Assembly: GCA_937863685.1 (NCBI GenBank)
Contig: CALMGM010000004.1
Span: forward strand, 1-64,000
DNA: 64,000 bases
Source: an uncultured bacterium
GTDB taxonomy: Bacteria; Edwardsbacteria; AC1; EtOH8
Direction: 5' to 3'
Of this stretch, positions 1 to 64,000 are shown in pieces; the first letter of the stretch is position 1; each line of letters begins with the position of its first letter. The position numbers and the translations under genes are program-made. The notes under the pieces were generated by a model. The model ran no database searches, was not told the DNA's origin, and saw only the letters and a program-made list of their open reading frames with translations.

Positions 1-247
1 CCTTAGCTGCGGCGGACAGGCCCGGTGCTTTGGACCCCACCCTTTTTCCCTCCCCCTTCGTTTCAAAACGTGGGGTCATTCTCAGGGCAGGCTCTCGAGG
101 GGAGGGGTAGGGAGAGGTCGGGATTAGGTCCGACTTGGGCCGGCTATCGCCTTCGCGCTGTTCAAATTCAAACAAGCGGCGGGGCTGGGCATAACCCGGC
201 AACCAGAGCACCGAAATTATAACCGACAGCAGTAAATATCTATTCAT
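1..247 (-). CDS. Secreted protein, N-terminal part only (runs off the window)
   Basis: An open frame begins with ATG at 245-247 and stays open for 82 codons to the window edge. The first 20 residues form a good signal peptide: basic NR, then a hydrophobic stretch LLLSVIISVLWL, then a GYA cleavage site before QPRR. So the product should be exported. A near-consensus promoter lies just upstream (271-300). Residues about 43-70 are rich in Pro, Ser, Arg and Gly and come from a palindromic element of a type usually found between genes (roughly 32-115). The gene may therefore carry an in-frame repeat insertion or be decaying. No family is recognised, and the ribosome binding site is weak and distant. 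Function unknown. Confidence 0.45.
   Translation of the reverse strand, partial: MNRYLLLSVIISVLWLPGYAQPRRLFEFEQREGDSRPKSDLIPTSPYPSPREPALRMTPRFETKGEGKRVGSKAPGLSAAAK
32..115. repeat. Palindromic intergenic-type element inside an ORF
   Basis: On the minus strand this stretch holds the blocks ACCTCTCCCTACCCCTCCCC and AAGGGGGAGGGAAAAAGGGT, near-complementary arms around a GC-rich core. Similar CCCTCTCC/GAGAGGG stem-loops occur at 9068-9114 and 60748-60787, both between genes. Here the element lies inside an open frame. Confidence 0.4.
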
Positions 248-270
248 ATTCACACTATTTATTTTCCTAT

Positions 271-300
271 ACTATAGATTAGATGATACATTTTTGTCAA
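271..300 (-). promoter_or_regulatory. Sigma70-type promoter for the partial secreted gene
   Basis: On the minus strand TTGACA (295-300) is followed by an 18-base spacer and TATAGT (271-276). It lies between the terminator of the TPR gene and the start of the partial gene at 247. Confidence 0.55.
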
Positions 301-304
301 GAAC

Positions 305-340
305 TTTATAAAAAGCCCGGGCCTTTTCCGGCCGGGCTTA
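305..340 (-). terminator. Rho-independent terminator after the TPR gene
   Basis: AAGCCCGG (313-320) pairs with CCGGGCTT (332-339). On the minus strand the hairpin overlaps the stop codon of the TPR gene and is followed by a run of T. Confidence 0.8.
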
Positions 341-1618
341 ATTTGATCGTTCCAACTCCTCCATTTTCTTCTTATAATCAATATCCGGGGTCTTTTCGTA
401 AAGCTGGGTATATAATTCCAGGGCCTCCTTCCGGCATTGGTCGTCCCGGGTCAATTTGAACAGCTCATAATTAATGACCGCCTGCTGGTCCGGCTGTCCG
501 GCCTCAGCCAGAAGCCCCCGGATAAGCCGGATACCCTCCGCCCGGTCCTTGACTGCGGCCAGCTTTGCCTGGAGCAGGCGGCATCTGAAAATGGTGTCCT
601 TTTTATTTATGGCCAGGGCAATCTCTAACGAATCACTACAATATTTTTCAGCTTTGTATATTTCACCGATTTCATAAAACAGTTCCCCTCTTTCAAATAA
701 ATATACTGCTGCATAAAATTTAAGTCCTATCTCTTTAGCTAGATCAATGGCTTGGACGAACGCCAAGTCGGCGTTTTCATATTCAGTTTCCATTTTGTAA
801 ATATTGGCCAAATAGCCATAACCTACACACAGGCCCTTTTTATCCCCCATTTCCCTGGCGATTTTAATGCGAAGTTGCGTTCCCTCCATCGCCTTTTTGT
901 ATAATCCCTGAGAAATATATACCGCCGATAGATTTCCTGACGCTATTCCCAAAGAATGTCTATCGCCATATTTCTTTGCATATATAACTTGATTCCCCCA
1001 GCAATCCGTAGCTTTTTGATGATCACCCAATAATAAATACACCCACCCCATATTTCCCATTTCTATGCTGGCACTTAAATAATCGTCGGCCAAGCTATCC
1101 ATGTCGTAGCCTTTCTGATAATATTCCAAGGCCATATGATATTGGCCCTGGTCGCCAAGATTATTGCCCAGATTATTCATGGCCATTGTGATATTGCACC
1201 GATCGCAGCATTCTTCGGCCAGTTTAAGGGAGCTTTCGAAACATTCCTGGGCTTTTTTATATTCTCCCAGCCGGTTATAGATGTTCCCGATCTTATTTTT
1301 GACAGCGCTCAGGCTGTTCCGGTCGTTTTTTTGCCGATAATAATCCAGGGATTGATTGAGCAGTTTCAAAGCATTATCTTCGTCGCCCTGTTTATGCAAT
1401 AACCAGCCCAGTTTATTTTGCACATCAGCCAGGCAGGCCGAATCGCCGGATAACTCAGCCTGTCTGGCCATCTCTTCGTACATCGCCTTTGCAACATCCC
1501 AGAAACCTATAAATTCAAGCACCTCTCCCTTGGATTTTTTGATATGAAAGGGATAGAAAACGTCACCGCCGGAGAGCGGGTATTTAGTCCACGAGATATT
1601 CCGATATTTCTTACGCAT
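338..1618 (-). CDS. TPR-repeat protein (cytoplasmic, function unknown)
   Basis: A 426-residue protein made almost wholly of tetratricopeptide repeats from about residue 35 to 400. Clear units include ADVQNKLGWLLHKQGDEDNA, NSLSAVKNKIGNIYNRLGEY, ITMAMNNLGNNLGDQGQY and KGLCVGYGYLANIYKMETEY. Repeats are about 40 residues long and of the kinesin-light-chain/Rapsyn style. There is no signal peptide and no added catalytic domain, so it is probably a protein-interaction scaffold. The start is ATG at 1616-1618. It runs divergently from the DUF134 operon and ends in a strong terminator. The gene is somewhat more AT-rich than its neighbours. The role cannot be told from sequence. Confidence 0.8.
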   Translation of the reverse strand: MRKKYRNISWTKYPLSGGDVFYPFHIKKSKGEVLEFIGFWDVAKAMYEEMARQAELSGDSACLADVQNKLGWLLHKQGDEDNALKLLNQSLDYYRQKNDRNSLSAVKNKIGNIYNRLGEYKKAQECFESSLKLAEECCDRCNITMAMNNLGNNLGDQGQYHMALEYYQKGYDMDSLADDYLSASIEMGNMGWVYLLLGDHQKATDCWGNQVIYAKKYGDRHSLGIASGNLSAVYISQGLYKKAMEGTQLRIKIAREMGDKKGLCVGYGYLANIYKMETEYENADLAFVQAIDLAKEIGLKFYAAVYLFERGELFYEIGEIYKAEKYCSDSLEIALAINKKDTIFRCRLLQAKLAAVKDRAEGIRLIRGLLAEAGQPDQQAVINYELFKLTRDDQCRKEALELYTQLYEKTPDIDYKKKMEELERSN

Positions 1619-1655
1619 GCCAAAAATAAATATATTTTAAAATCTATATAATAAC

Positions 1656-1684
1656 TTGACAGATACCCGGTCATGTAATATAAT
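1656..1684 (+). promoter_or_regulatory. Perfect consensus promoter of the DUF134/NifX-like operon
   Basis: TTGACA (1656-1661), a 17-base spacer and TATAAT (1679-1684) match the sigma70 consensus at all twelve positions. Transcription should start near 1691, in the centre of a palindrome, about 25 bases before the ATG at 1716. Confidence 0.85.
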
Positions 1685-1698
1685 TAGCATATGCTAAT
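1683..1698. promoter_or_regulatory. 16-bp perfect palindrome, likely operator
   Basis: ATTAGCATATGCTAAT is a perfect inverted repeat that overlaps the last base pairs of the -10 box and covers the predicted start site. A dimeric repressor bound here would block this very strong promoter. The obvious candidate is the DUF134 protein encoded next, but that is inference. Confidence 0.65.
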
Positions 1699-1715
1699 AA
1701 CTATATGGAGAGTTT

Positions 1716-2048
1716 ATGCCCCGGCCCAGTAAATTCAGGAAAGTCCACCACCGTCCGGAGGCGGTATATTTCAAGCCCCGGGCCATTCCTTTGACAATGT
1801 TGGACGAGGTCATTTTGACCTTCGACGAATTGGAGAGTCTGCGCCTGGCTGATCTGGAGGGCAGATATCAGGAAAAGGCCGCCCCCAGCATGGGGGTCTC
1901 CCGGCAGACCTTCGGCAATATCCTGAAATCTGCCCATAAAAAAGTGGCCGACGCCCTGGTCAATTCCAAGGCCCTCCGGATCGAGGGCGGAACCGTAAAA
2001 CTTTCGGTTGATATAAAAACAAACAAATGTATAAGGAGAATAAAATGA
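1716..2048 (+). CDS. DUF134 (UPF0251) family DNA-binding protein
   Basis: A 110-residue protein that starts MPRPSKFRKV and carries the DUF134 features: an N-terminal PRP.K.R.V segment, then LTFDELESLRLADLEG, then a sigma-like helix-turn-helix around residues 55-80 (SMGVSRQTFGNILKSAHKKV). Members of this family are small helix-turn-helix proteins often found beside NifX/NifB-like proteins. Here its TGA stop overlaps the start of exactly such a gene (ATGA). A GGAG ribosome site at 1707-1710 sets the start. It lies under a perfect promoter with a palindromic operator, so it is probably an autoregulated repressor or sensor. The signal it responds to is unknown; an iron or molybdenum link is only suggested by the partner. 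Confidence 0.88.
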   Translation: MPRPSKFRKVHHRPEAVYFKPRAIPLTMLDEVILTFDELESLRLADLEGRYQEKAAPSMGVSRQTFGNILKSAHKKVADALVNSKALRIEGGTVKLSVDIKTNKCIRRIK

Positions 2049-2410
2049 AAATATGCATACCAACCAGCGACGACCTGGGCCTGAAATCCTCCATCAGCGG
2101 CCATTTCGGCGGGGCGCCATTCTTTTTGATCGTTGACACCGAAACTTCGGAACTAACGCCGGTAAAGAACCAGAACCAGCACCATTCCCACGGCATGTGC
2201 CAGCCCCTAAAATCATTGGCCGGCCATGAGATAGATGCCGTGGTCTGCACCGGCATAGGAGCCGGGGCATTGAACAAACTCAATGCCTCCGGGATAAAAG
2301 TCTTAAAAGCGACCGGGACAACCGTGGAACAGCTGGTGGCTGCTTATAAAAGCAATTCTTTGCCCGAATTCCCGGATCAAACAGTCTGCACAACCCATAG
2401 CTGTCATTGA
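2045..2410 (+). CDS. Dinitrogenase iron-molybdenum cofactor (NifX/NifB C-terminal-like) protein
   Basis: A 121-residue single-domain protein of the NifX/NifB/VnfX-like superfamily. Seen: MKICIPTSDD, the HFGGAPFF segment, a His/Cys-rich stretch HHSHGMC (about residues 46-52) and a second Cys/His tail CTTHSCH at the C-terminus. In nitrogen fixers this fold carries iron-sulfur or FeMo-co precursors. Stand-alone copies in anaerobes without nitrogenase are of unknown function, and no nif genes are present here. The ATG at 2045 is preferred over one at 2027 because AAGGAG (2034-2039) precedes it and it overlaps the DUF134 stop by 4 bases, implying translational coupling. Confidence 0.85.
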   Translation: MKICIPTSDDLGLKSSISGHFGGAPFFLIVDTETSELTPVKNQNQHHSHGMCQPLKSLAGHEIDAVVCTGIGAGALNKLNASGIKVLKATGTTVEQLVAAYKSNSLPEFPDQTVCTTHSCH

Positions 2411-2421
2411 TCTGATGAAAC

Positions 2422-2456
2422 AAAAAAGCCGCTGGGGATAACCAACGGCTTTTTGT
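2422..2456. terminator. Bidirectional terminator between NifX-like gene and mglA
   Basis: AAAAAAGCCG (2422-2431) pairs with CGGCTTTTTG (2446-2455). A-run and T-run flank the stem, so it can stop both the plus-strand operon (ends 2410) and the minus-strand por-mgl operon (ends 2468). Confidence 0.8.
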
Positions 2457-2467
2457 TTTATCCCGGG

Positions 2468-3046
2468 CTATCCCAGGTTCTTAAGCACCTTCTTGGCCAC
2501 TTCCTTGAGGGTCTCGAACACCCCGTAGCCCTGATGGGCCACCGATTCGAAATCCGGCACCCCCCATTTATTGAGCTGGGATCGCAGCTCGTCCACCGAG
2601 GCGATGTTGGGCAGGTCCCGCTTGTTGTACTGGATGACGAACGGTATGTTCTCTATGTTGAAGCCGTTCTCGGCCAGGTTATCCTGCAGGTTGGCGATGG
2701 ATTCCACGTTGGCATCCAGCCGCTCCACCTGGGAATCGGCCACGAATACCACCCCGTCCACCCCTTTCAGGATCAGCTTGCGGCTGGCGTTGTAGAAAAC
2801 CTGGCCCGGCACGGTGTACAGGTGGAACCGGGTCTTAAAGCCCTTGATGCTTCCCAGGTCCAGCGGCATGAAGTCGAAGAACAGGGTGCGGTCCAGCTCG
2901 GTGGCCAGGGAGATCAGCTTGCCCTTGGCGTCCGGGGCCACCTTGGAGTAGATGTACTTTATATTGGTGGTCTTGCCGCACAGCCCGCAGCCGTAGTAAA
3001 CGACCTTGCAGTTTATCTCGCGGGACGAGTAGTTGATTAAAGACAC
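2468..3046 (-). CDS. mglA: MglA-type small Ras-like GTPase
   Basis: A 192-residue GTPase of the MglA subfamily, which controls cell polarity and motility in myxobacteria and has less understood roles elsewhere. Walker A is GCGLCGKTT (residues 19-27), the switch II region reads TVPGQ (78-82) where Ras has DxxG, and the base-specificity motif is NKRD (141-144). The segment [17 protein letters not shown] is typical of MglA. The start is GTG at 3044-3046 with GGAGG at a good distance. It lies 15 bases after its likely GAP partner, the Roadblock protein at 3062-3559, and is the last gene of what seems to be a por-mglB-mglA operon. Confidence 0.93.
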
Positions 3047-3061
3047 TACAATTCCTCCCGC

Positions 3062-3559
3062 TTACTTGAAAAGGTTATCAAGTTCGGATTCGGCCTCCGA
3101 CGCGAAATCGCTGCCCAGCGGCGATGGTCCGCCTGATCCCGGGCCGCCCTCCAGTTTGGAGAATATGGCCTGGAATATCTTGATCAGCTCGGCCACCGTC
3201 TGCTTGACCCGGACCCTGACCAGGCCCAGGGTGGTCCTCTGGTCGAACACCACCGCCAGCATCACCCGCGACTCGATGGAGGCCACATAGATGTTCTGCT
3301 TTTCGCCCTGGTGGAAAAGGGTGGCGAATTCCTTCTCTCCCACCAGCATGGCCAGCTGGCTGGTGGCGGCAAAATCCGCCGCCGACAGCGAGGCGAAGGA
3401 GGTGGTGTCCAGCTGGCTGATGTCTCCGGCGGTGGTGATCAACTGCCCGGCCTTATCAATCAGCAGCACCGACAGCGAATTGGTGTTCTTGAGAAGCTCG
3501 TTGAGCTTCTCATTGATCGACCAAAAATCGTCTTCAAAGACATTTACATTTTCCGACAC
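3062..3559 (-). CDS. mglB: Roadblock/LC7 domain protein (MglB-like)
   Basis: A 165-residue protein with one Roadblock/LC7 fold over about residues 10-125 (NTNSLSVLLIDKAGQLITTA, then FATLFHQGEKQNIYVASI and MLAVVFDQRTTLGLVRVRV). MglB homodimers act as GTPase-activating proteins for MglA. The C-terminal 35 residues (GGPGSGGPSPLGSD and on) are a flexible Gly/Pro/Ser tail ending in an acidic amphipathic segment, ESELDNLF, which could contact the partner. It starts with GTG at 3557-3559. It sits 31 bases after porB and 15 before mglA. Placement with mglA makes the GAP role likely, although no residue proves it. Confidence 0.85.
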   Translation of the reverse strand: MSENVNVFEDDFWSINEKLNELLKNTNSLSVLLIDKAGQLITTAGDISQLDTTSFASLSAADFAATSQLAMLVGEKEFATLFHQGEKQNIYVASIESRVMLAVVFDQRTTLGLVRVRVKQTVAELIKIFQAIFSKLEGGPGSGGPSPLGSDFASEAESELDNLFK

Positions 3560-3590
3560 TTAACAATACCTCATTTAAAAGGTAAATTTT

Positions 3591-4514
3591 TTACAGGGAG
3601 CATTTCTTGTTAAGCTGCTCCCAACGGGCATCTATGTCCTTCTGGATGTCGTCGATGATGGACTGGTGTTCTGGTTTCTTGAGATGGCGGAACCTCTCCT
3701 GCTGGAACATCCATTCGCCGATGGGTTTCCGTTCCTTGGGCGTGGCATTGAGCTTGTACCTGCCGTCCTCCACCTCGTACAGCGGCCAGAAATTGGTCTC
3801 CACCGCCAGGCGGCCCAGTTCGGCTGTCAGCTCCGGCGGATAGCCCCATCCCAGGCGGCAGGGTTGCAGTACGGCGATGAAGGCCGGACCGCCCTTGGCC
3901 AGGGCCTTTTCCACCTTTTTGGTGAAATCGGACCAGTTGCCCACCACGCTCTGGGCCACATAGGGGATACCGTGGGCCGCCATGATCTCGGTCAGGTTCT
4001 TGCGGAACTGGATCTTGCCGGGGATCTTCTTCCCGTTGGGGCTGGTGGTGGTGGAACTGCCCCGGGGGGTGGCCGAGGAACGCTGGATCCCGGTATTCAT
4101 GTAGGCCTGGTTGTCGTAGCAGATGTACAGCATATTGTGGCCCCGCTCCATGGCGCCGGACAAAGCCTGCAACCCGATGTCGTAGGTGCCGCCGTCGCCG
4201 CCGAAGGCCAAGAACCGGATGTCCTCCTTGACCGTGCCCTGGCGGTGCAGCGATTTATAGGCCGCCTCCACCCCGGAGATGGTGGCCGCCGAGTTCTCGA
4301 AGGCGCTGTGGATGAATGGAACGTCCCAGGCGGTGTAGGGGAAGATGGTGGACACCACCTCCAGACAGCCGGTGGCGCAGGTTACCACTACCGGCTTGTC
4401 GCCGGCGGCCAGCAATGCCTGGCGGGCCACTATCGAGGCCCCGCAGCCGGCGCAGGCCCGGTGCCCGCCGGTGAATTTATCGCCCCGGGCTGCCAGTTCT
4501 TTAAGATTTGCCAT
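3591..4514 (-). CDS. porB: 2-oxoacid (pyruvate):ferredoxin oxidoreductase beta subunit
   Basis: A 307-residue thiamine-pyrophosphate subunit. CAGCGA near residues 21-26 supplies cluster cysteines, and GDGGTYDIGLQAL is the TPP/Mg-binding motif, followed by ICYDNQAYMNTGIQRSSATP, the classic PorB segment. With PorA it forms the active site that splits pyruvate (or a similar 2-oxoacid) to acyl-CoA, CO2 and reduced ferredoxin, or runs in reverse. The four-subunit arrangement and close match to PorB motifs favour pyruvate over indolepyruvate or 2-oxoglutarate, but the substrate is inferred. The 63-base gap from porA contains degenerate heptamer repeats. AAGGA precedes the ATG. Confidence 0.92.
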   Translation of the reverse strand: MANLKELAARGDKFTGGHRACAGCGASIVARQALLAAGDKPVVVTCATGCLEVVSTIFPYTAWDVPFIHSAFENSAATISGVEAAYKSLHRQGTVKEDIRFLAFGGDGGTYDIGLQALSGAMERGHNMLYICYDNQAYMNTGIQRSSATPRGSSTTTSPNGKKIPGKIQFRKNLTEIMAAHGIPYVAQSVVGNWSDFTKKVEKALAKGGPAFIAVLQPCRLGWGYPPELTAELGRLAVETNFWPLYEVEDGRYKLNATPKERKPIGEWMFQQERFRHLKKPEHQSIIDDIQKDIDARWEQLNKKCSL

Positions 4515-4535
4515 TTTATATTATCCTTGTAATAA

Positions 4536-4570
4536 AATTCTAAATTCAGAATTCAATAATTCTGTATTCT
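4536..4570. repeat. Degenerate heptamer repeats between porA and porB
   Basis: Five imperfect 7-base units (ATTCTAA, ATTCAGA, ATTCAAT, AATTCTG, TATTCTT) fill the gap between porA and porB. They match the ATTCTGA array found inside hypE and at the pyrC start. Confidence 0.6.
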
Positions 4571-4577
4571 TTTCGGG

Positions 4578-5753
4578 TTATTCCCTGACCCCCAGGTAGC
4601 TGACCGAATCGGCCTTGACCTTGCCGGCCTTGAGGTCCATGAACAGTCCCTCGATCTGCTCCATGTCTATCTCCCGGCCTCCCAGTCCGTAGACAAAGCC
4701 GGCGATCTGGGGGCGCTTGGCCGAGCCGTACAGGGCCGAGCGGATCTCGGTGAACACCGGGCCGCCGAAGCCGCCCACCGAATCGGAGCGGTCCAGCACC
4801 GCCACCGTCTTGATGTTCTCCAGAGCCTTGGCGATCTCCTCGGTGGGGAAAGGCCGGAAGACTCGGATCTTGAGCAGTCCGGCCTTGACCCCTTTTGCCC
4901 GCAGCTGATCGATGACCACCTTGGCGGTGCCGCAGGTGGAGCCCAAGGCCACGATGGCCACTTCGGCGTCGTCCAACTGGTATTTCTCTATCAGGCCGTA
5001 GCCGGTGTCGAATTTCTTGCCGAACTCGGCGCCCACTTCCTTGATCACCTTCAGGGAGTTGTTCTGGGCGTCCACCATGGCCCGGCGGTGCTCGAAGTAA
5101 TAATCGGTCAGGTTGATGGCCCCGATGGTGAAGGGCTTCTTGACGTCCAGCAGGTGCATCAGGGGATCGTACTTTCCGATGAAGTTTTGGACCTCGGCGT
5201 CGGGCAGGGTGTCGATCCGCTCCATGCCGTGCGAGATAATGAAGCCGTCGGTGGTGACCATCACCGGCAGCCGGACGTCCTTATGCTCGGCGATCCGCAC
5301 CGCCTGGATCATGCTGTCATAGGCCTCCTGGGCATTCTCGGAGAAGATGTGGACCCAACCGGCGTCGCGGCAGCCCATGGAATCGGAGTGGTCGCAGTGG
5401 ATGTTGATGGGGGCCGACAGCGCCCGGTTGACGTCGGCCATCACTATCGGCAAGCGCAGTCCGGCGGCGATGTAGATCATCTCGTACATCAGGGCCAGGC
5501 CCTGGGAACTGGTGCCGGTCATGGTCCGGGCCCCGGCCGCGCAGGATCCGATGCAGGCCGACATGGCCGAATGCTCGGACTCCACCGCCACGAATTCGGT
5601 CTTGACCTCGCCGTCGGCCACGTACTGGGAGAATATCTGAACTATCTCGGTGGCCGGGGTGATGGGATAGGCGGCCACCACGTCGGGATTGACCTGCTTC
5701 ATGGCCAGAGCCATGGCTTCGTTGCCGGTCTTGGCCAGTATTATCTTCTGCAT
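4578..5753 (-). CDS. porA: 2-oxoacid (pyruvate):ferredoxin oxidoreductase alpha subunit
   Basis: A 391-residue protein holding the pyrimidine-binding (PYR) domain (GNEAMALAMKQ, AAYPITPATEIVQ, EFVAVESEHSAM, GARTMTGTSSQGLALM, residues about 9-95) and the transketolase C-terminal-like domain II (about 225-391). It pairs with PorB to form the TPP active site. The frame stays open upstream to 5861, but the family N-terminus fits the ATG at 5751-5753 (MQKIILAKTGNEA), which lies one base after the porD stop codon at 5755-5757. The longer form would overlap the ferredoxin subunit in another frame. Length and motifs are normal for PorA. Confidence 0.93.
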   Translation of the reverse strand: MQKIILAKTGNEAMALAMKQVNPDVVAAYPITPATEIVQIFSQYVADGEVKTEFVAVESEHSAMSACIGSCAAGARTMTGTSSQGLALMYEMIYIAAGLRLPIVMADVNRALSAPINIHCDHSDSMGCRDAGWVHIFSENAQEAYDSMIQAVRIAEHKDVRLPVMVTTDGFIISHGMERIDTLPDAEVQNFIGKYDPLMHLLDVKKPFTIGAINLTDYYFEHRRAMVDAQNNSLKVIKEVGAEFGKKFDTGYGLIEKYQLDDAEVAIVALGSTCGTAKVVIDQLRAKGVKAGLLKIRVFRPFPTEEIAKALENIKTVAVLDRSDSVGGFGGPVFTEIRSALYGSAKRPQIAGFVYGLGGREIDMEQIEGLFMDLKAGKVKADSVSYLGVRE

Positions 5754-5754
5754 G

Positions 5755-6051
5755 CTACTTGACCTCCTCTTCCATGACAATGGCCTTGACCTTCTTCTTG
5801 CCCGGGCACTCGTGGGCGCAGATGCCGCAGCCCTTGCAGTGCTCCAGATTGAACCCGGCAACCTTGCCGTCCTTTAGTATGACGGCCGAATCCGGGCAGT
5901 ATACCCAGCAGAACAGGCACTGGATACAGTTCTCGGGGTTGTAGACCGGACGGGAGCTGCGCCAGTCGCCGGTCTTAAAATCGACGGCGGTGCCGCCCTT
6001 TTCTATATTCCCCCCTAACGCCAGTTCCTTATATTTCTTCAGTTCGCTCAT
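5755..6051 (-). CDS. porD: 2-oxoacid:ferredoxin oxidoreductase delta (ferredoxin) subunit
   Basis: A 98-residue 2[4Fe-4S] polyferredoxin subunit. Its two cluster motifs, CIQCLFCWVYCP and CKGCGICAHECP, carry electrons from the TPP site to soluble ferredoxin. The true start is ATG at 6049-6051, preceded by AGGAGGT and overlapping the porG stop by 4 bases (ATGA), which implies coupled translation. A longer open frame runs upstream to 6432, but it reads through porG in the wrong frame. The usual PorD N-terminus (GGTAVDFKTGDWR) is present. Confidence 0.93.
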   Translation of the reverse strand: MSELKKYKELALGGNIEKGGTAVDFKTGDWRSSRPVYNPENCIQCLFCWVYCPDSAVILKDGKVAGFNLEHCKGCGICAHECPGKKKVKAIVMEEEVK

Positions 6052-6614
6052 GCCGACTTCACCTCCTGTGCCGCCCGTTTCATGGATTGGATGTTGCCTT
6101 CGATCACCTCCGGTCGGTGGGCGAATTTCTTGGCCAGCTTCTTCTGGGTGTCCTCCAGCATGCTGTCGAAATCCAGCATCCCGGTGACCTTGACCAGGGC
6201 CGCCAGCATCGGGGTGTTGGGGATCTTCCGGCCGATGGTCTCCTCGGATATCCTGGAGGCGTCCACCGTGAAGATCTTGCCGTCGAACTTGACGCTCTTT
6301 TTGATCTCGGCCGCGTCCAGCCCGGTGTTGATGATCAGGGTCCCCTCTTTGCCCAGGCCCGCGGTGACGTTGATCGAGGCCATCAGGGTGGGATCCAGCA
6401 CCACCACCACGCTGGGAGATTTGACCGGACAATGCATCAATATGGGTTTGTCGTCAATGCGGTTGAAGGATTGCACCGGAGCCCCCATCCTCTCCGGTCC
6501 GTACTCCGGGAAGGCCTGCACATACTTGCCCACCGCCAAAGCGGCATCGGCAAATAGCAATGCGGCGGTCTTGGCGCCCTGTCCTCCCCGACCGTGCCAT
6601 CTGATCTCTACCAT
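6048..6614 (-). CDS. porG: 2-oxoacid:ferredoxin oxidoreductase gamma subunit
   Basis: A 188-residue gamma subunit that begins MVEIRWHGRGGQGAKTAALL, the signature of the CoA-interacting gamma domain. It continues with AFPEYGPERMGAPVQSF and VVVVLDPTL, both typical. It is the first gene of the por cluster, in the order gamma-delta-alpha-beta. A near-consensus promoter lies 60-90 bases upstream (6677-6705). The GGAG upstream of the ATG is about 14 bases away, which is longer than usual. Confidence 0.93.
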   Translation of the reverse strand: MVEIRWHGRGGQGAKTAALLFADAALAVGKYVQAFPEYGPERMGAPVQSFNRIDDKPILMHCPVKSPSVVVVLDPTLMASINVTAGLGKEGTLIINTGLDAAEIKKSVKFDGKIFTVDASRISEETIGRKIPNTPMLAALVKVTGMLDFDSMLEDTQKKLAKKFAHRPEVIEGNIQSMKRAAQEVKSA

Positions 6615-6676
6615 TGTTGTATATCTAACTCCTGTAATAAGTTTCCAACACCGGGATCATTTTTCCAAGAATTATT

Positions 6677-6705
6677 AGTATATTCCAAAACGGGATAAAA
6701 GTCAA
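6677..6705 (-). promoter_or_regulatory. Promoter of the por-mgl operon
   Basis: On the minus strand TTGACT (6700-6705), a 17-base spacer and TATACT (6677-6682). It lies between aspS and porG. No other strong promoter is seen down to mglA. Confidence 0.7.
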
Positions 6706-6743
6706 TAAATTTTAACAGCACCGGAAATGGGAATGAGCAACCC

Positions 6744-8522
6744 TTATATCGTCTTGATGTGCAGTTCCTTCAACTGACGCTCATCCACCTCCGAGGGGCT
6801 GCCCTCCATCAGGCCGCTGCCCGAGGTGGTCTTGGGAAAGGCGATCACGTCGCGGATGTTGTCGGTGCCGCAAAGCAGCATGATCCAGCGGTCCAAGCCG
6901 GGTGCCACCCCGCCGTGCGGCGGCGCGCCGTATTCGAATGCCTCCAGCATGAATCCGAATTTCTTCTGGGCCTCTTCCGGCAAAAGTCCGATCACTTTCA
7001 TCACCCGCTCCTGGATATCGCGGCGGTGGATACGAATGGAACCAGAGGCCATCTCGTAACCGTTGGCCACCAGGTCGTAAAGCTGACCCAACACCTTGCC
7101 CGGATCGCTTTCCAGGTACTGCAGATGTTCCTCTTTGGGCATGCTGAATATATGATGCTCGGCCTCCCAGTGTTTTTCTTCCTCGTTGTAATGGAACATC
7201 GGGAAATCGTTGATCCAGGCAAAAGCGAACCTGTTCTTGGGGATCATATCCAGACGCTTGGCGCATTCCACCCTGAGCGCCCCCAAAGCGGCGGCAACGA
7301 TTGACGGTTTGTCGGCCACGAACAGCAAGATGTCCCCGTCCTGGGCAGACATGGCTTGCATAAGTTCCTTGCCCAACTCTCCGATGAAGAATTTTGCGAT
7401 GGGCCCTTCAAGTGTCTCTCCGGAAATTTTGGCCCAGGCCAGCCCCTTGGCGCCGTATATTTTTACGAACTCTGTCAGCCCGTCGATATCCTTGCGGGAC
7501 CATTTCCCCCCGCCCGGCACGCAGATGCCCTTCACCTGCCCCTTGTTCTCGATCCCCTGGCGGAAGACGGCAAATTCCGATCTGGACGCCATCTCCGAGA
7601 TATCGCACAATTCCAATCCGAAACGCAGGTCCGGCTTATCCGACCCGAAGCGTCGCATGGATTCGGCATAGGCCAGCCTGGGGAAAGGCGTCACGATCTC
7701 CACTCCGGCCGCCTCTTTGAATGTCTCCTTGATCATGCCCTCAATCAGGGCATATATCCCCTCCTCGGTGGCATAAGCCATTTCGATGTCTATCTGGGTG
7801 AATTCCGGCTGGCGGTCGGCCCTAAGATCCTCGTCCCGCAAACAGCGAGCGATCTGGAAATACTTGTCGAAGCCGGCCACCATCAGTATCTGCTTGTAAA
7901 TCTGCGGGGATTGCGGCAGGGCGTAGAATTTTCCCGGCTGGACCCGGCAGGGCACCAGATAATCGCGGGCACCTTCCGGAGTACTCTTGGCGAACAACGG
8001 GGTCTCGATCTCTAAAAATCCCTGCAAGGAAAGATAATTCCTGACCGCCAGCACAAATTTGTGGCGTAGCTCGAAGATCCTGGACAGGGGGGATCTTCTT
8101 AGATCCAGATACCGGTATTTTAGACGCAATTCCTCGGAGGCGGTGGTCTGGTCCTCTATCACGAACGGCGGAACGGCCGAACTGTTGAGCAGTTTGACCT
8201 CGCCTGCCAGCACTTCTATCACCCCGGTGGCCATGCCGGGATTGGTCTGCCCCTGGGGCCGGTTGCGCACCGTGCCCCTGACCGCGATCACGTATTCGGA
8301 TTTGAGGTCCTTGGCGGTCTCGGCCAGTTCGGCGCTCTGGGCCGGATCGAACACCACCTGGGTGATGCCGTAGCGGTCCCGCAGGTTGATGAATATCAGC
8401 CCGCCGTGGTTGCGGCTGCGGTGTACCCAGCCGCAGAGAACGGCCTGCTGGCCGATATGTTCGGAACGAAGTTCCCCGCAGGTATGGCTGCGTTCCCAGT
8501 TGCCTAAGGTTTCAAGTTTCAT
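6744..8522 (-). CDS. aspS: Aspartate--tRNA ligase
   Basis: A 592-residue bacterial-type AspRS, the normal length with the GAD insertion. An N-terminal OB-fold binds the anticodon (residues about 15-110, GWVHRSRNHGGLIFINLRDR). Class II motif 2 is QIARCLRDEDLRADRQPEFT (about 223-242) and motif 3 is GAPPHGGVAPGLDRW near the C-terminus. It charges tRNA-Asp, and a tRNA-Asp(GTC) gene lies at 54164-54242. Whether it is discriminating or also acts on tRNA-Asn cannot be judged here. The ATG at 8520-8522 follows a gap with a strong hairpin (8558-8593). Confidence 0.96.
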   Translation of the reverse strand: MKLETLGNWERSHTCGELRSEHIGQQAVLCGWVHRSRNHGGLIFINLRDRYGITQVVFDPAQSAELAETAKDLKSEYVIAVRGTVRNRPQGQTNPGMATGVIEVLAGEVKLLNSSAVPPFVIEDQTTASEELRLKYRYLDLRRSPLSRIFELRHKFVLAVRNYLSLQGFLEIETPLFAKSTPEGARDYLVPCRVQPGKFYALPQSPQIYKQILMVAGFDKYFQIARCLRDEDLRADRQPEFTQIDIEMAYATEEGIYALIEGMIKETFKEAAGVEIVTPFPRLAYAESMRRFGSDKPDLRFGLELCDISEMASRSEFAVFRQGIENKGQVKGICVPGGGKWSRKDIDGLTEFVKIYGAKGLAWAKISGETLEGPIAKFFIGELGKELMQAMSAQDGDILLFVADKPSIVAAALGALRVECAKRLDMIPKNRFAFAWINDFPMFHYNEEEKHWEAEHHIFSMPKEEHLQYLESDPGKVLGQLYDLVANGYEMASGSIRIHRRDIQERVMKVIGLLPEEAQKKFGFMLEAFEYGAPPHGGVAPGLDRWIMLLCGTDNIRDVIAFPKTTSGSGLMEGSPSEVDERQLKELHIKTI

Positions 8523-8557
8523 AATGCCTGTAATATTATTATTGTATTGATCTAGTC

Positions 8558-8593
8558 ATTCTTAATCCAGATATTAAGGTCTGGGTTAAGAAT
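8558..8593 (-). terminator. Strong hairpin between the AhpD-like gene and aspS
   Basis: Arms at 8558-8571 and 8580-8593 pair over 14 bases with one G-T pair and an 8-base loop. The right arm touches the stop codon of the AhpD-like gene. There is no T-run on the minus strand, so it may be a weak terminator, an mRNA-end stabiliser or an aspS leader element. Confidence 0.5.
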
Positions 8594-8934
8594 CAGCCTA
8601 CCCCCTCGTCCCACATCTCATACGCCTTGCGGATATGCGGTATGGTGATCGACCCTCCCACCACCAGCGAGATGTTCATGATCTCGTCAAACTCCTTGGT
8701 TGTCACCCCCAGTTCCTTGCACTGCAGAACGTGGTAGGTGATACAGTCGTTGCAGCGCAACACCACCGAGGCGCACAGCCCCAGCATCTCCTTGGTCTTG
8801 GCCGGCAGGGCCCCATCCTGGTAGGCGGCGGTGTCCAGGTTGAAGAACCGCTTGATTCCGGTATTATCGGCCGTCAGTATCCGGTCGTTCATCTTGGACC
8901 GGTAGGAGTTGAATTGTTTTATCTTTTCTGACAT
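8593..8934 (-). CDS. AhpD-like / carboxymuconolactone decarboxylase family protein
   Basis: A 113-residue all-helical protein of the CMD/AhpD family. The redox-type motif is CNDCITYH (Cys61, Cys64, His68), the usual CxxC...H of alkylhydroperoxidase AhpD-like proteins, preceded by KTKEMLGLCASVVLR. Such proteins act as small disulfide reductases or in peroxide defence, but the substrate here is unknown. ATG at 8932-8934 is chosen because GGGAG sits 8 bases upstream; an in-frame start at 8961 would add nine residues not seen in the family. Confidence 0.85.
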   Translation of the reverse strand: MSEKIKQFNSYRSKMNDRILTADNTGIKRFFNLDTAAYQDGALPAKTKEMLGLCASVVLRCNDCITYHVLQCKELGVTTKEFDEIMNISLVVGGSITIPHIRKAYEMWDEGVG

Positions 8935-9067
8935 GCTTTTTCTCCCACTAAAGGACACCAAATTTCACAAAATATTATTTAGATTATTTCGTGTGTTTCG
9001 CGGGTCGTTACTAATCTTTCCCGCTAAAAACGCGAAAACTCATATAAGTTACTAATTTACGAACTCA

Positions 9068-9114
9068 TCCCCCGGCCCCTTCTCTTCGCAAGAGAAGGGG
9101 ATCAAGGGGTTGAG
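9068..9114. repeat. REP-like hairpin after hisS
   Basis: CCCCTTCTCTT (9076-9086) and AAGAGAAGGGG (9090-9100) form a perfect 11-bp stem with a CGC loop, flanked by CCCCGG and AAGGGG. It follows hisS and may end its transcript. It resembles the CCCTCTCC/GAGAGGG elements at 32-115 and 60748-60787. The rest of the 8935-9134 gap is AT-rich with no gene visible. Confidence 0.55.
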
Positions 9115-9134
9115 TTGTATATGTTTTCAAAGTA

Positions 9135-10394
9135 CTATTGCTTGGCCGTACCCAAGATCTTTTCAACCAATTCTCCCAGCGGCACCTCTGTCTGGCTATG
9201 GCCATCCATGTCCTTAATGGTCGCCACGCCTTTCTTGATCTCATCCTCGCCTAATATTATGACGTATCGGGCGTTAAGACGGTTGGCCTCGCGCACCTGG
9301 GCTTTAAGGCTGCGATCCAGCAGTTCCTGCTCGCAGAGACAACCCTTTAACCGCAATCGAGTGCAGATCTCCATTCCCCGGGCCTTGGCCTCATTGCCCA
9401 AAGTGGCGATGAAATAATCGGTCCTCTTTACTTCTGGGAATTTGACCCCCTGGTTCTTCATGGCCAGCAGATATCGCTCCAGGCCCGATCCGAAACCCAC
9501 CCCCGGAGTGGGATCGCCTCCCAGCTCCTCAACCAGTCCGTCGTAGCGCCCGCCGCCGCCCAGGGCATCTTGGGCTCCGAGATGTTCCGACACCACCTCG
9601 AATGCCGTCCGGGTGTAATAATCAAGGCCCCGCACCAGTTTCTTGTCCAGCGCAAATGGGATGCCGATGGTCTTCAGATCATTTTGCACCGACTGAAAAT
9701 GCCCTTTGCACTCCGGGCACAGGAACTGATCCATCTCAGGGGCGTCGTCGAACTTATGCTGATCTATCTTGCAGTCCAGCACCCTCAATGGATTCCGGGA
9801 GAACCGCTCATTGCAGAATTCGCAAAGGTCGGAAAGTTTAGGCTTAAGATATTCGACCAGTTTTTCACGATATTGCGGACGGCATTTCGGACAGCCCAAA
9901 GTATTAAGCCGCAATTTGAGCCCGGCCAATCCCAGTTCCTGCAGGGTGAAGAACAGCAGGGCTATCACTTCCACGTCGGCCTGGGGTGCGGCGCTGCCCA
10001 CTATCTCGGCCCCGAACTGGGTGTGCTGGCGCATCCGCCCGGCCTGCGGTCTTTCGTAGCGGAACATGGGCGCCAGGTAGTAGACCTTGGCCAGCGGGAT
10101 TTCCTTCAGCAGATTGTGCTCCAGCAGGGCCCGGACCACCGGCGGCGTCCCCTCGGGCCGCAGGGTGATGGAACGGTTACCCTTGTCGGTGAAGGTGTAC
10201 ATCTCCTTTTGGACGATGTCGGTGGTGTCGCCGGTGCCCTTGACGAACAGGGCGGTCTCCTCGAAGATGGGGGTGCGGATCTCCTTGAATCCGAACCGCT
10301 CCGCCTGGCGGCGGATCACCGATTCCACATACTGCCAGTCGGGCGATTCCCCGGGCAGCACATCGCTGGTGCCTTTGCTGGCTTGAAACTTCAT
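9135..10394 (-). CDS. hisS: Histidine--tRNA ligase
   Basis: A 419-residue class II HisRS of normal length. Seen: motif 1 region (FKEIRTPIFEETALFVKGTG), LRPEGTPPVVRALLEHNL, motif 2 PMFRYERPQAGRMRQHTQFG, the histidine-specific LVRGLDYYTRTAFEV, motif 3 around GFGSGLERYLLAM, and an anticodon-binding domain over the last 90 residues. A Cys cluster (CPKC, CEFC, CPEC between residues about 165 and 230) marks a zinc-ribbon-like insertion found in some bacterial HisRS. Its ATG overlaps the stop codon of the EIIA gene upstream by 4 bases (ATGA). Confidence 0.95.
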   Translation of the reverse strand: MKFQASKGTSDVLPGESPDWQYVESVIRRQAERFGFKEIRTPIFEETALFVKGTGDTTDIVQKEMYTFTDKGNRSITLRPEGTPPVVRALLEHNLLKEIPLAKVYYLAPMFRYERPQAGRMRQHTQFGAEIVGSAAPQADVEVIALLFFTLQELGLAGLKLRLNTLGCPKCRPQYREKLVEYLKPKLSDLCEFCNERFSRNPLRVLDCKIDQHKFDDAPEMDQFLCPECKGHFQSVQNDLKTIGIPFALDKKLVRGLDYYTRTAFEVVSEHLGAQDALGGGGRYDGLVEELGGDPTPGVGFGSGLERYLLAMKNQGVKFPEVKRTDYFIATLGNEAKARGMEICTRLRLKGCLCEQELLDRSLKAQVREANRLNARYVIILGEDEIKKGVATIKDMDGHSQTEVPLGELVEKILGTAKQ

Positions 10395-10861
10395 GCTTTG
10401 GCCTCTCCCTTTTCGGCTTCCAAAAAGATATCCATCACCTTCTGGGGATCGTCCGCCGCCAGCAGCCTGGCCCGGATGTCCTCGCGGTTAAGCAGGCGCG
10501 ACACCAGGGCCAGCGCCTTGACGTGATCGGCAATGATGCTCTGGGGCGTGGCGATGAAGAAGAATATCTGCACCGGCTGGCCGTCCAGCGAACCGAAATC
10601 TATTCTGTTCTGGCAGATGCCGAAGGCCCCGGCCATTTTTTTAAGGCCCTTGGTCCGCCCGTGGGGTATGGCCACCCCCTTGCCGATGCCGGTGGACATC
10701 AGGCCCTCGCGTTCCATGGCCGAGTCCAGCAGTTCCTGACCGTTGGCTATCAGCCCGTCCTTGGACATCAGATCTATCAATTCGGCGATGATGGCCTTTT
10801 TGTTCTGGCTGGACAGTGAAACGCAGATGCGTTGTTTATTTAAGATGTCTTCGATCTTCAT
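10391..10861 (-). CDS. PTS EIIA (nitrogen/fructose type) domain protein
   Basis: A 156-residue PtsN-like EIIA. The phosphorylation site is His67 in GKGVAIPHGRT. EIIA-Ntr proteins pass phosphate within the nitrogen PTS and often regulate other proteins by direct binding. No EI or NPr gene is in the window, so the phosphodonor is unknown. It is coupled to hisS (4-base overlap) and lies 56 bases after hypE. A second EIIA of this type is at 43746-44285. Confidence 0.88.
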   Translation of the reverse strand: MKIEDILNKQRICVSLSSQNKKAIIAELIDLMSKDGLIANGQELLDSAMEREGLMSTGIGKGVAIPHGRTKGLKKMAGAFGICQNRIDFGSLDGQPVQIFFFIATPQSIIADHVKALALVSRLLNREDIRARLLAADDPQKVMDIFLEAEKGEAKA

Positions 10862-10917
10862 GACAAAACTCCTTTATCGTGGCGTATTTTGTGCGATTGA
10901 TTGCATTATGGTTATTT

Positions 10918-11925
10918 TCAGCAGATCCTTGGCAGAGCCTCGCCCTCCAGCATCATCAACGGCCGTCTGCTGCCCAGAAAGGTGGTCAGCAGCACCTGGG
11001 GCTTGCCGGCTTCGACCTTTCCTATTATGGCCGCATTCTTGCCCAGCGAATCTTGGCGCATGGCTTTCAGGATGCCTTCGGCATCCCCGCCGGTCACGAT
11101 GGCGATCAGCTTGCCCTCGTTGGCCACATACAATGGGTCCAGGCCAAGCATCTCGCAGGCGCCTTTGACCTCCGGGTTGACCGGTATTTTGTCCTCTTCT
11201 ATGACAATTGTGATTTTGGACTGCAGAGCTATTTCGTTGAGGGTGGTGGCCAGGCCGCCCCGGGTGGGGTCGCGTAATACGTGGATGCTCCCGGCCTTCA
11301 GCAACGATGACACCAGCCCATTAAGGGGAGCCACATCGCTAAAAAGATTGCCGCTCAGGCCGAAATTGTTCCGGGCATTGATCACCGCCGCACCGTGGTC
11401 TCCCACCGAACCGCTGATTATCACCGCGTCCCCCGGTGCGGCTAAAGCCCCGGAGACATTGACACCCTCGGGTATCTCTCCCACACCGGCCGTGTTGATG
11501 AACAGGCCGTCACAGGCCCCCTTGTCCACCACCTTGGTGTCCCCGGTGACAATTGAAACACCGGTTTCCTTGGCGGCAGCCGACATAGAATCGACCACCT
11601 TCTCCAGGGTTTCAAGAGGAAGCCCCTCTTCGATGATAAAGCCAACCGAAAGGTATAGCGGCCTTGCCCCCTTCATGGCCAGGTCGTTGACCGTGCCGCA
11701 GACCGCCAGTCGCCCGATGTCCCCGCCCGGGAAGAACAGCGGCTTGACCACATAGCTATCGGTAGTGAATGCCATTCTGAATTCTGAATTCTGAATTCTG
11801 AATTCTACAGCGTCGTCCCCTTGCGTCAGCATAGCATTGGAGAAGCGGCTTTTGAAGACCTTCTCTATCAGCTCGTGGGAAAGACGCCCTCCGGAGCCGT
11901 GAGCCAGCAGTATTTTATTAGACAC
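10918..11925 (-). CDS. hypE: Hydrogenase maturation factor HypE
   Basis: A 335-residue AIR-synthase-fold protein that turns the carbamoyl group on its C-terminal Cys into the cyanide ligand of the [NiFe] site. The C-terminus is the required PRIC. Other marks are LAHGSGGR near the N-terminus, AFTTDSYVVKPLFFPGGDIG, and DPTRGGLATTLNEIA. The start is taken as GTG at 11923-11925 (VSNKILLAHGSGG) because the family starts there; the frame stays open to 12072 but overlaps hypD. No good ribosome site precedes it. Residues about 40-51 (EFRIQNSEFR) are encoded by four perfect ATTCTGA heptamers, an in-frame repeat insertion in a surface loop just before the AFTTDSYVV strand. Confidence 0.92.
   Translation of the reverse strand: MSNKILLAHGSGGRLSHELIEKVFKSRFSNAMLTQGDDAVEFRIQNSEFRMAFTTDSYVVKPLFFPGGDIGRLAVCGTVNDLAMKGARPLYLSVGFIIEEGLPLETLEKVVDSMSAAAKETGVSIVTGDTKVVDKGACDGLFINTAGVGEIPEGVNVSGALAAPGDAVIISGSVGDHGAAVINARNNFGLSGNLFSDVAPLNGLVSSLLKAGSIHVLRDPTRGGLATTLNEIALQSKITIVIEEDKIPVNPEVKGACEMLGLDPLYVANEGKLIAIVTGGDAEGILKAMRQDSLGKNAAIIGKVEAGKPQVLLTTFLGSRRPLMMLEGEALPRIC
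11774..11806. repeat. Heptamer array ATTCTGA inside hypE
   Basis: Four perfect tandem copies of ATTCTGA (11774-11801) and a partial fifth. Read in the hypE direction it has no stop codons; read in the other direction it would. Confidence 0.9.
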
Positions 11926-11930
11926 ACTCA

Positions 11931-11961
11931 AAATATTTGATATTTGATTATTTAATATTTT
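11931..11961. repeat. Degenerate heptamers at the hypD/hypE junction
   Basis: Units of the type CAAATAT / AAATAAT / AAATATT on the minus strand fill the gap between the hypD stop codon and the hypE start. They reach into the hypD stop and may explain the missing ribosome site of hypE. Confidence 0.5.
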
Positions 11962-13063
11962 AGTTCCCCGCCCCGTACTTGTACCAGGCCGCGCAGGCCC
12001 CCTCGGAGGACACCATGCACGGCCCCACCGGGCTCTCCGGCGTACATTTTTTCCCAAACATCGGGCATTCATCCGGCTGGTGCAGTCCCATCATCACCTG
12101 ACCGCAGATGCAGCCCTGGGGCTCGATTGCCGGCTCCACCTTGATGTCAAATCGTCTTGAAGCATCAAATGCGCTGTATTCTTCCCTGAAGCAAAGCCCG
12201 GTGTCAGGGATATTGCCGATGGCCCGCCACTCGGCGGTGCAGGCTTTGGTCACTTTATCCAGCATGGCCAGGGCATGGGGATTCCCGGCATCGGGCACGC
12301 CCCGGCGGTATTCCGTCTGCACCGTGAAAGCCAAGCCACCTTTTTTGTGGGCCCGGGTCTGTTCCAGAAGCATCACCAGCGATTCCAGAATGTCCAGCGG
12401 CTCGAACCCGGCGATGACACAGGGGATCTGGTATTGAGCCGGAATGAATTGATACGGCCGGACGCCGATGATGGCCGAAACATGGCCCGGGCAAAGGAAC
12501 CCGTCTATCTTGGTCTGGCCCGATTCCAGTATGGCCTTCAGGGCACGGGGCACGGTCTTGAAGGCCGGATAGACCGAAAAATTATCGATCCCCTTTTCTT
12601 TTGCCTCCAGCACCGTGGCGATGATGGTGGGCGAGGTGGTCTCGAAGCCCACTCCGGCAAAGACCACCTGCTTTTGCGGGTTCTCGGCCGCAATCTGAAG
12701 AGCGTCCAGCGGAGAGTACAATATCCTGACATCGGACCCCTGGGACTTGGCCTCCCGCAGGCTGCTGTGCGAACCCGGCACCCGGACCATGTCCCCGAAG
12801 GTGGTAAAGATAACGTCCTTCAGCCCGGCGATGGCTATCATCCTGTCTATGTCGGACAGGGCGGTGACGCACACCGGGCAACCAGGGCCCGACAGCAGCT
12901 TTATGGACTTGGGGATCAGCCCCCTGATGCCGAACTGGGAGATGGCCATGGTATGGGTGCCGCAGACCTCCATGAAGGCCGCCGAACCATCGCAAAGGGC
13001 TTCGATCCTCTTGACCAGCTTTGCGGCCACCGTCGGATCGCGGAATTTATCAAGATCCATCAT
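11960..13063 (-). CDS. hypD: Hydrogenase maturation factor HypD
   Basis: A 367-residue [4Fe-4S] scaffold that, with HypC, assembles the Fe(CN)2CO unit. Visible motifs: EVCGTHTMAI (CGTHT), GPGCPVCVT, the GFETTSP loop, and a C-terminal cysteine set (CICGQVMMG, CPMFGKKC, GPCMVSSEGAC) that ligates the cluster. ATG codons at 13061-13063 and 13058-13060 are both possible starts. It lies 12 bases after hypC. Confidence 0.95.
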   Translation of the reverse strand: MMDLDKFRDPTVAAKLVKRIEALCDGSAAFMEVCGTHTMAISQFGIRGLIPKSIKLLSGPGCPVCVTALSDIDRMIAIAGLKDVIFTTFGDMVRVPGSHSSLREAKSQGSDVRILYSPLDALQIAAENPQKQVVFAGVGFETTSPTIIATVLEAKEKGIDNFSVYPAFKTVPRALKAILESGQTKIDGFLCPGHVSAIIGVRPYQFIPAQYQIPCVIAGFEPLDILESLVMLLEQTRAHKKGGLAFTVQTEYRRGVPDAGNPHALAMLDKVTKACTAEWRAIGNIPDTGLCFREEYSAFDASRRFDIKVEPAIEPQGCICGQVMMGLHQPDECPMFGKKCTPESPVGPCMVSSEGACAAWYKYGAGN

Positions 13064-13075
13064 TGTTGGAGCCCG

Positions 13076-13297
13076 TCAGGATATAGTGATGCCGGTGTTT
13101 TCCAGCAGTTTGTAGGTCTCCTCCGCTTCATCCTGGTCGATCCGCTGGATGGCGAACCCGGCATGGACCAGCACGAACTCGCCCACCTTGGCATCGGGCA
13201 TCATGTGCAGGCCGATGCTGCGCTTAAGGCCCCGGATGTCCACCTCGGCCTTGGTGCCTTCGATGGTTTCAATCTTGGCTGGTATGGCTAAACACAT
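13076..13297 (-). CDS. hypC: Hydrogenase maturation chaperone HypC
   Basis: A 73-residue HypC/HupF chaperone starting MCLAIPAKI, with the essential N-terminal Cys2. It shuttles the iron moiety between HypD and the large subunit precursor. The OB-like core ends in GEFVLVHAGFAIQRID, typical of the family. It sits 14 bases after hypF and 12 before hypD. Confidence 0.95.
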   Translation of the reverse strand: MCLAIPAKIETIEGTKAEVDIRGLKRSIGLHMMPDAKVGEFVLVHAGFAIQRIDQDEAEETYKLLENTGITIS

Positions 13298-13311
13298 ATC
13301 ATATTCCCGTA

Positions 13312-15663
13312 TTACTGGTTATTTATCCCGACAGAAAGCACCTGTCCCAATGCAATACCGCCATCGTTTGCCGGCACCTGACGGTGTACAAGCACTTGAT
13401 AATTTTTTCTTAAAAGCCCCTGTTTGATGCTGTTTAAAAGATATCTGTTCTGGAAGACCCCGCCGGACAGGGCAACAGTATTGATACCGGTTTTTGACCT
13501 CGAATTATCGCACATCAGCAAAGTAAAGTCAACGATTGTGTTATGAAACTTGTCCGAACAGATGCCGGAATTCGCCCCTTCCAAAACATCCTCCGTTAAC
13601 TGCCGCCACATCCTTTTGATTGATATTGCCAGCATCCCTTTTTCTTCAATAACATCATATTCATATCTTTCATTGATCCCCAAAGCCAGGCAATTCTCCA
13701 GGGCCATGGCCGCCTGGGCCTCAAAAGTGATGCTCCGGCAGACGCCCAACATGGCGCTGACCGCATCGAACAATCTGCCCAGACTGGATGTCCAGACCAG
13801 GTTAAAGTCGCTCTCCAGTTGTTTTGCTATCACCTCCGCCTCCGTTTGACTATCCTTGGGCATCAGGTTCACGGGAAGCTGGTTGAGAAGATACTGGCTG
13901 TAGGCGGCAGCGATCCGATAAGGCTTTTTGATGGAGGCCTCTCCGCCCGGCAGTGGAAGATATTCCAAATGGCCCGTTCGTTCGATATTTTTGCCGTCGA
14001 AGACAAAGAACTCCCCGCCCCATATTTTTCCATCTTCGCCGTAGCCGGTGCCGTCGAAAGCCACGCCGATAGCCGGGATGCCCTTTCCGTTATCGGCCAA
14101 CGTGCTTAGGATGTGTGCCTTATGATGCTGGACTGCGCACAGGGTTCCCCCGCTCTGTTCCCGGGCCCACTTGGTGGTAAGGTAATCGGAGTGCAGGTCG
14201 TGAACGATAATTTCCGGTTTTATCTTGAACCACTTCTGGTATTTATCCACCATTTCTTCGAAAAAGGACAGGGAAGCGGTATTGTCCATCTCGCCGATAT
14301 ACTGGCTGACATATGCCTTGTCACCCGATGCCAGACAAAAAACGTTCTTCATTTCCCCGCCCACCGCCAGGGTGGGAGGCACCGGGGCCGGGAGAATGAT
14401 GGGGTTGGGAGCGTAGCCCCGGGAATGACGGATTATCTGAATACGGGATGATTTCTCGGACTGCTGGTCTCTCTGTTTTTTTTGATCTTTGATCTTTGAT
14501 CTTTGATCTTCATCATCGGCCACAAACACAATGGAATCATCGTTGCGATTCTCGATATCCCTGTCGTTCAGAAGGAAATGATCGGCGATGCCCGACAGTT
14601 TATCCAAAGCCTCCCGGTTCCTGATAACGACCGGTTCATCCTGGATATTGCCCGAAGTCATCACTAATACCACGAATCCGTTGGATATTTTTCTCAGATC
14701 TTTGAATAAAAGATGATGCACCGGGGCATAGGCCAGCATCACGCCCAAGTAGTTGTTCCCCGGAGCCACATGATCGGATATCTTTGATATTTTATTTTTA
14801 ACTTTTAACTTTGCCAAAAGCACTATCGGCGCCTGGCTGGATCCCAGGACCTTTGCTTCCCGATCGTTCACTTCGCAGATGACCCGGATATCTTCCAGGG
14901 ACCCGCACATCAGGGCCAGCGGCTTGTCCGGCCGGTTCTTTCTGCCGCGGAGTCTTGCGACCGCAGCATCATTGCCGGCATCGCAGGCCAGATGGAAACC
15001 GCCGACACCCTTGATGGCGACTATCCGGCCATCCAAGATGGCCTTTGCCGCGCTTTTTATGGCATCGGTATTTTCTGCGACTGTTTTTCCGTCGTTGTCA
15101 TCAAGCCATATCTTGGGCCCGCATACCGAACAGGCGTTGGGCTGGGCGTGGAAGCGGCGATTCTCCGGGTCGTCGTATTCCTTTTGACAAGCGGGACACA
15201 TGGAAAAGGCCGACATGGTGGTCTGGGGCCGGTCATAGGGAGTGTTTTTGATGATGGAAAATCTGGGGCCGCAGTTGGTGCAGTTAATGAAGGAATATTC
15301 GTGGCGGCGATCATTCGGATCCAGCATCTCCGTCCGGCAGTCATCGCATAAAGCGATGTCCGGAGATATACGGGTAATACCGTCGACATCCAGGCTCTCT
15401 TTGATGACAAAGGTCTCATGGTTTTCAGATTCGATCGGAGAAATGGACATATCGTCGATCACCGCTTGGGGAGGGAGTTCGCGAGGAATGTCCGACAAGA
15501 GGGCATCCACATCGCCGGGCTGCCCTTGCACCAACAGCTCCACTCCCCGGCTGGAATTGAGCACCCAGCCGGCAAGCCGGTGTTTTTTGGCCAGCCGGTA
15601 TATGAAGGGTCGGAACCCCACCCCTTGGACGATGCCGTTAATTTTTACTTTTACTGCTTTCAT
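13312..15663 (-). CDS. hypF: Carbamoyltransferase HypF
   Basis: A 783-residue HypF that makes the carbamoyl group for HypE from carbamoyl phosphate and ATP. Domains in order: acylphosphatase (GIVQGVGFRPFIYRLA, residues 10-25), two zinc fingers (CDDC 106-109, CTNC 128-131, CPAC 156-159, CSVC 178-181), a YrdC-like domain (about 200-370) and a Kae1-like domain to the C-terminus (VQHHKAH, ALSGGVFQNRYLL). Two heptamer arrays lie inside: TTTGATC x4 coding for residues about 386-395 (DQRSKIKDQ) in the YrdC/Kae1 linker, and a degenerate AT-rich one at about 284-295. Both keep the frame. No hydrogenase structural gene, hypA or hypB is in the window. Confidence 0.94.
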   Translation of the reverse strand: MKAVKVKINGIVQGVGFRPFIYRLAKKHRLAGWVLNSSRGVELLVQGQPGDVDALLSDIPRELPPQAVIDDMSISPIESENHETFVIKESLDVDGITRISPDIALCDDCRTEMLDPNDRRHEYSFINCTNCGPRFSIIKNTPYDRPQTTMSAFSMCPACQKEYDDPENRRFHAQPNACSVCGPKIWLDDNDGKTVAENTDAIKSAAKAILDGRIVAIKGVGGFHLACDAGNDAAVARLRGRKNRPDKPLALMCGSLEDIRVICEVNDREAKVLGSSQAPIVLLAKLKVKNKISKISDHVAPGNNYLGVMLAYAPVHHLLFKDLRKISNGFVVLVMTSGNIQDEPVVIRNREALDKLSGIADHFLLNDRDIENRNDDSIVFVADDEDQRSKIKDQKKQRDQQSEKSSRIQIIRHSRGYAPNPIILPAPVPPTLAVGGEMKNVFCLASGDKAYVSQYIGEMDNTASLSFFEEMVDKYQKWFKIKPEIIVHDLHSDYLTTKWAREQSGGTLCAVQHHKAHILSTLADNGKGIPAIGVAFDGTGYGEDGKIWGGEFFVFDGKNIERTGHLEYLPLPGGEASIKKPYRIAAAYSQYLLNQLPVNLMPKDSQTEAEVIAKQLESDFNLVWTSSLGRLFDAVSAMLGVCRSITFEAQAAMALENCLALGINERYEYDVIEEKGMLAISIKRMWRQLTEDVLEGANSGICSDKFHNTIVDFTLLMCDNSRSKTGINTVALSGGVFQNRYLLNSIKQGLLRKNYQVLVHRQVPANDGGIALGQVLSVGINNQ
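14481..14508. repeat. Heptamer array TTTGATC inside hypF
   Basis: Four perfect tandem copies of TTTGATC. In the hypF direction they read GATCAAA, which has no stop in any phase and codes for DQRSKIK. Confidence 0.9.
14780..14814. repeat. Degenerate AT-rich heptamers inside hypF
   Basis: Units TATCTTT, GATATTT, TATTTTT, AACTTTT and AACTTTG. In hypF they encode the Lys/Ile-rich segment LAKLKVKNKISKIS, at odds with the surrounding composition. Confidence 0.6.
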
Positions 15664-15758
15664 CTCGAAAAACTTGTTTAAAAAGGCCGCCCCTGTAGGG
15701 ACAGCCTGAATATATTAACAGGAACTGCTGATATCTTGTATTTACACATTCAGCGGAA

Positions 15759-18700
15759 TCATGTGAAAAGACCGGATTTCTTGTCTATCTGAAGTTCCAG
15801 ATCCTCCAGTATCCGTTTTTGTTCGTCTATCTTGCGGGATAACTCGCGGGATTCCTTCTTCATATTCTCCATCTCGGACATCTCCATGGAAAGCACCTGG
15901 AACCGCTTGAGCAAAGCGGCTTCCTCGCCTGATTTTGCGGTGACGGAATCCTGGACCGCTTTCAGCTTGGCCTGCGACGATTCCGTCTCCGAGGCCAGCT
16001 TGTCGATCTCCTGCTGCAGGCTCTCTTTTTTAGTGCTGATGCCGGCCAGCTCCATATCGGCCTGCGCGGTCAGCTCCTGATTCCGGTTCTTGAGCTCGGC
16101 CAGGGTCCTCTCTAACTCCTGGCGCTGGCGCTCCTTGCTCTCCACTTCCGATTCCACCCCCCGCAGCAGTTCGTTGATGCCGTCCAGCTTACGGTTCTTC
16201 TCTTCCATCTCCTGCTGGATCTGTTCGACCTGATCCTTAAGCTTCTGCTTTGAGGCCTCGGTCTCCTGGGACAGGCTCTCCAGTTCTCGATTCTGCAGCT
16301 GCACCTGGTTTTCGAACTCCCGTTTGGCTTCGCTCAGCTGGTGATCGATGCTTTCTTTCTGCGATCTGGCATCGGCCGCCGCGGCCGACAATTCCTCCTG
16401 CTCGACCTTAAGGGTTCCGGACTCATCCCGCAGGCTGTTTATCCGTCCTGACAGTTCTTCCGATTCTTTTCGCCCGTTCTCCAGCTGGCTCTTTACTTTC
16501 TCCAGCTGGCCGCTGAGATCAACCAGTTCGGATTCGGCCGTCTGGATGCTGCGGGCCCGCTCCTGCATCAGGCGTTGGTTCTCGGAATCGATCTCCTCCA
16601 GTTCTTTTCTGCCCTGCTCCAGCTGTGCCGCAAGCTCTTCGGCCTGGGCTTTCAGCTCCCGCGTTTTGGCCAGCTGCTCCTCTATGGAGCTGCCCTGCTG
16701 GGTGCGGAATTCCATGGCCTCCTTGATCCACTGTTCTAGGTCGGTCCGCTTTTTATGAAGGGTGTCGAGCTGAACCTCCAGTTCCTCTTTTTCGGACTTC
16801 AATCGCCCGGCCAGTTCCTCCCTTTGGGCTTCTAATTGGGCTGCTTGGGCTTTCTGTTGTTCGATTTTTTCAGCCAAATGCTGGTTCTCTCTGCTGTTCC
16901 CCTTTAACTGCTCCTGGACATCATCGTGTTGGCCCTGAACCGACTTAAGCTTTGATTCCCAATCCGACAGTTCGCTCCGCCTCCGGCCGATCTCGGCATC
17001 CAGCGCCGTTTGCTCCTCCAGCATTGAGGAATAACGCTGGCGGGCCTCATCTATCTGCCGGGCGGTCTGGGCCAGCAGCTCTGCCTGGGTCCCTTGTTCC
17101 TGTTTGGTGCCTGCCAGCCGTTTTTCCAGTTCCTCCTGGCTGGACATTGCCAGGCCGATGGATTCGGACAGATGAAGGTGCTCTTGTTCCTTATTCTTGA
17201 TCTGCTCCGTCAGATCTTTCAGTTCGCTCTGCCGGGAGGACAGTCTTTCCTCCAGCTGGCTGATCTCGGCCAGCTTGGCATTCAAGGTGTTTTCCGAAGA
17301 TATGATCTGGGATTTGTTGGACTCCACCGCCCCGGCGGTGTCGTTCTTTTGTTTATTGAGTTCGTCTATCTTCTGAGCCATAGCCAGGCCGTTCTGGCGG
17401 AGCGATTCGATCTTCTGCTGAAGCTGGATGATTATCTCCTGCTTTTTCTCGGTATTCTGCTTGAGTTCGGAGATTCCTGCATCCAGGGCCGATACCTGGC
17501 GGTTTCTCTCCACCAGCAGGCTGTTGGAATTGGCCAGATCGACGCTCAGACGCTCCAGTTCCGCTTCGTTCTTCCGGCACTGTTCCTCCGTCTTCTCCAG
17601 TTCCAGCTTGGCCTGGTATGTCTGCTGATTGAGCTGCACCTTCCGGCTCTCCAGATCGGAAAGCTCCTGGGTGATCTGAGCCGCCTGTGCCTGGTCATGC
17701 TCCAGGGTTTGTTTCAATGATTCTATCTGACCTGGCAGCTCCTGCAGGGCGGTCTGCTTGGCGGAGAGATCCTTATGCAGCTCGGCCGCCACCGTCTCCA
17801 TGACCGCCACCTGGTGACGTTTTTCGTCCAGAGTTTTTTCCACCTTGGCAGTAGCCTCCGAGGCCATCACCCCCTGCTTCAGTTTGTCCTGTTTCTCCTG
17901 ATCGGCGTGAATGATCTGAGAGTTCAAGTCCAGCAGAACGTTCTCATTATCGGCCCGGCGCTTGTCCAGATCGGCCACCTCGGCGCTGAGCATATTGACC
18001 CTCTGCTGGATCTTCTCCATCAGATCATTAAGGGCCTGTTGTTCGTTCTGACGCAAGGCGTATTCCGATGCGATCCGCTGTAGGCTCTGCTCGGTGTCGG
18101 CTATCTCCTGCCGCAGCCGGACCAGCTCCGCCTGGGAGGCCAGATTATCCTGGCTCAGTTTCCCCTGGCGGGCCGAATCCTTCTCGATCTCCTCCTGCAG
18201 CGACAGACTCTGCTTCTCCAGGATCTTGACGTCAGCCTCCCGGGCCTTCATGGTGGCGATGGTTTCCTTGAGCTGGCCCCGGTATTTGTCCAGGGAATCC
18301 AGGGTCGATCTGCGTTCCTTTTTACTGCGCCTTATTCTCCTGAGTAATTTGGCCTCATCCTTGCGGCGCTGTTTTATCTGGCCTTCTATGAATATCTTCT
18401 CCAGCTTTTTTATCTCCAGCGCCTGGTCGATCGGCTTCTCCTGCCGGTGGAATATACGGGACATCCAGCCCGGAGCAGCAGCACCGGCCTGAGCAGTCTC
18501 CCGGGAAGCGGCTTCCGGATCGCCGCCTTGCCCTATCGGATCCCCGGGCAGCTGATGCTCCTGTTTATCTTCTGAAGCAGGGGCCGGTTCTGTCGAAAGC
18601 ACCTGGTCGGCAATATCGTCATCGTTCCCATCATCCTTGTTCCATCCCGGTTCTTCGGAAGCTTGATCCGGGGCGGGCTCAGAAGTTTTATTGAATATAC

Positions 18701-19115
18701 GGCCCAGCAGCCTGCCGATCATGCCCTCTTTGGGTTCCTGTCCGGGTTGGCCTTCCCGGACAGGGCTTTCATCCTCCGGTTCATCCGGGGGATTCTCATC
18801 CTGTTCCGTCAAGGCTTCGGGCTCCTCCGGAGAGAAGGATTCTTCCGCGGCAGCGGTTTCCGGTTCGGAAGCCGCTTTTATATCCTCATGGTAACGGGCA
18901 TCGTTTTCTTCGGAGGATATTGTCTGGTTGAGGTTTTCTGCAGGGATTTCGTCATCAGCCACCCGGAACTCATCCTTCACCGACAGGGCCCGGCTGATCC
19001 TCTTGGCGGACCGGGCCAGCCTGCCAAGGAACCCGCCCCGGGAAGCTTCCCGAGTCTCCGGAGATTGATTGCCGCTCTCCCGGGTCTCCTGTTGGTCAAA
19101 ACCTTTCTGGTCCAT
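15759..19115 (-). CDS. Very large coiled-coil protein, SMC-like without ATPase
   Basis: An 1118-residue protein with no recognised enzyme domain. Residues 1-230 are acidic, Pro/Glu/Ser-rich and probably disordered. Three short basic-hydrophobic motifs interrupt them: GFLGRLARS (28-36), GMIGRLLGRIF (131-141) and GWMSRIFHR (216-224), all of the form G-hydrophobic-hydrophobic-(G/S)-R-(L/I). Residues about 230-1115 are one continuous heptad-repeat coiled coil rich in Glu, Gln, Lys and Leu, on the order of 100 nm if fully extended. There are no Walker motifs, signal peptide or membrane segment. It starts 3 bases after mutS and is surely co-transcribed with it. It may be a cytoskeletal, nucleoid or envelope-tether protein; the actual role is unknown. 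Confidence 0.8.
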   Translation of the reverse strand: MDQKGFDQQETRESGNQSPETREASRGGFLGRLARSAKRISRALSVKDEFRVADDEIPAENLNQTISSEENDARYHEDIKAASEPETAAAEESFSPEEPEALTEQDENPPDEPEDESPVREGQPGQEPKEGMIGRLLGRIFNKTSEPAPDQASEEPGWNKDDGNDDDIADQVLSTEPAPASEDKQEHQLPGDPIGQGGDPEAASRETAQAGAAAPGWMSRIFHRQEKPIDQALEIKKLEKIFIEGQIKQRRKDEAKLLRRIRRSKKERRSTLDSLDKYRGQLKETIATMKAREADVKILEKQSLSLQEEIEKDSARQGKLSQDNLASQAELVRLRQEIADTEQSLQRIASEYALRQNEQQALNDLMEKIQQRVNMLSAEVADLDKRRADNENVLLDLNSQIIHADQEKQDKLKQGVMASEATAKVEKTLDEKRHQVAVMETVAAELHKDLSAKQTALQELPGQIESLKQTLEHDQAQAAQITQELSDLESRKVQLNQQTYQAKLELEKTEEQCRKNEAELERLSVDLANSNSLLVERNRQVSALDAGISELKQNTEKKQEIIIQLQQKIESLRQNGLAMAQKIDELNKQKNDTAGAVESNKSQIISSENTLNAKLAEISQLEERLSSRQSELKDLTEQIKNKEQEHLHLSESIGLAMSSQEELEKRLAGTKQEQGTQAELLAQTARQIDEARQRYSSMLEEQTALDAEIGRRRSELSDWESKLKSVQGQHDDVQEQLKGNSRENQHLAEKIEQQKAQAAQLEAQREELAGRLKSEKEELEVQLDTLHKKRTDLEQWIKEAMEFRTQQGSSIEEQLAKTRELKAQAEELAAQLEQGRKELEEIDSENQRLMQERARSIQTAESELVDLSGQLEKVKSQLENGRKESEELSGRINSLRDESGTLKVEQEELSAAAADARSQKESIDHQLSEAKREFENQVQLQNRELESLSQETEASKQKLKDQVEQIQQEMEEKNRKLDGINELLRGVESEVESKERQRQELERTLAELKNRNQELTAQADMELAGISTKKESLQQEIDKLASETESSQAKLKAVQDSVTAKSGEEAALLKRFQVLSMEMSEMENMKKESRELSRKIDEQKRILEDLELQIDKKSGLFT

Positions 19116-19118
19116 ACG

Positions 19119-21698
19119 CTATTCCTCTCCCGACATTTCTTTTAATTTGGCCAACCTGTTAAGGGCCTCGATGGGGGTCATCTTCTCGGGCTGCAGATGT
19201 TTGATCTCCCGCAGTATCTCCTGCTCCTCCCGGCTGAAAAGCTCCAAGCGTTCCTCCTCTTTGTCCGACCGGCCATGCCGGGCCAGACGGGGCGTGGCAT
19301 CGGACAACAAGGCATCCTGTTCCAGATTGCCCAGTATCTCCCGGGCCCGGAAGATCACCTTGGCCGGGATGCCGGCCAGCCGGGCCACCTGCACCCCGTA
19401 GCTTTGCCCGGCGCTGCCCTTGACCACCTGCCGCAGAAAGATGATCTCATCGCCCCATTCCTTGACGGCCATGGAATAATTCTGCACCCCGGCCAGCTGG
19501 ACGGCCAGCTCGGTCAGCTCGTGGTAATGGGTGGCGAACAGGGTCCGGCAGCCGATCTGGTCGTGCAGGTATTCGCTGACCGCCCAGGCGATGGCCAGGC
19601 CGTCGAAGGTGCTGGTGCCGCGCCCGATCTCGTCCAGCAGCACCAGGCTCCGGGAAGTGGCGTTGTTAAGGATGTTCCCGGTCTCGTTCATCTCGGCCAG
19701 AAAGGTGCTGACCCCCTTGGCCAGATCATCGGAGGCTCCGATCCGGGTGAAGACCCGATCGGTGATCCCGATATGGGCCTCCTGGGCCGGCACGAACGAT
19801 CCCATCTGGGCCATGATGGTCACCAGGGCGATCTGCCGGAGATAGGTGGACTTTCCGGCCATATTGGGCCCGGTCAGGATGATCAGCCGGTGGTCGCCGT
19901 CGTTCAGCAGGGCGTCGTTGGCCACAAACTGTCCCAGTTGGAAATTCCGCTCCACCACCGGATGGCGGCCATGGACGATGTGGATGCGGGGGGCATCGTC
20001 CACCACCGGGCGGCGGTACCGGTTATTGGCGGCGGCCTGGGCCAGGCTGCAGACCGCATCGATGGCTGCCACCCCCTCGGCCGTCTGCTTGATCCGCTGG
20101 CCCCAGACTGATATCTCCTGGCGCAGGCCGGAGAAAATCTCCAGCTCCAGGGCCTTGATCTTTTCCTCGGCCCCCAGCACCTTGTCCTCGTATGCCTTTA
20201 ACTCCGGAGTGATGAACCGCTCGGCGTTGCTCAGGGTCTGCTTGCGTATATAATCCTGGGGAGCCGCTGCCAGGTTGGCCTTGCTGATCTCGATGTTGTA
20301 CCCGAAGACCGAATTATATTTGACCTTCAGGGACTGGATCCCGGTGCGCTCCCGTTCGCTGTTCTGGTAATCGGCGATCCAGCTCTTGCTGTCCCGGGCC
20401 AGAGAGCGGAGCTCGTCCAGGTCGCCGTTGAAGCCGTCACGGATGAAACCGCCCTTGGATAACGACATCGGGGGGTCATCGGCCAAAGCCTTGTTCAGCA
20501 AAGCGGTCAACCCGTCAAAATCATGCAGGGTCTCCGACAGACCTTCCCAGAATCCCCCCGCCGGCAGTCCGGCCTTTATCCGCGGGATCTCTTCCAGGGA
20601 ACGCCCGGTGGCCAGTAGGTCCCGGGGCCCGGCCCTTTGGCAGACGATGCGGCCCAGCAGCCGTTCCAGGTCCTGGACGTTCCTGAGTTGCTTGGCCAGC
20701 CCGTCCCTGGCGGACCGGACCTCCACCAGGCTCTGGACGGCATCCTGCCGTTTCGTTATTTCAGCGATATCCAGCAGCGGGGCCGCCAGCCACCTTCTTA
20801 TCAGCCGTCCTCCCATGGCCGTTGCCGTGTGGTCGATGGTGTTCAGCAGGCTGATGCCTTGGGGATGGCCCTCGGGGAAAAGATTCAGGTTTCTGACGGT
20901 GGCGTTGTCCAGCAGCATCTGGCCCTGCAGGGAGTAGGGTATCATCTTGGCGATGTGGCTGACGGCCGTCCTCTGATTCTCCTCCAGATAACCGATGGCC
21001 GCCCCGGCCGCCCCGACGGCCAAGGTCAGATCCTGGCAGCCGAACCCCGCCAGCGAGGCAGTTTTGAAATGCCCCAGCAGTTTCTTCAACGCCGAGCTGT
21101 ATTCAAAATAGCGGTCCTCCCGGTCGGTCAAGGGGAACCCGGCCAGGGCCGGCCCGATCTTCGGGCGGTCGGAGCCTGACACCAGTATCTCGGAAGGCTG
21201 GTTGCGCAGCACCTCGTCGGAAAGTTCCGCCAGAGACATCTCGGCCACCCTCAGATTCCCGGCCGACAGGTCGCACAGGGCCAGCCCGCACCGGTCCTGG
21301 CGGCAGATGACCGCGGCCAGCAGGTTCTCCCTTTTTTCATCCAGCAGTGAGGATCGCATCACCGTCCCGGGGGTGATCACTTCGGTGACCTCGCGCCGGA
21401 CGATGCCTTTGGCCAGTTTGGGATCCTCCACCTGGTCGCAGATGGCCACCTTGTGGCCCTCTTTGATCAGCCTGGTGACATAGCGTTCCAGGGCATGATG
21501 CGGGATCCCGGCCAACGGGACGTCATTCCCCTTGCCGTGGTTGCGGGAGGTCAGCACTATCCCCAGCACCCTGGAGGTCAGCACCGCATCCTCGAAGAAG
21601 GTCTCGTAGAAATCGCCCACCCTGAAAAGAAGGATGGCCTCGGGCTGTTCCTGTTTGATCCGGTGGTACTGGGCAATCATGGGGGTCACTTTTTCCAT
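19119..21698 (-). CDS. mutS: DNA mismatch repair protein MutS
   Basis: An 859-residue MutS1. The mismatch-reading motif FYE (residues 30-32 in RVGDFYETFFEDA) is present, the P-loop is LTGPNMAGKSTYLRQ, and the Walker B region reads LVLLDEIGRGTSTFDGLAIAWA. It detects base mismatches and small loops and clamps on DNA with ATP. Length and domain order are normal, with a C-terminal dimerisation tail. It starts one base after the SPOR/TPR gene and is followed 3 bases later by the coiled-coil gene. No mutL is in the window. Confidence 0.96.
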   Translation of the reverse strand: MEKVTPMIAQYHRIKQEQPEAILLFRVGDFYETFFEDAVLTSRVLGIVLTSRNHGKGNDVPLAGIPHHALERYVTRLIKEGHKVAICDQVEDPKLAKGIVRREVTEVITPGTVMRSSLLDEKRENLLAAVICRQDRCGLALCDLSAGNLRVAEMSLAELSDEVLRNQPSEILVSGSDRPKIGPALAGFPLTDREDRYFEYSSALKKLLGHFKTASLAGFGCQDLTLAVGAAGAAIGYLEENQRTAVSHIAKMIPYSLQGQMLLDNATVRNLNLFPEGHPQGISLLNTIDHTATAMGGRLIRRWLAAPLLDIAEITKRQDAVQSLVEVRSARDGLAKQLRNVQDLERLLGRIVCQRAGPRDLLATGRSLEEIPRIKAGLPAGGFWEGLSETLHDFDGLTALLNKALADDPPMSLSKGGFIRDGFNGDLDELRSLARDSKSWIADYQNSERERTGIQSLKVKYNSVFGYNIEISKANLAAAPQDYIRKQTLSNAERFITPELKAYEDKVLGAEEKIKALELEIFSGLRQEISVWGQRIKQTAEGVAAIDAVCSLAQAAANNRYRRPVVDDAPRIHIVHGRHPVVERNFQLGQFVANDALLNDGDHRLIILTGPNMAGKSTYLRQIALVTIMAQMGSFVPAQEAHIGITDRVFTRIGASDDLAKGVSTFLAEMNETGNILNNATSRSLVLLDEIGRGTSTFDGLAIAWAVSEYLHDQIGCRTLFATHYHELTELAVQLAGVQNYSMAVKEWGDEIIFLRQVVKGSAGQSYGVQVARLAGIPAKVIFRAREILGNLEQDALLSDATPRLARHGRSDKEEERLELFSREEQEILREIKHLQPEKMTPIEALNRLAKLKEMSGEE

Positions 21699-21699
21699 A

Positions 21700-22758
21700 T
21701 CACCTTTCGACCACCATCGTTTTCAGCCCGAATTTGTCCTTGAATACCTGCTGGGCCTTTTTCAGCTCGGCTGAATTCTCGTAGGGGCCGGCCTGCAGTT
21801 TGTATATCGTGCTCTTGCCTTCCCTGACCTCCTCCACCACGGTATCGAAACCTTCGGCCCGCACCTTTTTGGCCCAGCCGTCCATGATGGCCTTGTTATT
21901 GTAGGCCCCTATCTGCAGATAATAGAAACTGAGGGCTGCCGGCTCTTCCGGGGCCGGGGCCGGAGCATTGGTTTGGGGCAGGTCCTCCGCCTGGCCTGGC
22001 AGTACATCAGTCCCGCCGCTATCAGAAAGGCCGCTGCCGTCCGGCCCTTCACCAGGCCCTTCCCCGGACAAAGCGGCTATCAAGTATTCCCGGGCGCTGC
22101 CGGACTCCGGTGCGCCGGGAAAAAGGTCCATGATCCTTTTCCAGCAATCCCTGGCCCTGGCCTGGTCCCCATTTTTCTGCCAGTACCCCGCCAAACTGCT
22201 CAGCAACGACGCCCCGCCGGAGGCCTTGGGATACTGATCCAGATAGGCGTTGATATAGGCCTCGGCTGTGTTCAAACTGTCGCTGCCCAGTGCCAACAGG
22301 GCCAGTTTGGACAGGCTCTCCCGGCCGGCCGGGGTGCTGCCATATTTCGAGTAGGTATACAGATAGCGTTCCCGGGCCTGGGAATGGGATCCCACGTTCT
22401 GCAGATACTGGGCCGTGGCGTAGGATGCCTGCGAAGCCAGAGGATGGGCGGGGTAGTTGTCCAGGATGAACTGGTAATGCCCGAAGGCGTTGTTCCCGCT
22501 GGTCTCGATACGGGCCAGGGTGAACCTGGCCTCGGGGATGAACTTCCCCTTGGGGTGCCGTGACAGGTACTTTTTATAGGCCTCGGTGGCTTGGGGATAC
22601 TTTCCGGCCTGGCACAACTGCCAGGCCGCTTCGTATTCCTTTTCCTCGCTGATCCCGAAGCAAAAAGAACTGTTCAGCAGCAATAACGCGATCAAAGGCC
22701 CGGCCGATCTTACAATCGGACCAAATGTCCATTTTATATCAGTGGCTTTATGCAGCAT
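21700..22758 (-). CDS. Exported TPR protein with C-terminal SPOR domain
   Basis: A 352-residue envelope protein. Residues about 20-35 (GPLIALLLLNSSFCFG) form a signal peptide or anchor. Then come YbgF/BamD-like TPR units (residues about 38-230: YEAAWQLCQAGKYPQATEAY, HYQFILDNYPAHPLASQASY), a Pro/Gly linker, and a SPOR domain at about 275-352 (FYYLQIGAYNNKAIMDGWAK, YKLQAGPYEN). SPOR domains bind denuded peptidoglycan glycan strands at division sites. ATG at 22756-22758 is chosen because it leaves a proper signal sequence and starts 5 bases after the upstream stop; a longer form from 22806 would overlap the lipoprotein gene. Confidence 0.8.
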   Translation of the reverse strand: MLHKATDIKWTFGPIVRSAGPLIALLLLNSSFCFGISEEKEYEAAWQLCQAGKYPQATEAYKKYLSRHPKGKFIPEARFTLARIETSGNNAFGHYQFILDNYPAHPLASQASYATAQYLQNVGSHSQARERYLYTYSKYGSTPAGRESLSKLALLALGSDSLNTAEAYINAYLDQYPKASGGASLLSSLAGYWQKNGDQARARDCWKRIMDLFPGAPESGSAREYLIAALSGEGPGEGPDGSGLSDSGGTDVLPGQAEDLPQTNAPAPAPEEPAALSFYYLQIGAYNNKAIMDGWAKKVRAEGFDTVVEEVREGKSTIYKLQAGPYENSAELKKAQQVFKDKFGLKTMVVER

Positions 22759-22763
22759 CTGAT

Positions 22764-23240
22764 TTAATATAGATTCCGGTTGTTGGCCTCGGTCTGCAGC
22801 ACCCATTGGAAACTTATGGCAGTAAAGCCAGTAGTTGTATTTTCACTTTTTGTAGCAATCAATATCCGGGCATAATGAACTTTATCATCAGTCTTTATAA
22901 AATAGCTGGTTCCTACACTACCCACTTGTGCAGATGGTCCATATCCGCTATCTGGAGCGGTAGCACCGGACCCTTCCATTATTCCGTATCCTTCAAAACT
23001 GATCCAATCTGACGCATACCACACCATTTTGATATTTCCATAAGTTGCCCCATCTTTGGAAAAAGTGTATGTATCAATTTTATCAGTTTCAGCCACTGAT
23101 AGTTGCCCGGTGCCGGTGATCACCGTGGTGGTCGGAGCCTCGGTTGGTTTGGGGGTGCAGCCTTCAAAAGACAGGATGAAGGCCAGGGTCATCGCCACTA
23201 ATGGCAACAACCCCAAAAGGGTGTATTTTCTTTTATCCAT
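22764..23240 (-). CDS. Small lipoprotein of unknown function
   Basis: A 158-residue protein with a type II signal peptide: MDKRKYTLLG, a hydrophobic core, and the lipobox-like SFEGC with Cys28 as the likely lipidated residue. The mature part is small, polar and rich in Thr, Ser and Gly, predicted mostly beta. No family is recognised. It is first in the operon with the SPOR/TPR gene, mutS and the coiled-coil gene, under its own promoter at 23249-23277. It is more AT-rich than the genes after it. Confidence 0.7.
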   Translation of the reverse strand: MDKRKYTLLGLLPLVAMTLAFILSFEGCTPKPTEAPTTTVITGTGQLSVAETDKIDTYTFSKDGATYGNIKMVWYASDWISFEGYGIMEGSGATAPDSGYGPSAQVGSVGTSYFIKTDDKVHYARILIATKSENTTTGFTAISFQWVLQTEANNRNLY

Positions 23241-23248
23241 AATTGTTT

Positions 23249-23277
23249 ATTCTATCGCATTAATGGGATAAATTCAA
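23249..23277 (-). promoter_or_regulatory. Promoter of the lipoprotein-SPOR-mutS-coiled-coil operon
   Basis: On the minus strand TTGAAT (23272-23277), a 17-base spacer and TAGAAT (23249-23254). It begins right after the miaB terminator. Confidence 0.6.
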
Positions 23278-23315
23278 CAAAAAACTGTCCTTAAATATTT
23301 AACTCAAGGACAGTT
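23277..23315 (-). terminator. Terminator after miaB
   Basis: AACTGTCCTT (23283-23292) pairs with AAGGACAGTT (23306-23315). On the minus strand the hairpin overlaps the miaB stop and is followed by six T. Confidence 0.85.
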
Positions 23316-24621
23316 ACAGCATCGAACCGATCAGGGTGGACTGAGTGGCCTTATTTACTCTTACTTTGACGATATCCCCGGGGCTGACGCCCGATGCGCC
23401 GTCAAAGGCCACCGGCTTGTTCCCGTGGCTGCGGCCCATCATCTGCCCCCTTTGGGGAACGGCCTTTTCCACCAGCACCGTTAAAGTTTTGCCGATATCG
23501 GCCTGATTGGATTCCAGCGAGATCCCCTGCTGGAGCGATATCATTCTCGCCAGGCGGTCCTGCCTGACCTCGTCGCCCAGTTGCCCCGGCATCTGGGCCG
23601 CCTTGGTCCCCGGCCTGATGGAATACTTGTAGGTAAAGGCCGAGTCGAACCTGATGTCCTGCATGGCCTCCAGGGTCATCTGGAAATCTTCTTCGGACTC
23701 GCCGGGGAACCCGGCGATCAGGTCGCTGGTCAGCACCAGATCGGGCATGAGTTCCCTGGCGGTATCAACGGTGGCCCGGTACTGGCCCAGGGTATAACTG
23801 CGGTTCATCAGGGACAGGATCCTATCGCTGCCCGACTGCAGCGGCAGATGCAGGTGCCGGCAGATCTTTTGATGCCCGGCCATGGTCTTCAGCAGTTTAA
23901 TGCCGCAATCCTTGGGATGGGAGGTGATGAATCGTATCCTCTCTATCCCTGGGACATCGGCCGCCCGGGCCAGGAGAGCGGGAAAGTCTGTTCCTGCGGA
24001 AAGATAGGAATTTACATTCTGTCCCACCAGGGTGACCTCTTTGATGCCCCGCTCGGCCAGACATTTCATTTCGCCGAGGATATCGCGGGACGGACGGGAA
24101 TACTCGCGCCCTCTGACATACGGTACGATGCAGTAACTGCAGAAATTATCACAGCCCCGCATCACGGCCAGAAAGGCGCTGACCTGCTTTTCAAACGACG
24201 GGACGATGCGCTTATCCGGTCCGGCCTTTTTCAGACCGGTGGCGGCGGCCCTTTCCTTGGTTGTCAGGAAACTCTCCAAATGGCGGGTGATCTCCCGATA
24301 GCTCTCGGTGCCCAGGACCAGGTCCAGCTGGGCAAAGCGCTCCAGTAATTGTTGGCCATTCTCCTGCCCCACACAGCCCATCAGGACCATCAGGCGGCCG
24401 GGACCTCTCCTCTTCCAGGATTTCAGCTCGCCCACCCTCCCCAGCACCCGTTCCTCGGCATGCCCCCTGACCGCACAGCTGTTGATCACCATCAACTGGG
24501 CCTGTTCCGGATCCTCCGTCTCCCGGCAGCCCGCCTGGTCCAGCAGGGTCCTGGCCGCCGCTGAATCGTAAAGATTCATCTGACAGCCGTAGGTCTCTAT
24601 ATGATATATCAGGTTCAGCAT
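23314..24621 (-). CDS. miaB: tRNA-2-methylthio-N6-dimethylallyladenosine synthase MiaB
   Basis: A 435-residue methylthiotransferase. The N-terminal MTTase domain has Cys13 (ETYGCQMN), Cys49 (NSCAV) and Cys83 (MGCVGQ) for one cluster. The radical SAM triad is CDNFCSYC (157, 161, 164), followed by VPYVRGREYSRP, which is diagnostic for MiaB. A C-terminal TRAM domain binds RNA. It adds a methylthio group to i6A37 of tRNA. Its start overlaps the end of mtaB by 7 bases. The next cistron downstream is separated by a strong terminator. Confidence 0.93.
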   Translation of the reverse strand: MLNLIYHIETYGCQMNLYDSAAARTLLDQAGCRETEDPEQAQLMVINSCAVRGHAEERVLGRVGELKSWKRRGPGRLMVLMGCVGQENGQQLLERFAQLDLVLGTESYREITRHLESFLTTKERAAATGLKKAGPDKRIVPSFEKQVSAFLAVMRGCDNFCSYCIVPYVRGREYSRPSRDILGEMKCLAERGIKEVTLVGQNVNSYLSAGTDFPALLARAADVPGIERIRFITSHPKDCGIKLLKTMAGHQKICRHLHLPLQSGSDRILSLMNRSYTLGQYRATVDTARELMPDLVLTSDLIAGFPGESEEDFQMTLEAMQDIRFDSAFTYKYSIRPGTKAAQMPGQLGDEVRQDRLARMISLQQGISLESNQADIGKTLTVLVEKAVPQRGQMMGRSHGNKPVAFDGASGVSPGDIVKVRVNKATQSTLIGSML

Positions 24622-25880
24622 TGATTGGATTGATCCGATACTTCTATCAATTCTCCCATAAGTCCCTGTTCATAAGGCTCGGACAATTTTACCCGAACCA
24701 TCCTGTTCTTCAAGTTTTGCCCCGAGCGGAAATACACCTTACAATAGTGTTCTCCGAAACCGGACCACAGCCCTTTATCCAGAGACTCCGCCAGTACCGT
24801 TTCGAGCTTACCTGGCAGCCCGGTCAAATATTCCTGCCGCAGGTTTTCGTGGATGTTCCTCAGACGATGCAGCCTCTCTTTCTTGATATCATCGGGGATC
24901 TGCCCGGCCATCAGAGCGGCCTTGGTGCCCGGCCTCTTGGAATAGCTGAAGATGTGCAGATGGGTGAACCCCAGTTCCCTTATGTTGCGGACGCTTTGGC
25001 CGAATTGCTCCTCGGCCTCGCCGGGAAAGCCCACAATGATATCCGATCCGATGGTGATGCCAGGCATGGCCCGTCTCAGTTTGTCCAGCAGTTCCCGGTA
25101 ATAGGCAATGCTGTATGGCCGGTTCATCTTTTTAAGAATGCTGTCGCAGCCGCTCTGCAGCGGCAGGTGAAGATGTCTGGCCAACAGCTGTATGCCCTGA
25201 ATGGTCTCTATCAGATCGTCGCTCAGATCATCTGGCTCCAGCGAGCTCAAGCGTATACGCTCCAGGCCGGAAATGTTTTTCAGCGATCTCAGCAGGGTGC
25301 CCAGCGACGGCTTGAAATCCCCCAGCCGGATCCCTGTGACCACCAATTCGCGATAACCGGAGGAGACAAGGTTATGGGCTTCGGTCAGTATCTCATCCAA
25401 CGGGCGGCTGCGGGAAGCTCCCCTGGCCAGCGGCACTATGCAATAACTACAGCGATGGCTGCAGCCGTCCTGGATCTTGATGAAGGCCCGGGTGTGCCCA
25501 TAGAATGATTTTATCCTGGCCGGCAATTTATCGGGACTGAGGCCCAACCATTGCAACAGCCGCCCTGCGGCTTCATTGCTGTGCCTGCCCAGCACCAGCC
25601 CCACCCCGTCTATTTTAGCGAGGGTCTCTGCCGCCAGTTGTCCGTAACAACCGATGATGATGACTTTGGCCGCCGGATCGCTGCGGATGATCTTCCTGAC
25701 GGTCTGACGGGCCTGCTGTTCGGCCGACGAGGTCACCGAACAGGTGTTGACCAGAAAAATATCCGCTTTGCCTTCGCTATAACGCAGGCCGGCATTCTCC
25801 AAGATGGTCCGCCAAAGCTGGGAATCGTACTGGTTGGCCTTGCAACCGAAGGTGGTCACATGAAATGTATTGTTAGACAT
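24615..25880 (-). CDS. mtaB: tRNA t6A37 methylthiotransferase MtaB
   Basis: A 421-residue methylthiotransferase with FGCKANQYDS (Cys13), VNTCSVT (Cys47), IIGCYGQ (Cys78), the radical SAM site CSHRCSYC (140, 144, 147) and a C-terminal TRAM region. The FGCKANQYDS start and PLARGASRSRP after the radical SAM cysteines are characteristic of MtaB rather than RimO. It converts t6A37 to ms2t6A37 in ANN-decoding tRNAs. ATG at 25878-25880 is preferred to a TTG two codons upstream. It is divergent from the MFS gene and overlaps miaB, so the two thiolation enzymes are made together. Confidence 0.9.
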   Translation of the reverse strand: MSNNTFHVTTFGCKANQYDSQLWRTILENAGLRYSEGKADIFLVNTCSVTSSAEQQARQTVRKIIRSDPAAKVIIIGCYGQLAAETLAKIDGVGLVLGRHSNEAAGRLLQWLGLSPDKLPARIKSFYGHTRAFIKIQDGCSHRCSYCIVPLARGASRSRPLDEILTEAHNLVSSGYRELVVTGIRLGDFKPSLGTLLRSLKNISGLERIRLSSLEPDDLSDDLIETIQGIQLLARHLHLPLQSGCDSILKKMNRPYSIAYYRELLDKLRRAMPGITIGSDIIVGFPGEAEEQFGQSVRNIRELGFTHLHIFSYSKRPGTKAALMAGQIPDDIKKERLHRLRNIHENLRQEYLTGLPGKLETVLAESLDKGLWSGFGEHYCKVYFRSGQNLKNRMVRVKLSEPYEQGLMGELIEVSDQSNQC

Positions 25881-25984
25881 AGGCAATTATTATAATATAA
25901 CCTCCGTCAAAATGCAAACATCCCTTGGTTAAAGCGATTTATCACTTGAAATTGCCGGCTAAATGATTTATCCTTATCCCCGTT

Positions 25985-27391
25985 ATGCCTGAAGATAAAA
26001 TATTTAACGGTCCTCCTGGCGCCATGCCGGACAAAGAACCAGCCAGAAGCCTGAAGATATCCGTGGTCGAGGGATCCTTCGCCTCGGTGCACATCGCCAT
26101 CACCATAGGAGCGCTGGTGACCGGCTATGCCCTGATGCTGGGAGCAAACGACTTTCACCTGGGCCTGCTGGCTGCCCTCAACGCCTTATCCAACGTGGGC
26201 GCCATATTCAGCGCCTACCTGGTCGGTCTTCTGGGGTACCGCAAAAAGCTGACCGTCTGGGCGGCCACTTTGGGACGCCTGTTGTGGGCAGCCCTGTGCA
26301 TACTGCCATTCCTCAATGTCCTGGCGGGTTGGAAATTATTGATATTCTTCCTGGTGATCTTCATCGCCAATACCTCGGTCAACATGGCCAACAACGCCTG
26401 GCTGTCCTGGATGACCGATCTGGTGCCCCTGAAGCGCCGGGGCTCCTACTTCGGGATGCGCAGCACCATCCTGGGTGCGGTGACCATGGCCGCCAATTAT
26501 GGCGCCGGGAAACTGTACGATGTCATGAAAAACCAGGGCCAGCAGCAGCAGGCTTTCGCCGTGATCTTCGGGGCAGCGGCCTTGGCCGCTGTCATCGCCG
26601 GGATAATCCTGGCCCGGCAATGGGAGCCGCCCCTCCGCAGCGAAAAGCCCCTGCCGATCTCGGAGTTGTTCCGGCTGCCCTTTGCCAACCGGGATTTCCG
26701 CCGCCTGCTGCTGTTCTTTGTCCTGTGGTCCATGGCCACCGCGGTGGCCGGGCCTTTCTTTGCCGCCCATATGATCAAGAACCTGAAGATGCCTTTCGCA
26801 GTGATCGCCTATTACTCGATCATCGCCGGAATCCTGAATTTCGCCTTCCAGCCCCTATGGGGGCGGATCATAGACCGCCTGGGCAACAAACCGGTGATGA
26901 TCTTCAACATGCTGGGCATCTTCTCCCTGCCGCTTTTCTGGCTGTTCACCACCCCAAGCTTCTACCTGCCGATCTGGATAGACGCCTTCATCAGCGGCCT
27001 GGTCTGGCCCGGCTTCACCCTGGCCACCTTCAACCTGCTGCTGGTGACCGCCCCCGAGGAGAACCGCACCGTCTACCTGGCGGTCCAGAGCATGGTCACC
27101 GGCCTGGCCATCTTCGCCGCCTCGCTGATCGGAGGCTGGCTGGCCAACAGCCTGCGTGATTTCAGGCTGATCATCTTCGGACAGGCCATCATCAACTTCC
27201 ACCTGCTTTTCGTGCTGTCTTCCATCTGCCGGATAGCCCTGCTGCCGCTGGCCATGAGATTAAGGGAGGACCAGGCCCAGTCGGTCGGGACCCTGCTGGA
27301 CATGGTGGGTGACAAATCCTCTCAGCGTTTCAGCAAAATGCTTGACTCGGGAATAATGATAATTAAAAGGATCCGGAACCAGCTGCAGTAA
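25985..27391 (+). CDS. Major facilitator superfamily transporter
   Basis: A 468-residue membrane protein with about 12 hydrophobic segments between residues 28 and 430. The loop after helix 2 (LLGYRKKLTVWAATLGRLLW) resembles the MFS motif A region. The N-terminal 25 residues are hydrophilic and the C-terminal 40 are basic, both probably cytoplasmic. Substrate unknown; the layout resembles drug or sugar exporters. One of the few plus-strand genes, it stands alone between mtaB and a perfect bidirectional terminator. No clear ribosome site precedes the ATG at 25985; an in-frame ATG at about 26024 is an alternative. Confidence 0.85.
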   Translation: MPEDKIFNGPPGAMPDKEPARSLKISVVEGSFASVHIAITIGALVTGYALMLGANDFHLGLLAALNALSNVGAIFSAYLVGLLGYRKKLTVWAATLGRLLWAALCILPFLNVLAGWKLLIFFLVIFIANTSVNMANNAWLSWMTDLVPLKRRGSYFGMRSTILGAVTMAANYGAGKLYDVMKNQGQQQQAFAVIFGAAALAAVIAGIILARQWEPPLRSEKPLPISELFRLPFANRDFRRLLLFFVLWSMATAVAGPFFAAHMIKNLKMPFAVIAYYSIIAGILNFAFQPLWGRIIDRLGNKPVMIFNMLGIFSLPLFWLFTTPSFYLPIWIDAFISGLVWPGFTLATFNLLLVTAPEENRTVYLAVQSMVTGLAIFAASLIGGWLANSLRDFRLIIFGQAIINFHLLFVLSSICRIALLPLAMRLREDQAQSVGTLLDMVGDKSSQRFSKMLDSGIMIIKRIRNQLQ

Positions 27392-27430
27392 ATTTGAAGG
27401 GCCCGGCCATTGGCCGGGCCCTTCAAATTT
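27390..27430. terminator. Perfect bidirectional terminator
   Basis: Twenty-base arms at 27390-27409 and 27411-27430 form a nearly continuous palindrome with GGGCCCGGCC at the core and A/T-rich ends. It separates the plus-strand MFS gene (its stop codon is inside the left arm) from the minus-strand gene ending at 27453. Confidence 0.9.
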
Positions 27431-27452
27431 CCCAAATGAACTGGTTTTGCTT

Positions 27453-29375
27453 CTATTTTATATAAGCCAGCTTGCCAGTAGCTTGATGGCTGCCGCTATC
27501 CAGCCGGTAGAAATAGATGCCGCTGGACATAACCCGGTTGTGGCTGTCCCGGCCGTCCCACCTCAGGGCATAATCCCCGCTTGATAAACGGGAATCCACC
27601 AGTGTCCGGACCAGCTCTCCGGTGATGTTATAGATCTTCAAAGAGGTCCTGGCATCGGCCTTAAGCTGGAACCTGATATTCGCTTCCCCTGAAGCGGGAT
27701 TCGGATAGGCGCCTTTTAACAGGCAGGTTGCAGGTGCAGATACAACGCCCGGCTTCCCGGCCACACCGGTAGGGGCATATCCGGTGATCATGATATCATC
27801 AATATACCAGCCGTCCGCCGTGTTGATTGTATCGGTCAGCAATTTAAAGCCCAGCCTGAAGAATTTTTTGTTGCTGCAATAATTGGTGATATCCAGAGAG
27901 CGCTGGGTCCAAGCGCCTACAGTCCCGTTATAATAGGCGGTTAAAGTGCTCCAGGTTGTCCCGAGACTGTCGGTTGAAACCTCCGGCTGGCATTTATCTA
28001 CAGATGAAGTATCGTCAGAAAAAACATCATACTTTTCATACCAGGTCAATTTTGCCCCCAAACTGCTGCTCAAATTCAGTGGGTTGATCATCCGGATCCA
28101 TCGGTTTTGCTTGTTGGCGTAATTCCCGAATTCGGCGTTGACTATGCAGGTATTGGGGCTGTTATAATCGGTCTGGGTTGTATCCCAATCGGTCCCGGCG
28201 GTATAGGCAGTGTATCCCACTTTCCAGTTTCCCAAGCCGCTTTCGAAATTCTCGGCATAGATCTGGGTGGGCGACCCGATGATAAAACTGACGGAATCCC
28301 TGGCCGTCAAAGTGTCATTATACAGGGAATGGAAACTCTTCTTGTCTATGTATATTTTAACCCAGTGGCCCTCGGTCATGCTGGCCGATGATTTGATGAC
28401 AATTTCAAATGGAGAAGCAACGTTGTCGCCTTGGTAACTGGTCCCGATCGGTCCGATATTCCAAAGGCCGTTATTTATCGTAACGAAGGTATCGGCCGTA
28501 GTGGCCTCGACCAAGGCCAGGGGTGATGGTCCGCCCAGATTATGGACCTGCACTGAAAGGTTCATGGTCTCGCCCGGCTCATTGAACCCATCGCCATCAT
28601 CGTCACCGGAAAGCGAATAGCTTTTTTGGACCAGATATGATCCGGCCAGCGAGGCCCCCTGGATGATCTCCTTGGTGCTCCTTTGGATAAAACCGACGAA
28701 CTGGCATTTATAGATATCCCAACCGGGATCGATAAAATAGTCCCTGGTCAAGACCAGGCTGTCTCCGGAAACTATGGCCACTTCCTGGCCGTTCTCATCC
28801 GGGACCATGTCCCGCACCACAAAATCCAGTTCCGTCATGCCTGAATACCAAGCATCGGGGATATTTCTTTCTATTATCACAAAATGGAAATAACCGGTTT
28901 CTGTCGAAGCTCCGGTGTTTTTGATCTTTATTGAAGTAGTGCCCGTTCTGGCATCCAAATCATAACTGGTCAAGTTGATCGATATTTCAAACGGACTGAC
29001 CGCCGATTTATGGACATCAAATACTGGCCGGTAATAATCATAATTGTTGTAAGCGGCACCGGATCCGGCGCTGCCGACAATCGAATCCAGCCCGTCAAAG
29101 ATAACTGTCGGATACCCGGGGATCATGTCGCCGTACCAAACGATCCGGTTATAGGTCTCGGTGGTCTGGTAGGGATCATTGTAATGGAACGCCAGCACCA
29201 CCAGAGAATCCCCGGTCTCGTTATACAGCTGATCCAATCCGTTGGCGGCCGCCGGACAATATTGGCACCAAGTGCCGGTGAAATCCTCGGCCACCACCAC
29301 CCTTTGGGATGCGAAGGCTGTGGCCGTAACAGTTATCGTCAATAATACCATTGCAGACAAAACAATCTTTTTCAT
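27453..29375 (-). CDS. Secreted Omp28-like protein with thioredoxin-like start and type IX-style sorting domain
   Basis: A 640-residue exported protein. A signal peptide (1-22, cleavage near FAS) precedes an Omp28/thioredoxin-like domain with WCQYC (Cys37, Cys40) and a cis-Pro loop GYPTVIF. A Ca-binding-like loop DDDGDGFNEPGE lies near residue 257. Then come CARDB/Ig-like and jelly-roll MAM-like regions (ENFESGLGNWKVGY, then GWYIDDIMI). The last 85 residues (YPNPASGEANIRFQL, LVRTLVDSRLSSGDYALRWD, SGIYFYRL) are a FlgD-Ig/type IX C-terminal sorting domain. Such proteins are moved to the cell surface in FCB-related bacteria. Sorting machinery is not in this window. It has its own promoter (29406-29434) and AAGGA ribosome site. 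Confidence 0.82.
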   Translation of the reverse strand: MKKIVLSAMVLLTITVTATAFASQRVVVAEDFTGTWCQYCPAAANGLDQLYNETGDSLVVLAFHYNDPYQTTETYNRIVWYGDMIPGYPTVIFDGLDSIVGSAGSGAAYNNYDYYRPVFDVHKSAVSPFEISINLTSYDLDARTGTTSIKIKNTGASTETGYFHFVIIERNIPDAWYSGMTELDFVVRDMVPDENGQEVAIVSGDSLVLTRDYFIDPGWDIYKCQFVGFIQRSTKEIIQGASLAGSYLVQKSYSLSGDDDGDGFNEPGETMNLSVQVHNLGGPSPLALVEATTADTFVTINNGLWNIGPIGTSYQGDNVASPFEIVIKSSASMTEGHWVKIYIDKKSFHSLYNDTLTARDSVSFIIGSPTQIYAENFESGLGNWKVGYTAYTAGTDWDTTQTDYNSPNTCIVNAEFGNYANKQNRWIRMINPLNLSSSLGAKLTWYEKYDVFSDDTSSVDKCQPEVSTDSLGTTWSTLTAYYNGTVGAWTQRSLDITNYCSNKKFFRLGFKLLTDTINTADGWYIDDIMITGYAPTGVAGKPGVVSAPATCLLKGAYPNPASGEANIRFQLKADARTSLKIYNITGELVRTLVDSRLSSGDYALRWDGRDSHNRVMSSGIYFYRLDSGSHQATGKLAYIK

Positions 29376-29405
29376 ATTGCTTATCCTTATTTTATATTTG
29401 TTACC

Positions 29406-29434
29406 ATTTTATACTACTTTCGCCAACTTGACAA
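29406..29434 (-). promoter_or_regulatory. Promoter of the Omp28-like gene
   Basis: On the minus strand TTGTCA (29429-29434), a 17-base spacer and TAAAAT (29406-29411), about 30 bases before the ATG at 29375. Confidence 0.6.
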
Positions 29435-29454
29435 GAGGGACTGAGTATTTATTT

Positions 29455-29487
29455 TATAAAGAAGCCCCGCCATACGGCGGGGCTTTT
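29455..29487 (-). terminator. Terminator after glnA
   Basis: AAGCCCCGCC and GGCGGGGCTT (within 29462-29485) form a 10-bp stem with an ATAC loop. It lies 3 bases beyond the glnA stop on the minus strand, with a T-rich tail. Confidence 0.8.
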
Positions 29488-29489
29488 CA

Positions 29490-30908
29490 TTAGCAGTCGT
29501 AGTATAATTCAAATTCGAAGGGATGGGGACGCAGGTTCAGGGCCGCCACTTCCCGGGATTTCAACCCTATCCAGGTCTCGATCAGGTCCTTGGTGAACAC
29601 GCCGCCCTCCAGCAGGAACTTGTGGTCCTTATCCAGAGCCTCCAGGGCGTCGGACAGCGAGGTCGGCAGGGTGGGTATCTTCTCCAGCTCGGCCTTGGGC
29701 AGGCTGAAAAGATCCTTGTTCAGCGGCTGGCCGGGATCTATCTTATGTTTGACCCCGTCCAGTCCGGCCATCAGCATGGCGGCGAAAGCCAGGTAGGGGT
29801 TGCAGGTGGCGTCCGGGGGGCGGAACTCATAGCGCATGGTCTTGGGATCGGTAAGATATCCGGGAATTCGCACCGCCGCAGTTCGGTTGCCCACCGAATA
29901 ACTGGCCCGAACAGGGGCCTCGTATCCCGGAACCAAACGGCGGTAGGAATTGGTGGAGGGATTGGTGAAGGCCAGCAAAGCCGGGGCATGTTTCAACAAC
30001 CCGCCCAGATAATGCATCGCCAACTGTGACATGTGGGCCAGGCCGTCTTTTTTATAGAACAGCGAGTGCCCATCCTTGGCCAGGTATTGGTGAACGTGCA
30101 TCCCGTTGCCGGGTTCCCCCACCATCGGCTTGGGCATGAAGGTGGCCGTCAGCCCCGCCTTGAAGGCCGCATTGTGGACCAGATATTTCACCAGCATGCT
30201 GCGGTCGGCCATCTTGGTCAGGGTGTCGAACATCACTTCGATCTCCAGCTGCCCGGCGCCGCCCACCTCGTGGTGATGGTATTTGACCGGCACCCCGCAT
30301 TTCTCCATGGTCAGGCACAGGGCTGAACGAAAGTCAAACGAGGAGTCATGGGGAGGCGCGGCGTGATATCCCCCCTTATGGGCCATCTTATATCCCAGAT
30401 TGGGATTCTCATCCCGCCCGGTATTCCAATCGGCCTCCCGGGAATCAACCTGATAGAAGCTGTTCTGGGGAAGGTTGGCGTAACGCACCGAATCAAACAG
30501 GTAGAACTCGAACTCCGGACCCCAATAGCTTTCGGGCGCGGCACCGGAGGATTTCAGGTATTTCTCGGCCTTCTCGGCCACGTAGCGGGGGTTGCGCTCG
30601 AACTTCTGTCCGGTGGCCACGTCTATCACGTCGCCGATAAAGGTCATGGTCGGCAGTTCGGTGAAGGGATCCATGAACCCGGTCTCGGCAATGGGGATCA
30701 CTATCATATCCCCGGCCTTGACCTGGGTGAATCCGGCCACGCTGGAGCCGTCAAAGCCGATGCCCTTGCCCCTTTCGAACAGGGACGGATTCAGCTGGTG
30801 GGCCGGGACCGTTATCTGGTGCCACTTCCCCAGCAGATCTACGAACTTAACCGAGACGAACGCCACCTTGTTCTTTTTGGCGAACTCTAGAACCTGTTTC
30901 ATGGTCAT
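29490..30908 (-). CDS. glnA: Glutamine synthetase, type I
   Basis: A 472-residue GlnA that makes glutamine from glutamate, ammonia and ATP. Metal and substrate motifs are present: FDGSSVAGF (52-60), GPEFEFYLFD (130-139), HHHEVGGAGQLEIE (211-224), NGMHVHQ (268-274) and NPSTNSYRRLVPGYEAP (316-332). Around residue 401 the segment reads NKDLFSLP where adenylylated enzymes have KNLYDLP: the Tyr is Phe, so control by adenylylation should be lost. It follows thiL by 44 bases with GGAG upstream, and ends in a terminator. Confidence 0.95.
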   Translation of the reverse strand: MTMKQVLEFAKKNKVAFVSVKFVDLLGKWHQITVPAHQLNPSLFERGKGIGFDGSSVAGFTQVKAGDMIVIPIAETGFMDPFTELPTMTFIGDVIDVATGQKFERNPRYVAEKAEKYLKSSGAAPESYWGPEFEFYLFDSVRYANLPQNSFYQVDSREADWNTGRDENPNLGYKMAHKGGYHAAPPHDSSFDFRSALCLTMEKCGVPVKYHHHEVGGAGQLEIEVMFDTLTKMADRSMLVKYLVHNAAFKAGLTATFMPKPMVGEPGNGMHVHQYLAKDGHSLFYKKDGLAHMSQLAMHYLGGLLKHAPALLAFTNPSTNSYRRLVPGYEAPVRASYSVGNRTAAVRIPGYLTDPKTMRYEFRPPDATCNPYLAFAAMLMAGLDGVKHKIDPGQPLNKDLFSLPKAELEKIPTLPTSLSDALEALDKDHKFLLEGGVFTKDLIETWIGLKSREVAALNLRPHPFEFELYYDC

Positions 30909-30952
30909 GGTCTGTTCTCCAGTTTGTTGATTATATTTTTAAATCGCTAATA

Positions 30953-31945
30953 CTAAAAATGTTTAAATCCCCTATCGGGAACCTTAAAAGTCTTGAGATC
31001 TCTCCCTATCATCTTGACCCCATGGCCCCTGACAACTTGACCGATGACGGAACAGGGCGTTCCGGCCCGGCCTAAAATGGTCCTGGCCTCTACCGCCTGC
31101 CTGGCAGGCAGGGTGAAGAGCAGTTCGTATTCCTCGCCGCTGTACAGACAATATTCCAGGGGATCTTTTTTGAGGATATTGGCCGCAGTGACGGCCTCCT
31201 CGGCCACCGGCAAGGCGCCTTGGTCTATGATTATCCCCACCCGGCTCTCCCGGGCAAGATGATGAAGCTCCGAAGCCAGACCGTCCGAGATGTCTATCAT
31301 GCCGTGCAGTCTGAATTTTGCTGCCAGCAGCTGGGCTTCTTTGACCCTGGTCTCTGGCTGCAGATGTTTCTTGGTCAGTTTTGCATTTTGATTTTTAAAT
31401 TTTGAATTTAATATCTCCAGCCCCGCCTGCGACGACCCCAAAGATCCGGTGACCAGCACCGCGTCCCCGGCTTTGGCTCCGGAGCGGAGTCCGATGTTAT
31501 TTTTTCTGGCTTTGCCGTAAACCGCTATGGTCAGCGACAACTCCCGGCCCGCCACGGTATCCCCGCCGCATACCGCCACCACGTGTTGTTTCGCCAGCCT
31601 CGCCATCCCGGCGTATATCTTCTCAATATCTTTAATCTTGATACCTTGGGGAATGGTAATGGACACCACTGCCAATACCGGTCTGCCGCCCATGGCGGCA
31701 ATATCGGAAAGATTGGCCGCCAGGGCCTTGTGTCCCAAATTCTCAAACGAGGTATAAGAAAGATCAAAGTGGACATTATCCACCAGAGTGTCGATGGTCA
31801 GCAGTCCGGCCCGGGTCTTGTCTAAAGCAAAGACCGCCGCATCATCCCCTATCCCGGCGATGATGTCCTTGTTCACGGTTTGATATCTCTTTTTTAAGAT
31901 ATCGATGAGCCCGAACTCGTTTAATCCGGACCGGTTTCTCTTCAT
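30953..31945 (-). CDS. thiL: Thiamine-monophosphate kinase
   Basis: A 330-residue ThiL of the AIR-synthase fold that phosphorylates thiamine monophosphate to the cofactor TPP, which PorAB needs. Seen: LIDILKKRYQ, GIGDDAAVF, LLTIDTLVDNVHFDL, ALAANLSDIAAMGGRP, GGDTVAG and DISDGLASELHHLA. Residues about 178-189 (ILNSKFKNQNAKL) come from an AT-rich heptamer array (31379-31413) that sits between conserved blocks and keeps the frame. Its ATG overlaps the stop of the upstream nitrilase gene by 4 bases. Confidence 0.93.
   Translation of the reverse strand: MKRNRSGLNEFGLIDILKKRYQTVNKDIIAGIGDDAAVFALDKTRAGLLTIDTLVDNVHFDLSYTSFENLGHKALAANLSDIAAMGGRPVLAVVSITIPQGIKIKDIEKIYAGMARLAKQHVVAVCGGDTVAGRELSLTIAVYGKARKNNIGLRSGAKAGDAVLVTGSLGSSQAGLEILNSKFKNQNAKLTKKHLQPETRVKEAQLLAAKFRLHGMIDISDGLASELHHLARESRVGIIIDQGALPVAEEAVTAANILKKDPLEYCLYSGEEYELLFTLPARQAVEARTILGRAGTPCSVIGQVVRGHGVKMIGRDLKTFKVPDRGFKHF
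31379..31413. repeat. Heptamer array inside thiL
   Basis: Five imperfect units TTTTGCA, TTTTGAT, TTTTAAA, TTTTGAA and TTTAATA. They code in thiL for the Asn/Lys-rich stretch NSKFKNQNAKL. Confidence 0.75.
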
Positions 31946-32739
31946 TTCCTTATGATCCCCTTATAGAACGCTGGCCGCCTATCCCTGAACAGATCATTCT
32001 CCGGAGTGATCCTTTTATTATCCGCTAATGCCGGATCTATTTCAATGATGCTCACGGCCTCCTTGGCGACCGGTGCCCGGCTTAGCATCCGGGAATCCGG
32101 CCCGGCGATGACACTCTGTCCGATGAATTTAAGGTCGTTGCCGCCGCGGTTCTCCCGACCGGTGCGGTTGGCGGTGACGGTGAACACCCGGTTCTCCAGG
32201 GCCCGCACCGGCATGGAATCGGGGCAGTATGGCAGCACCAGGTTGGCCGGATGGCAGATCACCTGCGCCCCCTGCAGGGCCAGGGTGCGGGTCGCCTCGG
32301 GGAATATCCAGTCGAAGCAGATCATCATTCCGATCTTGACCCGGCCGACGGAGAAGACCTTGAATCCGGTATTGCCGGGTGAGAAATATTTCTTTTCGTT
32401 GCCGAACAGATGCGTCTTGCGGTAGACATCCACTTTGCCGCCGGGCCTGACCAATACTGCCGAGTTGTATATTTTACTGCCATCCTTTTCGGCAAAACCG
32501 GCCACGATATTTATTTTGGTTCGCTGGGATATTCCTCTGAAATAATTGACGGTTTTGCCCTGGACTGTCTCGGATAAGGCCAGAACCTCTTTTTGGGAGA
32601 TGAAATTATATCCGGTAGTACACAATTCCGGCAGGACCAATAGATCGGCCCGGCAGTGACCGATAAGCTTTTCGATCCGCGCCAAGTTTTTATCTACCTG
32701 GCCGAATATGGGATTGAATTGTACGAAACCAATTTTCAT
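31942..32739 (-). CDS. Carbon-nitrogen hydrolase (nitrilase superfamily)
   Basis: A 265-residue amidase of the nitrilase fold with the full catalytic set: Glu38 (LPELCTTGY), Lys108 (YRKTHLF) and Cys141 (MMICFDWIFPE). Candidates include omega-amidase or N-carbamoyl/deaminated-glutathione amidase-like enzymes; sequence alone does not settle the substrate. Start ATG at 32737-32739. It overlaps thiL by 4 bases (ATGA), giving a nitrilase-thiL-glnA transcript. Confidence 0.88.
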   Translation of the reverse strand: MKIGFVQFNPIFGQVDKNLARIEKLIGHCRADLLVLPELCTTGYNFISQKEVLALSETVQGKTVNYFRGISQRTKINIVAGFAEKDGSKIYNSAVLVRPGGKVDVYRKTHLFGNEKKYFSPGNTGFKVFSVGRVKIGMMICFDWIFPEATRTLALQGAQVICHPANLVLPYCPDSMPVRALENRVFTVTANRTGRENRGGNDLKFIGQSVIAGPDSRMLSRAPVAKEAVSIIEIDPALADNKRITPENDLFRDRRPAFYKGIIRK

Positions 32740-32805
32740 TTTGATAAATTATATTTTTATATGTCAAGAGCATGATTCTATCACACATACACACATCATT
32801 CCCTT

Positions 32806-33176
32806 CGTCATCCTGAGCCAGACCACTCGCTCGCAATCGAAGGATCTAAATATCATTGCTTAAATCAACCCAGCCTGGATTAAACTTCTCTATCAACTCT
32901 ACTTTCTTTTTCCTCAGCCATCCTTTGATCTGCTTTTCCCTTCTAATAGCATATCTTATATCACCGAATTCTTCGAAATAAACAAGTATATTAATATTAT
33001 ACCTGGCGGGAAAGCCTTTAATCGAATTAACCATATGCTCGGACATTCTTCTTTTCAAATCATTGGTCACGCCGACATAAAGTGTTTTGCTTTTATTGGT
33101 TAAGATGTAAATAAATGATTTATGCATTTAGACAGATTCTTCGACCGTCAGATAAAAAGTAATCCTCAGAATGACG
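32806..33176. mobile_element. Compact GIY-YIG element bounded by inverted repeats
   Basis: The left end CGTCATCCTGAG (32806-32817) and right end CTCAGAATGACG (33165-33176) are inverted repeats with 11 of 12 matches. A second block, TCGAAGGATCT (32837-32847) and AGATTCTTCGA (33134-33144), is also inverted and spaced 19-20 bases from the first. The 371-bp unit contains only the GIY-YIG gene, whose stop codon overlaps the left inner block. No target-site duplication was evident. Confidence 0.55.
32846..33127 (-). CDS. Small GIY-YIG nuclease family protein
   Basis: A 93-residue single-domain GIY-YIG protein (UPF0213/YhbQ-like). Seen: FIYILTN, then LYVGVTNDLKRRMSEH with the catalytic-type Tyr and Arg, then YFEEFGDIRYAIRREKQIKGW and the C-terminal KKKVELIEKFNPGWVDLS. 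These stand-alone proteins are widespread and poorly characterised. The gene is AT-rich and fills the inverted-repeat element 32806-33176; its stop codon and the base just upstream of its start abut the repeats. It lies between ychF and the nitrilase operon, unrelated to both. Confidence 0.88.
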   Translation of the reverse strand: MHKSFIYILTNKSKTLYVGVTNDLKRRMSEHMVNSIKGFPARYNINILVYFEEFGDIRYAIRREKQIKGWLRKKKVELIEKFNPGWVDLSNDI

Positions 33177-33189
33177 AATCCCCTAAATC

Positions 33190-34248
33190 CTACACGTTGA
33201 ATTTGATGTTCAGTATATCCCCGTCCTTGACGATATATTCCTTGCCCTCCAGCCGCACATACCCTTTGTCCCTGGCCCCGGCGTAGCCGCCGGTCTCTAC
33301 CAAATGGTCATAGCTGACCGCCTCGGCCCGGATGAACCCCCGCTCCAAATCGCTGTGAATGGCCCCGGCCGCCTGGGGGGCCTTGGTATTGGCCGGGATG
33401 GTCCAGGCCCGGCATTCGTCCTCGCCCACCGTAAAGAAATTTATCTTGCCCAGCAGGCGGAAGGAGGTCCGGATCATCTTGTTCAGGGCCGGCTCTTCTA
33501 TCTTGAGCTCGCTAAGGAACTCCTTGGCCTCCTCATCGGACATCTGGGCGATGTCCATCTCGATGGACCCGCACAATGGCGTGATGGTCTCCCCTGTCTG
33601 TTTCTCAAATTCAGCGACGATGGAGGAAGGATCCGCGCCCTCCGGATAGTTCAGCACCAGCAGGATCGGTTTTTCGGTCAGAAGCTGAAAACTGCGCAGG
33701 GCCTTTGATTCCTCGGGGCTGAGGCCCAGCGCCCGGATGGGTTTCTCCCCCTCCAGGTGGATGCGGCATTTATCCAGCAGGGCCAGCTCCTTCTCCAGTT
33801 CCGGCTTTTTGATCTTGCCCAGATCCTTCCTGACCTTATCTATCCGGCGTTCGATCATCCCCATATCCGAAAGCAACAGCTCGGTGGTGATGGTGGTATA
33901 ATCGTCCAACGGGTTGGCTTTGCCATCGGCTCCGTCAAAGCCGCGCAGGACCAGAATGACCGCATCCATGCCGTGCATTTGGGTCAGGAATTCCGTGCCC
34001 AATCCGCCGTGCCCTGAAGCCCCCTTGGACATGCCCCCGATGTCCACATAGGTGATGGTGGCCGGGACCTTTTTCTTGGGGTTGAACATGGCGGTCAATT
34101 TCTCCAGCCGGGGATCCGGCATCTTCACCACCCCGATGTGCACCTCGCAGCCGGTGGAGTATTCGCCCACCTTGATGCAGGATTTGGTCAGGGCGTTGAA
34201 GATGGTGGTTTTGCCCGACTGGGGCAGTCCGATTATACCTAATTGCAT
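33190..34248 (-). CDS. ychF: Obg-family ribosome-binding ATPase YchF
   Basis: A 352-residue YchF/OLA1 homologue. P-loop GLPQSGKTT (7-15); VDIGGMSKGASGHGGLG is the G3 and switch region; LVLNYPE supplies the NxxE motif that favours ATP over GTP. A coiled-coil insert (residues about 130-165) and a C-terminal TGS-like domain (FTVGEDECRAWTIPANTKAP, IHSDLERGFIRAEAV) follow. It binds ribosomes and helps stress control. It starts 3 bases after the stop of the hypothetical secreted gene upstream. Confidence 0.94.
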   Translation of the reverse strand: MQLGIIGLPQSGKTTIFNALTKSCIKVGEYSTGCEVHIGVVKMPDPRLEKLTAMFNPKKKVPATITYVDIGGMSKGASGHGGLGTEFLTQMHGMDAVILVLRGFDGADGKANPLDDYTTITTELLLSDMGMIERRIDKVRKDLGKIKKPELEKELALLDKCRIHLEGEKPIRALGLSPEESKALRSFQLLTEKPILLVLNYPEGADPSSIVAEFEKQTGETITPLCGSIEMDIAQMSDEEAKEFLSELKIEEPALNKMIRTSFRLLGKINFFTVGEDECRAWTIPANTKAPQAAGAIHSDLERGFIRAEAVSYDHLVETGGYAGARDKGYVRLEGKEYIVKDGDILNIKFNV

Positions 34249-34251
34249 TTT

Positions 34252-34944
34252 TTATTTTATTAAAGAGTTAAACGTTTCATGTACTAATTCTTCAATTGCC
34301 TTATTTGTAAATATCTTATCCATCGATTCTTCTTTTAAAAAATAATATAACTCTTCTTCTTTATGCCATAATGGAATCCCTTCATTGCTATAAACCCAAG
34401 CATCCAACATAATTGCGGATGTATTTATTTGGCCGATCCTGCCACCGCGGTTTCTTTCCACCAGCTTGTGGACTATTTTTAAGTATGACCTTAAGGCTAC
34501 ATAAGCAGTATCACTACCTTTTACATCTTCGCAGTCTTTACTCTGTGGAATTGTCCTGTATTTTCCTGTACTATTTAATTTATCCAGCACCATGGAATCC
34601 AATTTTGCTAAAACGGTATCCCTTGCATGGGGTTTATCAAGTTTCAATGTTTTAAATGCAATATAATACGGGGCCATTGCCGAAGCCTTGCTTAATTCAA
34701 TAATTTTCGCCATACGTTCGCTGCCCGCAGTATCCGAAGGATTAAGTTTGACACTGTATTCAACATTTTCCATTAAGTGTATGCAGTTCATCCGCATCGA
34801 ATCTTCAACCGGAAATACTTTGATGCAAGTAACTTTGGCTTTAAAATCCTTTTTCGAAATTAAAAAATCACCGGCAACAAGAATGTTTGGAATTAACGCA
34901 AATAAGCATAACAGAATAAATAATTTGGAATTGTTGTGTTTCAT
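34252..34944 (-). CDS. Hypothetical exported protein
   Basis: A 230-residue protein with a signal peptide (MKHNNSKLFILLCLFALIPN, cleavage near VAG at about residue 25). The mature part is mixed alpha/beta and polar, with KVTCIKVFPVED, YIAFKTLKLD and AIMLDAWVYSNEGIPLW, hinting at a GNA1162/CsgG-like lipoprotein fold, but no family can be named with confidence. It is clearly more AT-rich than its neighbours, perhaps acquired. It sits between a small membrane protein and ychF with gaps of 18 and 3 bases. Confidence 0.65.
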   Translation of the reverse strand: MKHNNSKLFILLCLFALIPNILVAGDFLISKKDFKAKVTCIKVFPVEDSMRMNCIHLMENVEYSVKLNPSDTAGSERMAKIIELSKASAMAPYYIAFKTLKLDKPHARDTVLAKLDSMVLDKLNSTGKYRTIPQSKDCEDVKGSDTAYVALRSYLKIVHKLVERNRGGRIGQINTSAIMLDAWVYSNEGIPLWHKEEELYYFLKEESMDKIFTNKAIEELVHETFNSLIK

Positions 34945-34962
34945 TTTATTCTCCTTATAATA

Positions 34963-35202
34963 TCATTCATCTTCCATATCGTCATACAAATGTCGGCCCC
35001 GCCAGAAATAGAGGAGGAATCTGAAAATCCCGTATCCCAGCAGCAGTCCGGTGATCATCCAGAACCTTTCCTGCATGGGGTTGAAATCGTAAACATAACG
35101 CATAATCAGAAATGCCAGCCCCAAAAGAATGATGATGCCGCTGGAAGTGATGTTGAACCACCAGCGTATCTTACGCCTTTTCTTTTCTACTTCGTTTATC
35201 AT
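34963..35202 (-). CDS. Small two-helix membrane protein
   Basis: A 79-residue protein: basic start (MINEVEKKRRKIRWW), two membrane helices (SSGIIILLGLAFLIMRYVY and FWMITGLLLGYGIFRFLLYF), and an acidic tail YDDMEDE. The layout suggests both ends face the cytoplasm. No family recognised. First gene of a small cluster with the hypothetical exported gene and ychF. Confidence 0.65.
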   Translation of the reverse strand: MINEVEKKRRKIRWWFNITSSGIIILLGLAFLIMRYVYDFNPMQERFWMITGLLLGYGIFRFLLYFWRGRHLYDDMEDE

Positions 35203-35352
35203 AAAATTAAGATATTGATATTTTCACACAAAGCGATGCATTGAGCCTGTCGAAGTGACACCAAGACCCTAAGAGATTTTAATCTATTTCCCCGTTGCAG
35301 CAAAAATTATTACTTCAGCAAATAAATCGAGCAATATGTCAGTCTCTCCCCT

Positions 35353-35474
35353 GTCATTCCAGCGCAGGCTGGAATCCAGGTGTAAACCCTGAGATAGCAG
35401 GGCTTGCTTGCCTTGCTCAGGGCAGGCTTCCAGGGGAAATCCATGCATGGATGCCCATTTTCACGGGCATGACA
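35353..35474. repeat. Composite palindromic element, copy 1
   Basis: Left stem-loop GTCATTCCAGC..GCTGGAATCCAGG and right stem-loop GGATGCCCATTTTCACGGGC end in inverted GTCAT/ATGAC termini, 122 bp in all. The same arrangement occurs at 40822-40946 with a different middle. Confidence 0.65.
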
Positions 35475-35618
35475 ACAAAGGCATTCAAAAAACGGATAAG
35501 ATATATTTATCTATTTAATTGCCAGAGTAATACTAATTTGCCGATTTCATCTTCTTTAAGCATTGTGATGCTTTGTGTCTTGGTGTGATATTTGGTAGAA
35601 TTTTATACAAGAGAAATT

Positions 35619-35647
35619 AGGTCGTGGCCCATTTGGAACCACGACCT
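35619..35647 (-). terminator. Hairpin after hppA
   Basis: AGGTCGTGG (35619-35627) pairs with CCACGACCT (35639-35647), 18 bases past the hppA stop, with only a T-rich tail. Its arms match those of the hairpin at 44343-44374. Confidence 0.6.
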
Positions 35648-35664
35648 TTGACTGTTTTATCGTA

Positions 35665-37749
<2,085 letters not shown>

Positions 37750-37904
37750 AAAACAATATCCTTTGACGTTATTAATTGCTGAGCCGTATTATCACCGGCA
37801 TCAGGTTAATGATCCAGTGGGTAATTTTACCAAAGAATAGCCCTTTATTTCAATGTTTTTATTGCCTGCCGCCCTTCTTAAACATTATCAGACCCCTATG
37901 GCAA

Positions 37905-37932
37905 TAAGACCCGGGCGCTTAAGCACCCGGGT
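37905..37932 (-). terminator. Terminator after pyrC
   Basis: ACCCGGGCGCTT (37909-37920) and AAGCACCCGGGT (37921-37932) form a 12-bp stem with one mismatch, six bases beyond the pyrC stop. The T-tail is weak. Confidence 0.65.
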
Positions 37933-37937
37933 TAACG

Positions 37938-39230
37938 CTAGATCTTTATTTGTTGCCCGTTCACTATGGTCATAACCGCCTTGCCTTTAAGCTTGTATCC
38001 CTTGAACGGAGTATTCCTGCTTTTGGATTTAAACTTTGTCGGATCCACTTCCCATTCGGCCTTGGGGTCAAATATGGTCAGGTTAGCCTGGGCTTTGGGC
38101 TCCACTGGGTTTTGGATCTTTAATATTCTGGCCGGGTTCACGGCCATCTTCTCCACCAGTTGTGAGGCCGTTAAAATGTTCTTTTCCACCAGGTAGGTCC
38201 AGCAGAGACCCAGCGATGTCTCCAGCCCCAGCATGCCGCAAGGGGCCTGGTCGAATTCGACCTCCTTCTCCTCGGAAGAATGTGGGGCGTGATCGGTGAC
38301 TATGCAGTCGATGGTGCCGTCCTTAAGAGCGTCGATAATGGTCATCACGTCGGCTTTGCTGCGCAGCGGCGGGTTCACCCGCATCATGGAATCGTAGCCG
38401 ATCACCGCCTCCTCGCTTAGTATGAAATACTGGGGGCAGGTCTCGGCAGTCACCTTGATCCCGGCCCGCTTGGCCCGGCGGATGATATCCACCGTCTCGG
38501 CGCAGGAAACGTGGGCGATATGAACCCGCCCCCCGGTCAGGTCGGCCAGCATAACGTCCCGGGCGGCCATGGCGGCCTCCGCGGCATTGGGGATCCCCCG
38601 CAAACCCAGCTTGGTGGCCAGGGCCCCCTCATTCATGGCCCCGTCGGCCGACAGGAATTTGTCCTCGCAATGAGAGATCACCGGGATATCGAACATCCGG
38701 CAGTAATCCAGGGCCCGGCGCATCAGGTTGGAGTTGGTCACCGGCTTGCCGTCATCGGAGATGCCTACCGCACCGGATTGATACATGTCGCCGATTTCAG
38801 CCAGTTCCTCACCCAACGATCCTTTGGTGATGGCTCCTACCGGATAGACCCGGCATTCGGGAATCTGACGAGATTTTATGAACTGCACCAGCCCCTGGCT
38901 GTCTATCACCGGCTGAGTATTGGGCATGCAAGCGATGGCGGTGAAGCCGCCAGCCGCCGCGGCCCGGGAGCCGGAGGCGATGGTCTCCTCGTCCTCCCGG
39001 CCCGGTTCGCGCAGATGAACATGCATGTCCACCAGGCCGGGAAATACATATTTGCCCTTGAGGTCGATGACCTCGGCCTTGGCGTCTTCTATCTTAGCCT
39101 CGATCTTGGCGATCAGGCCGTCCTCGATCAGGATGTCCAGCACCTCATCCCTTCGGTTCTGGGGATCGATCACCCTGCCGCCTTTGACAAGAATTCTGGA
39201 TTCTGAATTCTGAATTCTGGAATTACTCAT
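37938..39230 (-). CDS. pyrC: Dihydroorotase
   Basis: A 430-residue dihydroorotase of the larger class, closing the pyrimidine ring. Zinc ligands DMHVHLREPG (HxH), a later VISHCEDK, HIAHVSCAET, and the catalytic VTDHAPHS are all present. The N-terminus is odd: MSNSRIQNSESRILVKGGRVIDP. Residues 4-13 are encoded by four ATTCTG(A/G) heptamers placed directly after the start codon, ahead of the normal start of the family (ILVKGGRVIDP). It ends the pyrR-pyrB-pyrC operon, 2 bases after pyrB. Confidence 0.94.
   Translation of the reverse strand: MSNSRIQNSESRILVKGGRVIDPQNRRDEVLDILIEDGLIAKIEAKIEDAKAEVIDLKGKYVFPGLVDMHVHLREPGREDEETIASGSRAAAAGGFTAIACMPNTQPVIDSQGLVQFIKSRQIPECRVYPVGAITKGSLGEELAEIGDMYQSGAVGISDDGKPVTNSNLMRRALDYCRMFDIPVISHCEDKFLSADGAMNEGALATKLGLRGIPNAAEAAMAARDVMLADLTGGRVHIAHVSCAETVDIIRRAKRAGIKVTAETCPQYFILSEEAVIGYDSMMRVNPPLRSKADVMTIIDALKDGTIDCIVTDHAPHSSEEKEVEFDQAPCGMLGLETSLGLCWTYLVEKNILTASQLVEKMAVNPARILKIQNPVEPKAQANLTIFDPKAEWEVDPTKFKSKSRNTPFKGYKLKGKAVMTIVNGQQIKI
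39193..39220. repeat. Heptamer array at the pyrC start
   Basis: Units ATTCTGG, ATTCTGA, ATTCTGA and ATTCTGG just inside the pyrC start codon (39228-39230), encoding SRIQNSESRI. Confidence 0.85.
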
Positions 39231-39232
39231 TG

Positions 39233-40186
39233 TTATGCCTCCTTCTTTATGGCTTCGGCCAGCGGAGCGTCACCGCCCGACAGCAGATAAAGCACCGCCA
39301 TTCTTACGGCCACCCCGTTGGTCACCTGATCAAGAATAACCGATTGTTCGCCGTCGGCCACATCGGGGTCTATCTCGACCCCCCGGTTCATGGGTCCGGG
39401 ATGCATGATGGTCACATCCTTTTTGGCCTTGGCCATCCGTTCCTTGTCCAGGCAGAATTGCAGGGAATATTCCCGCAGCGATGGCAGCAGGCCCTTCTTT
39501 TGGCGTTCCAATTGGAGCCGCAGAACGTTGATCACGTCGGCCTGGGGAATAGCCTCGTCCAGATTGTAATATACTTTGACCCCCAGTTGTTCGATCCCGA
39601 CCGGGACTAAAGTGGAGGGGCCGCAAACCGATACCTTGGCGCCCATTTTAATCAGCCCGTTGATATTGGACCGGGCCACCCGGGAGTGGGTGATATCACC
39701 CACTATCAGCACGTTAAGGCCTTCGAATCCGCCCCGTCTTTCCTTGATGGTAAACATATCCAGCAGGCCCTGGGTGGGATGGGCATGCTGCCCGTCGCCG
39801 GCGTTGATCACCCCGGCTTTGATGCGACTGGCCAAAAAATGCGGGGCGCCGGAGGAAGAGTGCCGCATCACCACCAGGTCGATCTTCATGGCTTCAAGAT
39901 TGCGCGCCGTATCCAGCAGGGTCTCCCCCTTCTGGACGGCCGAGGTTTTGGGCGAGATGTTGACCGTATCGGCCATCAGCCGTTTGGCGGCCATGTCGAA
40001 GGAGGCCGAGGTCCGGGTGGAGGGTTCGAAGAACATGTTGACGATGGTCTTGCCCCTGAGGATGGGCACCTTTTTGATGGGCCGGTTGAGCACCTCCCGG
40101 AAGCTCTTGGCGGTGTCCAGGATCATGCTCATTTCCTCGGACGACAGCGACTCCAGGTCCAGCAGGTCTTTTTTATTCCACTTCAT
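39233..40186 (-). CDS. pyrB: Aspartate carbamoyltransferase catalytic subunit
   Basis: A 317-residue ATCase catalytic chain, joining carbamoyl phosphate and aspartate. The phosphate-binding STRTS is at 56-60; [25 protein letters not shown] and [13 protein letters not shown] are also seen. No regulatory chain pyrI is nearby, as in organisms that control the pathway with PyrR. It overlaps the end of pyrR by 14 bases. Confidence 0.95.
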
Positions 40187-40727
40187 CGCTCAGCTCCTTT
40201 ATGATCACTTTTTCCTCGCCGTCCTCCTCCTGGGTGCGTACCGCAATTATCTCTTTGTGCGAGGTGGGAACATTCTTGCCCACGTAATTGGCCTTGATGG
40301 GCAGCTCGCGATGGCCTCGATCGATCAGCACCGCCAACTCGATGCTCTTGGGTCTCCCGAAATCCAGTATCTCGTCGATGGCCGCCCGTACCGTACGCCC
40401 GGTATACAACACGTCGTCCACCAGTATCACAGTCTTTCCGGTCACGTCCAGGTGCAGGTCGGTCTGGTTGACCACCGGCTGGTGGGCGATGGTCTGCAGG
40501 TCGTCCCGGTAGAAGGTGATGTCGATGGCCCCGTAGGGGATCTCCACTTTTTCGATGCCGCTGATCAGTTTGGCTATCCGCTTGCCCAGGGTGTCGCCCC
40601 GCCGCTTGATGCCGATGATTATCAGGTCCTTGGTGCCCATGTTCTGCTCCACGATCTCATGGGCGATCCTGACCATGGCCCGCTCCACCTGTTTGGCGTC
40701 CATTATGACTGCCTTCTGTTTGGTCAT
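40173..40727 (-). CDS. pyrR: PyrR bifunctional regulator / uracil phosphoribosyltransferase
   Basis: A 184-residue PyrR. The PRPP-binding loop is [17 protein letters not shown], and [15 protein letters not shown] matches the family. In many bacteria it binds pyr mRNA to attenuate transcription or translation and has weak UPRTase activity. It leads the pyrR-pyrB-pyrC operon with GGAGG 6 bases before its ATG. I could not identify a PyrR-type attenuator in the leader; the upstream gap instead holds a repeat element. Confidence 0.93.
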
Positions 40728-40821
40728 ACTGCCTCCGTTTATATGATTAATGTTTTACCAATTATCCAAGTTATTTCAGCCCGACAAGTTGCGCTTTTGT
40801 AATCCCAAAAGTAGCGCTGGG

Positions 40822-40946
40822 GTCATTCCTGCGAAAGCAGGAATCCAGGTATTACATAAATCCCCTTCGGGAGCCTGCATCGGCTTAGTCTTTTAACCTT
40901 GCCGAATCAGAATTTTTCCTGGATGCCTGTCTGCACAGGCATGACA
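40822..40946. repeat. Composite palindromic element, copy 2
   Basis: Left stem-loop GTCATTCCTGC..GCAGGAATCCAGG, right stem-loop CCTGGATGCCTG..CAGGCATGAC; the ends are inverted repeats. It has the same plan and nearly the same length (125 bp) as 35353-35474. Confidence 0.65.
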
Positions 40947-41034
40947 AAATGTGAGGGAAAATAGGATAAAAATTAATAATTTAGGCTGGTATCAACATTT
41001 ACCGAATTTAACATAAAACTGATTAAAACCGGCA

Positions 41035-41071
41035 TAAAAAAACCTCCACCCCTGTCATCCAGGGCTGGAGG
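41035..41071 (-). terminator. Terminator of the ktr operon
   Basis: CCTCCA.CCCTG and CAGGG.TGGAGG (41043-41071) form a long stem; on the minus strand seven T follow. Confidence 0.85.
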
Positions 41072-41216
41072 CTGAAAATTCTTTTGGGATTTTCATAATA
41101 ATTTCCTTTCTGACCTCACGGGATCAGTTTAAAGGGTAAACCTAATCTACTTTGTAATGATACACTATTTCCGGGTAAAAGTCAAGAGGCAAATACCTGG
41201 CTGTCGAATAGCGATG

Positions 41217-41519
41217 CTAATCCTCCACCAGCCTGTCGTAATGCTCCTGAGCCCCCTTATTGGCTGGATCCAGTTCCAGCACCTTGGCAAAAGCATCCCG
41301 GGCGCCGTCCTGGTCGCTGATGGCTTCCAAAGTTATACCCAGATTGTAATAGGCATCAATGCTCTTGCTATCCAGGGCTATGGCTTTTTTATATTCCGCT
41401 ATGGCCTCATCGAATTTCTGGTTCAAAAAATAGAACTTGCCCACCTCGATAATGGTGTCAATATCCTTTTTTCTCTGGGCCTGTTTTTTCTCCAGCCCCT
41501 GACTGTTGTCGCCGTTCAT
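41217..41519 (-). CDS. Small TPR protein
   Basis: A 100-residue protein with about two TPR units (FYFLNQKFDEAIAEYKKAIA, AYYNLGITLEAISDQDGARD) after a short charged start. ATG at 41517-41519 is preferred to a TTG one codon upstream. It follows ktrA by 26 bases and is the last gene before the terminator. Its link with potassium uptake is unknown. Confidence 0.75.
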   Translation of the reverse strand: MNGDNSQGLEKKQAQRKKDIDTIIEVGKFYFLNQKFDEAIAEYKKAIALDSKSIDAYYNLGITLEAISDQDGARDAFAKVLELDPANKGAQEHYDRLVED

Positions 41520-41545
41520 CAAAATAACCTGTTGAGTTGATATTG

Positions 41546-42232
41546 TTATTGGATCCCCCGGACCTTCTGGATGCCCTCAAAGCTGCCGATCATTATCAAA
41601 ATGTCGGAGCGGTTGATCTTATCCTCGGGGGAGGGTTTTATGTTTATCTCCTCCCGGAACTCGGTCTCGCCCTCTGCGGTGATCACCGGAACCTTCCGCT
41701 TGATGGCCACGATGGAGACCTTGGTATCTTCCAGTTTCAGATCGGAGAGCTGCTTGGTCCAGAATTTCTTGGGGGCCACCAGCTCCACGATGCTGTGGGT
41801 GTCGGAGATCTCGCTGTAATCCATGACGTTGGGCGAGGCCAGGCTCTCGGCGATCCGCTCCCCCATGTCCCTCTCCGGGAAGACCACCCGGTCGGCCCCA
41901 ACTTTTTTGAGGATGGTGCCGTGAATGGGAGTCACCGCCTTGGCGATGATCTCCTTGACCCCGATCTCCTTGAGGATCAGCACGATGGAGATGGAGGCCT
42001 CGATGTCCTCGCCGGTGGACACGATGGCCACATCGATATCCTTCATGCCCAGGGATTTCAGGGCCTTCTCGTCGGCGGCGTCCACCGTCACCGACTGGCT
42101 GACCTGTTCCGAGATCTCGTCCACCCGGTCCTGATCGCTGTCTATGGCCAGCACATCGCAGCCCTTCTCGGCCAGCGCCAGGGCCACGCTGGACCCGAAC
42201 TGCCCCAGGCCTATTACTGCAAATTGTCTCAT
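41546..42232 (-). CDS. ktrA: Potassium uptake regulatory protein KtrA (RCK domain)
   Basis: A 228-residue peripheral membrane protein with one RCK_N domain (GLGQFGSSVALALAEKGCDVLAIDSD, the GxGxxG nucleotide site) and one RCK_C domain. Its single-unit size is typical of KtrA rather than the double-length TrkA. A ring of these subunits gates KtrB in response to ATP/ADP and, in many species, cyclic di-AMP. It lies 119 bases after ktrB. Confidence 0.9.
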   Translation of the reverse strand: MRQFAVIGLGQFGSSVALALAEKGCDVLAIDSDQDRVDEISEQVSQSVTVDAADEKALKSLGMKDIDVAIVSTGEDIEASISIVLILKEIGVKEIIAKAVTPIHGTILKKVGADRVVFPERDMGERIAESLASPNVMDYSEISDTHSIVELVAPKKFWTKQLSDLKLEDTKVSIVAIKRKVPVITAEGETEFREEINIKPSPEDKINRSDILIMIGSFEGIQKVRGIQ

Positions 42233-42351
42233 GGCACCCCGTCAAGTTTGGTTGAGATTATATCATTAATCCGCGGTCATTATCAATAGAGTTCCGGACG
42301 GCCCACTGCAGGAAGGATACCCAGGCATCCCGCTGCCCGAAAATCGATTCT

Positions 42352-43749
42352 TCACCCGATCAGCACCTTGGCCTCGGGGTATTCGAAAGGCTTGTCCTTG
42401 CGGCGCCAGACCACCGCGCTGCCCATGGTCAGGGGCCCCAGCCGGCCGGCGAACATGGTAATAATTATCAGCAACTTGCCCCAGCTGCCGAAATCGTAGG
42501 AGAAGCTCAGCAGGGGGTTTATGGCCGAGCCGATGGACAGGCCCACCGTGCCGAAGGCCGATACCACCTCGAACAGCACCGGCATCATATTCTCGGCCGA
42601 GAAATGGGCCGTCTCGGCCTGCAGCAGCAGCAGGGTCACCGTCACCAGCAGTATCGAGGCGATGGCGCTCAGCACGAAGGCCCGGTTGATGAACTCGGAT
42701 CCCAGACGCTTCTTGAAGATCAGCACCCGGCTGCGCCCGGTCATGGTGGTCCAGATGGAGGCCATCATCACCCCGAAGGTGGTGGTCTTGATCCCGCCGC
42801 CGGTGCCGCCCGGAGAGGCGCCGATGAACATCAGGATTATTATCAGCATCAGGGTGGGAAAGTGCATCAGCCCGATGTTGACGGTGTTGAACCCGGCCGT
42901 TCGCGGTGTTATGGACTGGAACAATGCCGCCATCCACTTGCCGCCGGCCGAAAAATGAGCCAGGGTGTTGTTCTTCTCCAACAGATAGATCAGCACCGTG
43001 CCGGCGATGATCAGGCTGACGGTCATCAATATAACCAGCTTGCTGTGAGCCGTCAGTCTCTTTTCGGTCCTCTGAATGCCGGTCTTGTAGATGTCGCTGA
43101 TGGCAATGAACCCCAGCCCCCCCGATACTATCAGCCCGCAGACAGTAAGAGACACCACCGGATCGGCGGCATAGTCCAAAAGACCATTGGGAAACAGCGA
43201 GAAGCCGGCATTGCAAAAAGCGGAGACCGAATGGAAAACCCCCAGCACTATGGCCTTGTGCAGCGGAAACCCCATCTTCCACCAATGGAGACCCAGGATG
43301 ACTGCCCCCAAACCTTCCAGCAGGGCAGTTACTCGTAGTATCCGGGTGGCAAAACGGGCCAGGCCCTCCAGGGTGAGCACGTTATAGGCCTCCTGGATGA
43401 TCAGTCTTTCCCTCAGGGATATCTTCCGGCCCACCATCAGCGACAGCACCGTGGCCAGGGACATATAGCCCAGGCCGCCGATCTGGATCAGCAGCAGTAT
43501 TGTCAGTTTCCCGGCCGGGGTGAAATCACCGGCGGTGTCCTTGACTATCAGCCCGGTGACGCAGACCGCCGAAGTGGAAGTATAAAGGGCATCTACAAAG
43601 CTGCAACGATGTCCGGCGGTGGTGGAGAACGGCAGATACAGCAGAATGGATCCCAGCAGGATGGCAACAGAAAAGCCCAGGACTAGTATCCGGGCCGGGG
43701 TCATCTCCACGCGGAAGATCTGGTTGTATAATTTCCTTTCCAGCTTCAT
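42352..43749 (-). CDS. ktrB: Potassium uptake channel subunit KtrB/TrkH
   Basis: A 465-residue transporter with the four pore repeats of the Ktr/Trk family. Filter glycines are in AVCVTGLIV, FCNAGFSLF, PRTAGFNTV and FGTVGLSIG, and the helix M3 gating loop is the Gly-rich GASPGGTGGGIKTTT. It moves K+ (in some cases with Na+) into the cell. Its ATG overlaps the stop of the upstream EIIA gene by 4 bases, so the two are translationally coupled. Confidence 0.92.
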   Translation of the reverse strand: MKLERKLYNQIFRVEMTPARILVLGFSVAILLGSILLYLPFSTTAGHRCSFVDALYTSTSAVCVTGLIVKDTAGDFTPAGKLTILLLIQIGGLGYMSLATVLSLMVGRKISLRERLIIQEAYNVLTLEGLARFATRILRVTALLEGLGAVILGLHWWKMGFPLHKAIVLGVFHSVSAFCNAGFSLFPNGLLDYAADPVVSLTVCGLIVSGGLGFIAISDIYKTGIQRTEKRLTAHSKLVILMTVSLIIAGTVLIYLLEKNNTLAHFSAGGKWMAALFQSITPRTAGFNTVNIGLMHFPTLMLIIILMFIGASPGGTGGGIKTTTFGVMMASIWTTMTGRSRVLIFKKRLGSEFINRAFVLSAIASILLVTVTLLLLQAETAHFSAENMMPVLFEVVSAFGTVGLSIGSAINPLLSFSYDFGSWGKLLIIITMFAGRLGPLTMGSAVVWRRKDKPFEYPEAKVLIG

Positions 43750-44285
43750 TCCTCTGACTTCTTCAGTAATTTATATACCGCCTTGGCGTCAGGAGCCTCC
43801 AACAATTGATTTATAAAATCCGGTTTTTTCACCATCCGCGCTATCTCCGCCAGCACCGCCAAGTTCTTCACCTTCTCCTCCTGGGGGATCAGCAGCATGA
43901 AGAACAGGTGCACCGGCTTGTCATCCAGTGAAGAGAAATCCACTCCGTTTTTTGACCGGCCCATCAACAGTACCATCTCCTTGACCAGGGGATTCCTGGC
44001 ATGAGGTATGGCCACTCCCTCGCCGATGCCGGTGGTGCCCAGCGATTCCCGGTATTTTATACGCTCGAACAACTCGGCTTCGCCGCGCTTAATGATGCCA
44101 TTGCCCACCTGAGTGCCGACCCCGGGCACCATGTCCCTCATCTCTTCGGCCGTTTCCCTGGCCGACAGCCGTTTGCTGTTAAAGGCCTTGTCGATCAATT
44201 CTCTCAGAACATTATCTGCATCCTGGGCGGAAAGCTCCGGGATAATAAGCGATTCATCGATCAGGTTGGATAGTTTTATAGCCAT
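43746..44285 (-). CDS. PTS EIIA-Ntr-like protein coupled to ktrB
   Basis: A 179-residue EIIA with the phospho-acceptor His95 in GEGVAIPHARN. It has about 20 more N-terminal residues than the copy at 10391. In enteric bacteria EIIA-Ntr controls potassium transport by binding TrkA; here a 4-base overlap with ktrB suggests a similar, genetically wired control. It is first in the operon, under a perfect consensus promoter. No other PTS enzymes are present. Confidence 0.87.
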   Translation of the reverse strand: MAIKLSNLIDESLIIPELSAQDADNVLRELIDKAFNSKRLSARETAEEMRDMVPGVGTQVGNGIIKRGEAELFERIKYRESLGTTGIGEGVAIPHARNPLVKEMVLLMGRSKNGVDFSSLDDKPVHLFFMLLIPQEEKVKNLAVLAEIARMVKKPDFINQLLEAPDAKAVYKLLKKSEE

Positions 44286-44342
44286 GATCCTGTTGCCGCC
44301 TCAATGAAATAAATTTATGAAGAGTGGTCTTTTTGACTAATT

Positions 44343-44374
44343 AGGTCGTCCCGAATTTGATCTCGGAACGACCT
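44343..44374 (-). promoter_or_regulatory. Hairpin in the 5' leader of the EIIA-ktr operon
   Basis: TAGGTCGTTCCGA and TCGGGACGACCTA pair (one G-T) with an 8-base loop. It begins only a few bases after the predicted transcription start. It may act as nadB terminator, mRNA stabiliser or regulatory leader. It shares the AGGTCGT/ACGACCT arms with the hairpin after hppA. Confidence 0.5.
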
Positions 44375-44383
44375 ATTGAGGGG

Positions 44384-44412
44384 ATTATACCAATCGATTT
44401 ATTGTTTGTCAA
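44384..44412 (-). promoter_or_regulatory. Perfect consensus promoter of the EIIA-ktrBA operon
   Basis: On the minus strand TTGACA (44407-44412), a 17-base spacer and TATAAT (44384-44389). The -35 box contains the TGA stop codon of nadB, so the promoter is embedded in the nadB end. Confidence 0.8.
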
Positions 44413-46001
44413 GACAAATTGATATGTCCCGAATTGGCCAGGGTGTCCCGCTGGAAATGTTGGTCGTCCTTTTCCGGATGATCCTGGGTGAAATGCAGGC
44501 CCCGAGATTCCTTGCGGTTGTCGGCGCAGTCGATTATCAGTCCGGCCAGGCTCACCAGGTTCCTCAGCTCCACCAGATCGGACGTCACCCGGTATTTCCA
44601 GTAATAATCCCTGATCTCCCCGGCGATGGCCTGCAGCCTGTTTTTGGCCATGGACAATCTTTTATCGGAGCGCACTATCCCCACATAGTTCCACATCAGC
44701 AGCCGGACGGCATGAAGATTGTGGCTGACCACCACCCTTTCCCGGCTCTGGACCGAACCCACGTAGTCCCAGGGCTGGATATTGCCTGGTGATTTCAATT
44801 CATCACTCGATGCCTGGGCAGCCCGGGCGGCGAATACCAGGGCCTCCAGCAGTGAATTTGATGCCAGCCGGTTGGCCCCGTGGGCCCCGGTGCAGGCGGT
44901 CTCCCCGGCGGAATACAGCCTTTTGATGTCGCTGCGCCCCCACAGGTCTGTCCTTACCCCGCCGCAGATGTAATGGGCGGCCGGCACCACCGGGATCAGT
45001 CCCCGGGCCAAATCTATGACCCGCTGCTGGCAGCCCTGAAAGATATTGGGGAATCTTTTCTGGAATTTTTCCTGCCCGATGGAGGAGATGTCCAGAAAAA
45101 CGCACATCTCGCCCGAAGCTTTCAATTCCGAATCTATGGCCCGGGCCACCACATCCCGGGGGGCCAGGTCGGCCTTGGGATGATAGCCGGGCATGAATTT
45201 CCGGCCGCTTTTATCGCACAACACTCCGCCCTCACCCCGAACCGCCTCGGATATCAGAAAGGAACGTTCGTTCTCTTCAAATGATGACTGGTACAGGGTG
45301 GTGGGATGGAACTGGACGAACTCCATGTTGGCGATGGTGGCCCCGGCCCGGTAGGCCATGGCTATGCCGTCGCCTGTGGCGATGGCCGGGTTGGTGGTGT
45401 GCAGGTAGACCTGACCGCCCCCGCCGGTGGCCAGAAAGGTTATCCCGGCGGAATAGCCTTCAATCTCCCCGGTCAGTGTGTCCAGCACATAGACCCCCAG
45501 ACAGCTGATCTGTTCGCCCTGCCGCTCGGTGATCAGGTCTATGGCCAGGTGATGCTCCAGCACCGTGATATTGATGTGCCCCCGGGTCTTGGCCACCAGG
45601 GCCCGCTCTATCTCGAACCCGGTGTAATCCTTGGCGTGGACGATCCTTCTTTTGGAATGCCCGCCCTCCTTGCCCAGGTCCAGGCCACCCTGGAGATTCA
45701 TGGTGAAATCTACCCCCATCTGGGAAAGCTCCCGCACCAGCGCCGGCCCCTCGCTGACCATGGCCCGGACCGCCTCCGGGTTGCACAGCCCGGCCCCGCC
45801 CTCGATGGTGTCGCGGATGTGGTCCTCCAGGCCGTCGTCGGAGCCGAACACCGCCGCCACCCCGCCCTGGGCGTAGTTGGTGTTGGACTCGGTGTCGTCC
45901 TTCTTGGTGACGATGGTCACCTTGCCGTGCTCGGCTGCCTTGAGGGCGAAGGTCAGCCCGGCGATGCCGGAGCCTATGACCAGAAAATCAGTTGAGGGCA
46001 T
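44409..46001 (-). CDS. nadB: L-aspartate oxidase
   Basis: A 530-residue FAD enzyme of the succinate dehydrogenase/fumarate reductase flavoprotein family. It makes iminoaspartate for NAD synthesis. The FAD site is VIGSGIAGLTFALKAAEHG (6-24), followed by NTNYAQGGVAAVF, and ARGLIPVVPAAHYICGGVRTDLWG with GETACTGAHGANRLASNSLLEA. These fit NadB better than SdhA. In anaerobes it can use fumarate as acceptor. nadA and nadC are not in the window. It follows the GNAT gene by 8 bases. Confidence 0.92.
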   Translation of the reverse strand: MPSTDFLVIGSGIAGLTFALKAAEHGKVTIVTKKDDTESNTNYAQGGVAAVFGSDDGLEDHIRDTIEGGAGLCNPEAVRAMVSEGPALVRELSQMGVDFTMNLQGGLDLGKEGGHSKRRIVHAKDYTGFEIERALVAKTRGHINITVLEHHLAIDLITERQGEQISCLGVYVLDTLTGEIEGYSAGITFLATGGGGQVYLHTTNPAIATGDGIAMAYRAGATIANMEFVQFHPTTLYQSSFEENERSFLISEAVRGEGGVLCDKSGRKFMPGYHPKADLAPRDVVARAIDSELKASGEMCVFLDISSIGQEKFQKRFPNIFQGCQQRVIDLARGLIPVVPAAHYICGGVRTDLWGRSDIKRLYSAGETACTGAHGANRLASNSLLEALVFAARAAQASSDELKSPGNIQPWDYVGSVQSRERVVVSHNLHAVRLLMWNYVGIVRSDKRLSMAKNRLQAIAGEIRDYYWKYRVTSDLVELRNLVSLAGLIIDCADNRKESRGLHFTQDHPEKDDQHFQRDTLANSGHINLS

Positions 46002-46009
46002 ATCATTTA

Positions 46010-46798
46010 TTATGAACGGTCATACTTTTTATATTTATCAAAGGCGTCACCAGGCCAGTGGCTCACTACTATCTCTTTGTTTTTCATGGCAAATCCCAAA
46101 CTCTTGGCCAAGGCTATTGATGCCTTATTGTCCTGCCGCACCCAGTATATGGGAAGTATGTCATGTTCCAGGCACCATTGTACCGCAGCAAAAACCACCA
46201 TTTTCCCGTATCCCTTTTTCCTGTGCTTTTCCGCAGTCCATACGTTAATATTCCCGCCCCCGCATTCTATGGGATCAACCGATGCCCAGCTTTTCACCCG
46301 GTCTTGGTCTAATACCCCGAAAAACCGACCGCCCTTGATGCTTTTAATATTCTCCCGCCATCTCTCTTCCCTGAATTTTCTACCTCTTTTAGGGATCTGT
46401 CCGGTGTTTAAGAGCAACTCTTTATCCGCCATTTCCAAGGGACGTGCCTTTTTATAACAATTTGCAGTAGCGACAAATCCATCCTTTGTTATTGTCATCC
46501 GATAATAATCATCAATTTGATATACTTTGAACCTGTCAAACAGCATATTATCAATATCTTTGAATAATCGTTCACTTTTAGGGATTTTATTATAATATTT
46601 TTCTAGCTTACGAAAATCATTAACCAGGTCCATGGAAACTGACATAACTATTTGCTTGTTGTTCAAGTAAGACAGCAGCAATGGTTTTCTATGGGCCTTT
46701 ATCACGTCTCGCAATGGAGAATGACAAACGATCATACTTTCACCTTGTGGTGGCTTACATCCCAAATATTGAAGGTAATGTTCTTGGTATGTTATCAT
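46010..46798 (-). CDS. GNAT-family N-acetyltransferase
   Basis: A 262-residue protein whose C-terminal half (about 150-255) is a GNAT domain: VKSWASVDPIECGGGNINVWT then RKKGYGKMVVFAAVQWCLEH (acetyl-CoA loop RKKGYG) and IYWVRQDNKASIALAKSLGF. The N-terminal half shows no known fold. The acceptor is unknown. It is AT-rich compared with its neighbours and sits between cdsA (3-base gap) and nadB (8 bases), so it may be a later insertion into an older operon. Confidence 0.8.
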   Translation of the reverse strand: MITYQEHYLQYLGCKPPQGESMIVCHSPLRDVIKAHRKPLLLSYLNNKQIVMSVSMDLVNDFRKLEKYYNKIPKSERLFKDIDNMLFDRFKVYQIDDYYRMTITKDGFVATANCYKKARPLEMADKELLLNTGQIPKRGRKFREERWRENIKSIKGGRFFGVLDQDRVKSWASVDPIECGGGNINVWTAEKHRKKGYGKMVVFAAVQWCLEHDILPIYWVRQDNKASIALAKSLGFAMKNKEIVVSHWPGDAFDKYKKYDRS

Positions 46799-46801
46799 AT
46801 T

Positions 46802-47668
46802 CTAACCTATCACGAACAGCCGGAAATACCAGTAAACAAATGGTATCACGAACAGCATGCTGTCGAAGCGGTCCAGTATCCCGCCGTGGCCCGGCAGCAG
46901 ATTGCCGGCATCCTTGACGCTGGCATCCCGCTTGAACAGCGATTCCACCAGATCACCCAGAGTGCCCAGCACCACCGCCCCGGCCGCCATTATCAGGGAA
47001 TCGAGGATCGAGATCTCCCACAGCCACCATCTCTGGAGCAGCACCGCCGCAACGATGGTCACCAGCAGCCCGCCGATAAGCCCTTCTATGGATTTCTTGG
47101 GGCTGATATGAGGAGCCAGGGGATGCTTTCCCAGTATCATCCCGGCAAAATAGGCCCCGGTATCGCACAGCCATACCAATGCCATGGAAAAGAACAGCAG
47201 TTTGTATCCCGTAAAGCTGTAGTCGGTCCGCAGCAACAGCATATGTCCGAACAGGAAGGGAATATACAGAACTCCCATGATGGTTATGCCGATGCGGCTG
47301 AGCGCTTCTTCCACCTCGTCCCTGAACACCATCCGGGACATTACCAGCAGAAGCCACAGTACCAGCAAAGCCAAAAGCAATTGCCATCTGAGACTCAGAT
47401 ATAAGATCAGCAACAGACCTCCGGTCATGCCCCACCAGGTCAGGGGAAACAGGCCCTTGGCCCTGGCCAGCCCGTAAAATTCCCAAAGCCCCAGGAATGA
47501 CAGGGCTGCCACCAGCCCGGCCAGCCAGAAACCTCCCAGGTAGGCCATCCCCAGCATCAGGGGAATGCCGGCCAAGGCCACCAAAGCGCGTAGTCCCAGG
47601 GTGGAAAACCGGCTTTTGAAGCTTTTATCCCTGGGCCTGAATTCTTGGCTGTTATTCTGCTCGGTCAT
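46802..47668 (-). CDS. cdsA: Phosphatidate cytidylyltransferase
   Basis: A 288-residue membrane enzyme making CDP-diacylglycerol for phospholipids. Seven or eight hydrophobic helices lie between residues 25 and 285. The signature reads KRDASVKDAGNLLPGHGG then ILDRFD, complete. Order rpsB-tsf-pyrH-frr-uppS-cdsA is the common bacterial cluster, here without dxr. Confidence 0.93.
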   Translation of the reverse strand: MTEQNNSQEFRPRDKSFKSRFSTLGLRALVALAGIPLMLGMAYLGGFWLAGLVAALSFLGLWEFYGLARAKGLFPLTWWGMTGGLLLILYLSLRWQLLLALLVLWLLLVMSRMVFRDEVEEALSRIGITIMGVLYIPFLFGHMLLLRTDYSFTGYKLLFFSMALVWLCDTGAYFAGMILGKHPLAPHISPKKSIEGLIGGLLVTIVAAVLLQRWWLWEISILDSLIMAAGAVVLGTLGDLVESLFKRDASVKDAGNLLPGHGGILDRFDSMLFVIPFVYWYFRLFVIG

Positions 47669-47926
47669 AGTTTATTCTACTCTTCTTAATTTAATAATCC
47701 GACTGCAATTTATTAGACGTTTTTACCACCAGAACCTCCGCCATAACTACGACGCTCGAAGATGCCAATTATAAAAGTATAGGCGAATGGCACACGAGGA
47801 AGCTGTGGCTAAAGCGGAAGATACTGCGGTACCAAACTGAATTTGCTTTTGATTATGAGTTTTAATAAACTTTGTGCCTTTGTGGTTAAAAACCTCTACT
47901 TTTTAATATCCCAACCACAACTTGAC
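47669..47926. other. Gap between uppS and cdsA
   Basis: 258 bases with no convincing gene. It holds an octamer repeat CTTTGTGC-CTTTGTGG (47870-47885) like those near 48680 and 35571. No clear promoter for cdsA was found. Confidence 0.5.
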
Positions 47927-48658
47927 TCAGACCCGGCCGAACCTCCGCTCCCGGCCCTGAAATTCCAGCAGGGACTGCAGCAGCTCCTCCCGGTCGAAAT
48001 CCGGCCACAGCACCTCGGTGAAGTAGAACTCGGAATAGGCGCTCTGCCAGATCAGAAAGTTTGACAAGCGGTGCTCCCCGGAAGTGCGGATGATCAGGTC
48101 GGGATCGGGAATCTCCGGATGGTACAGGTGTTTCGAAATCACAAATTCGTCTATCTTATCGGGACTTACATGCCCGGATTTTATATCCTGGGCCAGGCTC
48201 TTGATAGCATCGGTCAGCTCCGCCCTTCCGCCGTAGGAAAGCGCCAGATTGAGCACCAGCCCCTGGTTGTGCTGGGTCCGTTTGATGCAGTCCCTGAGGA
48301 TCTTCAGGGCGGTCTTTTCCAGGTCCTCGATCCGGCCGCTGGCCACGATCTTGACCCCTTTGCCGTCCAGTTCGTCGATCTCCTTGAGAAGGTATTCCCG
48401 CAGGATCCTCATCAGCCCGGTGACCTCGGCCTTGGGCCTCAGCCAGTTCTCAACCGAAAAGGCGTATAAGGTCAGGTATCTGATGCCGATCTCCCCGCAG
48501 GAGTTGACGATCTGCTTGACCGATCTCATACCGGCCCGGTGCCCGGCCAGCCGGGGCAGGCCCCGCTTTTTGGCCCAGCGCCCGTTCCCGTCCATGATCA
48601 CACCCAAATGGACCGGGAGGTTCTTCAGCTCAATTATATTTTCGGTGCTGTGCTTCAT
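47927..48658 (-). CDS. uppS: Isoprenyl transferase (undecaprenyl diphosphate synthase)
   Basis: A 243-residue cis-prenyltransferase. The catalytic Asp23 is in GVIMDGNGRWAKKRG; LTLYAFSVENW, LNLALSYGGRAEL and DLIIRTSGEHRLSNFLIWQ are the conserved regions. It builds the C55 lipid carrier for peptidoglycan and surface polysaccharide. It precedes cdsA after a 258-base gap. Confidence 0.95.
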   Translation of the reverse strand: MKHSTENIIELKNLPVHLGVIMDGNGRWAKKRGLPRLAGHRAGMRSVKQIVNSCGEIGIRYLTLYAFSVENWLRPKAEVTGLMRILREYLLKEIDELDGKGVKIVASGRIEDLEKTALKILRDCIKRTQHNQGLVLNLALSYGGRAELTDAIKSLAQDIKSGHVSPDKIDEFVISKHLYHPEIPDPDLIIRTSGEHRLSNFLIWQSAYSEFYFTEVLWPDFDREELLQSLLEFQGRERRFGRV

Positions 48659-48675
48659 TTCTGATTGGTTTCTTG

Positions 48676-48715
48676 ATGTGCTTTGTGTCTTGGTGCCTTG
48701 GTGGTTAAGGTGTCG
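48676..48715. repeat. Octamer repeat upstream of uppS
   Basis: CTTTGTGT, CTTGGTGC, CTTGGTGG and TTAAGGTG in tandem. Shorter copies lie at 47870-47885 and 35571-35586. Confidence 0.55.
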
Positions 48716-48792
48716 GATAAGAGCAAAGGCGCCCCTTTCATCTCGGCCTTACTGCCGGGACCGGGAGCGCCCTTCTGGTCTGCGCTGCTTCT

Positions 48793-48960
48793 CTAGCCTT
48801 CCTTGATGGCATTGACCGGGCAGGCATCCACGCAGGCCCCGCAATCAACGCAATCGTCGGTAATCTCAAACTTGTCCTCGCCCTCGATTATCGCTCCGTT
48901 GGGACAGGAATCCACGCAGCTACCGCAGGCCACGCATTCTTCGGTTATCACGTACGGCAT
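48793..48960 (-). CDS. 2[4Fe-4S] ferredoxin
   Basis: A 55-residue clostridial-type ferredoxin, MPYVITEECV to the end, with both motifs complete: CVACGSCVDSCP and CVDCGACVDACP. It is a soluble electron carrier and a natural partner for the PorGDAB oxidoreductase and hydrogenases. It starts with ATG at 48958-48960 and ends in TAG at 48793. It is easily missed because of its length. It sits 19 bases after frr and ahead of uppS, an unusual insertion into the translation and lipid cluster. Confidence 0.93.
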   Translation of the reverse strand: MPYVITEECVACGSCVDSCPNGAIIEGEDKFEITDDCVDCGACVDACPVNAIKEG

Positions 48961-48979
48961 TGGTCCAATCCTCCAATTA

Positions 48980-49537
48980 TTATACTTCCATTATCTCTTT
49001 TTCTTTTTTGGCCAGGGTCTCGTCTATCTGCTCGATGAACTTGTTGGTGTATTCCTGGGTCTTGTCGTGGGCCTTTTTCGATTCATCCTCGGAAACCTTC
49101 TTGTCCTTCTCCAGTTTCTTTATCTCGTCGTTGGCCTCCCGCCGGATGTTGCGGACGGCCACCTTGCTTTCCTCGGACATCTTCTTGACCAGCTTGACCA
49201 GTTCGTGGCGCCTCTCCTCGGTCAAGGTGGGGATGGGCAGGCGGATCACCTTCCCGTCGTTGATGGGGTTCAGGCCCAGTTCGGACTTCATGATGGCCTT
49301 CTCTATCTCGGGAATCAGGGTCTTGTCCCAGGGCTGGATCACCAGCAGTCGGGATTCCGGCACCGAGACGCCGGCCACCTGGTTCAGGGCCGTCAGGTTC
49401 CCGTAGCTCATCACCCTGATGCCGTCCAGCAGGGCCGGGTTGGCCCGCCCGGTGCGGATCCCGGAGAATTCGCTCTTCAGGACATCCACCGCCTTGGCCA
49501 TCTTCCGTTCCATCTCCTGGTATATCTGTGGCAGCAT
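48980..49537 (-). CDS. frr: Ribosome recycling factor
   Basis: A 185-residue RRF of normal length that splits post-termination ribosomes with EF-G. Seen: FSGIRTGRANPALLDGIRV, WDKTLIPEIEKAIMKSELGLNP, and IRLPIPTLTEERRHELVKLV. It follows pyrH by 3 bases; AAGGAG precedes its ATG. Confidence 0.96.
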   Translation of the reverse strand: MLPQIYQEMERKMAKAVDVLKSEFSGIRTGRANPALLDGIRVMSYGNLTALNQVAGVSVPESRLLVIQPWDKTLIPEIEKAIMKSELGLNPINDGKVIRLPIPTLTEERRHELVKLVKKMSEESKVAVRNIRREANDEIKKLEKDKKVSEDESKKAHDKTQEYTNKFIEQIDETLAKKEKEIMEV

Positions 49538-49540
49538 GGC

Positions 49541-50260
49541 TTACTCCTTAACAATGGTTCCCAGCTGTTCGCCCTGGATTATCCTCTTCAAGGTTCCCGA
49601 ATTGTTCAGATCGAAAACCACGATGGGAAGGTGGTTTTCCATGCACAGCGAGACCGCGGTCAGGTCCATCACCGCCAGCTTATCGGCCAACACCTGGCTG
49701 AAACTGAGGGTCTTATATTTCTTGGCGGACTTGTCCTTCTTTGGATCGGAATTGTAGACCCCGTCCACTTTGGTGCCTTTCAGCAGCACCTCGGCCTCAA
49801 TCTCCACCGCCCGGAGGGCGGCCGCAGTATCGGTGGAAAAATACGGATTGCCGGTCCCGGCGGCCATGATCACCACCCGGCCCTTGTCCAGGTGACGGAG
49901 GGCCCGGCGCCGGATGTAGGGCTCGGCGAACTTGGGCATATCCACCGCCGACATCACCCTGGTCTGGCAGCCCTTGTTGTCCAGCACGCTCTGCAGGGCC
50001 AGGGAATTTATCACCGTGCCCAGCATCCCCATGTTGTCTGCCGTGACCCGGCTGATGCCATTATCCTTGACCTGGGTGCCCCGGATGAGGTTTCCCCCTC
50101 CGATGACCACCCCGATGGAGACGCCCAGTTCCCTGGCCGTCAAAACCTCGTCGGCTATCCTTTCCAGCGAGGGGATATCTATCCCCCGGCCTTCGGCTCC
50201 GCCCAACGCTTCGCCGGAAAGCTTCAACAGTATTCTGCGGTATTTTGAAACTGGGCTCAC
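49541..50260 (-). CDS. pyrH: Uridylate kinase
   Basis: A 239-residue UMP kinase of the amino-acid kinase fold: RILLKLSGEALGG, IGVVIGGGNLIRG, and VIMAAGTGNPYFSTDTAAALRA. It makes UDP, linking to the pyrRBC genes at 37938-40727. Start codon is GTG at 50258-50260. It is followed closely by frr and preceded by tsf with a 26-base gap. Confidence 0.95.
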   Translation of the reverse strand: MSPVSKYRRILLKLSGEALGGAEGRGIDIPSLERIADEVLTARELGVSIGVVIGGGNLIRGTQVKDNGISRVTADNMGMLGTVINSLALQSVLDNKGCQTRVMSAVDMPKFAEPYIRRRALRHLDKGRVVIMAAGTGNPYFSTDTAAALRAVEIEAEVLLKGTKVDGVYNSDPKKDKSAKKYKTLSFSQVLADKLAVMDLTAVSLCMENHLPIVVFDLNNSGTLKRIIQGEQLGTIVKE

Positions 50261-50286
50261 AATCGACCCCTAGAAATTTTTAAAGG

Positions 50287-50880
50287 TTATTCACCCAATC
50301 GGTAACGGATGAACCTCTTGACCGTGATGTTCTCACCCAACTTGGCAATGGTCTCCTTGACAATGGTCTCGACATTCTTCTGTGGCTCCTTGATATATGG
50401 CTGCTCAAGCAGGCAGATCTCGGAATAGAACTTGTCCAGCTTGCCGCCCACTATCTTCTCCACCACGTTCTCCGGCTTGCCGGCGCCCCGCACCTGCTCC
50501 CGGTAGATCTCTTTTTCCTTCTCCACCATTTCAGCGGCCACCTGGTCCCGGGAGACCACCGTGGGATTTGAGGCCGCCACCTGCATGGCCAGCTCCCTTA
50601 CCAGGGACTTGAACTGCTCGGTGCGGGCCACAAAATCCGTTTCACAGTTGACCTCGATCAGCACCCCCAGCTTGCCGCCCATATGGATGTATGATTCGAC
50701 CAGGCCGTCCCCGGTGGATCGGCCGGTCTTCTTGTCGGCCGAGGCCACCCCCTTTTTGCGCAGGTACTCCACGGCCTCATCTACGTTGCCGTTGCAGGCC
50801 TTCAGGGCCTCCTTGCAGGCCATCATTCCGGCCCCGGTCTTGTCTCTTAAATTCTTGACATCCTCTGCAGTAAATGACAT
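50287..50880 (-). CDS. tsf: Elongation factor Ts (short form)
   Basis: A 197-residue EF-Ts, the short type also found in cyanobacteria and Thermus, lacking part of the second core subdomain of E. coli EF-Ts (283 residues). N-terminal UBA-like domain: VKNLRDKTGAGMMACKEALK; the core motif is VNCETDFVART. It reloads EF-Tu with GTP. Confidence 0.94.
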   Translation of the reverse strand: MSFTAEDVKNLRDKTGAGMMACKEALKACNGNVDEAVEYLRKKGVASADKKTGRSTGDGLVESYIHMGGKLGVLIEVNCETDFVARTEQFKSLVRELAMQVAASNPTVVSRDQVAAEMVEKEKEIYREQVRGAGKPENVVEKIVGGKLDKFYSEICLLEQPYIKEPQKNVETIVKETIAKLGENITVKRFIRYRLGE

Positions 50881-50894
50881 CTATATGATCCTTT

Positions 50895-51815
50895 CTATTC
50901 TTTCTTGTCGGCCGGCTTTTCGGCCGGCTGCTTGGTCCTGGGCCCGTGTGCCCCCCCCCGCATTCCGCCGCCGGTGGTCCGCCTGGGGCCGCCGGTCCTG
51001 GGGCCGCCCCGGCCCCCCTCTTTGTTTTCCGGGCGCCGGGCGCCGCGGTCCGACAGGTGCCTGCGGGGCTTGGCCTCCTCGCCGGCGCCCCCGGACGCCT
51101 GGATCTCCTTGGACTGGGTCTCCATGTCGCGCTGATACTTGGCCCGGCCCTCTATGATGGACTCTGATAATAAATTAACGATCAGTTTTATGGAACGGAG
51201 GGCATCATCGTTGGCCGGCACCGGGTAGGTTACCGGGTCGGGATCGACGTTGGTGTCCACCAAGGCAATCACCGGAATGTCCAGCCGGTTGGCCTCGGCT
51301 ATGGCCAGCCGTTCCTTCTTGCAATCAACCACTATCACCGCCCCCGGCATCCGGCGCAATTCCTTGACCCCGGACAGCACCTTTTCCATCTTGGCCCGCT
51401 CCCGCTCCATGCCCAGAGCTTCCTTCTTGGTATACCCCTGATAGTTACCGGCGGCCATCTTGTCCAGGTCCTTGAGCCGCTTGATGCTCTTCTGGATGGT
51501 GGAGAAGTTGGTCAGCATCCCTCCCAGCCAGCGGTCCGCCACATAGTGCATGCCGCAGCGCTGTGCCTCTTCCTTGATGACGTCCACCGCCTGTTTCTTG
51601 GTGCCCACGAACAGGAATTCCTCTCCGTTCTCCGACATCCGGCCCACTGTTTCGATGGCGCTGTTCAGGCATTTGACAGTCTTCTGCAGGTCGATGATAT
51701 GGATACCGTTGCGCTCGTCAAAGATGAACTTCTTCATCTTGGGGTTCCAGCGCGGGGCCTGGTGGCCGAAATGTACTCCGGCCTCCAGCAGGTCTTTGAT
51801 GGTGAAACTAGCCAA
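50895..51815 (-). CDS. rpsB: 30S ribosomal protein S2 with long Arg/Gly-rich tail
   Basis: A 306-residue S2. The core (1-235) is standard: LLEAGVHFGHQAPRWNPKM, FVGTKKQAVDVIKEEAQRCG, RWLGGMLTNFSTIQKSI and IPVIALVDTNVDPDPVTYPV. The last 70 residues are an extra low-complexity tail rich in Gly, Arg, Pro and Lys (for example RRPENKEGGRGGPRTGGPRR), much like an RNA-binding RGG region. The start codon is TTG at 51813-51815 with GGAAGGAAG upstream; there is no in-frame ATG or GTG at the right place. Confidence 0.93.
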   Translation of the reverse strand: MASFTIKDLLEAGVHFGHQAPRWNPKMKKFIFDERNGIHIIDLQKTVKCLNSAIETVGRMSENGEEFLFVGTKKQAVDVIKEEAQRCGMHYVADRWLGGMLTNFSTIQKSIKRLKDLDKMAAGNYQGYTKKEALGMERERAKMEKVLSGVKELRRMPGAVIVVDCKKERLAIAEANRLDIPVIALVDTNVDPDPVTYPVPANDDALRSIKLIVNLLSESIIEGRAKYQRDMETQSKEIQASGGAGEEAKPRRHLSDRGARRPENKEGGRGGPRTGGPRRTTGGGMRGGAHGPRTKQPAEKPADKKE

Positions 51816-51968
51816 TTTGGTCTTCCTTCCGATAAAATGTTGGTTGTTCCTCTGCCCGACTGCCGCCAGAATCCGATATTAATAACCGGACACCGCTGGT
51901 GGGATTATATGCCGGACATGTGTTTTGGTATGATTTGTGGATCCGGATCCCGCAAACGCAGATGGGAA

Positions 51969-52361
51969 TTAACGCTTGGAGAACTGGAATCTCTTCCGGG
52001 CCTTCTTCTGGCCGTATTTTTTTCTCTCTTTCTCACGGGGATCCCTGGTCAGAAGACCGGCCGATTTAAGCGGCGGGCGCAGTTCCTGTTCCACCAGATT
52101 TAGGGCCCGGGATATTCCCAGCCTCAGGGCTCCGGCCTGGCCGGCCACCCCTCCGCCTTCCACCTTGGCCCAAATATCAAACTTGCCAAGCTGGGAAGTA
52201 AGTTCCAGCGGCTGCTTCACCATCATCACCAGGGTGGGACGGCAGAAGTATTCCTCGCAGGTCCTGTTGTTGACCGTCATCTTCCCCTGCCCCGGGGTCA
52301 TTTTAACCTGGGCCACCGACGATTTGCGGCGCCCGGTCGCGCGAATAACGTTCTGGGTCAT
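51969..52361 (-). CDS. rpsI: 30S ribosomal protein S9
   Basis: A 130-residue S9 with [20 protein letters not shown] at the start and the basic tail [16 protein letters not shown], whose last Arg reaches the P-site tRNA. It follows rplM by 58 bases. Confidence 0.96.
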
Positions 52362-52419
52362 CTAACCTCCTAATAAAATCCATCTGGGCCGGAAGACCGG
52401 CCGTGATATTGGAAAATTT

Positions 52420-52851
52420 CTACTTGACCAGGGCCTGGGGAGCCTGGGCCGCATGGGGATGCTTGTCGTCGGCGTACACATGTAGTTTGCTGAAATTGCT
52501 GCGGGCCAGCTTGGTCTTGGGCAGCATGCCCTTAACAGCCATTTCTATCACCCTCTCGGGCTTCTTGCCCTGCAACACCCTGCCGTAATTGATGGTCCTT
52601 AAGCCGCCCTGATATCCGCTGTGGCGGTAAGCCACTTTATTCTCCATTTTGGCCCCGGTCAGACGCACCTGGGCGGCATTGATCACCACTACGTGGTCCC
52701 CGCAGTCGGTGTTGGGGGTGAATTGTGGCTTGCCCTTGCCCCTCAGCAACATGGCTATCTGAGTGGCCAGCCTTCCCAGAGACCGGCCCTTGGCATCCAC
52801 CAGGAACCAACGATGATCCACCTGCCCCTTTTTGGCAACATAAGTCTTCAT
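52420..52851 (-). CDS. rplM: 50S ribosomal protein L13
   Basis: A 143-residue L13: HRWFLVDAKGRSLGRLATQI, DHVVVINAAQVRLTGAKM and YRHSGYQGGLRTINYGRVL are the usual blocks. It leads the rplM-rpsI operon, with AAGGAG before the ATG, a leader hairpin and a strong promoter upstream. Confidence 0.96.
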   Translation of the reverse strand: MKTYVAKKGQVDHRWFLVDAKGRSLGRLATQIAMLLRGKGKPQFTPNTDCGDHVVVINAAQVRLTGAKMENKVAYRHSGYQGGLRTINYGRVLQGKKPERVIEMAVKGMLPKTKLARSNFSKLHVYADDKHPHAAQAPQALVK

Positions 52852-52879
52852 TAAACCTGCTCCTTATAAACAACTAATA

Positions 52880-52905
52880 AGCCCTCAAAAACATCCTTGA
52901 GGGCT
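52880..52905 (-). promoter_or_regulatory. Leader hairpin of the rplM-rpsI mRNA
   Basis: AGCCCTCAA (52880-52888) pairs with TTGAGGGCT (52897-52905). On the minus strand it lies between the predicted start of transcription (about 52920) and the ribosome site. It may be an L13 autoregulatory leader, as ribosomal protein leaders of this type exist in other bacteria. Confidence 0.5.
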
Positions 52906-52926
52906 GTTTTTCCAGAATAGACGAGA

Positions 52927-52955
52927 AGTATACATAAAAATCACTCTTTTGTCAA
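52927..52955 (-). promoter_or_regulatory. Promoter of rplM-rpsI
   Basis: On the minus strand TTGACA (52950-52955), a 17-base spacer and TATACT (52927-52932): 11 of 12 consensus bases. Confidence 0.8.
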
Positions 52956-53170
52956 GAGGAAAAACGACTTACAACTCCATTTGACAAAGGTTCAACAACC
53001 AATATCTGTTGCCGAAGCCTGGCCTCATCATCCGCCCAAAAATGATTCCCATGCAAAAAATGTTGGTTTTATGGATATCCGATCCCCGGGGGTCTTACAA
53101 TTTGGAAGATTCTGATATATAATTCAACTGTAACATTCCAAACCGTGAATTTTTCTGGAAAGACAGGATC

Positions 53171-53632
53171 ATGGACGTCTCAGCCAAAGCCCTGGAAAAT
53201 TTTGATTCTGGCTTAAACTGCGCCGAATCGGTGCTGCTGGCTGTCGGAAAAGAGTTGGATTACGGCCAAGCCGGAGGATTGCCCAGGATCGCCACCGGGT
53301 TCGGAGGCGGCATCGCCCGCAACGGAAACCTGTGCGGGGCGCTGAGCGGAGGGATAATGGCCATCGGTCTGGCCCTGGGCCGGGACGACAGCCGGGGCAG
53401 CAGGGATCCCTGTTATCCGGCGGTGGACCGGCTTTTCAACGGTTTCCTGGAAAAATTTGGCAGTTCCCAGTGCCGGGACCTGATCGGAGTTGATCTAAAA
53501 ACACCGGAGGGCCAAAAGGCCCATGCCAACCGGGACCTTAAAGAGACCTGCCGCTCCTGCGTCAAGTGGTCAGCCCGAGTTTCGATGGATCTGATAACCG
53601 AATTCTCCCAAGGGACTTCAGCCAATGCCTGA
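53171..53632 (+). CDS. C_GCAxxG_C_C family protein
   Basis: A 153-residue protein of the redox-type C_GCAxxG_C_C family, named for its cysteines: here Cys17 (NCAES), Cys55 (LCGALSGGIMAIGL), Cys81 (DPCY), Cys101 (QCRD), and Cys127 and Cys130 (TCRSC). The role of the family is not established; members are common in anaerobes and may bind a metal or flavin. It starts 11 bases after GGA and overlaps the next gene by 8 bases. Confidence 0.88.
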   Translation: MDVSAKALENFDSGLNCAESVLLAVGKELDYGQAGGLPRIATGFGGGIARNGNLCGALSGGIMAIGLALGRDDSRGSRDPCYPAVDRLFNGFLEKFGSSQCRDLIGVDLKTPEGQKAHANRDLKETCRSCVKWSARVSMDLITEFSQGTSANA

Positions 53633-54113
53633 TTCTTTTCAGAACGGACGTAAAAATGATCTTGATTTAATACTAAAACCCCCATTCCGGGAAATCATAC
53701 TGGGTTATCCCGAGTTTGAGGTCAGACCAGCAGTCCCTAGCGTCATTGAAAATGATTTCCTTCTGGTCATTAGTGCTGCATATGGCCCGCCGCCCATGAC
53801 CCACGAACTTTTTGAACTGGATATAGCCGAAGGCTGGTATACCCGTGAGGACTGCTTAGTAATGTATGCCGGAGAAACTCCAGTCGCCGCTGGCCAGATC
53901 CGAACGGAAATGAATAATGATATACTGGTCGGTTTCCTGGATACTCTGGGAGTGCCAAAAGACCTACAATGTAAGGGTTACGGTGCAGAATTAACCAAAC
54001 GGCGCATACAGATTCTGCTAAAACTAGGCGTCTCGGAAATCCGGACAGAAGTCGAACAAAACAATCATACGATGATAAAACTATTGTTGAAATTAGGTTT
54101 TTCTCGAATATGA
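53625..54113 (+). CDS. GNAT-family acetyltransferase
   Basis: A 162-residue protein with a C-terminal GNAT core (about 75-162): GETPVAAGQIRTEM, then FLDTLGVPKDLQCKGYGAEL (acetyl-CoA loop QCKGYG), IRTEVEQNNHTMIKLLLKLGF. The acceptor is unknown. It is translationally coupled to the C_GCAxxG_C_C gene (8-base overlap) and followed by a perfect 16-bp terminator hairpin. Confidence 0.83.
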   Translation: MPDSFQNGRKNDLDLILKPPFREIILGYPEFEVRPAVPSVIENDFLLVISAAYGPPPMTHELFELDIAEGWYTREDCLVMYAGETPVAAGQIRTEMNNDILVGFLDTLGVPKDLQCKGYGAELTKRRIQILLKLGVSEIRTEVEQNNHTMIKLLLKLGFSRI

Positions 54114-54124
54114 TCTAGCATCAA

Positions 54125-54160
54125 CAAAAGAAGCCCCGTCTTGCGACGGGGCTTCTTTTG
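54125..54160. terminator. Bidirectional terminator, 16-bp stem
   Basis: Arms 54125-54140 and 54145-54160 are perfectly complementary around a TTGC loop, with CTTTTG ends on both strands. It ends the plus-strand GNAT gene and the minus-strand tRNA-Asp. Confidence 0.9.
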
Positions 54161-54163
54161 TTC

Positions 54164-54242
<79 letters not shown>

Positions 54243-54315
54243 ACCAGAAACGATTGATTATACAAAATTTTATTCCCTCTGTCAATCTCTAACTAGCCGC
54301 AGATCGGGAAGATCC

Positions 54316-55260
54316 TTATTTCTTGCGTTTGGTGGGCGATTTTAATTCCCAGTCCACCACCAGTGCGGAGACCACGAATATCGAGGAGTAGGTGCCTATC
54401 ACCAGTCCGAACAGCAGCGGTTTGGTGAAGTCCGAAAGCACCCGGCCGGCAAACAACTGCAGAGCCAACAGCACCAGGAACACCGTGACCACGGTGATCA
54501 CCGTTCGGGATAGGGTTTCGTTGATGCTGCGATTGATCAGCTCGGGATAGGTCTCCTTCTGCGATTTCCGCAGGTTCTCCCGGATCCGGTCGGCCACCAC
54601 TATGGAATCGTTGATGGAATAACCGATGATGGTCAGCAGTACCGCCACCGACTGAAGGTTGAACTCCATCCCGGTCACCGAAATGAAGCCCACGGTGCAC
54701 AACACGTCGTGGAAGATGGCTATCACCGCGGCCACCCCGAAACGGAAGTCGAACCTGAAAGCCACGTAAATAAGGATCAGAATGCAGCCGATCAGCACCG
54801 CCCAGACGGCGTTCCGCTGAAGCTCCTTCCCTATCTTGGGTCCCACCGTCTCGTTGCTGTCGACCGTCACCTGATTGTCGGCAAATCGGCGGCTCAATAC
54901 CTCCTTCACCTTGTCGGCTGTAGAAACTAGTTTGGCTTCATTCCCTGAGGTCTTTTCTTCAATAAACCCGGTGCGGATCATAAAGGCGTTCTTGATGAGC
55001 TCAGTGTCCCTGACTTTTTGTATCTCCACGCTGGGAATGCCCCCTTCGTTCAGGGCCTTACGCAGCTGGTCGGTGGGGACCGGGGCCGAAAAGTGGATCT
55101 GCATCATGGTCCCTCCGGTAAAATCCACCCCCAGCTTCAACCCTCCGTGCATGACCAAGGTAATGACCGTCACAGCGAAGATGGTGATTGAGAAGGCATA
55201 GGCTTTGTAGCGGTTCTTGATGAACCCGAAATTCGATTGATGATGGAAAAACGAAATCAT
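54316..55260 (-). CDS. secF: Protein translocase subunit SecF
   Basis: A 314-residue six-helix RND-type subunit: VDFTGGTMMQIHF near the start, the periplasmic domain (about 40-135), then the helix block with AALFAFRFDF-type sequence IYVAFRFDFRFGVAAVIAIF and YSINDSIVVADRIRENLR. With SecD it uses the proton or sodium gradient to help release exported proteins. It follows secD by 12 bases. Confidence 0.95.
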   Translation of the reverse strand: MISFFHHQSNFGFIKNRYKAYAFSITIFAVTVITLVMHGGLKLGVDFTGGTMMQIHFSAPVPTDQLRKALNEGGIPSVEIQKVRDTELIKNAFMIRTGFIEEKTSGNEAKLVSTADKVKEVLSRRFADNQVTVDSNETVGPKIGKELQRNAVWAVLIGCILILIYVAFRFDFRFGVAAVIAIFHDVLCTVGFISVTGMEFNLQSVAVLLTIIGYSINDSIVVADRIRENLRKSQKETYPELINRSINETLSRTVITVVTVFLVLLALQLFAGRVLSDFTKPLLFGLVIGTYSSIFVVSALVVDWELKSPTKRKK

Positions 55261-55272
55261 TGTTATATCTCC

Positions 55273-56871
55273 TTAAATCGGCAGCTTCTGCAGATTCCAC
55301 TTGACGGTGATCCAGTCAAAGATCATCCTGGTCACCAGAATGGCGGTATACATGGATATGGCCAGACCTATTATCAGGGTCACTGCAAATCCCTTGATGG
55401 GGCCGGTGCCGAAAAAGTACAGGGCCACCGCCGCCAGCACCGTGGTGACGTTGGCGTCCAGGATGGTGGAGAAGGCCCGCTCGTATCCGGCGTCTATGGA
55501 GGCCCGCACGGTCTTGCCGGCCCGCAGTTCCTCGCGGATGCGCTCGAAGATCAGCACGTTGGCGTCCACCGCCATACCGACCGTCAGGGCGATGCCGGCG
55601 ATGCCCGGCAGGGTCAACGTGGTGCGGAAGGCGGCCATCACCGCCAGCAGCATGATGATATTGAAGGCCAGTGCCAGCACCGCCACCAGACCGCCCAGGG
55701 CGTAATATATCACGATGAACAAGATCACCGCAATGGCGCCGATGATGGAGGCCTTGACGCCGTTGGAGATTGAATCCATCCCTAGGGTCGGGCCCACCGA
55801 GCGTTCCTCGATGATGGATACCGGGGCCGGCAGGGCGCCAGCCCGCAAAATTATCGCCAGATCCCGGGCCTCCTCGGTGGTGGCGTTGCCCATGGTGATC
55901 TGCCCGCTGCCGTTGGGTATCCGGCCTTGGATGACCGGGGCCGATTTGACGGTGCCGTCCAGCACGATGGCCAGGCGCCGTTTGATATTGGCTGCGGTGA
56001 TCCGGGAAAAGGCATTGGCATACTTGCGCACCAGGGTGAAGTCGACCCGCAAAGCGGACGGATCATCATTGCTTCCCACTCCCATCCTGGCCTCGGCCAG
56101 GGCGGCACCGGTGATCTCGGGCTGTTTCTTCAGCATGTATAACGGATACCGGCGATATCCCTCGCGATCCTCCTTGATGCCCCAGGCGAATTCGTAATCG
56201 ACCGGGATGGCGGCCTGCACCAAGGGGTCCTTCAGTGCCTTGACCACCAGTTCGCGGTCCTGTTCCATGGCTGACATCTCGCTGTTGCTGACGAACTGCA
56301 GCAACGAGCTGAACGGCTTGTCGCCGAACATGGTGCTGTCGGACATCAGGGCCTGGCCTTTTTCTCCCAGCAGGGCCTTGTCAATCTTATCCAGAACATC
56401 CTGGAGGACCTTGTCCTCCTGCACCAGCTTGAACTCCAGCATGGCAGTGGTACCTATCAGGGCCCTGGCCCTCTCCTGATCCACTCCGGGCAATTGTACC
56501 ACTATTCGGTCGTTGCCCTGCTTCTGGATGGATGGCTCGGCCACACCAAACTGGTCCACCCGGTTCCGGATGATCTCCAGGGCCCGATCGGTGGCGTCGG
56601 ACAGCTCCTTATCGGTGATCTCGTTGGGTTGTTTGCCAGTGGCCTTGGCCATGCCCTGGCGATCTATCTCCAGGACTATGTGCATGCCGCCCTTGAGATC
56701 CAGCCCCAGGTGAATGGCCTTGGAATAGAGTTTGTTAAGTTCGTCGCGGGACATCTCGGCCTTCTGCTGTTCGGTAAGGCCCTGCAATTTAAATGTGGGC
56801 ACCAGCTGCCATATGGCAGCCACCAGCAGGATCATGGTCAAGATGAACTTCCACAGATTAGCTCTTCTCAT
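55273..56871 (-). CDS. secD: Protein translocase subunit SecD
   Basis: A 532-residue SecD. Helix 1 (LWKFILTMILLVAAIWQLVP), DLKGGMHIVLEID, the P1 periplasmic domains (about 80-340) and five C-terminal helices ending with AMAVDANVLIFERIREELR-like sequence TVGMAVDANVLIFERIREEL. A near-consensus promoter lies upstream (56934-56963). Confidence 0.95.
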   Translation of the reverse strand: MRRANLWKFILTMILLVAAIWQLVPTFKLQGLTEQQKAEMSRDELNKLYSKAIHLGLDLKGGMHIVLEIDRQGMAKATGKQPNEITDKELSDATDRALEIIRNRVDQFGVAEPSIQKQGNDRIVVQLPGVDQERARALIGTTAMLEFKLVQEDKVLQDVLDKIDKALLGEKGQALMSDSTMFGDKPFSSLLQFVSNSEMSAMEQDRELVVKALKDPLVQAAIPVDYEFAWGIKEDREGYRRYPLYMLKKQPEITGAALAEARMGVGSNDDPSALRVDFTLVRKYANAFSRITAANIKRRLAIVLDGTVKSAPVIQGRIPNGSGQITMGNATTEEARDLAIILRAGALPAPVSIIEERSVGPTLGMDSISNGVKASIIGAIAVILFIVIYYALGGLVAVLALAFNIIMLLAVMAAFRTTLTLPGIAGIALTVGMAVDANVLIFERIREELRAGKTVRASIDAGYERAFSTILDANVTTVLAAVALYFFGTGPIKGFAVTLIIGLAISMYTAILVTRMIFDWITVKWNLQKLPI

Positions 56872-56933
56872 CTTGTGTATGCTCCTAAGATAAAATAATG
56901 ATTTTCAAAGGTTTCAATATTATGGAACTTGTA

Positions 56934-56963
56934 ATTTTATCCTAAACCCTATCGTTTTGTCAA
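56934..56963 (-). promoter_or_regulatory. Promoter of secD-secF
   Basis: On the minus strand TTGACA (56958-56963), an 18-base spacer and TAAAAT (56934-56939). Confidence 0.65.
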
Positions 56964-57049
56964 GTATAATCGGCTAGTTTAACAGCTTGACCGCCAAAAA
57001 GCCGCACTATCCCTGGCCGGGGAATATGCCTGGACAGTGAAGAGTTCCC

Positions 57050-58495
57050 TTAATTTGAACGCTGATCATAGGGGCACCTGGCTCCCACCCACCGCATGGC
57101 CTCGTTCAGCAAGGAATCCCTGGCGTTCTGCTCTGGGTGATCCAGCACATGCTCCAATAGATGCCTTAAGATCATTCCTACCTCCGGACCGGGCTTAAGA
57201 TGGAACTCGGCCATTATATCCTCTCCGTCCACCTCCAGATCGTTGATAGTGAACGGTGAGTTTTTGTTTATCACCTCTGTAATGGCCTGCTCGAATAGGT
57301 CCAGGTCCCGGTCGGCTTCTTCGGTGCCGCGCCCCTGAGCTTTGATATCAGCCCTCCGCAACTCTATCAGGTCATATACCCCCTTTGTCCCGACCTTGGA
57401 GATCAGCCTTCGCAGGCCTTTTTCTGTCTCAGGGAAAGCGAACATGTGGCGGCGCACCATCATGGATACCCGGGCTATGACATCGCCTGAATATTTCAGC
57501 CGTTCCAGCACCTCTTTAACGATCTTCTCCCCCAATTTATCGTGTCCGTAAAAATGCGCCCCGCCCTCGAAGGCCTCCCGGCACTGAGGTTTGGCAATAT
57601 CATGGAACAGGGCCGATAGCCGCATCTCCAAGATATTTGGCACATAGTCAACAGATCTTATGGAATGCTCAAAAACCTTGTGGCGATGATAGCCCCCCGG
57701 CTGGGTGACATCCACCCCGGCCTCCAGCTCCGGCAGCAGCTCCTTTAAAAGACCGCTGCGTTGCATCAACCACAACCCAATGGACGGCTGGTCAGCCTTC
57801 AGCAGCATCTTGTTCAACTCCTGCTGGATCCTTTCCGGAGAGACGGACCTGATGAGCCGGGCACTCTTTTTGATGGCCTTAAAGGTCCCCTGCTCGATGG
57901 AGAACTGAAATCGGGCGGCAAACTGGCAGGCTCGCAACATCCTTAAAGGGTCCTCCTGGAAGGCCCGGGGATTTACCATCCTGATCAGACGGTCCTTGAT
58001 GTCCTGAACCCCGTTATAAGGATCTATTATCTCGGGATTTTGAATTTTGAATTTTGAATTTTGAATTCGCAATGCTATCGCATTGGCGGTGAAATCCCTC
58101 CGCCCCAGATCCTGCTCCACCGGCAGATCGGGATCGAACTCTATCTCGAAATCGCGGTGCCCCAATCCGATGCTGGTCTCGCGGCGAGGCAAGGCGATAT
58201 CCACGGTCTTCGATTTGAAATTTGCAATATGCAATTTAAATTTTATCACTCCGAACGATCTTCCCACCTGCTGCACTTGTCCAAACTGTTTAAGATCGGA
58301 GATCAGCGCATCAATGGGCATCCCGGTGACCAAGTAATCCACCTCCTCCGAGGGAAATGACCAGAACTTGTGAGGGTCGATCCGGCCGGTGCCCAGTGAT
58401 AAGGCATAACGGATCCGGTCGCGCACCGCACCGCCCACCTCGTAGATCTGGCCGATGGAGTTGACGGAGTCAATTATTTTATCAGACAGATGCAT
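57050..58495 (-). CDS. cca: CCA-adding tRNA nucleotidyltransferase / poly(A) polymerase family, with HD domain
   Basis: A 481-residue class II nucleotidyltransferase. Head: YEVGGAVRDR, then EEVDYLVTG (metal carboxylates), RRDFTANAIAL, and DRLIRMVNPRAFQEDPLRMLRACQFAARF. A C-terminal HD domain has LFHDIAKP. It matures or repairs tRNA 3' ends. Two heptamer arrays lie inside: residues about 144-153 (RIQNSKFKIQ), right after the RRDFTANAIAL block, and about 83-95 (KFKLHIANFKSK). Both keep the frame. A promoter ends 6 bases before the ATG, so its mRNA may have no leader. Confidence 0.9.
   Translation of the reverse strand: MHLSDKIIDSVNSIGQIYEVGGAVRDRIRYALSLGTGRIDPHKFWSFPSEEVDYLVTGMPIDALISDLKQFGQVQQVGRSFGVIKFKLHIANFKSKTVDIALPRRETSIGLGHRDFEIEFDPDLPVEQDLGRRDFTANAIALRIQNSKFKIQNPEIIDPYNGVQDIKDRLIRMVNPRAFQEDPLRMLRACQFAARFQFSIEQGTFKAIKKSARLIRSVSPERIQQELNKMLLKADQPSIGLWLMQRSGLLKELLPELEAGVDVTQPGGYHRHKVFEHSIRSVDYVPNILEMRLSALFHDIAKPQCREAFEGGAHFYGHDKLGEKIVKEVLERLKYSGDVIARVSMMVRRHMFAFPETEKGLRRLISKVGTKGVYDLIELRRADIKAQGRGTEEADRDLDLFEQAITEVINKNSPFTINDLEVDGEDIMAEFHLKPGPEVGMILRHLLEHVLDHPEQNARDSLLNEAMRWVGARCPYDQRSN
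58037..58067. repeat. Heptamer array ATTTTGA inside cca
   Basis: Four perfect tandem copies of ATTTTGA plus a partial fifth. In cca they read TCAAAAT and encode RIQNSKFKIQN. Confidence 0.9.
58213..58247. repeat. Second, degenerate heptamer array inside cca
   Basis: Units ATTTGAA, ATTTGCA, ATATGCA, ATTTAAA and TTTTATC, encoding IKFKLHIANFKS. Confidence 0.7.
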
Positions 58496-58501
58496 GAGAA
58501 C

Positions 58502-58530
58502 ATTTTAGCGGATTTATTGAGCCTTTACAA
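58502..58530 (-). promoter_or_regulatory. Promoter of cca, possibly leaderless
   Basis: On the minus strand TTGTAA (58525-58530), a 17-base spacer and TAAAAT (58502-58507). Only six bases separate the -10 box from the ATG at 58495, so transcription may begin at the start codon. Confidence 0.5.
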
Positions 58531-58532
58531 GC

Positions 58533-58564
58533 AAAAAAGCCCGACCTCAAAGATCGGGCTTTTG
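58533..58564 (-). terminator. Terminator after the radical SAM gene
   Basis: GCCCGA and TCGGGC around a 9-base loop; six T follow on the minus strand. Confidence 0.8.
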
Positions 58565-58582
58565 GCAATCAAGCAGCATCAT

Positions 58583-60058
58583 TCAGCAGTGAAACACCTT
58601 CCGGAAATGGTACCCGTAGATGGTCAAGGTGATGGCGTTGGGAAATAACCGCGGCCTCTTTAACAGGGTCCAGAATACCAGCCCCCAGTATTGAAAACGC
58701 TCCTTGCTCCACAACCCCAACACAAAAACAGAACTGGCAAGAGCCGCCAGCCGGGTAAAGTTTATCCTGGGTTTCTGTACCTTAACCGGTTTATACTCCC
58801 TTAGAAAAGTTCGTATCCGGCGGTAGTAGTTTCGGGGCGAGTAAACAGTGGTGACTATTTTTTTATAACCGTCCAGCAGTGGCCCCGGGCCCATCTTGGG
58901 AATGAAATTCAGATTGAAATCAGTGTTGTCGCCGGAAAAGGTCTTGGTCAGCCGATCCTGGCTCTTAAGCCGCCAGTAAAGTTTGGTCTTGGGCAGGACG
59001 TTAAGCAGACTGACCATGGCGGTGGCGATGCCGCTCTGCTGGATGAACTTGATCTGAGTGTCGAAGATGTTTTTGGGATCGCTGTCAAATCCCACGATGA
59101 ACCCGGCATGGACCTGGATGCCGTATCCTTGAATTTTTTTGACGCTGGCGATCATGTCCCGGTTCTTGTTCTGAAATTTGCTGCATTCCTGCAGGCTGTC
59201 CTCGTCCGGGGTCTCGATCCCCACGAACACCTGGTCGAATCCGGCCCGGGCCATCAGGGACAGCAGATCGTCATCATCAGCCATCTCGATGGAGGCTTGT
59301 GTGATGAAAGTAAATGGGTGCCGGTGTGCATCCATCCAAGCGACTACCTGCGGCAGAACTTCAGTCTTGAGACGGACCTTATTGCCCACGAAATTGTCGT
59401 CCACGATAAAGACCCCGCCCCGCCAGCCAATTGTATGAAGGGCTTCCAGCTCGACCAACACCTGCCCGGTGTTCTTGGTTCGGGGAACCCGGCCGTAAAG
59501 CAGGGAGATGTCGCAAAAATCACAGTCGTAGGGGCAGCCCCGGGAATACTGCAAATTCATGGAGGAATATTTTTTGATATCGGCCAGTTCCCACATCGGA
59601 CGCGGCGATTTGCTTAGGTCGGCCCACTGTTCGGTAGCGTAGAGATGCCGGGCATTGCCGTTCTTCAAGTCGGATAGAAATTGGGGCAGGGTTATCTCGG
59701 CCTCGTTCAACACTAAATGATCTACCTCGGGAAAATCCCGGGGATTGGCCGAGAACAGCGGGCCGCCGGCCACGGTCTTGACGCGATGCTTTTGGCACAG
59801 CTCCACGATCCGCTGGACCGAGGGTCGCTGGGCATCCATGGCGCTGATCATCACCAGATCGGCCCAGGCGATATCTTTTTCTTTTAGTTTCTTGATATTG
59901 AGGTCAACCAAGCGCAGGGTCCAATCCTTGGGCAATAATGCCGCCACGGTTAACAGCCCCAGAGGCGGGACATTGGCCTTTTTAAGGATGAACTTTAAGG
60001 CGTGCTTGAAACCCCAGAAGGTGTCCGGATATTCCGGGTAGATAAGAAGGGTATTCAT
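58583..60058 (-). CDS. B12-binding radical SAM protein (DUF4070-like C-terminus)
   Basis: A 491-residue protein. The N-terminal cobalamin-binding domain (1-135) shows NTLLIYPEYPDTFWGF, PPLGLLTVAALLP and TVAGGPLFSANPRDF. The radical SAM cluster motif is CPYDCDFC (Cys175, 179, 182). A C-terminal region after about residue 400 (SPRNYYRRIRTFLREY) resembles DUF4070. Related enzymes methylate unactivated carbons, such as hopanoids or cofactors, but the substrate here is unknown. It stands alone between cca and a GNAT gene, with its own terminator. Confidence 0.85.
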   Translation of the reverse strand: MNTLLIYPEYPDTFWGFKHALKFILKKANVPPLGLLTVAALLPKDWTLRLVDLNIKKLKEKDIAWADLVMISAMDAQRPSVQRIVELCQKHRVKTVAGGPLFSANPRDFPEVDHLVLNEAEITLPQFLSDLKNGNARHLYATEQWADLSKSPRPMWELADIKKYSSMNLQYSRGCPYDCDFCDISLLYGRVPRTKNTGQVLVELEALHTIGWRGGVFIVDDNFVGNKVRLKTEVLPQVVAWMDAHRHPFTFITQASIEMADDDDLLSLMARAGFDQVFVGIETPDEDSLQECSKFQNKNRDMIASVKKIQGYGIQVHAGFIVGFDSDPKNIFDTQIKFIQQSGIATAMVSLLNVLPKTKLYWRLKSQDRLTKTFSGDNTDFNLNFIPKMGPGPLLDGYKKIVTTVYSPRNYYRRIRTFLREYKPVKVQKPRINFTRLAALASSVFVLGLWSKERFQYWGLVFWTLLKRPRLFPNAITLTIYGYHFRKVFHC

Positions 60059-60163
60059 GGAGTGGCTTTCTATGCCGGGGGGTTGTTATGGTCAGACCGG
60101 GATGGAGTCCTTTTCTATTTCTACTATAGACCCGTAAGTGGGATTTGTCAAGGGGGTAGAGAA

Positions 60164-60192
60164 AATAAAAAAACCGCCCGGTTGGGCGGTTT
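60164..60192 (-). terminator. Terminator after the GNAT gene
   Basis: AAACCGCCCGGTTGGGCGGTTT hairpin at 60171-60192 and a run of seven T on the minus strand. Confidence 0.85.
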
Positions 60193-60203
60193 CCAAATTT
60201 CTA

Positions 60204-60674
60204 TTAAACTTTTCCAAAGAATGTCGTATACAGTCTCTCCAGACCACATTTCTCGTAAAACTCAATGCCGCTTTTATTATTGACCGAGGTGAAAAGAGTA
60301 TATTGTCTAATTTTCTTCTCCTTGAAATAATTCACCGCGCTTTGCAGTAATTTCCGACCTATCCCCTTTCGCCGATTGTCTGGATGCACCATCAGCCCCG
60401 AAATATGCCCTATCCTTTTGATCTTCCAATAACTCGCCTGTTCCTGAATAAGAACGGAGATATAGCCGACAATTACACCCCCTTCAACCGCTACAAAGGC
60501 TTTCCGGTCCTTATTGTCGACAAACCGGGCAAAGTAACCGATTATGTCGTCATCTTCTATCTTATCTATCTTGAAGAAATACGAATGGTTAGATTCATAT
60601 TCATAAAAGAAATCTTTGGATAGCTGTACCAAAGCCTTTAGGTCACCATCTTTTTTCAGTTCGCGTATTTCCAT
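60204..60674 (-). CDS. GNAT-family N-acetyltransferase
   Basis: A 156-residue single GNAT domain: VVGYISVL-type strand (VIVGYISVLIQ), GLMVHPDNRRKGIGRKLLQ with the acetyl-CoA loop RRKGIGRK, and YTLFTSVNNKSGIEFYEKCG. The acceptor is unknown. It is AT-rich compared with its neighbours. AAGGA precedes its ATG and a strong terminator follows. Confidence 0.85.
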   Translation of the reverse strand: MEIRELKKDGDLKALVQLSKDFFYEYESNHSYFFKIDKIEDDDIIGYFARFVDNKDRKAFVAVEGGVIVGYISVLIQEQASYWKIKRIGHISGLMVHPDNRRKGIGRKLLQSAVNYFKEKKIRQYTLFTSVNNKSGIEFYEKCGLERLYTTFFGKV

Positions 60675-60714
60675 ATTTAAACATTCCTTCTTGTTAAGTA
60701 TTATGTTTTCTTAT

Positions 60715-60787
60715 GGATTCCCGTTTGCACGGGAATGACATTTTTTTACCCTCGCCTAATTTATTAGGAGAGGGTCAGGGTGAGGTC
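60715..60787. repeat. Two adjoining palindromic elements
   Basis: GGATTCCCGTTTGCACGGGA (60715-60734) then ATGACA is a half copy of the composite elements at 35353 and 40822. Directly after it, ACCCTCGCCTAAT (60748-60760) pairs with ATTAGGAGAGGGT (60763-60775), followed by CAGGGTGAGG; this is of the family at 32-115 and 9068-9114. Confidence 0.6.
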
Positions 60788-60790
60788 ACC

Positions 60791-62041
60791 CTACATTATA
60801 TCTTCCAGCTTCTGCTTGCTTGGATCGAAATTGAAGAACCTGATTATTGAAGGCACGAAGATCAGAATGAAGAAAACCCCGAAGGTCAGGATGAAGCACA
60901 CGGACATCAAAGGTCTTATAGGGAAAACTTCGCCCAGCCAGCCGCCCACCGCAAAAGCAATAGGGGTCAAACTGCCGGCCATGGTTCCCAGTAGTCCGAA
61001 CACCTTGCCTCGCATGTCCTGGGGAACGGTGATCTGCATCACCGCACTGATCAGGGCGTTGACCACCGCTATGGATAATCCTATCAAGGCGGCCATCACC
61101 GACATGTAAATAATATTGATGCGAACCGGGAACAGCGCCATGCAGGCCGCGCTCAGCAAGGCGCCCAGATAAAAGGCCGTGAACCTTTTACGGATGGGGA
61201 TGTCTATGGTGGAGGCCATCAGATACCCCATAAACGATCCGCCGGTCAAAACGCCCATCACCACCCCGTATTTGGCCGCTCCCAAGGCCGGGATCTTTTG
61301 AAACATGGGCAACATCAAAAAGAAACCGATGTTGGCAAAAAAATTCAGCACCCCGAAGATCAGAAAAGAGTATTTCAGGCCGTTGAATTTCTTGACAAAC
61401 AGCAACCCGGCCTTCATATCCTGAAAGAAGCTTACCTTCTGGGTTTGATGCTTGATGGCCGGGATCTTCATGAACAGAATGGCCGCCGCCGAAAATATGT
61501 AGGACAGGCCGTCGAACAGGAACAGCAGCGGCGCCTTGAGCGCCTGGTATAAAAATCCCCCGGCCGCCGTGCCGATGATGCTGCTGCCGTTGTAGGCCAA
61601 ACTGAATACCGAATTGGCCTGGACGATCTTCTCCTTTGGCACTATGTCCGGTATGGACGAACTGACCGCCGGGCCGAAGAACGATCCGCAAATGCTGAGG
61701 ATGATCCCGACGGCGAAGACCATCCAGATCTCAAGATGCCCGGCCAGCGCCGCCAGGCCGATCCCCGCCGAAGCCAGTCCCCGGATGATGTCCATGGTGA
61801 TAAGCAGAGACCGGCGCTCCGACCGGTCCACCCAAACCCCGGCAAAGGGCGAGATCAGCACCCGGGGCAAAGTGGAGACCGCCATCAGGGTCCCCATCAG
61901 GCCGGTGGAGCCGGTCTTCTCCAGCACCCAGAACCCCAAGGCGATGGCGTAAAAATTGTCGCCCAGCGAGGAGACCAGCTGTCCCTGCCATAAAAGGAGG
62001 AAATTGCGGTTCCACAATGAAGGAGACTTTTGTTCTCCCAT
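60791..62041 (-). CDS. MFS transporter (MFS_3/macrolide-efflux-like)
   Basis: A 416-residue, 12-helix transporter. Its start, SLWNRNFLLLWQGQLVSSLG, and loop FAGVWVDRSERRSLLITMDI are typical of the MFS_3/MefA-like group of drug exporters. The substrate is unknown. It follows the DUF5916 gene by 25 bases on the minus strand. Confidence 0.87.
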   Translation of the reverse strand: MGEQKSPSLWNRNFLLLWQGQLVSSLGDNFYAIALGFWVLEKTGSTGLMGTLMAVSTLPRVLISPFAGVWVDRSERRSLLITMDIIRGLASAGIGLAALAGHLEIWMVFAVGIILSICGSFFGPAVSSSIPDIVPKEKIVQANSVFSLAYNGSSIIGTAAGGFLYQALKAPLLFLFDGLSYIFSAAAILFMKIPAIKHQTQKVSFFQDMKAGLLFVKKFNGLKYSFLIFGVLNFFANIGFFLMLPMFQKIPALGAAKYGVVMGVLTGGSFMGYLMASTIDIPIRKRFTAFYLGALLSAACMALFPVRINIIYMSVMAALIGLSIAVVNALISAVMQITVPQDMRGKVFGLLGTMAGSLTPIAFAVGGWLGEVFPIRPLMSVCFILTFGVFFILIFVPSIIRFFNFDPSKQKLEDIM

Positions 62042-62066
62042 GAGATTCCCTTTGTTCCTCTTTGAG

Positions 62067-64000
62067 TTAAAACCTCAGTGAATAGCTCAGCTTGGCCAGG
62101 AACCGGTGATCGAATTCCCTGGTTATCAGGTTCCGGGGATGATTGTATACCAGATAGAACATCGAACCAGGATTGACCTCATATCCCAGGAGGAAATTTG
62201 AGTTGAGTTCCTCGGTTTTTTCCATCTGGAACGGACTCTCGGCAGGAGTGGCCATTTGGGTGCTGGTCTGAATGTAGGCCCGGGCATACAATTTTTGGGT
62301 GATCTGATAGGATATTCTGGTGTTGGAGACCCACTCCCATTTGCTCTGCCCCCATTTGACCGCCACTATGGACGGGATCACAGTTATTTTGGGGTAGGGC
62401 AGAAAGGCTATGAGGAGGATGTTCTCCCGGAAATTCTGCCCGTACATCCAACCCATATAAAAAGAGTTGGCGATCCCGGTCTGGCCGTTTACATTGGTTT
62501 CGAACTCAGCGCCTGCCTGACGGTTAAAGAATTCTTCATCGCCGTACCGTTCATAGTTCCGGCTGGCATTAGCACCGAAGCGGATCTTGGAGGATGTGAC
62601 CAAGTTGGTTCCTACTCCCGTTCCCAGGTAGGTCGGCCTTCCTCCGATCTCTTGTTTGTGGTTTATCACGGCACCGACATCAATATATTGAAAGGCCCCG
62701 CTCAATGCAAGCTTGCGGTAGCCTTCGGCATGAATGCTCCACCGGTCAATGTCATAAAAGCTGATGAAACCCTGGGGCACCCAGAATTCCTGGCCTATCC
62801 TGCTGAATTTGAGATCGTAGTAGTCGATGCCGGTCTCCCGTTTGAGGTCGGCCACCCCGGCCCAGTCATCTCCGCTGACGCCGGTGTTGGCTGATTTGGC
62901 GGCCTGCATCGTCAGTTTTAAAGGTCCATGAATGGGCACGTTCAGGTCCAGTCCCCCGGCCCGGCCATAGATGCTATCGTTCTGCATGTTGGTGGCCGTG
63001 ATCCCCAGTACGCTCTGCCCCCAGACCGGATGCTTGAGGCGCACCAAAGAGTAATTGTCCTTGGTGTCCCTGGTCTGGACGTCCAGGCACAGCAGCTCGG
63101 CCCGGCCTATCTTGCCGTAAATCTTGGCCCCACCCTCGATCTGGTTCATCCGGCGGGTGTAGAAAAGCTTGAGCGGGGTATATAATATGCTGGAGCCCTC
63201 CATGAAGAAAGGCCGCTTCTCGGCCAGGTACAGCTCCTGCCCCTGATTGTAGGAGAGGTTAAACTGGAAAGGGTCGGCCTCGATCTGGCCGAAGTCGGGC
63301 AGGTAGGTGGCGTTAAAATTCAGGTCGGAGGTGATGCAGTATTTCAGGTCCAGCCCGGCGTTGAATTTCAGGGAATCGGTGCTGTGCTGGTACTGGGCCA
63401 GGCCGAAGGGCAGCAGCTCGAACCTTTTGATCTGGGGGTCTATGGCCAGTCCGGTCAGGGAACCATACTGGGAGACATGGCTCCAGTTCTTCAATTTTGA
63501 CCAGCTGGAGGTTTCCCAGTGGGGCCTTTCCACTCGGTAAAAATTAATGCCCCAGGTCATGGAATCGGCCTTATTGTATCTCAGCTCGGAAAAGGGTATG
63601 GCCATCTCCAACACCCAGCCCAGGGAATCACGGCCGGCCCGGGCCTGCCACTGGCAATCCCAGTTGGCGTCGATGGTCCTTCCCTCATCGATGATCCGGC
63701 CGTCGGTGCGGGTGCCCTGGAGATTAGCCGCAAAGTAATAGGCATTGTTCTTGTCGTTATAGGTATCGATGGTCACCTCCAGGCAGTCGTCGTAATAAAC
63801 CGCCCCGTCCCGCTGGTTACAGGCTGCCTGCATCTGGCCCGGCTTGTCTTCGTACATATATGCGGCCAGATAGAGATTCTGCTCATCATAGCAGACATAC
63901 ACTTTGGTGGGCTGGGTGACCGGAGCGTCCGGATTCGGTTCCACCATCACAAAGCCGGTGACCGGAGCCGCGTCCTGCCAGCAGGGATCGTTGAGACTGC
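62067..64000 (-). CDS. DUF5916 outer-membrane-type protein with CBM9-like N-terminus (5' end outside window)
   Basis: At least 644 residues; the start lies beyond 64000. The visible N-terminal part (about 150 residues: NDPCWQDAAPVTGF, TKVYVCYDEQNLYLAAYMYE, YYDDCLEVTIDTYNDKNNAY) is a CBM9/DOMON-like domain common to this family. The rest is beta-rich DUF5916 sequence (ERPHWETSSWSKLKNWSHVS, YLPDFGQIEADPFQFNLSYN, EKRPFFMEGSSI). The C-terminal residue is Phe after alternating hydrophobics (LAKLSYSLRF), the usual mark of an outer-membrane beta barrel. Function of the family is unknown. It supports a Gram-negative cell. Confidence 0.88.
   Translation of the reverse strand, partial: SLNDPCWQDAAPVTGFVMVEPNPDAPVTQPTKVYVCYDEQNLYLAAYMYEDKPGQMQAACNQRDGAVYYDDCLEVTIDTYNDKNNAYYFAANLQGTRTDGRIIDEGRTIDANWDCQWQARAGRDSLGWVLEMAIPFSELRYNKADSMTWGINFYRVERPHWETSSWSKLKNWSHVSQYGSLTGLAIDPQIKRFELLPFGLAQYQHSTDSLKFNAGLDLKYCITSDLNFNATYLPDFGQIEADPFQFNLSYNQGQELYLAEKRPFFMEGSSILYTPLKLFYTRRMNQIEGGAKIYGKIGRAELLCLDVQTRDTKDNYSLVRLKHPVWGQSVLGITATNMQNDSIYGRAGGLDLNVPIHGPLKLTMQAAKSANTGVSGDDWAGVADLKRETGIDYYDLKFSRIGQEFWVPQGFISFYDIDRWSIHAEGYRKLALSGAFQYIDVGAVINHKQEIGGRPTYLGTGVGTNLVTSSKIRFGANASRNYERYGDEEFFNRQAGAEFETNVNGQTGIANSFYMGWMYGQNFRENILLIAFLPYPKITVIPSIVAVKWGQSKWEWVSNTRISYQITQKLYARAYIQTSTQMATPAESPFQMEKTEELNSNFLLGYEVNPGSMFYLVYNHPRNLITREFDHRFLAKLSYSLRF

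Follow-up and report, generated by a model that had tools for sequence, protein, structure and literature searches.

Heptanucleotide tracts at fixed sites and of constant length in core genes of Candidatus Edwardsbacteria

Heptanucleotide repeats in other bacteria

In many bacteria no class of long simple repeat is more abundant than the heptanucleotides, and the contact length of the polymerase has been proposed as a reason for this abundance (Mrazek 2007, cited by PMC4679880 and PMC4692102). Among the closest described systems, the STRR heptanucleotides of heterocystous cyanobacteria, and specifically those in the P6b stem of Nostoc trnL, resemble the tracts of Candidatus Edwardsbacteria described here in having 7-base units at a fixed site, and the heptamer class of P6b has been replaced repeatedly, with motif class TDNGATT or NNTGAGT exchanged as a block between lineages, as also happens in Edwardsbacteria (PMC4476775). 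The P6b repeats, however, occupy a non-coding intron stem-loop and vary in length (PMC4476775), whereas the Edwardsbacteria tracts lie in coding loops of core genes, at constant length, in one orientation and in an unrelated phylum. The G-rich heptamers of Xanthomonas and Nostoc (GGGAATC) are likewise dispersed over the genome, mostly in about four units, and often recur, with altered sequence, at loci shared by related species, but they are mainly intergenic, show extensive length variation and are under-represented on ORF coding strands (PMC4692102). Those of Edwardsbacteria, on the other hand, are A-rich, located in genes, always sense and constant in length.

A third point of comparison is the TAACTGA direct repeat of marine Beggiatoaceae, also a heptamer, for which it has already been argued that genes tolerate it one way round only (PMC4679880). 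It is a single invariant unit, mostly intergenic and just upstream of start codons, with its in-gene copies mostly at protein ends (PMC4679880), while Edwardsbacteria carry numerous units that replace one another at fixed sites. A TAACTGA unit set directly 5' of start codons is not what Edwardsbacteria show, since their units differ and most of their tracts are in genes.

Length change is the mutation normally expected of in-gene tandem repeats. The simple sequence repeats of contingency loci, which are involved in phase variation, are similar in that they are in-gene tandem repeats with units not divisible by three, but the Edwardsbacteria tracts reside in housekeeping rather than surface-variation genes, and the 7- or 14-bp differences that frame switching by copy number would produce were not seen from one species to another. 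Copy-number variation between relatives, typical of STRR and LSSR, was also absent from the in-gene pairs. A unit of 7 in an essential gene means that a length change breaks the frame, and the ten species offer a natural set of sites at which units are replaced while length stays constant. Homogenisation without length change can thus be told apart from slippage, and the long-standing puzzle of the bacterial preference for heptanucleotides becomes testable. The literature searched held no example of units that switch at fixed length within core protein genes.

Tracts in the window and at matching sites across the family

The window, a stretch of 64,000 nucleotides, belongs to a genome of 2.72 Mb in 14 contigs, which was scanned as sampled stretches and by whole-genome pattern searches; together with nine further Candidatus Edwardsbacteria it forms the family set of ten genomes. 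All window features given here are on the minus strand. The ATTCTGA array reported in a preliminary description of this DNA was recovered as a perfect run of 33 bp (4.7 units; sense unit TCAGAAT / AGAATTC) at 11774-11806, on the same strand as the gene for the hydrogenase maturation protein HypE (hypE, 10918-11919; PDB matches 3vti, 2z1t and 2i6r), the ORF of which is open as far as 12072. The same description placed like arrays in hypF, cca, thiL, pyrC and two gaps; perfect arrays are indeed present in hypF, cca and pyrC, while those in thiL and the gaps are imperfect. In hypF (carbamoyltransferase HypF, 13312-15663, named from sequence and gene neighbourhood), a perfect tract with the sense unit GATCAAA (TTTGATC) at 14481-14510 lies inside a loop of 16-17 residues that is missing from the aligned G002 and G003 proteins, and a second, degenerate tract at 14773-14817 includes a perfect 17 bp of TTTTAAC (14796-14812). 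The tRNA nucleotidyltransferase / poly(A) polymerase family gene cca (57050-58495; PDB matches to 3wfo and others), for which orthologues were aligned, contains a perfect tract at 58037-58067 (sense unit TCAAAAT / AAAATTC; ATTTTGA) and a degenerate period-7 tract at 58200-58248 detected by the motif-free scan. The tract of thiL (thiamine-monophosphate kinase, a HypE relative, 30953-31945) is degenerate, located at about 31374-31416 (also delimited as 31379-31409), and its orthologues carry other heptamers. That of pyrC (dihydroorotase, 37938-39230, adjoining pyrB) lies at the N-terminus (39184-39234) and includes a perfect 20 bp of ATTCTGA at 39200-39219; the names thiL and pyrC, like hypF, were read from sequence. 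Degenerate tracts are further found 5' of the coding part of hypE, adjoining hypD (about 11931-11967, also delimited as 11933-11960), and in the gap at 4534-4562 between two putative 2-oxoacid:ferredoxin oxidoreductase subunit genes.

That the heptamer arrays are genuine and greatly exceed chance expectation was confirmed at several scales. Four period-7 runs with at least 20 consecutive lag matches occurred in 464 kb of the window's genome; a dinucleotide-Markov control had none, and other periods gave 0-1. The window is richer than the remainder of the genome, as a 400-kb sample of contig 5 contained only one array of at least 30 bp. A motif-free scan of 840 kb from five family genomes returned 42 period-7 tracts versus 1-9 at control lags, and a pattern search of all ten genomes at least 80 matches versus 8 in the control. 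The tracts are dispersed over many genome loci and are not mostly intergenic (25 in coding sequence and 17 in intergenic regions in the motif-free scan), yet their per-base density is higher intergenically. Three copies of AATTCAG were present in 6 of the 10 family genomes and in 2 of 376 other genomes, the arrays checked in these two being apparently intergenic according to a gene caller trained on the Edwardsbacteria family; CAGAANG (3.7 copies) occurred in G008 and in one genome outside the family. Tract-bearing genes identified by Pfam (where tested) or PDB include cca (PDB match), guaA, asd, leuS, dusB, coaE and moeA, and sequence reading adds tmk, ftsY, lpxK and nuoC. Since cca, tmk, leuS, guaA and asd are generally essential in bacteria, loss of frame would usually be lethal for many of these genes.

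Separately, gaps in a genome of another bacterial family (G234, locus L187 near 1500 and 2090) hold mixed heptamer runs, with AATTCAG units followed by long CTCCTGA/CTCCTGC heptamers. In G002 (L249, 1501-1690), three A-rich tracts with AAAAAGC/AAAAACC units lie near the C-terminus of one long protein and are probably its lysine/alanine-rich tail.

In protein-guided family alignments, the hypE, cca, thiL, hypF and pyrC loops have period-7 DNA in species of several genera, tracts of asd and guaA are at matching sites over several genera as well, and arrays from independent pattern matches in different species fell at matching positions of orthologous genes. A first lag test for concerted change was biased, its sites having been picked because a single member was periodic there, and gave way to a test on unselected orthologues and a random-placement null. 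Orthologues not used to pick sites had a lag-7 identity of 0.59, compared to 0.25 in the flanks at lag 7, 0.20-0.36 at lags 3-6 and 8-13, and 0.54 at lag 14. All 9 readable hypE sequences were of identical length, G005 being set aside because part of its locus (L025) is masked with N and the tract region falls within that part. Because relatives across several genera carry period-7 DNA at matching sites, an observation that the preliminary description itself named as a refutation, the proposal of a recent invasion by clean insertion fails, and the tracts give the impression of old sequence rewritten again and again at its site, not of new insertions.

Comparison of lengths points in the same direction. 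An empty site in relatives together with a filled site longer by the element was not observed in the alignments of hypE, cca, asd, guaA and hemW. In hemW the tract is found in genus 4 only, where it covers conserved TEF.RQK..G codons with zero length change, and the same residues are encoded by ordinary codons in the other genera. To say that the array interrupts hypE was too strong, as the tract forms a beta-hairpin turn between strands 23-26 and 33-41 (AlphaFold model, mean pLDDT 92.8) and exceeds its counterpart in most other phyla by just 2-4 residues. Length gain also occurs at some sites, namely in hypE, in guaA (2 residues more than the outgroup loop) and in hypF, whose loop, with 16-17 additional residues, was the sole case longer by about an element among the six genes compared (hypE, cca, asd, guaA, hemW and hypF). 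A recently spreading heptanucleotide element that inserts cleanly and survives only in the stop-free orientation would be consistent with the absolute orientation in genes and with the sharing of one unit by several loci, such as AGAATTC in hypE, pyrC and tmk of G000. Such an element is nonetheless very improbable and appears largely refuted by the family alignments, given sites common across genera, perfect arrays with no clean empty sites, the in-place origin in hemW and the forward orientation even of units that are stop-free both ways.

Unit switching at constant length and its possible mechanism

Across the family, the tracts keep their site, length, period of 7 and orientation while their units change in concert. 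The asd tract is present in nine species and takes the form of at least five distinct units, including AGAATTC (G003), AAAATTC (G001 and G006), AAAAATC (G002) and AAAATGC (G005), the remaining species being periodic but different. Matching columns of cca contain AAAATTC in G000, four copies of AGAATTC in G001 and four of AAACTGC in G006, and guaA carries AAAATGC (four copies) in genus 2, AGAATTC (four copies) and AGAAGGC (three copies) in genus 4 and no tract in genus 1. Tract length was equal in 115 of about 127 informative in-gene orthologue pairs between species and none differed by 7, 14 or 21 bp. At eight loci, identical changes in adjacent units (7-base register) numbered 208, compared to 52.3 +/- 6.9 under random placement (2000 trials, maximum 78). 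As pairs within one locus share history, both sets of counts stand for a pattern and not for independent events.

Units within an array had an identity of 0.81, against 0.65 for one locus across species and 0.55 for different loci, so that units are alike within arrays beyond what independent change between species would give, as in concerted evolution. Different loci were no more alike within one species than between species (0.547 vs 0.551, permutation p = 0.59). The shared spreading mechanism suggested in the preliminary description, taken as one source for the whole genome, finds no support in this result, conversion genome-wide from a common unit pool is unsupported, and local copying is favoured over a genome-wide donor pool.

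From these patterns we infer both a copying mechanism and a selective reason for the orientation. The tracts are probably old, persistent features of surface loops, chain ends and operon gaps that are kept periodic by local templated copying between units. A nascent strand would slip by one unit, copy the neighbour and realign (transient misalignment), or alternatively a slip would be compensated by a counter-slip, and a point change in one unit would thereby be copied into the next without net change in length. Within genes, selection would remove gains or losses of 7 or 14 bp as frameshifts and would keep the purine-rich orientation, in which all frames encode a hydrophilic peptide free of stops. 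Position, length and the 7-base period would thus be retained over time while the unit changes species by species. The CARAANN unit class is common to many loci, and this sharing still needs a reason, such as a compositional or seed bias. Literature searches on transient-misalignment homogenisation and on Edwardsbacteria repeats yielded nothing useful.

Plain slippage, with expansion and contraction by whole units and survival only of variants in the original frame (net 0 or 21 bp), would fit the predominance of heptanucleotides among long simple repeats in many bacteria, for which polymerase slippage has been proposed in the corresponding passages of PMC4679880 and PMC4692102. It would, however, require one-unit intermediates that break cca, tmk, leuS, guaA and asd and should leave the 21-bp variants that are missing from the orthologue pairs, which makes it quite unlikely. 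Ectopic overwriting, in which short single strands from one tract anneal elsewhere through microhomology and overwrite an equally long segment, would allow tracts to spread genome-wide without insertion, and both the in-place appearance in hemW without length change and the presence of one broad unit class at many loci fit this process. Harms and colleagues (2016, listed among the references of PMC8116780) are said to have described short-segment substitutions of this kind in Acinetobacter baylyi. Yet a common donor pool predicts units shared across the loci of a species, contrary to the permutation result, and one locus across species is more alike than other loci of the same genome; overwriting from elsewhere is therefore an unlikely, though not negligible, source of the tracts. 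For annotation, the tracts are a warning that loop peptides such as IQNSEFR, IQNSKFK and KIKNQKS reflect turnover at the DNA level and not conserved protein function.

Orientation in genes and gaps

For arrays of the class (ARAMNNC)x3.5 in the ten genomes, with genes called by a hexamer model trained on the sample, the A-rich strand was the sense strand in all 47 in-gene cases, which represent about 25 distinct gene sites with orthologues of one site included, and none was reversed, an absence that partly reflects the definition of a working gene since a gene broken by a reversed array would look intergenic. The motif-free scan gave 25:0 in the same direction. The earlier observation that in-gene arrays all lie one way round thus extends to the family, and the underlying arithmetic, by which every forward frame of a 7-base array encodes the same cyclic heptapeptide, stop-free for TCAGAAT, TCAAAAT and GATCAAA and meeting a TGA on the opposite strand, is correct for those units. 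Stop avoidance as the sole cause did not hold up. CARAANN units are stop-free forward whatever the N, and when reversed they meet a TGA only with T as the final N, so CARAAN[G/C/A] units are stop-free in both orientations. Fifteen of the 47 arrays, in about nine genes, could be reversed without a stop and yet none is, and avoiding stops is therefore insufficient. The encoded peptides have a Kyte-Doolittle mean of -1.95 forward (hydrophilic) and +1.63 reversed (hydrophobic), and hydrophilic sense can explain the in-gene orientation that stop avoidance leaves over.

Perhaps selection on the loops simply favours hydrophilic peptides of K/N/Q/E/S, with the DNA period of 7 as a by-product. The hydrophilic peptides and the hairpin turn of hypE, where checked, would agree with such selection, but a period of 7 nt, and not 3 or 21, rotates the codon frame from unit to unit, is present in non-coding gaps too, and comes with identical nucleotide changes that recur in units read in different frames, so that protein selection alone is hardly probable at all. 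Synonymous recoding that keeps the peptide while destroying the DNA period was not seen in the orthologues.

A weaker skew is also found in co-directional gaps, at 22:6 (some N-terminal coding sequence included) and 13:3 in the motif-free scan, and selection at the protein level is not an explanation there. A more far-reaching possibility, which we regard as doubtful, is that length-neutral copying in a 7-nt register acts continually on coding DNA of this lineage, converting ordinary codons of essential genes into tracts and exchanging their units as a whole. The preferred strand would then depend on transcription direction, with the operon gaps skewed as well, and not on protein selection alone.

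Some tracts contain a further sequence. A palindrome-like element of 19-24 bp, CCTTCGnnnnCGCTCAGGG, after which CAAG usually comes, lies in frame within heptamer tracts; every distinct copy was found inside such a tract, and in coding sequence it is always sense. It occurs in thiL of four species (L056, L058, L063 and L064; 24 bp), in hypF (L077), in lpxK (L199, near 1105), in L264 near 6757 and, as a variant, in asd (L305). In the gene of a ygiQ-like radical SAM protein, a comparison of L204 (about 2944-3050) with L257 shows about 105 additional in-frame bases within the heptamer tract of G000; they contain palindromic sequence of the TGTCCTGAGC type and are absent from G002.
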